A program made the translations under genes and the position numbers. Below, piece by piece: positions 1 to 41,501 of a stretch of 41,501 nucleotides of DNA; position 1 is the first letter of the stretch; the number at the start of each line of letters is the position of its first letter. Source of the DNA: Gammaproteobacteria bacterium F7 (lineage in GTDB: Bacteria; Pseudomonadota; Gammaproteobacteria; Pseudomonadales; IMCC2047); contig LUKI01000021.1 of assembly GCA_001593685.1 (NCBI GenBank), positions 1 to 41,501 of the forward strand, written 5' to 3'. The notes under the pieces are model-generated. The model was not told where the DNA came from and did not search any database. It worked only from the letters and a program-made list of their open reading frames with translations.

Positions 1-2
1 CT

Positions 3-737
3 GAGTTGGGCGGCGAACCGAGTGAGCGACTACGGATGTTTGCCAGTCACGGCATTGTAGTGGCTGAGTTTATTGATTTATTGCGGCAGCAGCCCAAATT
101 GGATGCCATGATCGAAACACGCGGTAGCCTTGATGCCTTGAGGCTATTATCCAGTGGTCAGTGCGAGGTCGCCGGCTTTCACTTTCCGCTAGAAAAAATT
201 AAAACGGCACTGGCGCCGCTGTATCGTACCTGGCTTGATCCTCAGCGACAGACGCTATTGCTGCTGGCAACGCGTGAGCAGGGCTTGATGACGGAAAAAT
301 CGAATCCCAAAAATATCCTGACTATCAGCGATTTAGCCAAGCGGTCGGTACGTTTTGTGAATCGACAGCGAGGATCGGGTACGCGTACTATTTTTGATCA
401 CTTATTAAGCCTGGAGACAATCACCGCACGCGATATTGCCGGTTATGGTCATGAGGAGTTCACTCACTCAGCGGTGGCGGCGATGATTGCCAGTGGTTCG
501 GCCGATGCGGGGTTAGGTATCAAGGCGGCGGCTGAAAAATTCGGTCTGAATTTTATTCCCTTGCTCAACGAGGCTTATGTGTTAGCTGTTAACAAGGATA
601 AATCGCAAAACCTGATTGCCAGATTACGCGAACTGCTCAAATCAGCGGAGTTTCGCCAGCGAGTAGCTGATGTGCCGGGTTACGATACCAGTGCGGCGGG
701 GCAGTTGTTGGATTTCGAAGATTTATTTGTGAGGTAA
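3..737 (+). CDS. Substrate-binding (PBP-like) domain protein, 5' end missing
   Basis: The frame is open to the left edge of the window, so the true start lies upstream. The visible 240 or so residues look like the C-terminal periplasmic-binding-protein-like domain found behind a MerR/LysR/ModE-type helix-turn-helix in one-component molybdate or small-anion regulators (COG1910-like). Supporting stretches are GSLDALRLLSSGQCEVAGFH near the start, the ligand-loop-like RQRGSGTRTIFD in the middle, and SGSADAGLGIKAAAEKFGL followed by AYVLAVNK near the end. No signal peptide can be judged because the N-terminus is missing. A TTG at position 6 is in frame but is unlikely to be the real start. The family assignment is by remembered pattern; the ligand is unknown. 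The gene is followed by a strong terminator and faces the cytochrome bd genes. Confidence 0.6.
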   Translation, partial: ELGGEPSERLRMFASHGIVVAEFIDLLRQQPKLDAMIETRGSLDALRLLSSGQCEVAGFHFPLEKIKTALAPLYRTWLDPQRQTLLLLATREQGLMTEKSNPKNILTISDLAKRSVRFVNRQRGSGTRTIFDHLLSLETITARDIAGYGHEEFTHSAVAAMIASGSADAGLGIKAAAEKFGLNFIPLLNEAYVLAVNKDKSQNLIARLRELLKSAEFRQRVADVPGYDTSAAGQLLDFEDLFVR

Positions 738-780
738 TGACTAATAGGGTGTTTCAGGTTAAAGCGGCTGTGAATGAAAT

Positions 781-817
781 AAAAGCCTGGCAGGAAAGTC
801 CGCTGCCAGGCTTTTTT
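781..817. terminator. Bidirectional rho-independent terminator
   Basis: A perfect 13-bp stem (AAAAGCCTGGCAG at 781-793 with CTGCCAGGCTTTT at 803-815) encloses a 9-base loop and is flanked by A and T runs. It lies between the convergent substrate-binding gene and cydB, and can serve both strands. Confidence 0.9.
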
Positions 818-858
818 ATTGTTGGTGGTTTTACCTCATGATTTTATTGAGTGTTTTG

Positions 859-1863
859 CTAATGGTAATGCAGCTCCGTCGCTTTGCCGTGGAAAACGCG
901 GTAGGCAAAAACCGTGTAAATGAGGATCACCGGGACAACAATAATGGCGCCAATGAGGATAAAGCGCAGCGATTCTGGCGCACTTGCCGACTCCCAGATA
1001 TCCAGTTGGCCGGGAATAATTTCTGGGAAAAAGCTAAATGCTAGCGCGCTGAAGCACAACACAAAAATAGTTGTGACCAGCACAAAGGGTACCCAGCAAT
1101 GACGGTCATTAGCTTTAGGCAGTCTTTTCAGCAGCATGTCATTTACGATAAAGGCGAGTGTACACAGCACTGGAATCAGTAAAGCAAACATGACCAACGG
1201 GAAACTAAACCAACGATTAAATACGTCCGGGTTGACCAGTGGGTTTACTAAACAAACGGCAACGACACCGATAAAGCTAATTCGACCACAGCGCGAGGCC
1301 CAAGTGACGGAGCGGCGTTGTAAGCCTGCCTCGGTTTTCATAATCAACCAGGCGGCGCCAATATAGCTGTATGCGGCTGTGACACATAATGCACTTAGCA
1401 AACAAAAGAGTAGTGCTGGCAGGCTTTGCTCAAAGCCCATGACGTACTGCCCCAGCATGTAGCCCTGTGCCAGTGTTGTCATGAGTGAGCCCGCTTTAAA
1501 GCAGCGATCCCAAGCCAATTTATGGTCAACAGCAGCCTTCGCCCTGAAGTCAAAGGATACGCCTCTGAGGATTAAGCCAATCAGCATCAGTGCTGCCGGA
1601 ATATAAAGGTGCATGAACACTAAATTGTAGGCCGCCGGAAAGGCGATAAGCATCAAGCCAACCGCTAATACCAGCCAGGTTTCGTTGGCGTCCCAAAAGG
1701 GGCCGATGGAGGCAATCATGGTGTCGCGGTCGGCTTCATCATCGGGGCGCATTGGTAATAGAACACCAACACCCAAGTCGTAGCCATCAAGGATGGCGTA
1801 GACCAGTACTGAAAAACCCATCAGACCAACAAAAATGACAGGTAACCATTGCTCGTCTAGCAT
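859..1863 (-). CDS. cydB: Cytochrome bd-type quinol oxidase subunit II (CioB/CydB)
   Basis: Subunit II of the terminal quinol oxidase that passes electrons from quinol to oxygen in the inner membrane. The 334-residue length fits CioB/CydB. The N-terminus carries the family pattern VLVYAILDGYDLGVG, followed by IGPFWDANETWLV, and about eight to nine hydrophobic segments are visible. The ATG overlaps the end of cydA by 7 bp and has a good ribosome binding site (AAAGGAGC) inside the end of cydA, so the two are translationally coupled. I found no cydX-like small subunit after the stop; the next ATG is followed at once by a stop. The gene ends before the terminator at 781-817. Confidence 0.95.
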   Translation of the reverse strand: MLDEQWLPVIFVGLMGFSVLVYAILDGYDLGVGVLLPMRPDDEADRDTMIASIGPFWDANETWLVLAVGLMLIAFPAAYNLVFMHLYIPAALMLIGLILRGVSFDFRAKAAVDHKLAWDRCFKAGSLMTTLAQGYMLGQYVMGFEQSLPALLFCLLSALCVTAAYSYIGAAWLIMKTEAGLQRRSVTWASRCGRISFIGVVAVCLVNPLVNPDVFNRWFSFPLVMFALLIPVLCTLAFIVNDMLLKRLPKANDRHCWVPFVLVTTIFVLCFSALAFSFFPEIIPGQLDIWESASAPESLRFILIGAIIVVPVILIYTVFAYRVFHGKATELHYH

Positions 1864-3257
1864 GATGATGCTCCTTTAACCGAATGATTTGTTGTGCCAT
1901 CTATACCAACATTCATCAGACTGCCAGTAGCTGTTGGCTCACTTGTTTCAAATTCTTCAATTTGAACTGCTTTTCGGGCAATGACACGCAGGGTATGGAT
2001 GTAGGCTGATAATAGGAATGCGTAAAGCAGCAAATAAAGTGAGAGTGATAAGCCTACTGAACCTGCGGCAACAGGTGTGACGGCGTCAGCGGTACGTAAA
2101 ATACCGGTTACCAGCCAGGGCTGGCGGCCAACCTCTGTGACATACCAACCGGCTAGCGTAGCGACCCAGCCTGAGAAGGTCATTATCTCAAGGGCTTTAA
2201 GCATCCAGAAAGGGAGACTGTTTTTTCTGTGCAGGCAGTAGAGGCCAAACCATGAGGCTGCCATCATCAGTATGCCAACCGCCACCATCAATCGAAAACT
2301 CCAGAATACTGGACCAACGGGAGGATGATCCTCACCAAAATCCGTAATCCCCTGGATTTCTCCATTTAATTTGTGAGTGAGAATTAGGCTGGCCAATTTG
2401 GGGATGCCTAGCTCCCAATGATTGCGTTGTTCGGTTTCGTCAGGAATAGCGAAAAGCAATAGTGGTGCGCCTTCCTCCGTATGCCAGACACCTTCCATGG
2501 CAGCAATCTTCTGTGGCTGGTGTTCGAGAGTGTTGAGACCGTGTAAGTCTCCTACGAAGGCTTGTAATGGCGCTAGAAGGGCTGCCACGATTAAACCAAT
2601 TTTCAGGGTTTTATAGGGTGCTTTTTTGGTGTCCCCTTTGCGAATTCGATAGGCAGAAATGCCGGCGATAAAAAAGGCGCTTGTTAATCCGGAAGCCACT
2701 AGCATGTGCACTAACCGGTAAGGAAATGACGGGTTAAAAATAATGGCCCACCAGTCGGTGGCAAACGCCACGCCATCACGTAGTTCGTAACCTGCCGGTG
2801 TATGCATCCAGGAGTCTAGAGCCAGTATCCAAAAGGCTGACAGGGTTGTGCCGATCGCGACTAATAGAGTCGCAAAGGTATGCACTTTAGGCGGTACACG
2901 GTTAATGCCGAACAGCATGACGCCCAGGAAAGTCGCTTCAAGGAAGAAGGCCGTTAATACTTCATAACCGAGTAAAGGGCCGGCAATATTCCCGACCGTT
3001 TCCATATACCCGGGCCAATTGGTGCCGAACTGGAATGACATGGTGATGCCTGTGACCACTCCAAGCGCAAAGGTTAAAGCGAAAACTTTGACCCAAAAAC
3101 GATAAGCGCGCATCCACAGGGGGTTACCCGATGCGTCATAACGTACCTTGAAATACAGTAAAAACCAGCACATGGCGATATTTATCGCCGGGAATAAAAT
3201 ATGGAAACTGATATTCGCGGCAAACTGTATTCGTGACAGCATAAGGGTTTCAAGCAT
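1857..3257 (-). CDS. cydA: Cytochrome bd-type quinol oxidase subunit I, short Q-loop (CioA-like)
   Basis: Subunit I holds the haems and the quinol site of a bd oxidase. It has 466 residues, clearly shorter than E. coli CydA (522). The missing part is in the Q-loop: the periplasmic region runs GDLHGLNTLEHQPQKIAAME to GPVFWSFRLMVAVG with little insertion, which is the cyanide-insensitive (CIO) arrangement. The haem ligand His19 is present in SRIQFAANISFHILFP, and the GRQPW motif is present in EVGRQPWLVTGILRTADAV. About nine membrane segments are visible. It lies 46 bp downstream of a GbsR/MarR-like regulator in the same direction, so the three genes are probably one operon. The CIO call is family knowledge plus loop length; cyanide resistance is inferred. 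Confidence 0.95.
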   Translation of the reverse strand: MLETLMLSRIQFAANISFHILFPAINIAMCWFLLYFKVRYDASGNPLWMRAYRFWVKVFALTFALGVVTGITMSFQFGTNWPGYMETVGNIAGPLLGYEVLTAFFLEATFLGVMLFGINRVPPKVHTFATLLVAIGTTLSAFWILALDSWMHTPAGYELRDGVAFATDWWAIIFNPSFPYRLVHMLVASGLTSAFFIAGISAYRIRKGDTKKAPYKTLKIGLIVAALLAPLQAFVGDLHGLNTLEHQPQKIAAMEGVWHTEEGAPLLLFAIPDETEQRNHWELGIPKLASLILTHKLNGEIQGITDFGEDHPPVGPVFWSFRLMVAVGILMMAASWFGLYCLHRKNSLPFWMLKALEIMTFSGWVATLAGWYVTEVGRQPWLVTGILRTADAVTPVAAGSVGLSLSLYLLLYAFLLSAYIHTLRVIARKAVQIEEFETSEPTATGSLMNVGIDGTTNHSVKGASSC

Positions 3258-3303
3258 GACAATACCTCAAAAGTGCAGTTGATAGTGGGGCTTTCAATCG
3301 TCC

Positions 3304-3849
3304 TTAATTTTTTCCTACCACCTTGTCCTTGAGCTCTAGCATTTTGCTAACACCGGCACCAAGTTTCATCAGGCTTTGTAGTTGTTCTGCGGACATATTA
3401 TTCAGATGAGCTCCCCACTGCGTGAGCAGTTCAAGCAGATCATGCAGTTCAGCCATCTGTTGCTGAGCGTGCTCTTCCTCTTCATTAACGGGGGTGTCCA
3501 GCAGGTGATCTCTGAGCAATGACAGCGTTGGGTCTATTTCGCGCTTGCGCCTTTCTTCAAATACCGTTCTAGCCATGTCGGAAATGCTGCCGGCTGTTGT
3601 GAAGTAGTCTTTGCGGTCGCCAGGGATGCGTTCAAGCCGAATAAGCCGCCAGGACTGCAGTTCCTTTAGACCCATGCTGACATTGCCTCGACTGATATGT
3701 AACGCTTGAGAGATTTCATCGGCATTAAGTGAACTTGAACGCACCACTAAGAGTGCAAGAATTTGGCCTACGGTGCGGTTGAATCCCCACCGGCTGCTCA
3801 TCTCTCCAAAGTGAGATACGAATGCTTCTGCTTTTTGAGATAGTTTCAT
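3304..3849 (-). CDS. GbsR/MarR-family transcriptional regulator
   Basis: A 181-residue winged-helix DNA-binding protein. The N-terminal pattern KAEAFVSHFGEMSSRWGFNR and the helix-turn-helix DEISQALHISRGNVSMGLKEL (about residues 64-84) followed by the wing RLERIPGDRKDYFTT match the GbsR branch of MarR regulators. The C-terminal half is helical and probably dimerises. It is the first gene of the presumed operon with cydA-cydB, so it is likely to control the oxidase and itself. A 24-base palindrome sits 6 bases upstream of its start codon, over the predicted -10/+1 (see separate entry). The effector is unknown. Confidence 0.85.
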   Translation of the reverse strand: MKLSQKAEAFVSHFGEMSSRWGFNRTVGQILALLVVRSSSLNADEISQALHISRGNVSMGLKELQSWRLIRLERIPGDRKDYFTTAGSISDMARTVFEERRKREIDPTLSLLRDHLLDTPVNEEEEHAQQQMAELHDLLELLTQWGAHLNNMSAEQLQSLMKLGAGVSKMLELKDKVVGKN

Positions 3850-3854
3850 TTTTA

Positions 3855-3878
3855 AATTTTCAGAAATTTTTGAAAATT
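3855..3878 (-). promoter_or_regulatory. Palindrome, candidate autoregulatory operator
   Basis: Arms AATTTTCA (3855-3862) and TGAAAATT (3871-3878) are perfectly complementary, and the 8-base centre adds three more pairs and has one mismatch pair. The site covers the predicted transcription start and the edge of the -10 box of the regulator-cydAB promoter, which is where a repressor would act. That the GbsR-like protein binds it is inference. Confidence 0.55.
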
Positions 3879-3905
3879 ATAAAAACTAAACTTGATCTGG
3901 GTCAA
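3876..3905 (-). promoter_or_regulatory. Sigma-70 promoter for the regulator-cydAB operon
   Basis: On the minus strand, -35 TTGACC (3905-3900) is separated by 18 bases from a consensus -10 TATAAT (3881-3876). The predicted start is near 3869, about 20 bases before the regulator's ATG. Confidence 0.6.
3892..3905. promoter_or_regulatory. Anr/FNR-type box
   Basis: TTGATCTGGGTCAA matches the FNR/Anr consensus TTGAT-N4-ATCAA with one change. It overlaps the -35 box of the leftward promoter (centre near -29.5), a repressing position. This fits the known Anr repression of cioAB in Pseudomonas aeruginosa. Confidence 0.65.
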
Positions 3906-4220
3906 TTTATTTTTAATAAGTGCGACAATATGCCGCAGTTTTAACGGTGGCTGGCTCAGACCAAACGAGCAGAAATCAGATGAACAAACAGGTAAAATCT
4001 TAATTATAGGTAATAGCTACAGTATTTGTGGGCGGAGCCGATAACAACTTTATAGTGGTAATAAGAAACGGTTGGTAGTGAGAGGGAGTTTCTACTCGCT
4101 TGATTTTAAACGAATTTAGATTTATACCTTTTAATTGACGGGCAGCTGTTAACTGTTTTAACTGGCTTTTGGGGAAAACCCCGTTGCTGAGACCGTAGGG
4201 ATGAGTGGTCGGGAGTGAAA
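3906..4220. other. Intergenic stretch without a recognised gene
   Basis: About 315 bases lie between the Anr box and the next start codon. A weak rightward -10-like GACAAT lies at 3924-3929, about 28 bases from the centre of the Anr box. A short hairpin GGGGAAAACCCC lies at 4171-4182 and a possible GACC/GGTC pair at 4191-4210. I recognise no riboswitch or tRNA here. The overlapping reading frames are poor. Confidence 0.5.
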
Positions 4221-4544
4221 ATGATTGACTTAATTCCAATGGGTACAGTAAATCGTACGACCGCTGAAAACAATGCCGTTAAAAGCACCGGCAATGTGAG
4301 TGAAACTGATAAACCTGAACCTGTAGAAGCCGATCACAAGCAGCGGATTGACCCACCCAAACGCCGTTTTAAGCGCCGCCAGGGAGATCGCCGTAAGTCT
4401 GGTAGAGGCGCGCGCTGGAATCGCTTTGAACGCAGGCGTAACCGTGACCGCCGTGAACAAGCTGATGGCGAAGCGCTCATTGAAGACGGTTTCAAAGCTA
4501 AAGCCCCAAGCCGTAAAGGTCGCTTTATAGATGAACAGGCTTAG
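4221..4544 (+). CDS. Small arginine-rich protein of unknown function
   Basis: A 107-residue, very basic protein. The ATG at 4221 has GGAG seven bases upstream; an in-frame GTG at 4215 sits directly on that GGAG and is rejected. The first 45 residues are mixed and acidic in places; residues of about 46-80 are dense in arginine, with RR-x-x-DRR units (RRQGDRRKS and ERRRNRDRRE). There is no signal peptide or membrane segment. Such clusters are common in RNA- or nucleic-acid-binding tails, but I do not recognise the family. Its stop codon overlaps that of the convergent nitrilase gene. Confidence 0.65.
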   Translation: MIDLIPMGTVNRTTAENNAVKSTGNVSETDKPEPVEADHKQRIDPPKRRFKRRQGDRRKSGRGARWNRFERRRNRDRREQADGEALIEDGFKAKAPSRKGRFIDEQA

Positions 4545-5332
4545 CCTTTAATTTCAAACTTGTCGGCATCTAAGTGTGCAGGAAACTGTTTGCGAACTTT
4601 TTTTAATGCGTCTAAATCCAGTGTTTGGGTGAAGCTGCCAGCCTCTGAATCGGCTTTGGTAACGACTTCGCCCCAGGCATCGAACAGGGTAGAGTCACCA
4701 CTATAATCCAGATTATTACCATCGGTGCCGAGCCGGTTAACACCTGCCACATAGCTTAAATTTTCAATGGCGCGTGCTTTCAATAGTGATAGCCAGTGTT
4801 GGCGGCGTGGCTCTGGCCAGTTAGCAACAAAAATGAGCAGGTCATAGTCGTGGTGGCCGTCATGATAGCCATTGCGGGACCAGACGGGGAAACGCAGGTC
4901 GTAACAGACCATTGGGCATATCCGCCAACCCCGATATTCAACAATTAAACGCTCGCCCCCACCTTGATAGCGGTGATGTTCGTTCCCCATGCGAAAAAGG
5001 TGGCGTTTGTCGTAATAGCTAAACTTTCCATCCGGTTGCATAAACACCATGCGATTATAAAAGTGCTCCCCCTGCTGGATGGTGAAGCTGCCGGTAATAG
5101 CCGCGTCGGCCCTGTTTGCTTGTTCACTCAACCACTGCATCGTTGGCCCGTCCATGTCTTCGGCAACGGGCGCAGGCTCCATGCTAAAACCGGTATTAAA
5201 CATTTCGGGTAAAATAATGAGATCCGTTTTACCCTTTAATGGCGTAATCAATGCTTCAAAGTGTTTGTGGTTGGCCATTGCATCAAGCCAATGTAAATCT
5301 TGCTGGATCAGGGTAACGGTTAAGTTGGACAT
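4541..5332 (-). CDS. Carbon-nitrogen hydrolase, YafV/Nit2-like omega-amidase
   Basis: Nitrilase-superfamily amidase of about 263 residues. YafV and Nit2 hydrolyse alpha-ketoglutaramate and alpha-ketosuccinamate, salvaging the keto acids left by glutamine and methionine transamination. The Glu-Lys-Cys triad is visible: Glu in LPEMFNTGFSM (about residue 43), Lys in SYYDKRHLF, and Cys in CPMVCYDLRFPVW. ATG at 5332 gives the N-terminus MSNLTVTLIQ expected for the family; a GTG three codons upstream at 5341 is the alternative. The gene is cytoplasmic and monocistronic, convergent with the arginine-rich gene. Confidence 0.88.
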   Translation of the reverse strand: MSNLTVTLIQQDLHWLDAMANHKHFEALITPLKGKTDLIILPEMFNTGFSMEPAPVAEDMDGPTMQWLSEQANRADAAITGSFTIQQGEHFYNRMVFMQPDGKFSYYDKRHLFRMGNEHHRYQGGGERLIVEYRGWRICPMVCYDLRFPVWSRNGYHDGHHDYDLLIFVANWPEPRRQHWLSLLKARAIENLSYVAGVNRLGTDGNNLDYSGDSTLFDAWGEVVTKADSEAGSFTQTLDLDALKKVRKQFPAHLDADKFEIKG

Positions 5333-5538
5333 GCGTTTCACTTCAGTATTGAAATAGACTGTGAATTATTCCATGTGTTTTGAGGAGTGTCTCGCCTTAA
5401 TTGCTAGAAATTTGGCTTCAATTACTGTATAAAATCCGGCAAAAAATTTTCGCTTTTTTGTTCGGGAAACAATAAAAACTGAGTTTTATCAACAGCTTTG
5501 CATGACTGATGCTCAGTTAATACTAAGGAATAAATTTT

Positions 5539-6633
5539 ATGAGTAAGCGCGTTTTTAACTTCGGTCCAGGTCCTGCCATGCTGCCAACAGCGGTTATGGA
5601 GCGTGCGCAAGCAGAGTTTCTTGATTACAACGGCATGGGCGTGTCCGTTGTTGAGCTGAGCCACCGTTCGCCGCAATTTATCGATATTATTGACCGTTGT
5701 GAGGCGCTATTCCGTGAATTGTCTGGCGTACCTGATAATTTCAAGATTTTTTACATGCACGGCGGCGCGCGGATGCAGTTCGCATCGATTCCGATGAACT
5801 TTATGCCACGTGTTGCGAAGCCGAAAGCGTTGTATTTTGAGACCGGTAATTTTGCCAAGCTGGCACGCGTAGAGGCGGAGCGTTACGGTGAGATTATCCG
5901 TGTTGTGGATGGCGAAAGCTGTGGTTACAGTGCCATTCCTTCCTTTGATCCATCGGCTATTGATCAGGATGCGGCTTATGCTCACTTGACCGCCAATAAC
6001 ACTATTTATGGTACGCGTTGGATGGAGTTCCCGGATACCGGCGATGTGCCACTAGTTGTCGATGCAACCTCTGAGCTGTTGTCCCGTGAAATGGATTACA
6101 ACCAGTTTGGTCTGGTCTATGCCGGTCTGCAGAAAAACCTAGGACCGTCTGGCGTGGCGATCATGGTGTGCCGTGAAGACCTGTTGGGTCACGCGATGCC
6201 ACACACGCCAACCATGTTGGATTTCAAGGTGTCTGCAGAAGAGCGTTCGCTGGCTAATACCACTAATACCTTTGCGATTTATCTGCTGATGTGTGTGCTG
6301 GAGTGGCTGAAAGAGCAGGGTGGTGTTGCTGCAATTGAAAAGGTCAACGAAGCAAAAGCTAAGATTCTTTATGATGCACTGGATGCTTCTGACTTCTACT
6401 CAGCTGTTGCGCATCCAGATTTTCGCTCGACAATGAACGTATCTTTCCATCTGCCGAATAATAACGCGTTGGCCGAGCAGTTTATTGCTGAAGCGTTGGA
6501 GCAGGATATGTATGCGCTTAAAGGTCATGCTGTTGTTGGTGGTATCCGTGCATCCATTTATAACTCGATGCCGGTTGAAGGTGTACAGCGTTTGGCTGAC
6601 TTTATGAAAGAGTTTGAGCGCAAAAATGGCTAA
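5539..6633 (+). CDS. serC: Phosphoserine aminotransferase
   Basis: SerC converts 3-phosphohydroxypyruvate and glutamate to phosphoserine in serine synthesis, and also acts in pyridoxal phosphate synthesis. It is a class V PLP aminotransferase of 364 residues, the usual length. Recognisable parts are NFGPGPAMLP at the N-terminus, the phosphate-site-like HGGARMQF, and the PLP lysine (about Lys199) in GLQKNLGPSG. The C-terminus LKGHAVVGGIRASIYNSMP is characteristic. The ATG has AAGGA upstream. A good terminator follows. The gene stands alone and is not joined to aroA or pheA as in some relatives. Confidence 0.97.
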   Translation: MSKRVFNFGPGPAMLPTAVMERAQAEFLDYNGMGVSVVELSHRSPQFIDIIDRCEALFRELSGVPDNFKIFYMHGGARMQFASIPMNFMPRVAKPKALYFETGNFAKLARVEAERYGEIIRVVDGESCGYSAIPSFDPSAIDQDAAYAHLTANNTIYGTRWMEFPDTGDVPLVVDATSELLSREMDYNQFGLVYAGLQKNLGPSGVAIMVCREDLLGHAMPHTPTMLDFKVSAEERSLANTTNTFAIYLLMCVLEWLKEQGGVAAIEKVNEAKAKILYDALDASDFYSAVAHPDFRSTMNVSFHLPNNNALAEQFIAEALEQDMYALKGHAVVGGIRASIYNSMPVEGVQRLADFMKEFERKNG

Positions 6634-6660
6634 TTTGTAGGTCATAGTTTTGTTAACCGG

Positions 6661-6687
6661 ACGGGTCGCTTTTGCGGCCCGTTTTTG
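6661..6687 (+). terminator. Rho-independent terminator after serC
   Basis: A 9-bp stem (ACGGGTCGC at 6661-6669 with GCGGCCCGT at 6674-6682, one U-G wobble) with a TTTT loop is followed by a T run. Confidence 0.88.
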
Positions 6688-6770
6688 GTTGAGCGCTTGC
6701 TGTTAGCTGTTTCACACAAAGGGCGTAATGTTTGCTGAAATAGCGCTGTTATTGGAGATCACACATGAGG

Positions 6771-7121
6771 TTACAGTCGCACCATATCAATGATCATGCC
6801 GTAGTAGTAAAACAGAGCCAGGAAAAAACAAATCATCTCGAACAGGTTCAGGGCCAAGCTGAATAGCGCCGGTAATAAGCCTTTATCCTCAATGTCATAA
6901 CGCAGATCATAAATATCCACGATTAAATCCTGAAAGTGATAGTGATCCCCGTCAGAAAAACTGCTGTTTAAGGACATAAAAAACAGTAGCTGCCAGCATA
7001 AAAAGATAAGAAACAGCACATCAATAAACGGCAGGAACAGGCTAAAAAAACCATTCGGGTGGCTGAAGTCGGTAAAGTGCAAAGACAGTGTGCCAAACAG
7101 ATAGGTAAGCGTTTTAAGCAT
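6771..7121 (-). CDS. Small membrane protein of unknown function
   Basis: A 116-residue protein with two hydrophobic stretches, one near residues 25-50 and one near residues 85-112. The segment between them is acidic and hydrophilic (SDGDHYHFQDLIVDIYDL). It looks like a two-pass inner-membrane protein and I do not recognise a family. No clear ribosome binding site precedes the ATG at 7121. It is transcribed away from lemA across a 122-base gap. Composition is rich in Phe and Leu, as expected for a membrane protein, so the frame is plausible but unproven. Confidence 0.6.
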   Translation of the reverse strand: MLKTLTYLFGTLSLHFTDFSHPNGFFSLFLPFIDVLFLIFLCWQLLFFMSLNSSFSDGDHYHFQDLIVDIYDLRYDIEDKGLLPALFSLALNLFEMICFFLALFYYYGMIIDMVRL

Positions 7122-7243
7122 ATTTGGAGTGGAGAGTTATCGGCATGGGCTTAGTATAGATACTTTAGTGATACTGTCGCGTTGAAAAATCACAGATCTC
7201 AGCCACACTTACTCTACTATTTTTGCCCAGCAAAGGAAGCATT

Positions 7244-7840
7244 ATGGATATCAGTACTATCATTGGCCTCGTGGTTATCGCCGCGCTCATTTTTTATGTG
7301 GTTGGCATCTACAATAAATTGGTTTCCCTGAAAAATCGCTATGAAAACGCTTTCGCTCAGATTGAGGTGCAGCTCAAGCGCCGTTATGACCTGATCCCCA
7401 ATTTAGTGGAAACAGCTAAAGCGTATTTGAGTCATGAACGCGAAACTTTGGAGGCGGTTATTGGTGCCCGTAATCAGGCGATGGCAGGCTTGAAAGCCGC
7501 TGCTGCGGATCCAGGCAGTGCGGTGGCCATGGGTGAGTTGGCCGGGGCTGAAGGTCTGTTGGCGGGCGCACTTGGGCGCTTTAATATGGTAATGGAGGCT
7601 TATCCAGACCTTAAGGCTAATCAGAATATGATGCAGCTGACCGAAGAGCTGACGACGACGGAAAATAAAGTCGCCTTCTCCCGCCAGGCTTTTAATGATG
7701 CGGTGACCAGCTACAACACCTACCGGCAGAGCTTCCCTCCCGTTGTTTTGGCTCCTACCTTTGGGCATGGTACCGATGCAGCCTTGCTGGAATTTGAAGA
7801 CAGCGCTGAAATACAGAAAGCACCCGAAGTTAAATTTTAG
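7244..7840 (+). CDS. lemA: LemA family protein
   Basis: A 198-residue protein with one N-terminal membrane segment (about residues 3-22) and a long helical-bundle domain outside it. The LemA signature is clear: [20 protein letters not shown], then [20 protein letters not shown]. The ATG at 7244 has AAAGGAAG at the right distance; an in-frame TTG at 7223 is rejected. LemA proteins are often next to M48 peptidases, as here, and are thought to act with them at the membrane, but the biochemical role is not settled. Confidence 0.93.
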
Positions 7841-7852
7841 AATCACTGGCAT

Positions 7853-7929
7853 GTCCTCTTTTTGCGGAGTCAGGACGCTACCATTTTGACTTCAGACCTA
7901 TGCCTCCTTTGCGGAGGCATAGGTCTGAA
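7853..7929. other. Two stem-loops between lemA and the M48 gene
   Basis: The second hairpin is perfect over 17 bp: TTCAGACCTATGCCTCC (7891-7907) pairs with the mirrored arm at 7913-7929, with a 5-base loop TTTGC. The first is weaker: GTCCT (7853-7857) with AGGAC (7872-7876). Both have a similar core, CCTC-T(n)-GCGGAG. No T run follows on either strand, so this is not a standard terminator. It may set the lemA:M48 expression ratio or be a repeat element. Confidence 0.75.
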
Positions 7930-7945
7930 ATGCCTCGAGATACAC

Positions 7946-9907
7946 ATGAATTTTTTTGAACACCAGGATAACGCTCGTCGAAAAACCGGCCACTTGGTTG
8001 TGCTTTTTGTGCTGGCAGTGCTTTTTCTTATCGCGCTGACTCAACTGCTTGTTGTTGGTGTCATGGCATGGTTAAACGGTGTGCCGTTACAGGAGTGGCA
8101 ATTAGCACTACACTATTTTAGCTGGCCTACTTTGCTCAAGGTGGCCACGGGGATTGGACTGGTCGTGATGCTGGCGAGCGGGTATAAGTTTTTACAGCTA
8201 TCCAGCGGAGGCAAAGTGGTGGCTGAAGCTATGGGAGGACGCCTGGTTAATATCAACAGTGACGACGCAGATGAACGCAAGTTGCTAAATGTTGTACAGG
8301 AAATGGCCATTGCTTCTGGTACACCCGTGCCACCCGTATATTTGATTGATGAGGCCGGTATAAATGCGTTTGCTGCGGGTTATAAGCCTGCCGATGCTGT
8401 GATTGGTGTGACACGGGGCTGTGTTCAGCAGTTAGAGCGCGATGAGCTGCAGGGCGTGATTGCGCACGAATTCAGTCATATTTTCAATGGTGACATGCGC
8501 CTTAATATTCGCCTGATTGGCGTGCTGCACGGTATTCTGGTGATTGGCATGGTCGGTTATTTTATTCTGCGCAGTGTATCGCGCACCGGTTATCGCAGCC
8601 GCTCCAGCAAAAACAACAGTGCGCTGCCTTTTCTTGCTCTGGGAGCAGGCCTGATGGTGATTGGTTACGCGGGCACTTTTTTTGGAAACTGGATCAAAGC
8701 GGCGGTGAGTCGTCAGCGCGAATTCCTGGCCGATTCTTCGGCCGTGCAGTTTACTCGAAATCCAGCGGGTATCAGTGGTGCTCTTAAGAAGATCGGTGGC
8801 TTTTCATCTGGTTCTGCGATTGAACACCCCGAAGCTCAGGAAATCAGCCACTTATTTTTCGGGCAGGCGGTTAAACCTTTTTTATCGAGCCTGATGGCGA
8901 CCCATCCGCCCCTGCAGGAACGTATCAAACGCATCGACCCGAGCTGGAACGGTCGCTTTGAAAACGCGAGCCACGGCGCAGCGAGCGATGTTTACCAACA
9001 ATCTGAATCAGTGGTGGGGTTTGCCGGGGCTGCTTCCCGCACCAGCTCCGACACTGTCTCCGGTTTTGCTGCCAGCTCATCAGCTTTTGCGGCCAGTGCG
9101 GCTAAAGCGGAGTTGCTTGATAGTATTGGCGGCACCGATGACAAGCACGTTGATTATGCCCGGAAGTTGTTGGCAACATTGCCTGATGAGGTACTTGAGG
9201 CGGCCAGCGAACCCTATGGCGCGCGTGCGCTGGTCTACTGTTTGTTGCTCGATAGCGATGAAAGTATTCGAGAAAAACAGTGGCAGTTACTCAAACAAAA
9301 CGCTAACTCCGTGGTGTTCAGCTTTACCCGCCAGTTATGTATGAGTTTCGAGATGTCACCCGAATACCGTTTGCCGCTGCTGGAATTGAGCCTGCCAGCA
9401 CTCAAACAGTTAACCGCTGATCAGTATGAGCGATTTCGTAAAAATGTAGTCACTTTGATGCAGGCCGATGCACGCATTGATCTGCACGAGTGGGCGCTTT
9501 ATCGGGTGTTGCTGCACCACTTGCAGCCGCCAAAAAGTAAACTGGCTGAACTGGGTGCAATTCGCAGCTTGAAACTGGTTGGTAAGGCCTGTGGGTTGTT
9601 GCTGTCAGCGATGGCTCAGGCCGGCGCCGATAGCGACGAGACGGCTCAGCAGGCCTTTTCTGAGGCGGCTCAGACACTGGGCTTGCAACGTTTACAGTTC
9701 GTGCGACGGGACGAATATGCGCTGGCGGATTTATCGCGCGCGCTGCAATTGTTGTGTCGTCTGCAGCCGCTGCAAAAACCGCGTTTGTTGAAGGCGCTGT
9801 GTGCCTGCGTCACCCATGACGGACAAATCAAGCCCGTGGAGATTGAGCTGATTCGTGCAGTGGCACTGAATCTGGATTGCCCGATGCCGCCGCTGGTTCT
9901 GCAATAA
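7946..9907 (+). CDS. M48-family (HtpX-like) membrane zinc metallopeptidase with long C-terminal extension
   Basis: A 653-residue protein. Two membrane segments lie at about residues 18-45 and 60-85. The zinc site is HEFSH (about residues 174-178) in VIAHEFSHIFNGDM, two further membrane segments follow, and the third ligand region is REFLADSSAVQF at about residue 257. Residues of about 360-653 form a helical extension ending in a TerB-like stretch (LMQADARIDLHEWALYR). The ATG at 7946 follows the hairpin; the open frame runs 28 codons further upstream through the hairpin, which I reject as coding. The likely role is membrane-protein quality control together with LemA, which is inferred. Confidence 0.9.
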   Translation: MNFFEHQDNARRKTGHLVVLFVLAVLFLIALTQLLVVGVMAWLNGVPLQEWQLALHYFSWPTLLKVATGIGLVVMLASGYKFLQLSSGGKVVAEAMGGRLVNINSDDADERKLLNVVQEMAIASGTPVPPVYLIDEAGINAFAAGYKPADAVIGVTRGCVQQLERDELQGVIAHEFSHIFNGDMRLNIRLIGVLHGILVIGMVGYFILRSVSRTGYRSRSSKNNSALPFLALGAGLMVIGYAGTFFGNWIKAAVSRQREFLADSSAVQFTRNPAGISGALKKIGGFSSGSAIEHPEAQEISHLFFGQAVKPFLSSLMATHPPLQERIKRIDPSWNGRFENASHGAASDVYQQSESVVGFAGAASRTSSDTVSGFAASSSAFAASAAKAELLDSIGGTDDKHVDYARKLLATLPDEVLEAASEPYGARALVYCLLLDSDESIREKQWQLLKQNANSVVFSFTRQLCMSFEMSPEYRLPLLELSLPALKQLTADQYERFRKNVVTLMQADARIDLHEWALYRVLLHHLQPPKSKLAELGAIRSLKLVGKACGLLLSAMAQAGADSDETAQQAFSEAAQTLGLQRLQFVRRDEYALADLSRALQLLCRLQPLQKPRLLKALCACVTHDGQIKPVEIELIRAVALNLDCPMPPLVLQ

Positions 9908-9909
9908 CG

Positions 9910-10965
9910 TTAATCGTTTTGTTCGCTGACGATACCTAACTGCCGTGCACGTTGTTTCCATAATTGTCGCGCCAGCTTTTGCATGTCCTCCACGGTGTCG
10001 CTTTCGTCGGTGATTTCCAGCCCCAGCAGTGTTTCGAAAATATCTTCCAGGGTGATGATGCCCCTGTTGTCGCCGTATTCGTTGACCACCAGCAGCAGGT
10101 GCGCTTGCAGGCGAATGAGCTCGTCCAGTGCCTGCGACAGGCTCATTGAATCCAGTGTGACGTGCAGTTCACGGCGAAAATTTTTTAATGCTTTATCTGT
10201 GTCGCCATCGGCTTTGGCGGTCAGCAGGTCGTTGCGCAATACAAAACCGGTCATGCTGCTGGGCACTTCGCTATAAACGGGAATGCGTGAAAATTTGTGA
10301 AGCTGTGGCTGCTGGAAAAACTCGGCAACAGTCTGATCCTGGTCGGCACAAAAGACCACTGTGCGGGGTGTCATTACATCGCACACCCGCAATGCATTGA
10401 GGCTGAGCAGATTGCGCATGATTTTGGATTCCTGCTGCGCCAGTTGGCCTTCGTTGGCGCTGAGCTCAGCCATGGCAGCGAATTCATCGCGGTTAAGACC
10501 GTGCAGGTGCGGCTTGTCGCCCAGCAGACTGGTGAGCTTGTCCGACATTTTGATAAAGGGGTAGAGCAGGCGGATCAGCCATTTCAACCCGTGCGCCGTG
10601 ATTGGTGCCAGCTGACGCCAGTACAGCGCGCCAAGGGTTTTGGGAATGATTTCCGAAAACACCAGGATCAACAGGGTTAACACCGCCGAGGTTATGCCCA
10701 GCGAAGCGCTGCCAAATACCACGGCCGCCTGTGCGCCAACACCAGCGGCGCCCATGGTATGGGCGATGGTGTTGAGGGTGAGGATGGCCGCCAGTGGTTG
10801 ATCGACGTTTTTCTTCAGACGGCGCAGCAGTTTGCCTGCTGGTTTGCCCTGTTGTTCCAAATTGGCGATATGGGCATTGCTGACGCTGAGAATAACGGCC
10901 TCGGCAACCGAACACAGAAAGGAAAAGATCAGCGCGGTGAGGGCGTATAAAATAAGCAGTAACAT
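9910..10965 (-). CDS. CNNM/CorC-type (DUF21 + CBS) membrane protein, short form
   Basis: A 351-residue protein of the CNNM/hemolysin-III-like DUF21 family, associated with divalent cation (magnesium, cobalt) efflux or homeostasis. Order of parts: DUF21 membrane domain (about residues 1-170; FSFLCSVAEAVILSVSNAHI and LVFSEIIPKTLGALYWR), then two CBS motifs (VCDVMTPRTVVFCADQ and HLLLVVNEYGDNRGIITLEDIFE). It stops soon after the CBS pair and has no CorC_HlyC domain, unlike the paralogue at 14607-15866. It ends 2 bp after the M48 stop, convergent with it. The actual ion is unknown. Confidence 0.9.
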   Translation of the reverse strand: MLLLILYALTALIFSFLCSVAEAVILSVSNAHIANLEQQGKPAGKLLRRLKKNVDQPLAAILTLNTIAHTMGAAGVGAQAAVVFGSASLGITSAVLTLLILVFSEIIPKTLGALYWRQLAPITAHGLKWLIRLLYPFIKMSDKLTSLLGDKPHLHGLNRDEFAAMAELSANEGQLAQQESKIMRNLLSLNALRVCDVMTPRTVVFCADQDQTVAEFFQQPQLHKFSRIPVYSEVPSSMTGFVLRNDLLTAKADGDTDKALKNFRRELHVTLDSMSLSQALDELIRLQAHLLLVVNEYGDNRGIITLEDIFETLLGLEITDESDTVEDMQKLARQLWKQRARQLGIVSEQND

Positions 10966-11060
10966 GAGGACATGATACCCTGTAACTTGGCTGCCTGAAA
11001 CTTGCAGGGGGTCGTTTGAACGGTAACAATCAGGCTTTATTTCTTTGCAGAGACAGGAAC

Positions 11061-11369
11061 ATGCTGAGCTGGAGGGTGCTTAATCTGGGTGATGCGTGGT
11101 TGGCCGATACGGCTTTACAGCGTGTCAAGGCACGCTGCCAGCAGGTGTACGCTGATACTCCCTACTGTGAGCCGCTAGCGGTATTTTTTCGCCACGAGTC
11201 CGGAGGTGGTCTGCACTGTGAACTGAAGGTCTATTTTTCTCCCGAGGCTTCAGTTTTGGCCGAACAGTTTGGCGCCACAGCCTGCGTACAACCGGCACGT
11301 TCGGGCCTGGGGTTATTATTTGGCTCTGCCCAGGCGGAGACTGTTTTGTTTCCCGAGAGTGAATCGTGA
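11061..11369 (+). CDS. Conserved-looking hypothetical protein, 102 residues
   Basis: The ATG at 11061 has AGGAA just upstream; a TTG at 11016 is a poorer start. The protein is soluble with no membrane segment or signal peptide, and begins MLSWRVLNLGDAWLAD. It has one central stretch (EPLAVFFRHESGGGLHCELKV) that looks like a strand-loop-strand, and an RSGLGLLFGS motif near the end. I do not recognise a family. It ends 11 bases before the convergent yaaA and starts divergently from the CNNM gene. Confidence 0.6.
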   Translation: MLSWRVLNLGDAWLADTALQRVKARCQQVYADTPYCEPLAVFFRHESGGGLHCELKVYFSPEASVLAEQFGATACVQPARSGLGLLFGSAQAETVLFPESES

Positions 11370-11380
11370 GCCAGGCCGGT

Positions 11381-12148
11381 TTATTGCTCCGGGCGGGTAA
11401 AGACCCACTCTGTATCGCTTGATTGCTTAGCGTCAAACTGATAACCCGCGATATCAAAATCCTTTAGCGCTTCGGCATGATCAATCTGGTTGTCGATCAT
11501 ATAACGTACCATCATGCCTCGTGCCTTTTTGGCATAGAAACTGATAATTTTTTGTACGCCATTTTTCGTGTCTTTAAAGATAGGCGTGACGATGCGAGCA
11601 TGCAGTTTTTTCGGCTTTACGGACTTGAAGTATTCGTTGGAAGCCAGGTTGATGAGCACATCACCTTCGCCCAACTCATGGTTTAGTGAATCGGTGATTT
11701 TGTCGCCCCAGAATTGGTATAAGTCCTTGCCCCGGGCATTGTTGAGCTTGGTACCCATTTCCAAACGGTAGGGCTGCATCAGATCAAGCGGTTTAAGTAT
11801 GCCGTATAGTCCTGACAGAATGCGTAAATGCTGCTGAGCGTATTCATCCTGCTTTGTGTTGAGCGTTTCAGCATCCAGACCCGCGTAAACATCTCCTTTA
11901 AACGCCAGCATCGCCTGCTTGGCATTTTCCGGGGTAAAAGGCAGTGACCAGGTCTCATAGCGAGTGCTGTTGAGAACACCCAATTTGTCGCTGATCTTCA
12001 TGAGCTTAGAGATGTCAGCGGGTGATAGTTCTCGCATGCGGTCGACCAATAGCTGTGAATCCTCTAAAAATTCTGGGATAGACGCGGTATTGGTACGTGC
12101 GGGTGTTTCAAAGTCGAGGGTTTTCGCAGGCGAGATAACAACAAGCAT
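11381..12148 (-). CDS. yaaA: Peroxide stress protein YaaA
   Basis: A 255-residue protein of the UPF0246/YaaA family. In E. coli YaaA limits free intracellular iron during peroxide stress and is under OxyR control. The N-terminus [13 protein letters not shown], the central [23 protein letters not shown] and [11 protein letters not shown], and the C-terminal [14 protein letters not shown] are all family hallmarks. The ATG at 12148 has AGGAA upstream. Whether OxyR regulates it here I cannot tell. Confidence 0.96.
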
Positions 12149-12304
12149 AGGGATTCCTGTGACTGGTTAGCATTAAAGCGGTTATTCTAACGTAAAATGG
12201 TAGTCATGTGCCTTATCTTGACGAGCCTAAGTAGGGCTTTACTCTAATGGGGCTCAAGATGCCTCATGACTTTCTACGCGACTTTTTTATATTGGACCAG
12301 CCGT

Positions 12305-12634
12305 ATGTATCAAATCGTTTTTTACGTGCCAGACACTCACCTTGAGAGAGTCAAGGAAGCTCTGTTTGAAGCCGGTGCCGGAAAAATTGGTGACTATGAA
12401 GCCTGTGCCTGGCAAACGTTAGGGCAGGGGCAGTTTCGGCCTTTGGAAGGCAGTCAGCCTTACTTGGGGCAAACCGGCCAAGTGGAGCAGGTCGCTGAAT
12501 ATAAAGTGGAGCTTGTCTGTGAGCAGCCCGTGTTAAAGGCTGCGGTTGCGGCATTGCTAGAGGCCCACCCTTACGAAGAGCCTGCTTACTCGGTATGGCC
12601 TCTTGTGGATATGGACAGTTTGGGGGTGGATTAA
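12305..12634 (+). CDS. Nif3/YqfO-like small protein
   Basis: A 109-residue protein matching the CutA-like/NIF3 insertion domain family (YqfO-type): it begins MYQIVFYVPDTHLERVKEAL, has GAGKIGDYEACAW in the middle, and ends in the family motif AHPYEEPAYSVWPL. It folds as a small alpha/beta domain; the biochemical role is not known. The ATG at 12305 is chosen because it gives the conserved N-terminus. The last 4 bases overlap the convergent Nudix gene. Confidence 0.88.
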   Translation: MYQIVFYVPDTHLERVKEALFEAGAGKIGDYEACAWQTLGQGQFRPLEGSQPYLGQTGQVEQVAEYKVELVCEQPVLKAAVAALLEAHPYEEPAYSVWPLVDMDSLGVD

Positions 12635-13188
12635 CTTTTAGGCTTACTAAAACGCTTATGTTGGGTGATGTCGAGCATGCGAACAGGAAAGTGACCGGTT
12701 TTGCGGTCGTGGAAATATAGCTCTAGTGTTTTTCGCATCACCTCAAAGGCGAGGTCATCCCAAGGAATGTCCTGCTCTTCGAACAGCGCTGTTTCCAGAG
12801 ACTCCGTACCGGGGCCAAAGTTGAGATTTTCCAGTTCGCCTCGAAAAATCATGTACACTTGGTTTATTTTCGGCAGGTTAAATATGGCGTAGAGCCCGTC
12901 ACATTCGACGCTGGCCAAGGCCTCCTCCCAGGTTTCGCGTAATGCGGCCTGTAAGGTTGTTTCACCGTTTTCCATAAAACCGGCGGGTAATGTCCATAGG
13001 CCGTAGCGTGGTTCGATAGCGCGTTTACACAGCAGGACTTTTTCGCCATGAATAGGCAAACAGCCTGCGATAATACGCGGATTTTGATAATGGATTAGCC
13101 CACAACTATCGCAAACATAACGCAGGCGATCTTCGCCTTCGGGAATTCGATGCGATACAGATTGTCCGCAATCACTGCAAAAATTCAT
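12631..13188 (-). CDS. Nudix hydrolase with N-terminal zinc ribbon
   Basis: A 185-residue cytoplasmic protein. The N-terminus has a four-cysteine zinc ribbon (CSDCGQ ... CDSCG, about residues 4-31). The Nudix box starts at GFMENGETTLQAALRETWEE. The REx2EE core with its metal-binding glutamates is intact, but the usual EExGU ending reads EEALA, a variant I associate with this NudC-like subgroup. The substrate is likely to be a nucleoside diphosphate derivative, but I cannot say which. The gene is convergent with the Nif3-like gene and divergent from the DUF1289 genes. Confidence 0.9.
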   Translation of the reverse strand: MNFCSDCGQSVSHRIPEGEDRLRYVCDSCGLIHYQNPRIIAGCLPIHGEKVLLCKRAIEPRYGLWTLPAGFMENGETTLQAALRETWEEALASVECDGLYAIFNLPKINQVYMIFRGELENLNFGPGTESLETALFEEQDIPWDDLAFEVMRKTLELYFHDRKTGHFPVRMLDITQHKRFSKPKS

Positions 13189-13296
13189 ATTTCTTAGCTC
13201 AAAAGTAATAAATATTGTTTTTGATCAAGCCGAAACATCAATTAAAGCATAAACTGCAGTGCTGAATAACCCGTAGATGAATTTTTGGAGTTTGAT

Positions 13297-13485
13297 GTGG
13301 CTGGTAATAATAGGGTGGTAACGTCCCCTTGTGTTGGAATATGTGATGTGTTTGATGGGCTGTGTATGGGCTGCTTTCGAGATATCCATGAAATTTCAGA
13401 TTGGCACGATATGAGTGACGAACAGCGTCAGGCGTCGCTTAAAAAAGTTGAGGAACGACGGCAGGCGTTTAAAGAAAGCGCGTAA
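13297..13485 (+). CDS. DUF1289 small cysteine-rich protein, copy 1
   Basis: A 62-residue protein with the DUF1289 pattern: SPCVGICDVFDGLCMGCFRD with four cysteines, followed by the ISDWHDMSDEQRQASL helix. I chose GTG at 13297 because GGAG lies six bases upstream; a TTG at 13285 is the alternative. The four cysteines suggest a metal or Fe-S site. It is the first of two related genes 47 bases apart, probably in one transcript. The function is unknown. Confidence 0.85.
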   Translation: MAGNNRVVTSPCVGICDVFDGLCMGCFRDIHEISDWHDMSDEQRQASLKKVEERRQAFKESA

Positions 13486-13532
13486 AACTAACGTTAAGCG
13501 TAATGGATTACTTTAGTGATTAGGAGATTATG

Positions 13533-13733
13533 ATGGCAGAGTCAGGTTCAAAGGTGCTTTCCCCCTGTGTGAGCTTGTGTTGCCTGGATGACGATGATGT
13601 CTGTATGGGCTGTCTGCGTCATGTGGATGAAATTACGAGCTGGCACGGTATGAGCGATGACGAACGCAGAGAGCTGCTTGCGGAATTAGAAAAGAGGCGC
13701 GAGCTGGTAGGACCGCTTAAGTTCCCCAGGTGA
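13533..13733 (+). CDS. DUF1289 small cysteine-rich protein, copy 2
   Basis: A 66-residue paralogue of the preceding gene. The pattern is LSPCVSLCCLDDDDVCMGCLRHVDEI with an extra cysteine, then the TSWHGMSDDERRELL helix. GGAG lies six bases before the ATG at 13533; another ATG directly upstream at 13530 is too close to it. The two copies differ outside the core, so this is an old duplication. A strong terminator follows 11 bases after the stop. Confidence 0.87.
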   Translation: MAESGSKVLSPCVSLCCLDDDDVCMGCLRHVDEITSWHGMSDDERRELLAELEKRRELVGPLKFPR

Positions 13734-13744
13734 AGGGGTATAGC

Positions 13745-13786
13745 AAACAATAAACAGGGGAGCTGATGCTCCCCTGTTTATTGTTT
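13745..13786. terminator. Bidirectional terminator
   Basis: A perfect 19-bp stem (13745-13763 with 13768-13786) has a TGAT loop, a GC-rich core (CAGGGGAGC) and AT-rich ends. It separates the DUF1289 pair from the convergent Yip1-family gene. Confidence 0.92.
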
Positions 13787-13794
13787 AACCTTGA

Positions 13795-14400
13795 TTAGTT
13801 CGTGAATACGGGATCAAATCCCATGACCCAGATAATCACCAGTGAAATCAATAAGACCACGGCTAACACTAAAGCAATTGCAAGAATGGCGCTGGAAAAC
13901 ATCATCCCGCGTTCTTTCGGTATTTCAAAGAAAATGGGCACTCCTGCATACAGAAGATAAGCTGAGTAGGCGCTGGCAACAATAAAGGACAGTAGAATTA
14001 TCCAAATAGTTGGATAGATGGCAAAGACACTGAATACCAGCAGCGGCATAACGATGTATGTCGCCATTGCCAGGCCACTCAGGCTACGTTTGCAAAGATC
14101 GGTGTAAGTCTCACGCATCCAGTCAATCGCTCTGCCAAGCACGTAAATTTCCGCGATGATGGCAATATAAAACAGAATTGATAAGGATATGGTACTCGCC
14201 GGTGTCATTCTGGTGATTCCACCATCACCAATTCGCCAGCCGGTCATCGTCGAGCCAATATAAATTGATATTGGCGGTATGGCCGCGAGTATGAAGATAT
14301 AAGCAATATAGAGTTTCGGGCGGTCGGCTTGCTCTTTTTGAATGAGCTGAAATTCTTCTCGAGGGTGGGCGAAAAGGCCCCAGACATGACTCAATAACAC
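13795..14400 (-). CDS. Yip1-family membrane protein
   Basis: A 201-residue inner-membrane protein with five to six hydrophobic segments. The pattern HVWGLFAHPREEFQLIQKE at the N-terminus, followed by a transmembrane domain and a second conserved stretch (YAGVPIFFEIPKERGMMFSSAI), is that of bacterial Yip1/DUF1282-like proteins. Their role is unknown. The gene ends 8 bases after the terminator stem. The next 206 bases (14401-14606) hold no gene I can support. Confidence 0.78.
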   Translation of the reverse strand: MLLSHVWGLFAHPREEFQLIQKEQADRPKLYIAYIFILAAIPPISIYIGSTMTGWRIGDGGITRMTPASTISLSILFYIAIIAEIYVLGRAIDWMRETYTDLCKRSLSGLAMATYIVMPLLVFSVFAIYPTIWIILLSFIVASAYSAYLLYAGVPIFFEIPKERGMMFSSAILAIALVLAVVLLISLVIIWVMGFDPVFTN

Positions 14401-14606
14401 GGCATTACTCCTTGATCCAGTTCTGACTCAGCAGTGCTGAGTCGACAAAGCATAACAAGCTGTAAGCGTTTCGAGCTTGGTCAAAAAGGACTGACCATGG
14501 GTTATATATTCCGCAAGATAGGAGGGGCTGTCAACCATTGGGAGAATATTGCTGCCATATTCTCCCATATGAGTCAATTGCACAGGTCAAGCGCGTCAAA
14601 TTATTT

Positions 14607-15866
14607 TTATTGGCTGATTTTAGTGATGCGGGCGGTTTTAACAATATTGTCTTTGGTTTTCAGCGTTTCGATGTAGAAGTTACCGAGTTTTAAGCTCACG
14701 CTGGCATCGGGTATTGATTCCAGAAATTCCATGAGTAAGCCGTTAAGGGTTTTTGGCCCGTCGGTAGGCAGGTTCCAGTCGAGAACTTTGTTTAAATCAC
14801 GAATATTGGCACTACCATCAATAATGTATGAGCCATCATCTTGAGGGTGTATCTCCTTGCTCTTGGCGGCGGCATCGGTGGTAAACTCGCCGACGATTTC
14901 TTCGAGAATATCTTCTAGTGTTGCGATGCCTTGGATGTCACCGTACTCGTCAACCACTAAGCCAATACGGCGTTGTTCGTGCTGAAAATTAAGTAGCTGA
15001 GTGTTTAGTGGCGTGCTTTCTGGAATAAAGTAGGGCTCGCGGGTTGTCTGTAAAAGTGCGGCCTTAGTGAGTTCGTTTTCGGTTAGAAAGCGGGCGGCAT
15101 TTCGCAGGTGCAAAATACCGCAGATGTTATTAATGTCACTGGTATACACTGGCAAGCGAGTATGCTGGCTAGAGCGCATTTGCTCAATAATGACGTCGAT
15201 ATCATCATCCAGGTCAATGCCGGTGATCTCATTGCGGGGGATCATGATGTCTTCAACGGTGACCTTTTCCAAATCCAGGATGCTTAGTAGCATCTTTTGG
15301 TGACGATCGGGGATCAGTGCGCCGGCTTCGTGCACAATAGTGCGCAATTCATCCTGTGTCACATTGTCTGCCGTTTCCTCATCCATGCGTACACCAAACA
15401 GCCCCAACAGCTTGTTGGCGATAAAGTTGACCAGCCATACCAACGGATAAAATAAAATCAGCAGTGGTTTCAGGACAAAGGCGGCAGGAAAAGCGATTCG
15501 CTCGGGGTGTAATGCGGCTAATGTTTTTGGCGTTACTTCGGAGAAGATCAGGATAACAAGGGTTAACAAGCCAGTGGCAATGGCTACTCCGGCGTCTCCC
15601 CATAAGCGAATAGCGATGATTGTTGCCAGTGCCGACGCAGCAATGTTGACAAAGTTATTACCGATCAGAATCAAGCCGATTAAACGATCGGGGCGTTTTA
15701 GCAAATTGCTTGCCATCATCGCACCACGATGACGGTCTTTTACGAGATGCTTGAGGCGATAACGGTTCAGCGCCATCATGCTGGTTTCTGAACTGGAAAA
15801 GAAGCCGGAGAGTATGATCAGTAGCAGCAGTACCGTGAACAGTATGCTAAGAGGTATGTCGTCCAA
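14607..15866 (-). CDS. yfjD: CNNM/CorC-family transporter-like protein (YfjD/CorB type)
   Basis: A 419-residue protein with the full family layout: DUF21 membrane domain (about residues 1-190; SGFFSSSETSMMALNRYRLK and LIFSEVTPKTLAALHPER), two CBS motifs (DIMIPRNEITGIDLDDDI, then GLVVDEYGDIQGIATLEDIL), and a CorC_HlyC domain (about residues 330-419) beginning near DGSYIIDGSANIRDLN. Proteins of this kind are linked to magnesium/cobalt efflux and resistance. It sits next to ypjD and ffh as in E. coli. It differs from the shorter paralogue at 9910-10965 by its C-terminal domain. Confidence 0.93.
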   Translation of the reverse strand: MDDIPLSILFTVLLLLIILSGFFSSSETSMMALNRYRLKHLVKDRHRGAMMASNLLKRPDRLIGLILIGNNFVNIAASALATIIAIRLWGDAGVAIATGLLTLVILIFSEVTPKTLAALHPERIAFPAAFVLKPLLILFYPLVWLVNFIANKLLGLFGVRMDEETADNVTQDELRTIVHEAGALIPDRHQKMLLSILDLEKVTVEDIMIPRNEITGIDLDDDIDVIIEQMRSSQHTRLPVYTSDINNICGILHLRNAARFLTENELTKAALLQTTREPYFIPESTPLNTQLLNFQHEQRRIGLVVDEYGDIQGIATLEDILEEIVGEFTTDAAAKSKEIHPQDDGSYIIDGSANIRDLNKVLDWNLPTDGPKTLNGLLMEFLESIPDASVSLKLGNFYIETLKTKDNIVKTARITKISQ

Positions 15867-15947
15867 AGAAAAAAGCTTTCCGTATTGGTAGGAGGTTCAG
15901 TTTTATGATGCAGAGTGGTAAATGTCAAGCTGAGGCACCTGGGGGCC

Positions 15948-16754
15948 TCAGTTCAGAATAACCTCTAACACCAGCTTTGAGCCGAAGAATGCTAACATGA
16001 GTAGAATATAGCCACCAGCCGTCCAGCGAATTGCGATAGTACCGCGCCAGCCGAGAACGTGGCGCCCGACCAGTAATGTGGAAAACAGGCACAGGGCGAC
16101 AATCGATAGGATAGTTTTATGCACGAGGTGTTGAGCAAAGATGTCGTCAATAAATACGATGCCGGTCAAAATAGCTGCGCCGAGTAATACAACTCCAACC
16201 CAGATGAGTTCGAATAACAGTTGTTCCATTAGCTGAAGCGGCGGTAACTGCATAATTAAGCTATTGGTTTTATGGTGGCGCAGGTGGTGATCCTGAAGAG
16301 CCAGTACTGATGATTGAATGGCGGCGATGGTTAGTACGCTGTAGGCAAAAAATGACAGCAGGATGTGGATCGCAAGATCTGGTGTCAGTTGTTCGATTGA
16401 TTTATCTGCTTCGTGGTGTATCGGGGCCAACAGAACGGTAATCAGCCCTGCTGCAGCAATCGGGTAGATGCCAATAAATAGGTTCTGTAGGGGTTTTCGA
16501 ATAGCGCTGGTGGTCACCAACAAGGCCATAATCCAGCCGATTAAAGAGGAAATGCTGTAAAAGCCAAGGTTCAGCCCGCCAGTTGTATAGACAGTGCCGT
16601 TAAAGCTCAAGGTATGAAGAATGAGTGCGACTGCGCCCAGTAACAAGACTTTGTTTCGGTTGGATTTATCGCGACCTTTCAGTGAAAAGTATTGTAGAAT
16701 TGCGGCGCCGATATAAAAGACGATAGCAATGGTTCCGATAATTGTTGCGGTCAT
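15948..16754 (-). CDS. ypjD: CcsA-like inner-membrane protein YpjD
   Basis: A 268-residue protein with eight or so membrane segments, in the cytochrome c assembly (CcsA/CcmC-like) fold family, in its usual place between yfjD and ffh. The conserved block THLLSFFAYSVLTIAAIQSS-like (here HILLSFFAYSVLTIAAIQSS) and the histidine-containing segments (IHHEAD, HHLRHH) are visible. E. coli YpjD has been linked to cation homeostasis; a haem role is not shown. It starts 128 bases from ffh, divergent, so the two share a promoter region. Confidence 0.88.
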   Translation of the reverse strand: MTATIIGTIAIVFYIGAAILQYFSLKGRDKSNRNKVLLLGAVALILHTLSFNGTVYTTGGLNLGFYSISSLIGWIMALLVTTSAIRKPLQNLFIGIYPIAAAGLITVLLAPIHHEADKSIEQLTPDLAIHILLSFFAYSVLTIAAIQSSVLALQDHHLRHHKTNSLIMQLPPLQLMEQLLFELIWVGVVLLGAAILTGIVFIDDIFAQHLVHKTILSIVALCLFSTLLVGRHVLGWRGTIAIRWTAGGYILLMLAFFGSKLVLEVILN

Positions 16755-16882
16755 GGGGGGTGAAAGGTATCAGCTCCGGTCGATAGATCTTTGCTTGGCA
16801 GCGTTTGAGGTAACGAATTTATTGTATTTCCTGCTAAAATTCCACATTCGTTCGATTTAAATTTAACTGATGGTAGTACGAC

Positions 16883-18250
16883 ATGTTTGATAATTTGACC
16901 AATCGCCTTACTGGCGCAATGCGCAAGGTCAGTGGCAAGGCGAAACTCAGTGATGACAATATTAAAAGCACCCTGCGTGAAGTCCGCAAAGCGTTGCTGG
17001 AGGCCGATGTAGCGCTGCCCGTTGTCAAAGCCTTTATTGAGCAGGTTAGAAAGCGTGCCGTCGGGCAGGAAGTGAAGCGCAGCTTGAGTCCAGGGCAGGC
17101 ATTGATCAAGGTCGTTCAAAACGAACTTGAAAATGTTATGGGTGAGAAAAGTGAGGACTTAAACCTTGCGACTCAACCACCTGCGGTAATTCTTGTTGCT
17201 GGTTTGCAAGGTGCGGGTAAAACCACCTCTGTGGGTAAATTGGCGCGTTTTTTGAAAGAGCGTCATAACAAAAAAGTCACTGTAGTGAGTGCTGACGTTT
17301 ATCGACCTGCGGCCATTAAGCAGTTGGAAACCCTGGCTGCTGAGGTTGAAGCTGATTTCTTCCCCAGTAGTGCGGATCAAAAGCCTATTGATATTGCCAA
17401 TGCGGCTATTGAGCATGCCAAGCTGAAATATTCCGATGTGCTGATTCTGGATACCGCGGGTCGATTGCATGTCGACGAAGACATGATGGATGAAATTAAA
17501 GTCTTGCACGCTGCGGTTGATCCGATTGAAACATTGTTTGTGGTTGATGCCATGACCGGGCAGGATGCTGCGAATACAGCTAAGGCCTTTAATGATGCGC
17601 TGCCGTTAACCGGGGTCGTTTTAACCAAGGCCGATGGTGATTCTCGTGGAGGCGCGGCGTTGTCAGTGCGCCATATCACCGGTAAACCGATTAAATTTAT
17701 GGGTATGGGTGAGAAAACCGATGCTCTGGAACCCTTTTATCCGGATCGTGTTGCTTCACGAATCCTCGATATGGGTGATGTGCTCAGCTTGATCGAAGAG
17801 GCTGAGCGCAAGATAGATAAGGATAAGGCAGAGAAATTTGCCAATAAGGTTAAAAAAGGCAAGAAATTTGATCTGCAGGATTTTCGTGACCAACTGCAGC
17901 AAATGCAAAATATGGGCGGCTTGGCCGGTGTGATGAGTAAGTTACCAGGCATGTCGCAGGTGCAAAATGCTGCTGCTGAACAGATGGGCGATAAGACCCT
18001 AAAGCAGATGGACGCGATGATTAGTTCAATGACGCCTAAAGAGCGTCGCAACCCGGATCTTATTGATAACTCCCGTAAGCGCCGTATTAGTGCCGGTTCC
18101 GGCACGGAGATTCAAGATATCAACCGCCTGCTAAAGCAGCATAAGCAGATGCAAAAAATGATGAAGAAAATGACTAAGAAAGGCGGCATGGCGAACATGA
18201 TGCGGGGTATGGGAAACATGATGCCTCCTGGCGGTGGCTTTCCCCGTTAG
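16883..18250 (+). CDS. ffh: Signal recognition particle protein Ffh
   Basis: The GTPase of the signal recognition particle; with 4.5S RNA it delivers nascent inner-membrane proteins to FtsY. It has 455 residues: N domain (about 1-90; LREVRKALLEADVALPVVK), G domain with P-loop GLQGAGKTTSVGKLA near residue 110, DTAGR and TKADGDSRGG motifs, and a methionine-rich M domain (about 300-455) ending MANMMRGMGNMMPPGGGFPR. The ATG at 16883 gives the standard N-terminus MFDNLTNRL. Confidence 0.98.
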   Translation: MFDNLTNRLTGAMRKVSGKAKLSDDNIKSTLREVRKALLEADVALPVVKAFIEQVRKRAVGQEVKRSLSPGQALIKVVQNELENVMGEKSEDLNLATQPPAVILVAGLQGAGKTTSVGKLARFLKERHNKKVTVVSADVYRPAAIKQLETLAAEVEADFFPSSADQKPIDIANAAIEHAKLKYSDVLILDTAGRLHVDEDMMDEIKVLHAAVDPIETLFVVDAMTGQDAANTAKAFNDALPLTGVVLTKADGDSRGGAALSVRHITGKPIKFMGMGEKTDALEPFYPDRVASRILDMGDVLSLIEEAERKIDKDKAEKFANKVKKGKKFDLQDFRDQLQQMQNMGGLAGVMSKLPGMSQVQNAAAEQMGDKTLKQMDAMISSMTPKERRNPDLIDNSRKRRISAGSGTEIQDINRLLKQHKQMQKMMKKMTKKGGMANMMRGMGNMMPPGGGFPR

Positions 18251-18349
18251 GCATTTATTTGAGGGTGGTTTTGTAGTCTTTGCCTTGCATTTCGACCCTC
18301 AGAAAAGCCTCACCCTTACCCTAGATATTCAACTTCTTTTTGTGTGAAA

Positions 18350-18367
18350 ACCCTGAGAAATCAGGGT
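18350..18367 (+). terminator. Possible weak terminator/hairpin after ffh
   Basis: A 7-bp stem ACCCTGA (18350-18356) pairs with TCAGGGT (18361-18367) and has a GAAA loop, followed by a T-rich stretch that also holds the rpsP promoter. No uninterrupted T run follows, so termination may be partial. Confidence 0.4.
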
Positions 18368-18368
18368 G

Positions 18369-18397
18369 TTCACTTTATCTTTGTTTTGGCGTAGAAT
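18369..18397 (+). promoter_or_regulatory. Promoter of the rpsP operon
   Basis: TTCACT (18369-18374) and TAGAAT (18392-18397) are 17 bases apart; the -10 is close to consensus. Predicted start is near 18404, giving a leader of about 108 bases before rpsP. Confidence 0.6.
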
Positions 18398-18443
18398 ACG
18401 CGCCTTTTTACCGTCAATAGGCTTAACGGCTCAATTGGCACAC

Positions 18444-18492
18444 GAACCGGAGCCTCTGGGTTCCACAAACCGTGGGTGATCTCAAAGCCCAC
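18444..18492 (+). other. Structured leader of rpsP
   Basis: Two short hairpins lie before the ribosome binding site: GAACC (18444-18448) with GGTTC (18459-18463), and GTGGGT (18472-18477) with GCCCAC (18487-18492). Such leaders often carry ribosomal-protein autoregulation; I do not recognise a named element. Confidence 0.4.
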
Positions 18493-18511
18493 CTGGAATA
18501 AAGGAAACGAT

Positions 18512-18757
18512 ATGGTAGTTATTAGATTGTCACGTGGCGGCTCCAAGAAGCGTCCATTTTATCACCTGACTGTTGCTGATCAGCGTAACCCTCGCGATGG
18601 TCGTTTTATTGAGCGTGTTGGATTCTTTAATCCAGTTGCTCGTGGCCAGGAAGAGCGTCTGCGCATTGATCGCGAACGTGTTGAGTATTGGGTGAGCAAA
18701 GGTGCTCAGCCATCTGAACGTGTTGCGGCTCTGTTAAAAGAGACTGCTGCAGCCTAA
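18512..18757 (+). CDS. rpsP: 30S ribosomal protein S16
   Basis: S16, needed for 30S subunit assembly, 81 residues. The family N-terminus [20 protein letters not shown] and the [15 protein letters not shown] core are intact. The ATG at 18512 has AAAGGAAA upstream; an in-frame extension of 12 codons to 18476 has no support and is rejected. First gene of the conserved rpsP-rimM-trmD-rplS operon, with 22 bases to rimM. Confidence 0.98.
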
Positions 18758-18779
18758 GTTCAAAAATAGCTTTTAAATT

Positions 18780-19325
18780 ATGTCTCAATCATCAAGAGAT
18801 GATCTGGTTGTACTCGGCCAAATCGGCGCGGCGTATGGCATCAAGGGTTGGGTAAAGATTAACTCTCATACTGAACCTAAAACAGGCATTTTCGATTACG
18901 ATGGTTGGTTTATTAAGTCTGGACGTGACTGGAAGCCGGTAAAAGTGGCGGCCTCACGGCAGCATGGTAAAGGACTGATCGCACAACTCGAGGGTTGTGA
19001 TGATCGCAATGCCGCAGAGTTATTAAAAAATGCGGAGATTGCGATTAAGTCCGATCAGTTACCTGAACTGGATAGTGGTGAGTTTTACTGGAGTCAGCTG
19101 GAAGGTCTCAGCGTGGTAACCAGTGATGCTCAGGGCAACGAAGTACTGTTGGGCAAGGTCAGTCATTTGTTGGCGACCGGTTCTAACGACGTATTAGTTG
19201 TTCGGGGCTGCGAAGGCAGTCTTGATAAGCGTGAGCGTTTATTGCCACTGGTGATGGAACATGTGGTTAAACAGATCGACCTTGACGCAAAAATGATAAA
19301 GGTTGACTGGGATCCGGAATTTTAA
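18780..19325 (+). CDS. rimM: 16S rRNA processing protein RimM
   Basis: RimM binds S19 and helps mature the 30S head, including 16S rRNA processing. It has 181 residues. The N-terminal barrel starts [20 protein letters not shown], and the C-terminal PRC-barrel half shows [12 protein letters not shown] and [12 protein letters not shown] then the conserved [14 protein letters not shown]. No clear ribosome binding site precedes the ATG at 18780, so translation may depend on rpsP. trmD starts 2 bases after its stop. Confidence 0.97.
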
Positions 19326-19327
19326 CT

Positions 19328-20071
19328 GTGTGGTTTGGGGTCGTGACTCTATTCCCGGCAATGTTCAGCTCGATTACCGAGCAGGGTGTGACCGGACGCG
19401 CCGTTAAAAACGGAACAGTGCAAACCGAGTTTTGGAATCCACGGGATTTCACAACCGACAAGCATCACACGGTGGATGACCGGCCTTATGGTGGTGGTCC
19501 AGGCATGTTGATGAAGGTGCAGCCGCTTCGCGATGCCATTGCAGCAGCGAAAGAGGCCGCCGGGGAAGGCGCCAAAGTGGCTTATTTGTCACCCATTGGT
19601 CGCAAACTCGATCAACAGGCAGTCCGTGAGTTGGCACAACGCGACAAGCTGATTCTTGTTGCCGGGCGCTACGAAGGCATTGATGAACGCGTGATTGAAG
19701 CGGACATTGATGAGCAGTGGTCAATCGGTGATTTTGTACTCAGTGGCGGTGAGCTGGCAGCCATGGTAATGATCGACGCGGTAACGCGTTGGGTGCCAGG
19801 TGTGCTTGGGCATGAGGATTCTGCGCAACAGGATTCGTTTGCTGAAGGTTTGCTGGACTGTCAGCACTATACGCGACCGGAAGTGTTGGATGGGCAGCGG
19901 GTGCCGGAAGTATTGCTTAGCGGTAACCACGAGTTGATTCGGCGCTGGCGTTTACAGCAGTCACTGGGCCGAACCTGGATGCACAGACCAGACTTGATTG
20001 AACAGACAGATTTAGACGAAGAGCAACAGGCGTTGCTGGAAGAATTTAAACGGGCTCATCAGATAGTTTAA
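19328..20071 (+). CDS. trmD: tRNA (guanine-N1)-methyltransferase TrmD
   Basis: TrmD methylates G37 of tRNAs with G36, preventing +1 frameshifts. It has 247 residues and a trefoil-knot SPOUT fold. Visible marks: [14 protein letters not shown], the knot motifs [21 protein letters not shown] and [19 protein letters not shown], and the C-terminal HEDS-containing segment. The start is GTG at 19328, two bases after rimM's stop, giving [10 protein letters not shown]; this is the expected N-terminus. Coupled translation with rimM is likely. Confidence 0.98.
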
Positions 20072-20109
20072 AAGAGTGGCCCATTAAGAGTTAAACAAGA
20101 TTGAAATTT

Positions 20110-20128
20110 TGGCTATATGATGTAGCCA
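20110..20128 (+). other. Hairpin before the rplS ribosome binding site
   Basis: TGGCTA (20110-20115) pairs with TAGCCA (20123-20128), with a 7-base loop, directly upstream of TAGGAG. It could modulate the higher rplS output relative to trmD, which is known for this operon in E. coli; the link is inference. Confidence 0.4.
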
Positions 20129-20142
20129 GTTAGGAGCGAGCA

Positions 20143-20505
20143 ATGAGCGGAAAAAACAAAATCATTCAAGCGTTGGAAGCTGAGCAGCTGGGTTCAGATA
20201 TCCCATCTTTTGCACCGGGTGATACTGTAACAGTTCAAGTAAAAGTTAAAGAAGGCACGCGTGAGCGTCTGCAGGCCTATGAAGGGATTGTTATCGGTGT
20301 TCGTAACCGTGGTATCAACTCTGCATTCACTGTACGTAAGATCTCTCACGGTGTAGGTGTTGAGCGTACTTTCCAGACCCACAGCAAGCAAATTGACAGC
20401 ATTGCCGTTAAACGTCGTGGTGACGTGCGTCAGGCTAAGCTGTATTACCTGCGTGATCTGTCTGGTAAAGCGGCTCGTATTAAGGAAAAACTTAACGTTA
20501 AGTAA
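20143..20505 (+). CDS. rplS: 50S ribosomal protein L19
   Basis: L19 sits at the 30S-50S interface. It has 120 residues and the family pattern [40 protein letters not shown] and [15 protein letters not shown]. The ATG at 20143 has AGGAG upstream. It is the last gene of the operon; a strong terminator follows. Confidence 0.98.
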
Positions 20506-20534
20506 TCCTTATAGCGCTAAGCAGAACGATAAAA

Positions 20535-20562
20535 ACGGGCGATTTATTTGCCCGTTTTTTTT
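20535..20562 (+). terminator. Terminator of the rpsP-rplS operon
   Basis: Stem ACGGGC (20535-20540) with GCCCGT (20550-20555), preceded by AAAA and followed by a run of eight T. Confidence 0.92.
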
Positions 20563-20693
20563 GTCCGTATGCAACCGGTTTACTCGGTTTAAAGTTATCA
20601 TCTATAGTTAGTTTAATTGCTTTGATTGATAACTGAACCAATGAAGGGTCGGCTTCTCTAAGTCGGACATTTGTTTAATTTATAGGGTTAAAA

Positions 20694-21434
20694 ATGCGCT
20701 TATTCTCATGGACTTTGCTGGCTTGTGTGACGGCTTTCTCAGCTAGTGCTGTCGCAGATGACGGTAAAAACGTTAATTCCGATGTTGAACAGCAACTGGT
20801 TGATACGCTTCAGCAAGCCGTGCCCGGTATTCCTGTTGTCGGTATTGAAAAAAGCGACTTGCAGGGTTTTTACGAAATTACACTGGGAAATGGTGAGCGC
20901 GTTTTCTCTCGCCCTGACATGGACTATTTTCTAGCAGGTAATTTGTTTCAGCCGACAGCGCAAGGGTTAATTAATATTACCGAGCTTAAACGCGATAAGG
21001 GGCGTGTTGATTTGATTGCAACGGTTGCTCCGGAAGATAAAATCACCTTTTCACCGAAGGATAAAAAAGCGGCTGTCACCGTCTTTACGGATGTGGACTG
21101 TGGTTATTGTCAGAAACTGCACCGTGAAATGGATCATTATCTTGAAGCAGGCATTGAAATCAACTACATGGCTTATCCGCGCGCCGGTGTTGGTTCGTCT
21201 TCCTATAATAAAATTGTTAAGGCCTGGTGCGCTGAAGATAAGCAGGGCGCGATGACTCGTCTTAAATCCGGGCAGTCGGTTGATAGTCCTGACTGTGATA
21301 ACCCTGTGGCGGCGCAATATGCACTGGCCAGGCAGCTTGGGATTTCAGGTACGCCAGCGATCATTACGGCAGATGGTAAAGTTATCCCGGGCTTTCGTCC
21401 TGCTGCCGAGCTAAGTCAGCTGCTGGGGTTGTAG
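20694..21434 (+). CDS. dsbC: Thiol:disulfide interchange protein DsbC
   Basis: Periplasmic disulfide isomerase. It has 246 residues: a signal peptide of about 21 residues (LLACVTAFSASAVA), an N-terminal dimerisation domain, and a thioredoxin-like domain with the CGYC active site (Cys136-Cys139) in VFTDVDCGYCQKLH. The cis-proline loop GISGTPAII is present near residue 225. In related genomes dsbC also precedes hom. The 190-base gap before it lies just after the rplS terminator. Confidence 0.95.
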   Translation: MRLFSWTLLACVTAFSASAVADDGKNVNSDVEQQLVDTLQQAVPGIPVVGIEKSDLQGFYEITLGNGERVFSRPDMDYFLAGNLFQPTAQGLINITELKRDKGRVDLIATVAPEDKITFSPKDKKAAVTVFTDVDCGYCQKLHREMDHYLEAGIEINYMAYPRAGVGSSSYNKIVKAWCAEDKQGAMTRLKSGQSVDSPDCDNPVAAQYALARQLGISGTPAIITADGKVIPGFRPAAELSQLLGL

Positions 21435-21489
21435 TTTAAACCCCTGCGACTTGGCTGTGTAAAGTTGTTTTTATGTCATAAGTTTCCCC

Positions 21490-21518
21490 GTTAATGCTGC
21501 CTCTCGCGCGGCATTAAC
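21490..21518 (+). terminator. Weak terminator hairpin after dsbC
   Basis: GTTAATGC (21490-21497) pairs with GCATTAAC (21511-21518), with a partly paired loop, followed by CCTTTGTATTTT. The T run is broken, so it is a weak candidate. Confidence 0.45.
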
Positions 21519-21521
21519 CCT

Positions 21522-21549
21522 TTGTATTTTCGTCGATAATCTCTACAAT
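21522..21549 (+). promoter_or_regulatory. Likely promoter of hom-thrC
   Basis: TTGTAT (21522-21527) and TACAAT (21544-21549) are spaced by 16 bases. The predicted start is near 21556, about 109 bases before hom. GATAAT at 21535-21540 is a competing -10. Confidence 0.45.
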
Positions 21550-21664
21550 ATGCCGTTTTATCCGTACTGACTATTAGAGCTGTGCGGACGAATGGCTTTT
21601 AAAATGGTTGTTTTGTCAAAAAAGCCAGCTAAATCAAATCGTTATTTATCAAAGAGGACGTCTC

Positions 21665-22969
21665 TTGAAACCTGTTAATGTTGGAATTTGTGGTCTGGGC
21701 ACTGTGGGTGGTGGCACCTTTAATGTGCTGAAACGTAATGCCGATGAAATTGCACGCCGTGCTGGACGTGAGATCCGTGTTTCCCACGTGGGTATGCGCC
21801 AAACCAAAGAGGGGTTTGATTTTGACGGTTGTACGATTAGCAATGATATTTTTGCTGTGGCCCGTGATCCCGATGTGGATGTTGTCTGCGAGATGATTGG
21901 CGGTTATGACACAGCCTTTGAGCTTGTGATGACGGCGATTGAAAACGGCAAGCACGTGGTGACGGCAAATAAAGCGTTGATCGCTGAGCGCGGTAATGAA
22001 ATTTTTGCGGCCGCAAAAGCCAAGAGTGTGATGGTGGTGTACGAAGCGGCCGTTGCTGGCGGTATCCCAATTATTAAGGCGGTTCGTGAGGGTTTTGCGG
22101 GTAATAAAGTCAACTGGCTGGCGGGCATCATTAATGGTACCGGTAACTTTATTCTGACCGAAATGCGTGACAAGGGCCGTTCCTTTGAAGATGTGTTAAA
22201 GGAAGCGCAGGAGCTAGGATATGCCGAAGCAGATCCGACCTTTGATGTGGAAGGTATCGATGCCTGCCATAAGTTGACTATCCTGTCTTCGATTGCCTTC
22301 GGTACTCCGCTGGCGTTTGATAAGGCCTACACGGAAGGTATCAGTAGGATTACCGCGCAGGATGTCACCTACGCAGAGGAACTGGGTTATCGCATCAAGC
22401 ATCTGGGTATCAGTAAGCGTACTGACAAAGGCATTGAGTTACGAGTACACCCAACATTGATTCCTGAAACACGCTTGCTGGCGAATGTTGATGGTGTGAT
22501 GAATGCGGTTGTTGTGCATGGTGATGCCGTGGGGCCGACGCTTCATTATGGTGCTGGCGCAGGCGCTGAACCAACAGCGTCAGCGGTTGTTGCTGATATT
22601 GTTGATGTTGTTCGTGCCTTGGAGCTGAACGATGTTCAACGTGTGCCACCATTGGCGTTCCATACTCAACAAACAGATATCGATATTTTGCCGATAGATC
22701 AGATTGAAAGCGCCTATTATCTGCGTCTTGAAGTTGAAGACCGTGCCGGTGTGATGGCCGATATTGCCCGTATCCTAGGCGAGCAGGACATCAGCATGGA
22801 GGCTATTATTCAAAAAGAGCCACAGGAAATTGGTGGTGAGGTCAGTGTTATTCTGCTGACGCGAAAAGTGCTTGAAAGCAGCCTTAATCAAGCGATAGCC
22901 GATATCGAAGCGCTCAGCTCAACTCTGGGCAAAATAACGCGCATTCGTGTAGAAACGTTAAAAGACTAA
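21665..22969 (+). CDS. hom: Homoserine dehydrogenase
   Basis: Reduces aspartate semialdehyde to homoserine, the branch to threonine and methionine. It has 434 residues: NAD(P)-binding GLGTVGGGTFNVL at the N-terminus, catalytic core with NGTGNFILTEM and the substrate region EGIDACHKLTIL, and a C-terminal ACT domain (about residues 352-434; DRAGVMADIARILGEQDIS) for threonine feedback. I choose the TTG at 21665 because GAGG lies upstream and it gives the standard N-terminus MKPVNVGICG; the frame is open further upstream without support. It is followed by thrC. Confidence 0.96.
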   Translation: MKPVNVGICGLGTVGGGTFNVLKRNADEIARRAGREIRVSHVGMRQTKEGFDFDGCTISNDIFAVARDPDVDVVCEMIGGYDTAFELVMTAIENGKHVVTANKALIAERGNEIFAAAKAKSVMVVYEAAVAGGIPIIKAVREGFAGNKVNWLAGIINGTGNFILTEMRDKGRSFEDVLKEAQELGYAEADPTFDVEGIDACHKLTILSSIAFGTPLAFDKAYTEGISRITAQDVTYAEELGYRIKHLGISKRTDKGIELRVHPTLIPETRLLANVDGVMNAVVVHGDAVGPTLHYGAGAGAEPTASAVVADIVDVVRALELNDVQRVPPLAFHTQQTDIDILPIDQIESAYYLRLEVEDRAGVMADIARILGEQDISMEAIIQKEPQEIGGEVSVILLTRKVLESSLNQAIADIEALSSTLGKITRIRVETLKD

Positions 22970-22986
22970 TTTTAAGGGAGGTTTGC

Positions 22987-23091
22987 GTGGCGCGACCAAC
23001 GCAATTGCCATGCATATCTCTCCAGATAGCAGGAAGTAATTCTCGTGAAATATATCAGTACCCGTGGTCAGGCTCCGGCCCTACAATTTGA
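22987..23091 (+). CDS. Possible small ORF overlapping the thrC start
   Basis: GTG at 22987 is preceded by a near-perfect ribosome binding site (AAGGGAGG at 22974-22981, five bases away). The 34-codon frame runs through the thrC start in another frame and ends at 23091. It is not rich in Thr or Ile, so it is not an obvious attenuator peptide. It may only be a spare ribosome site that primes thrC translation. Confidence 0.25.
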   Translation: MARPTQLPCISLQIAGSNSREIYQYPWSGSGPTI

Positions 23092-24430
23092 AGAAGTCCT
23101 GCTGACTGGCTTAGCCAGCGATGGCGGGCTGTATGTGCCTGAGAGCCTGCCGCACTACAGCATTGACGAAATTGCTTCCTGGTCAGAATTGACTTACTCA
23201 GAGCTGGCCTACAAAGTTGTGCAGCCCTTTGTTGACGGTGCAATTCCTGATGCCGACCTGAAACAGCTGATTGATGAAACCTACGCTGGTTTTGATCACG
23301 ATGCGGTAGCACCACTGAAGCAGCTGGGGCACAACGAATGGGTGATGGAGCTGTTTCATGGCCCAACACTCGCGTTCAAAGATTTTGCGCTACAACTGCT
23401 GGGGCGTTTGCTGGACTTTATTCTGCAGCGCAATAACAAGCGGGTTGCGATTGTCGGTGCAACCTCGGGGGATACCGGTTCCGCTGCCATTGAAGGCTGC
23501 CGTCGTTGCGATAACGTTGATATTTACATCATGCATCCGCATAACCGTGTATCTGACGTACAGCGTAAGCAGATGACTACGGTCATCGGCGATAATATCC
23601 ACAACCTGGCGATTGAAGGTAACTTTGATGATTGTCAGCAAATGGTAAAAGCCTGCTTCGCTGACCAGTCATTCCTGGGCGGTGAGCGTTCGCTGGTGGC
23701 GGTAAACTCCATCAACTGGGCGCGTATCATGTCGCAAATCGTGTACTACTTCCATGCGGCACTGTCGCTGGGTGGTCCACATCGCCCTGTGTCTTTCTCT
23801 GTGCCTACGGGCAACTTTGGTGATATTTTTGCCGGTTATCTGGCTAAGCAAATGGGCCTGCCGATTGCTCAGCTGGTTGTTGCGACCAACAAAAATGACA
23901 TTCTTCACCGTTGCATCAGCAATAACGATTACAGTAAGCAAACGCTGGACCACACCTTGTCTCCAAGCATGGATATTATGGTATCCAGCAATTTCGAACG
24001 CCTGCTGTTTGATATGTATGATCGTGATGGCGCAGCGGTATCTAACCTGATCGAACGTTTTGCCAGTGGCTCGGCTGAGCTGGATCAGGCTGCATGGCAG
24101 CGAGTGAGTGAGCACTTTGATAGCTTCAGTGTGGATGACGACGTGACCTGTGCGACTATCGCAGAGGTGTTTGAAAGCACTGAAGAGCTGCTTGATCCAC
24201 ACACCGCTATTGGTGTGAAAGCGGCACGCGAGTGTAATCGTGATACGTCTATTCCTATGGTGACGTTAGCAACGGCGCACCCGGTTAAATTCCCGGAAGC
24301 GGTCTTAAAAGCTGGCTGTGAAGAGCCTAAGCTGCCGCATCATATGGCCGACCTGTTTGAGCGTGAAGAACGCTTCCAGGTCGTGGCAAACGATATTAAT
24401 GCTGTTAAAGCTATCATCACTTCCAGCTAA
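23045..24430 (+). CDS. thrC: Threonine synthase
   Basis: Converts phosphohomoserine to threonine using PLP. It has 461 residues; the PLP lysine is Lys112 in FHGPTLAFKDFALQ, and the phosphate-binding loop is GATSGDTGSAAIEGCR. The N-terminus KYISTRGQAPALQFEEVLLTGLASDGGLYVP is the standard one of the longer (E. coli/yeast-like) class. The start is GTG at 23045 with AGGAAG eight bases upstream. It lies 75 bases after hom; no thrB (homoserine kinase) is present in the window, so this step must be encoded elsewhere. Confidence 0.97.
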   Translation: MKYISTRGQAPALQFEEVLLTGLASDGGLYVPESLPHYSIDEIASWSELTYSELAYKVVQPFVDGAIPDADLKQLIDETYAGFDHDAVAPLKQLGHNEWVMELFHGPTLAFKDFALQLLGRLLDFILQRNNKRVAIVGATSGDTGSAAIEGCRRCDNVDIYIMHPHNRVSDVQRKQMTTVIGDNIHNLAIEGNFDDCQQMVKACFADQSFLGGERSLVAVNSINWARIMSQIVYYFHAALSLGGPHRPVSFSVPTGNFGDIFAGYLAKQMGLPIAQLVVATNKNDILHRCISNNDYSKQTLDHTLSPSMDIMVSSNFERLLFDMYDRDGAAVSNLIERFASGSAELDQAAWQRVSEHFDSFSVDDDVTCATIAEVFESTEELLDPHTAIGVKAARECNRDTSIPMVTLATAHPVKFPEAVLKAGCEEPKLPHHMADLFEREERFQVVANDINAVKAIITSS

Positions 24431-24448
24431 GCTTCGAAAGCTACTCCC

Positions 24449-26209
24449 ATGACAGGGGCAAAACGAATCGTTCAGCGCCGGGTCGATGACTCGGCGTTGA
24501 TGTCTCTGACCTCGGCATTGCCCGACTTACATCCTGTGCTGCAGCGAGTCTTTGCCGCACGTGGTATTAGCTCAAAAGATGAGTTATCACTTAACCTCAA
24601 AGATCTGCTTCCTTTTCATAATCTCAAAGGCATTGATTCGGCTGTGGGTGTGTTGCAAGCGGCGCTTGCCGAGCAACAGCATATTCTGATCGTTGGCGAC
24701 TTTGATTGTGATGGCGCCACCAGTACCGCGCTGGCCGTTCGTGCGTTGCGTTCGATGGGCGCGCAGCAGGTAGATTATCTAGTCCCTAATCGATTTGAAT
24801 ACGGTTACGGTTTAACGCCGGAAATTGTTGATGTTGCTAAAACTCAATCGCCGGATGTGATTGTAACGGTGGATAACGGTATTGCCAGTCTTGCCGGTGT
24901 ACAGCGCGCCAAACAGGCAGGTATCAAAGTGGTGATTACCGATCACCATCTGGCAGGGGATGAGTTGCCCGAGGCAGAGGCCATCGTAAACCCTAATCAA
25001 CCGGGCTGTGAATTTACCAGTAAAAATGCGGCCGGTGTTGGCGTGATTTTTTATGTGATGCTAGCCCTGCGCAGCGCGCTGCGGGCAAGTGGTTGGTTTG
25101 AAAAACAAACAATTCCTGAGCCTAATTTAGCTGAATTGTTGGATTTAGTAGCTTTGGGCACTGTTGCTGATGTCGTACCGTTGGATCGCAATAACCGAAT
25201 TTTGGTGGAGCAGGGCCTGCGCCGTATGCGTGCAGGTAAGTGCTGTGCGGGTATTGCGGCCTTGTTGAAGGTGTCTGGGCGTGATCTTGAGCACATTGTC
25301 TCCAGTGATTTGGGATTTGCTGCGGGGCCACGCCTCAATGCCGCCGGGCGACTGGATGATATGTCGCTCGGAATTGAGTGCTTGCTGACCGATGACGCTA
25401 ATGCGGCTTTGGGTATTGCCAGTGAGCTGGATGACTTGAATCGCCACCGTAAAGATATTGAGGCGGATATGAAAGCGCAGGCCATGGCGAACCTTAACGC
25501 TATGGATTTGGGCGCAGAAACGGCTGATATTGGTTTGTGTCTCTACAACCCGGATTGGCATCAGGGCGTCATTGGTATTTTGGCTTCGCGCGTCAAAGAA
25601 CAGTTTCACCGTCCGGTCATTGCCTTTGCTAATGCTTCTGAGGATGCCTCGAGTGACGAGCTTAAGGGGTCGGCGCGTTCTATTCCTGGCTTTCATATTC
25701 GCGATGCGCTGGATGTCGTTGCTAAGCGTCACCCAGAGCTGTTGCAGAAATTTGGTGGTCACGCCATGGCTGCTGGTTTATCGCTTAAGAAAGCTGACTT
25801 GGCGGCTTTCTCGGCAGCTTTTAATGAGGTGGCAAGCCAGCAGTTGAATGAGGATGCTCTGCAAGCTGAATTACAGACAGATGGTGCGCTTTTGGGCCGA
25901 GAATGCAGTATGGAGCTGGCCTATGCATTGAATCATGCAGGCCCCTGGGGGCAGGGTTTTGTTCAGCCGATGTTTGAGGGCGAATTTGCTATTAGCCAGC
26001 AGCGGCTGGTCGGCGAAAAACATTTAAAGTTACAGTTGGTTGATGAAAAAAGTGGTCAAAGTCATGACGCGATTGCCTTTTTTATTGACCTGGAAGTCTG
26101 GCCAAATGAGGCCAGGCGGGTAAAACTGGTGTATAAGCTGGATATTAATCGCTTTCGCGGAAGTGAATCATTGCAGTTGATGGTTGAGCACCTGCAGCCG
26201 CTTTTTTAG
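24449..26209 (+). CDS. recJ: Single-stranded-DNA-specific 5'-3' exonuclease RecJ
   Basis: DHH-family exonuclease used in recombination and mismatch repair. It has 586 residues, a normal length. The metal motifs are DFDCDGATST (about residue 83) and VVITDHHLAG (about residue 164); the DHHA1 part shows ARSIPGFHIRDALD and FGGHAMAAGL. The C-terminal domain (about 480-586) is the RecJ OB-fold. The ATG at 24449 is 18 bases after thrC and has a weak ribosome binding site. The gene faces the MshQ-like gene; no strong terminator separates them. Confidence 0.97.
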   Translation: MTGAKRIVQRRVDDSALMSLTSALPDLHPVLQRVFAARGISSKDELSLNLKDLLPFHNLKGIDSAVGVLQAALAEQQHILIVGDFDCDGATSTALAVRALRSMGAQQVDYLVPNRFEYGYGLTPEIVDVAKTQSPDVIVTVDNGIASLAGVQRAKQAGIKVVITDHHLAGDELPEAEAIVNPNQPGCEFTSKNAAGVGVIFYVMLALRSALRASGWFEKQTIPEPNLAELLDLVALGTVADVVPLDRNNRILVEQGLRRMRAGKCCAGIAALLKVSGRDLEHIVSSDLGFAAGPRLNAAGRLDDMSLGIECLLTDDANAALGIASELDDLNRHRKDIEADMKAQAMANLNAMDLGAETADIGLCLYNPDWHQGVIGILASRVKEQFHRPVIAFANASEDASSDELKGSARSIPGFHIRDALDVVAKRHPELLQKFGGHAMAAGLSLKKADLAAFSAAFNEVASQQLNEDALQAELQTDGALLGRECSMELAYALNHAGPWGQGFVQPMFEGEFAISQQRLVGEKHLKLQLVDEKSGQSHDAIAFFIDLEVWPNEARRVKLVYKLDINRFRGSESLQLMVEHLQPLF

Positions 26210-26279
26210 CCGGTTTGTACGCCGACTGCTGACAAGTGACGGTCTGTCTCTTGCTTGATTTGTATCGCTTAAATAAGTG

Positions 26280-29200
26280 TTAATCGAATTGTTCCTGCCA
26301 GTAAATAATACGATCATTGCCGCGATATTGGCCGAACAGGGCGCGTCCAGCCGGTGACTGGTCTGTACCATCGCCATTAAAATCAAACCTTAGCCAGTCA
26401 GGCACCACAAATGGTGTTGAGGCGGCGGGCAAATCGAGATAGATATCCAATGGACCGCTGGCATTAGGCGCGGATAATTGAAGTGTGCTTTCACCACTAA
26501 GAATTGGACCGAAGGCTAAAGGATTAACATTGTTTGGACTGAGAGAGTCGTTGGTGTTGCCATCTACGACCTTAAATTGAGGCGCGCTGAATTGGCTGCC
26601 AGGGCATATGATTGCGCTGGCGCTATCATCAGTGTTTGTGATGAATGCTGAGTAGTTCCAATACTCTGTGCGAACGGGTACCCCGAGTGGCAGAGCTTCC
26701 GGGCCAAATGCATTATCAATGACCAAACGTCCATAGCGCTGATTGCTTACGCCAATTAAAGCGTGATCATTATTGGCCGTGTTATCCGTATTTAGGTTTA
26801 TATCGGTTATGGTTACGCCGTCGGCATCAATAGGCAGCACGCCAATTTGTGCCGAAAAGGGGCCATCAATATGGCTACTTCCCACGCCTGCCCGTGCGAG
26901 AGTCAGGGACGATGTTAATGTACCTGTGCCGTTGTTCCATGCAAATCCAGTGTTGCTGTGTGCCAAGCGGCTGCTCAGCAGGATTGGAGGGGTGGGTGCT
27001 GGTGGGGCTGCACTGGTATCAATCGCGCCAAAATCAAGGCTGCCTAATGTTGGTGAAGATGAGGTGTCGAGACGAATAAAGTCGCTGCGGTAATTGGTCG
27101 TGGTGCTGCCGGTAGTGTTTTTAGCGGTGAGGGTATAGAGCGCCGTGAAGGGTTGGCCCAGGTAGCTGAAGTTGCCAGTGGTGCAGGCATCAATGATTGA
27201 TCCCCCGCTGAGGGTGAAGTGGTCCGGGTAAAAGCGGCCGATATTGGCGCTGTTTGATGCGGCAATCGTTTCTCCAAGATAACTGGGCATGGTAGCTGTG
27301 ATGCTAAAAACGCCCACCTCGGGAATAGTTTGATTGCTGATATCATGGCTGCCATTATCTGAAGCGCCCATGTTAAAGCTGACAACGCCTAATCCAGTGT
27401 TTGTACCGGGTAAGGGCGCAATTAAATTGGATGTTAGACTGATATTATTTAATTGAAAATTTGGCGTGGTGCTGTTGCCTACGCAGAAATTGCTATGGCT
27501 TTCGCCGCTGGTTTGCCAGGCTACGCCTTTGATGCGCAGGTTGAACATTTCACCGGCTTTTTTGAATAGACTACAGGTTGCGTTTCCTGCGGCGCAGTTT
27601 GCATTAACATCGGTTGCTTCTACACAAATCCCTGCGGGTTTAACGACAAAAGGGTTACTACTACCGCTCATATAGTTATTCGATGGGCTGCTGACACCAA
27701 GGGCAATGCTGTAGCGGGCGTGCAGGCGAATTTGACCGGCATCCGGGTAATTAAGAGTAAAGGTGGCCGTGCTGTCGCTGGCATCGCCAAAGTCTAGGGA
27801 AACGGGCGTGTAATTGTTGGCAGAGCCACCACTGTTAGCGCTGATGTTGGTACTGTTGATTGCGACTCGTTGACTGCTGCAAGTGCCGGGATTTAGGCAC
27901 TCAAAGCCCATCTCAATATCGTTGTTATTAATTAGTGCGGCTTCGCAGGCTCCTGTATCGGGACTGGTGCGAATGGCTTGTAACTCCAGAGTTTGAGATC
28001 CGGGGCTGATATTGGAATTTTTTCCCGAAATCTGTGTGTCAATGCTGTCGGCTGTATTGTCGGCGAGGAAGCGGAAACCCGCTTCGGCAAAGTTGAGATC
28101 TTGATCTTCACTTGCTGTAGCGTTACCGCTGGTTTCGGAAATGCTGCCATCGCTGGCGTTGATATTGACTGTTTCTACAGCCGTATTTTTCAATCCCAGC
28201 TGAACACGGCCGTTATCTGAGCCTGTAAAGCTATAAGTGGCTACGCCATCGTTGGAGGTGCCATTATTCAGGGTGCCATTGCCATTAATGATGGACCAGT
28301 CACCGCGATTGGTGGAGGTGCTAAGGTTAACGGTTTGGCTGTAACTGGTGTCATTGCTGTGATCAGGCTGGTGTGCTTCGAGAGTAATGGTTGCCGGAGT
28401 ACAGGTGATGGCATTACCGCTGTGGCTAATGCTGAGATGATCTGTTGATGCAGCGCGGCATGTATGGCGCTCCGCCATAATGGCTTGGATTTCAGCGGCT
28501 GTTAAGGCGTTTTCGTAAATACGCACTTCATCAATGAGACCATTAAACCGCCAGTTGGCACTGGCTTCGCTTCCCGCTCCATTGACTTCGCCACCAATAC
28601 TGGCTCGGCCGGAGTCGCTGCCCCAGGTGCCACTGTAGGTGGAGGAGGTGCCGCCAGTGCTCAACGCAACGGCGCTGCCATTAACGTAGATCTGTCGAGT
28701 TTTGGCTGTCGCGTCGTGTACCGCTGCGACAAAGACCCAACTATTTTGGCTAATGACAGCATTTTGGGTATCCACTGACACCGGTGAAACTGATCGGGAG
28801 AAGAAGCGTAATTTACCGTTTCCAGCGTCGCCCAAACTGAAAGCAAAGCCACCACTGTTATTTTGATCGTCGGCGAAAATACGTTGATCATTGCCCAGAC
28901 TTCGAGCATTAATCCAACCGGAAATTGTGAAACTACCGGTTAGGTTTGGGAAGGATGAAGGTAAAAGAACGTGGTCGTTGTTGCCATCGAAGTTACCGTA
29001 CCCACAGGTGCCCGGGTTGCCCGAAAGGGCTGGCGATGATAATTGAGTATTGGCACCATTGACGGCATTGGCATGGTAGCTGTTGGCGCTATTATCCTGC
29101 ACCTGGTTGGCTGCATTATTCCAGACAGCTTCGTCGAAACGCCATTCGGCAATCGGGGTGGGTTTGGGACATGCCTGGTAGCTGATTTGCAGGTCGTCGA

Positions 29201-30452
29201 TATACATCCCAATGCGGGCATTGGTTCCTGAGCTTAAAAAACGAATGCGTGTATTCGTCGAGGTGTAAGCGCTGATATCAAATGATTGCGGAGTTGCAGT
29301 AAAGCTGGTGCCGGTAATGTTATAGGTTTGTAGCGTTGCCCAGCTGTTGCCGTCATCGGATGAGATATCCAATGTGACAGATTCTGCTCCTGACGACCTG
29401 CCAGTGAAGTAATTAAATGAAAGGGTAGCCGAAGCGGCTGTGCTTAAATTTACTTCCCGTTGCACGCCGATATTAGCCCAGCTGCTGGGGCTGTTTGGTT
29501 GACCTATACGCAAACAGTTGCCGCTGCTGCAGTTGCTGGAATTTACTCGGGAAATACCACTATTGGGGCCATTGCTTTCACCAATTTCCAACCAGCTGGT
29601 TGCCCAGTTTTGTGAGCCGTTATTCTGGCTATAGGAAACACTGTTGAAATTATCGGCGACACTTTCGGCTGAACAGCTGCTAGCCGTTGACCAGGTTGCC
29701 GCGAAACCCGCTCGCGTGCCGCCTGCATTGCTGGTAAACCGGACCAGCATGGCACCAGCATTCGCAGTAACATCCGCGGGTATTGATCTTCCTGTTAAAG
29801 TTGCTATTAAGGGAGCGCTGCTGCTGGTGCCGTTATAAACTCTTAATTGGTCGGCATTTTGCAAATTAAACTGCGAGAAATTCAGGGTAATAGTGCCGCC
29901 CCCGGTGGGCTGGATTAAGAAACGGCAATCTTCTCTGTTGCTATAATTGCCGCTGGGGCCGCCAGAATCATACAGAGTGCCGGTTGAATCAGAGGATGAG
30001 TTGTCTGTACACAGAGTGTTGCTGCCAGTGCCGCCATTGGATGCTAGCCAGGTGGCTTGAAAGCCTGATCTTTGGACTGAGAAATCTGAGCGGTGAACCA
30101 CCAGCATTGAGCCTGAAGTTGCGATAACATCGTTAGGTATTGAGCTACCTGTAAAACGCCCAATCAGTGGTGCTGAGGAGGTTGTGCCATCATAAACGAA
30201 CACATAGTCATAGCTGTTTTCGTAATTGAACTGGCTGAAGGATAAGGTGATGCTGCCTCCGCCAGATTGAATCAGAAAGGAGCAGTTTTCATTGTTTTGA
30301 TAACGTCCCCCGGCTCCTCCAGAGTCGGTGAGTGATCCGCTGCTGGCGTTCGATGAGTTGTTAGTGCAGATGTTGTCAGCGCGAGCGGCCATTGAGGTGA
30401 AGCATATGGCAAATAGCAGTAACACTGACAGTAGGCGGTGAAGGTTTACCAT
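26280..30452 (-). CDS. Large secreted MshQ-like (DUF6701) protein with two CUB domains and a LamG domain
   Basis: A 1390-residue exported protein. Order of parts: signal peptide (about 1-26; LLSVLLLFAICFTSMAARA); CUB domain 1 (about 29-136, with its disulfide pair CTNN...NENC and YDYVFVYDG); CUB domain 2 (about 147-255, YSNREDCRFL and DQLRVYNG); a MAM-like jelly-roll (about 258-430); a LamG/concanavalin domain (about 434-655; GSFTISGWINARSLG and FNGLIDEVRIYENAL); then the long DUF6701 beta region ending YRGNDRIIYWQEQFD, as in MshQ of the MSHA pilus cluster. It is an isolated copy with no msh genes nearby. The ATG at 30452 gives the signal peptide. Low-complexity Ser/Asn content fits a surface adhesin; that role is inferred. 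Confidence 0.85.
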   Translation of the reverse strand: MVNLHRLLSVLLLFAICFTSMAARADNICTNNSSNASSGSLTDSGGAGGRYQNNENCSFLIQSGGGSITLSFSQFNYENSYDYVFVYDGTTSSAPLIGRFTGSSIPNDVIATSGSMLVVHRSDFSVQRSGFQATWLASNGGTGSNTLCTDNSSSDSTGTLYDSGGPSGNYSNREDCRFLIQPTGGGTITLNFSQFNLQNADQLRVYNGTSSSAPLIATLTGRSIPADVTANAGAMLVRFTSNAGGTRAGFAATWSTASSCSAESVADNFNSVSYSQNNGSQNWATSWLEIGESNGPNSGISRVNSSNCSSGNCLRIGQPNSPSSWANIGVQREVNLSTAASATLSFNYFTGRSSGAESVTLDISSDDGNSWATLQTYNITGTSFTATPQSFDISAYTSTNTRIRFLSSGTNARIGMYIDDLQISYQACPKPTPIAEWRFDEAVWNNAANQVQDNSANSYHANAVNGANTQLSSPALSGNPGTCGYGNFDGNNDHVLLPSSFPNLTGSFTISGWINARSLGNDQRIFADDQNNSGGFAFSLGDAGNGKLRFFSRSVSPVSVDTQNAVISQNSWVFVAAVHDATAKTRQIYVNGSAVALSTGGTSSTYSGTWGSDSGRASIGGEVNGAGSEASANWRFNGLIDEVRIYENALTAAEIQAIMAERHTCRAASTDHLSISHSGNAITCTPATITLEAHQPDHSNDTSYSQTVNLSTSTNRGDWSIINGNGTLNNGTSNDGVATYSFTGSDNGRVQLGLKNTAVETVNINASDGSISETSGNATASEDQDLNFAEAGFRFLADNTADSIDTQISGKNSNISPGSQTLELQAIRTSPDTGACEAALINNNDIEMGFECLNPGTCSSQRVAINSTNISANSGGSANNYTPVSLDFGDASDSTATFTLNYPDAGQIRLHARYSIALGVSSPSNNYMSGSSNPFVVKPAGICVEATDVNANCAAGNATCSLFKKAGEMFNLRIKGVAWQTSGESHSNFCVGNSTTPNFQLNNISLTSNLIAPLPGTNTGLGVVSFNMGASDNGSHDISNQTIPEVGVFSITATMPSYLGETIAASNSANIGRFYPDHFTLSGGSIIDACTTGNFSYLGQPFTALYTLTAKNTTGSTTTNYRSDFIRLDTSSSPTLGSLDFGAIDTSAAPPAPTPPILLSSRLAHSNTGFAWNNGTGTLTSSLTLARAGVGSSHIDGPFSAQIGVLPIDADGVTITDINLNTDNTANNDHALIGVSNQRYGRLVIDNAFGPEALPLGVPVRTEYWNYSAFITNTDDSASAIICPGSQFSAPQFKVVDGNTNDSLSPNNVNPLAFGPILSGESTLQLSAPNASGPLDIYLDLPAASTPFVVPDWLRFDFNGDGTDQSPAGRALFGQYRGNDRIIYWQEQFD

Positions 30453-30567
30453 GGTTTGACTATCGAAAATATCGCCTGTTTACTCTGCTGTTTTAAGGCC
30501 GAAAGGTTTTAATTATTAATCATAGTATAGCTAAGCCGAAAGACTTGAGAATTTGCCAATAAATTTG

Positions 30568-31038
30568 TTATGCGGAGGCATCTGATGGGCGTTTGCGGAC
30601 GCTGTCGCGAGTGAGTGATAAGAACCCTCCGAGTGCTAACAGTAAACAGGAGCAAGCAATCAGGATTGCAACCGGGTAATAGAGGTTGCCAGCCAAATCC
30701 AGTTGGCTGTATTTGATAATCATGATCAGCGCCTCCAGTACTAATGCGATACAGACGGTGCCAACAAAACGGGTAATGCTACGACGAATATTCTGAAAAA
30801 TATCTTCGCCTTCCTCGCCCGCCGTATATTCTTTGCCAACACCGATACCTAATTCGTACATCGCTAAGGCAATGATAAGTGTGTTAATAGACTTGACGAT
30901 CAGTGTTACCAAGTCCCAGTCTGCTTTTGCCAGGCCGCTGATAAACTGCTGTATTGATAAGCCGATTAAAACGAGGGCAATTAGATGAAAAATTGCTGAG
31001 AAGATTAATGCTACGCTGGTTTTATAGGGTTTGATCAT
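30568..31038 (-). CDS. Small inner-membrane protein of unknown function
   Basis: A 156-residue protein with four predicted membrane segments (about residues 8-30, 42-62, 90-108, 122-142), with a charged loop EYTAGEEGEDIFQNIRRSIT between the second and third, and a basic tail. It recalls UPF0114/YqhA-type topology but I cannot confirm membership. It lies 115 bases upstream of the MshQ-like gene in the same direction, so a shared transcript is possible. The ATG at 31038 is the only reasonable start. Confidence 0.75.
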   Translation of the reverse strand: MIKPYKTSVALIFSAIFHLIALVLIGLSIQQFISGLAKADWDLVTLIVKSINTLIIALAMYELGIGVGKEYTAGEEGEDIFQNIRRSITRFVGTVCIALVLEALIMIIKYSQLDLAGNLYYPVAILIACSCLLLALGGFLSLTRDSVRKRPSDASA

Positions 31039-31145
31039 AAAAATCCTGGATAGTTAATCAGAGTAACAATACTGACAGGTTTCTGTATGCAGGGTTCCTA
31101 TTTATAGAATCAGCAAAGATGTCGATAAACTCTGATGGCATAAGA

Positions 31146-31174
31146 TTCAATATGCACGCCCAATCGGGTAGAAT
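31146..31174 (+). promoter_or_regulatory. Likely promoter of prfB-lysS
   Basis: TTCAAT (31146-31151) and TAGAAT (31169-31174) are 17 bases apart; predicted start is near 31181, about 44 bases before prfB. Confidence 0.5.
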
Positions 31175-31224
31175 GCCTGCCTTCTGAACCATTGCTAATT
31201 TATTGATAGAGAAACCTGCTCAAC

Positions 31225-32322
31225 ATGCTGGAAACCAACGCAATTACTCAAGCTCTCAAGGAACTTCAGGAGCGCACCGACGTGCTAAGGGGTTATCTTG
31301 ACTATGCTGAGAAAAAAGATCGGCTGGAAGAGGTTGAGCGTGAGCTAGAGGATTCCGCTGTTTGGGATGAGCCTGAGCGTGCCCAGGCGTTGGGTAAAGA
31401 GCGTTCTCAGCTGGAAAATATTGTGGCCACCATTGATCGTCTCGATAGTGGTATTAGCGATGGTCATGAGCTGTTGGCGATGGCTGTCGAGGAAGACGAC
31501 GAAGATACCGTCAATGAGGTCTCTGCTGAAATAGAAACGCTGGACGCACAACTTGCCAAGCTGGAATTTCGGCGCATGTTTTCCGGCGAGATGGACGAGA
31601 ATAGCGCCTTTCTGGATATTCAGGCGGGCTCTGGTGGTACAGAAGCGCAGGATTGGGCAGAAATGCTGCTGCGTATGTACCTGCGCTGGGGTGAGCAGAA
31701 GGGTTTTAAGGTTGAGTTGATGGAAGTCTCTGCAGGTGACGTGGCTGGCATTAAAGGTGCGACGATCAAGTTTGAGGGCGAATATGCCTTTGGCTGGCTG
31801 CGTACGGAAACGGGTGTTCACCGTTTGGTGCGAAAATCCCCCTTCGATTCTGGCAGTCGTCGTCACACGTCTTTTTCTGCGGTGTTTGTGTCGCCGGAAA
31901 TTGATGACAACGTTGAGATTGATATTAATCCAGCGGATCTGCGAATTGATACTTACCGTGCCAGTGGTGCTGGCGGACAGCACGTCAACAAGACTGACTC
32001 GGCCGTGCGGATTACCCACGAGCCGACCAATGTGGTGGTGCAGTGTCAGAGCCAGCGTTCGCAACATCAGAACAAAGACTTTGCCATGAAGCAGCTGCGC
32101 GCCAAGCTCTATGAGCTGGAGATGCAGAAGCGCAATGATGCGGCGCAAGCCCAGGAAGACAACAAGGCCGATATCGGCTGGGGCAGTCAGATTCGCTCCT
32201 ATGTGCTGGACTCCTCGCGTATCAAGGACCTGCGCACCAATGTAGAAACATCCAATACCCAGGCTGTGCTTGATGGCGGGCTGGATATGTTTATTGAAGC
32301 CTCGTTAAAAGCGGGCCTGTAA
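31225..32322 (+). CDS. prfB: Peptide chain release factor 2, without the usual frameshift
   Basis: RF2 ends translation at UGA and UAA. It has 365 residues, the full length of E. coli RF2, in one uninterrupted frame. The codon-recognition SPF motif is in [15 protein letters not shown] and the peptidyl-release GGQ is at residues 250-252. In E. coli and many bacteria the early coding region needs a +1 frameshift at CUU-UGA-C; here the DNA reads AAGGGGTTATCTTGAC, with CTT-GAC in frame, so no shift is needed (see finding). lysS follows 49 bases downstream, as in E. coli. Confidence 0.97.
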
Positions 32323-32371
32323 ACACTTAAAATTTTAACCTTCCTATTTATCATAAGAACGTGAAACGCTG

Positions 32372-33862
32372 ATGAGCAACGAACAACAGACTCCACAAGA
32401 CGAAAATAAATTGATCGCCGAGCGCCGAGCGAAATTGAATACGCTGCGCGAAGAAGCCAGTAGCAATGGCGGCAGTGCTTTTCCCAACAGTTTCCGCCGT
32501 GACAGCTATGCCGGTGATCTGCAGCAGGCCTACGCCGATAGTGAAAAGGAAGCACTCGCTGAGCAGGCGAACGTGGTGGCGGTTGCCGGCCGCTTGATTC
32601 GTAACCGTGGTGCCTTCATGGAAATTCAAGACATGAGTGGCCGTATTCAACTGTACGTAAATAAAGCTGCGCGGCCATTTGCGAAAAGCCTGGATCTGGG
32701 TGACATTGTTGGTGTGAAGGGTGAGTTGCATAAGTCAGGTAAAGGCGACCTGTATGTCGATATGGCGGAATATGAGCTGTTGACTAAAGCACTGCGTCCG
32801 TTACCAGACAAACACCATGGGTTGGCTGATCAGGAACTGCGTTACCGTCAGCGTTATGTTGACTTGATTGTGAATGAAGAGTCACGCAACACCTTTGTTG
32901 CACGCTCTAAAATTGTTGAGGCTATTCGTCATTATTTGGCCAGCGAGCGTTTTCTGGAAGTTGAAACACCGATGATGCAGGTGATTCCCGGTGGCGCAGC
33001 GGCCAAGCCGTTCACGACTTATCACAACGCGCTGGATATGGAGCTGTATCTGCGTATTGCACCAGAGCTTTATTTAAAGCGTCTGGTTGTTGGTGGTTTT
33101 GAGCGAGTGTTCGAAATCAACCGTAACTTCCGTAACGAAGGCCTATCGACACGTCATAACCCTGAATTCACCATGCTGGAGTTCTACCAGGCCTACGCCG
33201 ATTACAATGACCTGATGAATCTCACTGAAGATATGCTGCGTCATGTTGCTCAGGAAGTGCTGGGTACCACGAAGGTGCACTATCAGGGCTCCGATTATGA
33301 TTTTGGACAGCCATTCCAGCGCATGAGCGTGGTGGAATCTATTCTGCATTTCAACCCTGAACTGACGTTAGAGCAAATCAATGATCTTGGCTCTGCGCGT
33401 GACGTTGCCACGGGCTTGGAAATTCCATTGAAAGATAGCTGGGGGCTGGGCAAGGTACAGATCGAAATCTTCGAGAAGACCGTTGAGCACCGTTTGGATC
33501 AACCGACCTTTATTACCGAATACCCGGCTGAAGTATCGCCGCTGGCGCGCCGAAGTGATACCGATCACCACGTGACCGATCGTTTTGAATTCTTCGTGGG
33601 TGGTCGTGAAATCGCCAATGGTTTCTCGGAGCTTAATGATGCTGAAGATCAGGCTGAGCGATTCCGTGCCCAGGTGGCGGAAAAAGATGCTGGTGATGAT
33701 GAAGCCATGCATTACGATGAAGATTACGTGACGGCACTGGAATACGGTTTGCCACCAACAGCGGGTGAAGGTATCGGTATTGATCGTTTGGTGATGCTGT
33801 TTACTGATTCACCGTCGATTCGTGATGTGCTGCTGTTCCCGCACATGCGTCGTAGCAGTTAA
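32372..33862 (+). CDS. lysS: Lysyl-tRNA synthetase (class II)
   Basis: Charges tRNA-Lys. It has 496 residues: N-terminal OB-fold anticodon-binding domain (about 55-150; [20 protein letters not shown]), then the class II core with motif 1 around [20 protein letters not shown], motif 2 in [25 protein letters not shown] and motif 3 in [12 protein letters not shown] near the end. The ATG at 32372 follows prfB. ung starts 22 bases after the stop, likely in the same transcript. Confidence 0.97.
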
Positions 33863-33884
33863 TTTGTCTGATACGGCGATTAAC

Positions 33885-34553
33885 ATGACTCTTCATTCGT
33901 CCTGGCAGCCCCATTTGGGTGAGGAGTTTGAAAAGGACTATATGCGCGAGCTGCGGGCCTTTCTGGTATCCGAAAAGCAGGCGGGTAAAACGCTTTATCC
34001 GCCAATGCCGGACATTTTTAACGCCTTCGAGTTTACACCCTTTGACCAGGTTAAGGTGGTGATTCTTGGCCAGGACCCTTACCACGGGCCGGGTCAGGCT
34101 CATGGTCTGTGTTTTTCCGTTCAAGCGGGTGTGCGTCCGCCGCCATCGCTTAAAAATATCTTCAAAGAAATCAACAGTGAGCTTGGTATTGAGTTCTCTG
34201 AAAATGGCTGTTTGACGCCCTGGGCCGAGCAGGGCGTGTTATTGCTCAACTCTGTGCTCACAGTGCAGCAAAATAATGCCGGTTCTCATCAGGGCAAAGG
34301 TTGGGAACAGTTTACGGATCGTGCGATTCAGGTTTTGAACGAGCAGCATCAAGGGTTGGTGTTCCTGCTATGGGGTAAATATGCTCAGGACAAAGCGGCG
34401 GTGATTGACCGTTCAAGACATTTAGTATTGGCCTCTCCGCATCCGTCACCTTTTTCCGCGCACCGCGGATTCCTTGGTAATGGCCACTTTGCAAAGGCTA
34501 ATGACTATCTGCAGGCGCAGGGTAAAACGCCGATCAACTGGTGCCTCGATTAA
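33885..34553 (+). CDS. ung: Uracil-DNA glycosylase
   Basis: Removes uracil from DNA (base excision repair). It has 222 residues. The active-site loop GQDPYHG has Asp64 as in E. coli, and [11 protein letters not shown] carries the catalytic His187. The N-terminus from ATG 33885 ([17 protein letters not shown]) matches the family; the open frame extends 21 codons upstream into lysS and is rejected. Confidence 0.97.
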
Positions 34554-34843
34554 CAATTAAATTTTGATTTTGACACCATTAATGCAGCCCGGTCAGGTTT
34601 CATTATCGGTTATATAGACGCAATAGCGTAAGCTTTTTGTGGTACTACCCAGGCCTATTTGCAGAATTAATTGTTTCATAAGCTAGATAAATATTTCTTG
34701 GGCGGCAGCACTAGTGAAAAGTGGCGATTGCGAGTATCATTTCGAAGTTTTTTGCTGAGCCTTCTGCGGTTTTGAAGGTGGAAGCGCCTGGGCTACCGCC
34801 CGATTACAGATTTAACCCGACTAAATATAGGTAGAATAAACAC
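34554..34843. other. Intergenic region before folD
   Basis: About 290 bases hold no gene I can support. An A/T-rich stretch with a -10-like TAGAAT lies just before the folD start (34831-34836). No tRNA or named riboswitch is recognised. Confidence 0.5.
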
Positions 34844-35740
34844 ATGGCAACGATTATTGATGGTAAGGCTTTTGCAGCCAAACTGCGTGAAAACGTTAAG
34901 AAATTATCCGATGAGCTGAAAGCCAGCCACAACATTACGCCAGGTCTGGCGGTTGTTATCGTTGGTGAAGATCCAGCGAGCCAGGTTTACGTACGCAGCA
35001 AAGGTAAGCAAGCAACGGAAGTAGGTTTTAACTCTTACGAGCACAAATTGCCTGAAACAACGTCACGCGATGAGCTGGTAAAACTGATTGATGACCTGAA
35101 CGCTGATGATAACGTACACGGTATTCTGGTTCAGCTGCCTCTGCCTAAGCACATTGGTGAAGAAGAAATCATCAACCGCATCGACGCGACTAAAGATGTT
35201 GACGGTTTCCATATTGTTAACTCTGGTTTGCTGGCAACGGGTGGCAAAGGCTTCGTTCCTTGTACCCCGCTGGGCTGTACTATGCTGCTGAAAGATCACT
35301 TGGGTGATTTGTCTGGCCTGAACGCGGTTGTTGTGGGTCGTTCCAACATCGTAGGTAAACCAATGTCTTCTCTGTTACTGCAGGAAAGCTGTACTGTGAC
35401 AGTTGCGCACTCTCGTACGAAAGACCTGCCTGGTGTTGTTCGTGGTGCTGACATTGTCGTGGCTGCGGTTGGTCGTCCAGAAATGGTCCGGGGTGAGTGG
35501 ATCAAGCCTGGCGCAACGGTTATTGATGTGGGCATCAACCGTATCGAAGTTGAAGAGAACGGTGAGACTAAAACTCGTCTGGTCGGTGATGTACATTACG
35601 AATCAGCTGAAAAAGTTGCTGGCGCAATTACACCGGTCCCCGGTGGTGTTGGCCCAATGACGATCGCATGTCTGCTGTTCAACACGCTGCAATCTGCATA
35701 CCGCCGTGTTGGTATCGAACTGAGCGATGATCGCGTATAA
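34844..35740 (+). CDS. folD: Bifunctional methylenetetrahydrofolate dehydrogenase/cyclohydrolase FolD
   Basis: Converts 5,10-methylene-THF to 10-formyl-THF in one-carbon metabolism, using NADP. It has 298 residues: the folate-site motifs [14 protein letters not shown] and [16 protein letters not shown], the NADP-binding [17 protein letters not shown], and the C-terminal [16 protein letters not shown]. Several of these ([36 protein letters not shown]) look more like alphaproteobacterial FolD than the E. coli type. The ATG at 34844 gives the standard N-terminus [11 protein letters not shown]. It is monocistronic with its own terminator. Confidence 0.96.
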
Positions 35741-35772
35741 CGATTAAGCTAAATTTTCGTTAAGCGATACTG

Positions 35773-35804
35773 AAAAAGCCTGGCTAACTATGCCGGGCTT
35801 TTTT
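35773..35804 (+). terminator. Terminator after folD
   Basis: AGCC-T-GGC (35777-35784) pairs with GCC-G-GGCT (35792-35799), with one U-G wobble, a 7-base loop, an A-rich 5' flank and a T-run. Confidence 0.85.
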
Positions 35805-35835
35805 GTGTCTGCTATTTATGGATAAAGGCCTAATA

Positions 35836-35873
35836 AAAAGGCCCGCCTGTCAAAATTAACAGGCGAGCCTTTT
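35836..35873 (-). terminator. Terminator of the HDOD gene
   Basis: AAAAGGCCCGCCTGT (35836-35850) pairs with the mirrored arm at 35859-35873, with one mismatch and an 8-base loop. On the minus strand it ends in a T run; it may also terminate rightward transcripts. Confidence 0.85.
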
Positions 35874-35904
35874 GCAGTTGCTAGAAGATAGCTGACTGAT
35901 GTTT

Positions 35905-36744
35905 TTAGCCAAGCAGTGCCAGTGCTGCCTCCATATTGGCGGATAGATCCTCTTCCTCTTCATCCTCTTCCGGTGAGGCATCTATACCAAGTTGCGCAAA
36001 GGCTGGGATAGTGGTGCAGTCCAGCTCATTGTAGGGGTGATCAGTGCCTGCATAGCTTTGTATGGTCGCTACTGTTACGAGGTCAACAAAGTCGGGTTTT
36101 TCGCTCTGGCGCTGAAAATTGAGGTATTGCTCTGGTACCTCGCAAAGTTCTGGGGCGAAATCCCAGGCTTTGAGGATCATGCCGCCGAGTTTTGGATGTA
36201 GCTTGGCAATCACCTCGTCCAGCGTGTATGCATCGTTAAGTAACGCTTCATTTTCCTCGGCAAAGCGCAGAATCGGCAGCGCACCAATCAGGTGTGTAAT
36301 ACCGGCGAGCGTCGCTTGGCCGGGTGATAAACGGGTGTGCTGCTGTGCGAGCATATTACACAGGCCGGCAACCTCCGTGCTGCGATTCCAGACATCGCGC
36401 ATGCGGCTGTCAATCAGGTCGGTGGTTGCCTGGAACATTTGAGCCATGGCTAAACCGACGGCTAAATCGGCAGAGTAACCCATCCCCAGGCGGTTGATGG
36501 CCATTTGCAGGGTTTCAACAGGCTGAGCTGCGCGAAGCAGAGGACTATTACAGACCTTGATGATGCGTGCCGAAATGGCGGCATCATTGCTGATGACCCG
36601 GCTTAAATCGGCAACACCGGCATTGTCGTCCTGGGCTACTTCGCGAACGCGCAAAGATACCTCTGGCAATGTTGGTAGGATTAGCTGATCAGATTCAATC
36701 GCGCTAATGATTTCATTTTCGATAGTTTCGATTAGGGTGCTCAT
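35905..36744 (-). CDS. HDOD-domain protein
   Basis: A 279-residue cytoplasmic protein with a single HDOD domain (about residues 20-215): LPTLPEVSLRVREVAQDD, then SRVISNDAAISARIIKVCNSP and AINRLGMGYSADLAVGLAM. HDOD is an HD-like fold that has lost the catalytic metal residues and is used in signalling. Here it is not fused to GGDEF, EAL or a receiver domain. The C-terminus is a run of Asp/Glu (PEEDEEEEDLS) followed by a short hydrophobic helix (MEAALALLG). The start is the ATG at 36744. Role not known; a link to c-di-GMP or motility cannot be read from the sequence. Confidence 0.85.
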   Translation of the reverse strand: MSTLIETIENEIISAIESDQLILPTLPEVSLRVREVAQDDNAGVADLSRVISNDAAISARIIKVCNSPLLRAAQPVETLQMAINRLGMGYSADLAVGLAMAQMFQATTDLIDSRMRDVWNRSTEVAGLCNMLAQQHTRLSPGQATLAGITHLIGALPILRFAEENEALLNDAYTLDEVIAKLHPKLGGMILKAWDFAPELCEVPEQYLNFQRQSEKPDFVDLVTVATIQSYAGTDHPYNELDCTTIPAFAQLGIDASPEEDEEEEDLSANMEAALALLG

Positions 36745-36829
36745 GGTGTTCGCTATTTGGTTCGTTTGAAAGCAAGTATAGGAGCCTTTCCCGTAAAGGT
36801 GGTGTTTGAGCCTTAAAAAAAATGATTTT

Positions 36830-37906
36830 TTAAGGCTGTTCTTGCGAGTCTAGCGAATAGGGTAAAGTACTGGGTATTGCTTCAATCTGATGGCCGTTAT
36901 GTTGTAAGTGTAATGGCTCGCCGTTATCAAGGTCGGCATTGATGACTAAGAGGGCTTCTTGAACGTCAGCGGCCTCTAATTTTGACAGCGCAGCGCTGAT
37001 AACGGTGGCGATGGTTTTATCACTATCGACAGCCTGTAGCTCATCTCCAGCGGCCAATAGAGGGGCTCCTGTGAGGCAGAAGTGCTGCATATGGCGCTTG
37101 GATTTTCCCTTGTAATGAGTGCGGGCAACGATCTCTTGGCCGGTGTAACAACCTTTTTTGAAGCTGATTGCCTCGACTGCCTGAAAATTTACCATGTGAG
37201 GGTTGAAGGCACTTTCTACTGGTAAGCTGATTTCGGCAATCCCCTGACGAATATCTTCGAGTAACCACTCATGGTTGGCTGCGGGGGTGGCATGTGCTGT
37301 TAATGCTTGCCAGACTTCAGCGATTACAGCTGCTTTCACCCAACATTCAAAACGGCTGTTGTCACCCGGCAGGCGTATGATAATGGCCGATTCGCTATGG
37401 CTGGCGTCTCCTGCTTGCTGTGGGGGAGTGGTTAATTTAAAGGTGTCTTTGACTAGCTGTGTCGCCTGCTTTCCCCAGATACCAATGCCGAACCACTCAT
37501 CGCTGGCATCCTGTAACTGGGTTTTGAAAAAGACGCTGTATTTATGCAGAGTTTCATGGCTTAGCTTGACTAGGTTGCTGCGCATTCTGAGCAAATAACA
37601 GGGCTCGCTGGTGAGGTCGTTATTGATAAGGCGGAAGCTGCTGTAAATGCGGCCCTGAGGGCTACAGGCTGCGCCTAGAATGGAGTGTTCGCTGGTGCAG
37701 CTGTTGACGTCGCAGGTGAGCTGGCCCTGCAAAAACTTATTGCTGTCGGCGCCACTAATGCTTAATACGCTCTGATAGAGAAGCGGAGTGATAAAACTGT
37801 CGGTAGTGGGGGCTGAATGCTCAAAAGCGTTGATGAAATTGCTGTCGCCTTCACAAATTTGAGCGCCTTCGGCCTGCAATTGTTGCTGCCATTCTGATCT
37901 GTTCAT
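36830..37906 (-). CDS. ygfZ: Folate-binding YgfZ-family tRNA-modification/Fe-S maintenance protein
   Basis: A 358-residue protein of the YgfZ/GcvT-like group. The signature KKGCYTGQEIVARTHYKGK contains the conserved Cys. In E. coli YgfZ binds folate, supports Fe-S enzymes such as MiaB, and affects tRNA modification. The N-terminal GcvT-like domain shows SGADSNKFLQGQLTCDVN. It lies head to head with sdhE, as in E. coli, with 106 bases between the starts. Confidence 0.95.
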   Translation of the reverse strand: MNRSEWQQQLQAEGAQICEGDSNFINAFEHSAPTTDSFITPLLYQSVLSISGADSNKFLQGQLTCDVNSCTSEHSILGAACSPQGRIYSSFRLINNDLTSEPCYLLRMRSNLVKLSHETLHKYSVFFKTQLQDASDEWFGIGIWGKQATQLVKDTFKLTTPPQQAGDASHSESAIIIRLPGDNSRFECWVKAAVIAEVWQALTAHATPAANHEWLLEDIRQGIAEISLPVESAFNPHMVNFQAVEAISFKKGCYTGQEIVARTHYKGKSKRHMQHFCLTGAPLLAAGDELQAVDSDKTIATVISAALSKLEAADVQEALLVINADLDNGEPLHLQHNGHQIEAIPSTLPYSLDSQEQP

Positions 37907-38012
37907 AAATTACCTGAGTTATCCACGGAATGCGGGATTAGAAACTGTGACTTATCTGAACATCTATATATAATTGATTTCCGATTTTTCAACCCATTTG
38001 AATGAGATAGAT

Positions 38013-38279
38013 ATGGTCGACGACGAGAAGCTCAAGCGTTTGATGTGGCATAGCCGACGTGGCATGTTGGAACTGGATTTGGTGCTCATGCCGTTTCTGG
38101 AAAAGTATTACGCGACGGTGAGTGAAGAGGATCAAGCCTTGTACGAAAAGCTTCTTGAGGAAGAGGATCAGGATTTGTTTAAATGGTTCTTAGGCAAGGA
38201 ACAGCCGGAGGACGAGTCACTTCGTCATATCGTTAATGTCATCATCGACTGTGTGCGCGCCCCTAAGGGTAGCCGTTAA
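38013..38279 (+). CDS. sdhE: FAD assembly factor SdhE
   Basis: An 88-residue protein that promotes covalent attachment of FAD to succinate dehydrogenase. The RGxxE motif is visible in SRRGMLELDLVL and the family helical pattern follows (FLEKYYATVSEEDQALYEKL, then DLFKWFLGKEQPEDESLRHI). The ATG at 38013 gives exactly the E. coli length; an in-frame TTG at 37974 is rejected. ygfX begins within it. Confidence 0.96.
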   Translation: MVDDEKLKRLMWHSRRGMLELDLVLMPFLEKYYATVSEEDQALYEKLLEEEDQDLFKWFLGKEQPEDESLRHIVNVIIDCVRAPKGSR

Positions 38280-38688
38280 AAGATCACAACAGGAGCTTTG
38301 TTTTTTGATTTTAGCCCACGGTTTCGTGTTGTGGGCTGTTGTTCTTAGTGGTTTCTATTTTCTGCTGCCAGTTCTGGCTTTCTGTATTTTTTATTACGTG
38401 CGTTGCTGGCTGAAACGACAGGGTCAGCAGTTGACCCTGTTACAGGATGACTTTTGCTGGTTGGAAAGCCCTTTACATTCGCGGCAACATTATCAGTTGG
38501 GAAAGCGTCATTTTATTTGTGAGTTCCTGGTTGTTGTGGAACTGCGCCGCGACCATCGACGTTTTGCTACTGCGCATTATTTACCGGTTTTTTCTGATGC
38601 CGTTGATGCTGATACGTTTAGACGGTTACGGGTAGCCCTCAGTTTGAATCAGCGGGCAAAGCCTGCCAGTTCGGTGGTGTCAGAATAG
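38236..38688 (+). CDS. ygfX: YgfX-like membrane protein
   Basis: A 150-residue protein in the position and with the layout of YgfX (CptA), the partner of SdhE. Two membrane segments lie at about residues 22-60, and the conserved tail pattern [12 protein letters not shown] matches. Sequence identity is loose, so the name rests on gene order and topology. The ATG at 38236 is 44 bases inside sdhE, so the pair is coupled. It runs 50 bases past the convergent nadB stop. Confidence 0.75.
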
Positions 38689-40261
38689 TGTTTTTCGCCT
38701 GTTTTGCGGTGTTTGGGTAGTCCAGGGTGTAGTGCAAGCCACGACTTTCCTTGCGCGCCATGGCGGAGCGAATAATCAGATCGGCAACACAGATTAAATT
38801 CCGTAGTTCCAGCAGGTCGTTACTGACTTTGTAATTGCTATAGTATTCAGCAATTTCCCGCTTCAACAGGGCGATGCGGTGTTCGGCTCGCTGTAGTCGC
38901 TTGTCGGTACGGACGATGCCAACATAATCCCACATAAAGCGCCTCAGCTCGTCCCAGTTATGGGAAATAATGACGTCTTCGTCTGAGTCGGTCACTTGGC
39001 TTTCATCCCAGTCAGGGGCCTTTGGAGGCTCGGCAACCCGCTCAAAATTATCGTTAATATCTTTGGCGGCGGCATCGGCAAAGACCAGGCATTCAAGCAG
39101 CGAATTGCTGGCTAAACGGTTGGCGCCATGGAAGCCTGTGAACGCGGTTTCTCCTATCGCATATAGCTGGGCAACATCAGTTCGTCCGCGCAGGTCCGTC
39201 ATGACACCGCCACAGGTATAATGCGCAGCAGGAACCACTGGGATTGCTTGTTGGGTGATATCGATACCAAACTTTAAGCAGCGTTTATGGATGGTTGGAA
39301 AATGTTCAAGGATGAAATCATCTGGCTTGTGGCTGATATCCAGATATAAATGGTCGCAACCCAGGCGTTTCATTTCATGGTCAATGGCACGAGCGACAAT
39401 ATCACGAGGCGCTAGCTCTCCACGGCTGTCAAAGTCATCCATAAAGCGTTCGCCGCTGGGTAGTTTCAGCAGAGCGCCTTCGCCGCGCAGAGCCTCGCTA
39501 ATTAGAAAAGACTTCGCCTGAGGATGGTAGAGGCAGGTCGGGTGAAACTGATTGAACTCCATGTTGGCGACGCGACAGCCTGCTCGCCAGGCCATGGCAA
39601 TACCGTCACCGCTGGCCCCATCCGGGTTGCTGGTATACAGATAACTTTTGCTGGCACCGCCAGAGGCTATCGCGACAAAACGAGCCTGAAACAATTCGAC
39701 GGAATCGTTGTGACGGTTCAACACGTAAGCGCCAACGCAGCCGCTACCGGTTAAGTCCAATTTCTCTCGTGTGATTAAATCAATGGCGACTCGGTGTTCA
39801 AAGAGGTCGATATTGCTGTGCTCTTTAACACGCTTGATCAGGGTGGTTGAAATGGCTCGTCCGGTGGCGTCTGCAGCATGGATAATGCGACGGTGGCTGT
39901 GGCCGCCCTCTTTGGTGAGGTGATAACTGCCGTTGCTGTTGGCGCTATCTTCGGTAAAAGGGACGCCCTGCTCAATCAGCCAGTCGATACAGGCTTTGCT
40001 TTGTCCAATGGTAAAACGAACAGCGTCGTTATCGCATAATCCGGCGCCGGCATTTAGAGTGTCTGACACATGAGCATCGACGGTGTCCGTGCTGTCAATG
40101 ACGCCCGCGACGCCGCCTTGAGCGTAGTAGGTCGAACCACCTGTCGCACTGTTTTTGCAAAGCAGCGCAACGCGGAATCTATCTGCTAGTTTTAGCGCCA
40201 GAGTGAGGCCCGCGGCACCACTGCCGATAACCAGAATATCGTGTTGGAAATGTTGTGTCAT
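38639..40261 (-). CDS. nadB: L-aspartate oxidase
   Basis: First enzyme of NAD synthesis: oxidises L-aspartate to iminoaspartate with FAD. It has 540 residues. The FAD-binding [14 protein letters not shown] is near the N-terminus, with [12 protein letters not shown], the substrate-site HPTCLYHP and [10 protein letters not shown], the FAD-site [21 protein letters not shown], and a helical C-terminal domain (about residues 430-540). It belongs to the same flavoprotein superfamily as succinate dehydrogenase. The start is the ATG at 40261; the promoter lies in the 384 bases shared with rpoE. Confidence 0.97.
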
Positions 40262-40645
40262 AGATGGGTACAGCAGTGATTATAAGGAGCAGCTATCGGA
40301 GCCTTGATAAGAGGTCACTTAATACCACAGTTTAGGGGATTTTGTCTCGGATATTTTGTTTCTCGTCACAGAGTTCTGGACGGCAAATATTGGTTAAACT
40401 AGCTAACGAGTTGGAGCGTGTTATGGTTATCTGATCTATAATGAGCAACAATTTTTAGGACTTTAAGACTGTCTTAGTTTGTAAATAAATGACAGGTTGT
40501 GGTCTTTGTATCAAAAAAAATTACGATTTCTACTGACACTTTAAGAACTTCTGGAATGGTCAATGGTCTATCCCACACAGTTTGGCTCGCCTGTTTTAAC
40601 GTGTATGCATTTCAGCGAACGGGTATGGCGTAGCTCGGAGCAGGA
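40262..40645. other. Divergent nadB-rpoE regulatory region
   Basis: 384 bases without a gene. It contains the sigma-E-type promoter at 40545-40571 and a consensus -10-like TATAAT at 40437-40442, whose best -35 (TTGGAG, 40411-40416) is 20 bases away. The rpoE ATG has GGAG upstream. The 5' part should carry the nadB promoter on the minus strand, but I could not pin it down. Confidence 0.6.
40545..40571 (+). promoter_or_regulatory. Sigma-E-type promoter of rpoE
   Basis: GAACTT (40545-40550), 16 bases, then TCTAT (40567-40571), close to the sigma-E consensus GGAACTT-N16-TCTGA. It lies about 75 bases upstream of the rpoE ATG and suggests autoactivation. Confidence 0.65.
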
Positions 40646-41224
40646 ATGTTGAACGAACAGGAAACTGATAAACAGTTAGTTGCGCGTGTCCAAAAAGGCG
40701 ATAAGCGGGCCTTTGATCTACTGGTGCTTAAATACCAGCATAAGATCTTTGGTTTAATTAGCCGTTACATTAAAGATCACCATGAGGTGATGGATGTTGC
40801 TCAGGAGGCTTTTATTAAAGCCTATCGAGCTATTGGTCGTTTCCGCGGCGATAGTGCGTTTTATACCTGGTTGTACCGGATTGCCATTAATACGGCAAAA
40901 AATCACCTGGTTTCCAGAAGCCGTCGCCCCCCAGATACCGATGTTGATGTGATGGATGCGGAATATTATGAAAGCGCCAGCCGTTTAAAGGATAATGCCT
41001 CTCCCGATGAGGAGGTGCATAAGCAGGAGCTTGAAGCTGCTGTTTTCAAGGCAATTGAACAGTTGCCTGAAGATTTAAAAGCAGCGGTGACGTTACGAGA
41101 GTTTGACGGAATGAGCTATGAAGAGATCGCAGAGGTAATGCAGTGCCCGGTGGGTACGGTGCGATCAAGAATTTTCAGGGCTCGAGAATCAATTGATAAA
41201 CATATTTGTCATTTAATTGACTAA
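40646..41224 (+). CDS. rpoE: RNA polymerase sigma-E factor
   Basis: The ECF sigma factor of the envelope stress response (RpoE/AlgU), 192 residues. Region 2 shows FDLLVLKYQHKIFGLISRYI, VAQEAFIKAYRAIGRFRGDS and FYTWLYRIAINTAKNHL; region 4 shows FDGMSYEEIAEVMQCPVGTV with the helix-turn-helix. It is transcribed divergently from nadB and followed by its anti-sigma factor. Confidence 0.98.
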   Translation: MLNEQETDKQLVARVQKGDKRAFDLLVLKYQHKIFGLISRYIKDHHEVMDVAQEAFIKAYRAIGRFRGDSAFYTWLYRIAINTAKNHLVSRSRRPPDTDVDVMDAEYYESASRLKDNASPDEEVHKQELEAAVFKAIEQLPEDLKAAVTLREFDGMSYEEIAEVMQCPVGTVRSRIFRARESIDKHICHLID

Positions 41225-41302
41225 GTTTATGACAGGTGTGCTCGGTGCCAGACTAAATCGGCGCCAATCAGACCAATGCCAAAAAATAAGAGGCAAATAC
41301 AG

Positions 41303-41501
41303 ATGAGCGAAAGTTTGCGTGAATCAATTTCGGCGTTAGTGGATGACGAAGCACAGGAGTTGGAACTCCACCGCGTATTGGCAAGTATGGAGGAAGATGA
41401 AGATAAAGAGCTGCGCCACACTTGGCGTCGTTATCAGGCTGCCAGTTTTGCTATGAGACGGCAAGTGTGGCGCAGCTCTTTATCTTCATCTTCCTCCATA
41501 C
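41303..41501 (+). CDS. rseA: Anti-sigma-E factor RseA/MucA-like, cut by the window edge and spoiled at its end
   Basis: Begins MSESLRESISALVDDEAQEL, the N-terminal domain that binds sigma-E, then HRVLASMEED and HTWRRYQAASFAMRR, all like RseA/MucA. The ATG at 41303 follows rpoE by 78 bases. From about residue 54 the frame runs through the copied arm of an inverted repeat and reads QVWRSSLSSSSSI, unlike the family. I trust only about the first 53 residues. The true gene should continue beyond the window with a membrane segment and periplasmic domain. Confidence 0.85.
   Translation, partial: MSESLRESISALVDDEAQELELHRVLASMEEDEDKELRHTWRRYQAASFAMRRQVWRSSLSSSSSI
41385..41501. repeat. Perfect 40-bp inverted repeat at the window end
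   Basis: 41385-41424 is the exact reverse complement of 41462-41501, with a 37-base spacer. The right arm ends at the last base of the window. The arms lie within the rseA reading frame. Most likely a fold-back artefact (chimeric join) at the contig end. Confidence 0.97.

Follow-up and report, generated by a model that had tools for sequence, protein, structure and literature searches.

Chimeras formed during multiple displacement amplification (MDA) have a characteristic published signature. Lasken and Stockwell (2007; PMC1855051) recovered 475 chimeras from one MDA-amplified E. coli cell, 85% of which were inversions with an intervening deletion, and the joined partners mostly lay less than 10 kb apart. 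Priming involved 2–21 complementary bases, and in the model proposed there a displaced 3′ end re-anneals onto a nearby displaced strand (PMC1855051). The frequency given in a marine single-cell study is one chimera per 13–27 kb of single-cell MDA product (PMC2668756).

The stretch analyzed here (the window) is the entire contig C21, 41,501 bases in length and one of the 214 contigs of a 2.58-Mb draft genome that is approximately 86% complete. At its 3′ end an inverted repeat is present, in which positions 41462–41501 (minus strand) are the perfect reverse complement of 41385–41424 (plus strand) at 40 of 40 bases, the two arms being separated by a spacer of 37 nt (41425–41461, no strand assigned). 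With one mismatch tolerated, the arms lengthen to 45 nt (41385–41429 and 41457–41501) at 98% complementarity. The outer edge of the right arm is the final base of the contig (41501) and, as the window is the whole of C21, the arm stops at a true contig end rather than at the edge of a window. An exact 40-bp fold-back ending on the last base, as claimed in a preliminary description of this DNA, is thus what the contig contains. The right arm is very probably a chimeric tip, produced when the DNA was whole-genome amplified (most likely by MDA, using phi29 polymerase), and the mirror-image stretch is almost certainly absent from the real genome of the bacterium.

The repeat is located downstream of an intact gene for an ECF sigma factor of the rpoE/algU type (40646–41224, plus strand; 192 aa), recognized as an open reading frame with the Pfam domains Sigma70_r2 and Sigma70_r4_2 and 75% identity to relatives. 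On the same strand follows the genuine 5′ part of rseA/mucA (41276–41461), the anti-sigma-E gene, whose start is probably the ATG at 41303. Its product matches RseA_N (PF03872), the N-terminal sigma-E binding domain, with 28–29 bits at a cut-off of 24. Comparison with a genome of the same family gave 68% identity up to residue 62 (about Arg62, base 41461) and divergence from there on. Aligned with six relatives, the RseA of C21 agrees through RRYQAASFAMRR, which is encoded by the spacer and marks that segment as native rseA, after which QVWRSSLSSSSSI takes the place of the conserved (I/L/V/M)D(I/L) segment. This latter reading of the frame past 41461 is unlike that of any relative, and it leads into a Ser-rich tail that remains open to the contig end. 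The frame does therefore turn into non-family sequence on entering the arm, as had been described.

Which of the two arms is native can be read from the same alignment. The left arm has RseA homology on either side of it, and for this reason it is taken as the native template of the fold-back and the right arm as its inverted copy, at which the homology stops. The preliminary description had reached the same assignment by arguing that the left arm encodes conserved residues; the assignment stands, with a small correction to the argument, since the arm encodes approximately residues 37–50 (SMEEDEDKELRHTW), a mostly variable stretch of RseA with the conserved residues mainly flanking it.

A perfect repeat of this length within the gene had been called unexpected, and the relatives bear this out. 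Among 80 named relatives, the longest perfect inverted repeat in the 900 bp that follow rpoE was 13 nt and the usual length 9–11 nt, which places a perfect repeat of 40 nt far beyond chance. The rseA frames of relatives are intact, at about 200–275 codons, with rseB the next gene in close relatives, and the fold-back junction was absent from the 56 other genomes, all relatives, in which it was looked for. These comparisons bear on the idea that the repeat is a biological hairpin element inside rseA, such as a terminator, a REP-like element or an attenuator. Perfect arms with a short spacer would indeed fold, but the right arm stops precisely where the contig does, the left arm codes for an ordinary part of RseA, the repeat sequence occurs nowhere else in the genome and it has no counterpart among the relatives, so that the probability of such an element is negligible.

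The same kind of structure recurs at a minimum of nine other contig ends of the assembly. A total of 201 ends were scanned. For 91 contigs both ends were read, except that one contributed a single end, and for the 20 largest contigs the 5′ end; C126–C175 (read as N), C22–C35, C176–C214 and the 3′ ends of C1–C20 lay outside the scan. Ten ends, C21 included, terminate in a perfect inverted copy of sequence further inside their own contig. Besides the 3′ end of C21 (arm 40 nt, spacer 37 nt), fold-back tips occur at the 5′ ends of L112 (arm 48, spacer 57), L132 (27, 1,726), L160 (43, 614), L223 (39, 1,892), L230 (33, 842) and L246 (45, 590), and at the 3′ ends of L138 (47, 335), L236 (42, 2,809) and L238 (24, 1,765). 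The sequences of the ten tips are mutually unrelated, and every outer edge falls exactly at the contig end. As a control, the identical test was applied within the same contigs, at 40,000 internal cut points chosen at random; only one of these had an arm of at least 24 nt, corresponding to approximately 0.005 expected per 201 ends. The resulting binomial probability for 10 of 201 ends, approximately 2e-30, is a rough figure, as it rests on that single control match.

For five of the nine other tips, a second contig overlaps the tip by 70–197 bases (L104 over L132, L140 over L138, L116 over L223, L257 over L236 and L232 over L238). These contigs pass without a break through the point where the inverted arm begins, have 4, 4, 4, 6, and 7 bases in common with the arm, and then diverge. 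Since the overlapping contigs leave the fold-back at the junction, the inverted tips are false in these five cases, and the shared 4–7 bases are the microhomology where the switch happened. No second contig covering the C21 junction was found in the assembly; that the C21 tip is itself false, which is almost certain, rests on the rseA homology together with the parallel contig ends.

These parallels weigh heavily on the possibility of a real genomic inverted duplication, one that cuts RseA short at about 62 residues and leaves sigma-E freed or constitutively active. Truncations of mucA are known in Pseudomonas and, as given, the rseA frame of C21 does run into a non-family, Ser-rich tail that is open to the contig end. 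Against this, nine other ends carry the same structure with unrelated sequences, five of them contradicted by an overlapping contig, so that a real truncation needs the C21 end to be genuine while its parallels are false, and the relatives have intact rseA frames without such a repeat. A real duplication is accordingly regarded as highly improbable. There is no evidence of a broken anti-sigma factor, and the alternative raised earlier, in which a genuine hairpin disrupts RseA and sets sigma-E free, found no support.

A fold-back could also arise without whole-genome amplification, either from hairpin (snap-back) molecules formed in library preparation or from an artifact of the k-mer graph of the assembler. 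An exact arm of 40 nt could match a k-mer overlap, and errors of this type gather at contig ends. The arms of the ten tips, however, range from 24 to 48 nt instead of having the single fixed length that a k-mer overlap predicts, which ruled out a fixed overlap as the cause of the 40-nt arm; the spacers, at up to 2,809 nt, are too long for library snap-back; and the 4–7 nt of shared sequence at the five junctions that an overlapping contig contradicts, together with one direct chimera, fit MDA better. Such an origin is hence very unlikely, though less so than either a duplication or a hairpin element. Amplification is favored over a pure assembler artifact because the arms differ in length, the spacers extend to 2.8 kb and the microhomology is short. 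The preliminary description had attributed the fold-back to a chimera that formed in amplification or assembly and lies at a contig end. The nine similar ends, with the five contradicted among them, support that reading, and the three features just listed narrow it to amplification.

The direct case concerns the 3′ tip of L135 (contig C91), where 39 nt (5893–5931) are a direct copy of positions 3367–3405 in that contig. Another contig, L109, overlaps L135 up to 5892, where the match ends. This tip resembles a direct chimera that arose in the same way as the fold-backs. It was the one direct terminal copy in the scan of 91 contigs, compared with ten inverted copies in 201 ends.

If the tip of C21 did arise by amplification, its formation can be pictured as follows. 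A growing strand on which rseA had been copied to about 41461–41465 would be displaced, and its 3′ end would anneal, through a short and imperfect complement, to a displaced strand of that molecule lying close by. The switch probably happened at GACGGCAAG (41457–41465, plus strand), which is complementary at 8 of 9 positions to CTTGGCGTC (41421–41429) and to which we infer a priming role; this 8/9 pairing is a presumed site, as the share of native bases in it depends on the true continuation of C21. The first few bases of the right arm may accordingly be native, as priming microhomology. Extension of the annealed 3′ end would then copy 41424 back toward 41385. With no genuine coverage past the junction, the assembler would have extended the contig by approximately 40 bases of the chimeric read before breaking off. 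The remainder of rseA and rseB were not found elsewhere in the assembly, nor was there a match to RseA_C above the cut-off. Their absence fits such a coverage gap, in which case the chimeric read would have been the sole sequence left for extending the contig. On these grounds, the genome most likely derives from MDA-amplified DNA, the use of MDA being something we infer from the assembly, and the amplified source was probably a single cell.

A number of other features were noted in the same assembly. The gene prfB (release factor 2; 31225–32322) is a single open frame with GGTTATCTTGACTAT at the usual CTT-TGA-C programmed frameshift site of many bacteria, and this is therefore a copy without the programmed frameshift. 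On the minus strand, 26280–30452 encodes a secreted-looking protein of 1390 aa in which CUB-like and LamG-like stretches seem recognizable by eye and which is perhaps an MshQ-like pilus-operon protein. Elsewhere, a CRISPR array (28-nt repeats, GTTCACCGCCGCACAGGCGGCTTAGAAA; 32-nt spacers; type I-F-like by eye) occupies positions 1–720 of L227 (contig C49) and the 3′ end of L220 (contig C41), and seems to be split across the two. An inverted repeat-plus-spacer seems to make up the first ~55 bases of L227, and this 5′ start is probably another fold-back tip, situated within the CRISPR array.

In practical terms, the last 36–40 bases of C21 should be clipped or ignored, and the annotation should present rseA as incomplete because the contig ends within it, rather than as a pseudogene. 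The nine further tips (on L112, L132, L138, L160, L223, L230, L236, L238, and L246) likewise need clipping before terminal repeats are read, nor should inverted repeats at the contig ends of this draft be taken for hairpins, telomere-like ends or inversions. Scanning for terminal fold-backs may offer an inexpensive way of flagging assemblies that derive from MDA. The feature of C21 is in all likelihood a technical artifact with nothing novel about it, and a matter of quality control only.

Compared with the RseA/MucA proteins of rpoE/algU operons, the residues of C21 up to 41461 belong to the family and are encoded directly downstream of an rpoE/algU-type gene. The C21 copy differs in being truncated, for which the contig end and the chimeric tip are the sole causes; the transmembrane segment and the periplasmic C-terminal part lie beyond that end. 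Compared with the published MDA chimeras (PMC1855051), the tips described here, which presumably arose by MDA, are contig ends in an assembly and not single reads. In other respects the two are alike. The second segment is inverted, the intervening sequence is lost or short and direct joins are in the minority. The partner lies less than 10 kb away, with spacers of 37 nt in C21 and 57–2,809 nt at the nine other ends, and the complementarity at the five checked junctions (4, 4, 4, 6, and 7 nt) falls inside the published range of 2–21. As with those chimeras, many independent events, mostly inverted and few direct, occur in one DNA preparation.
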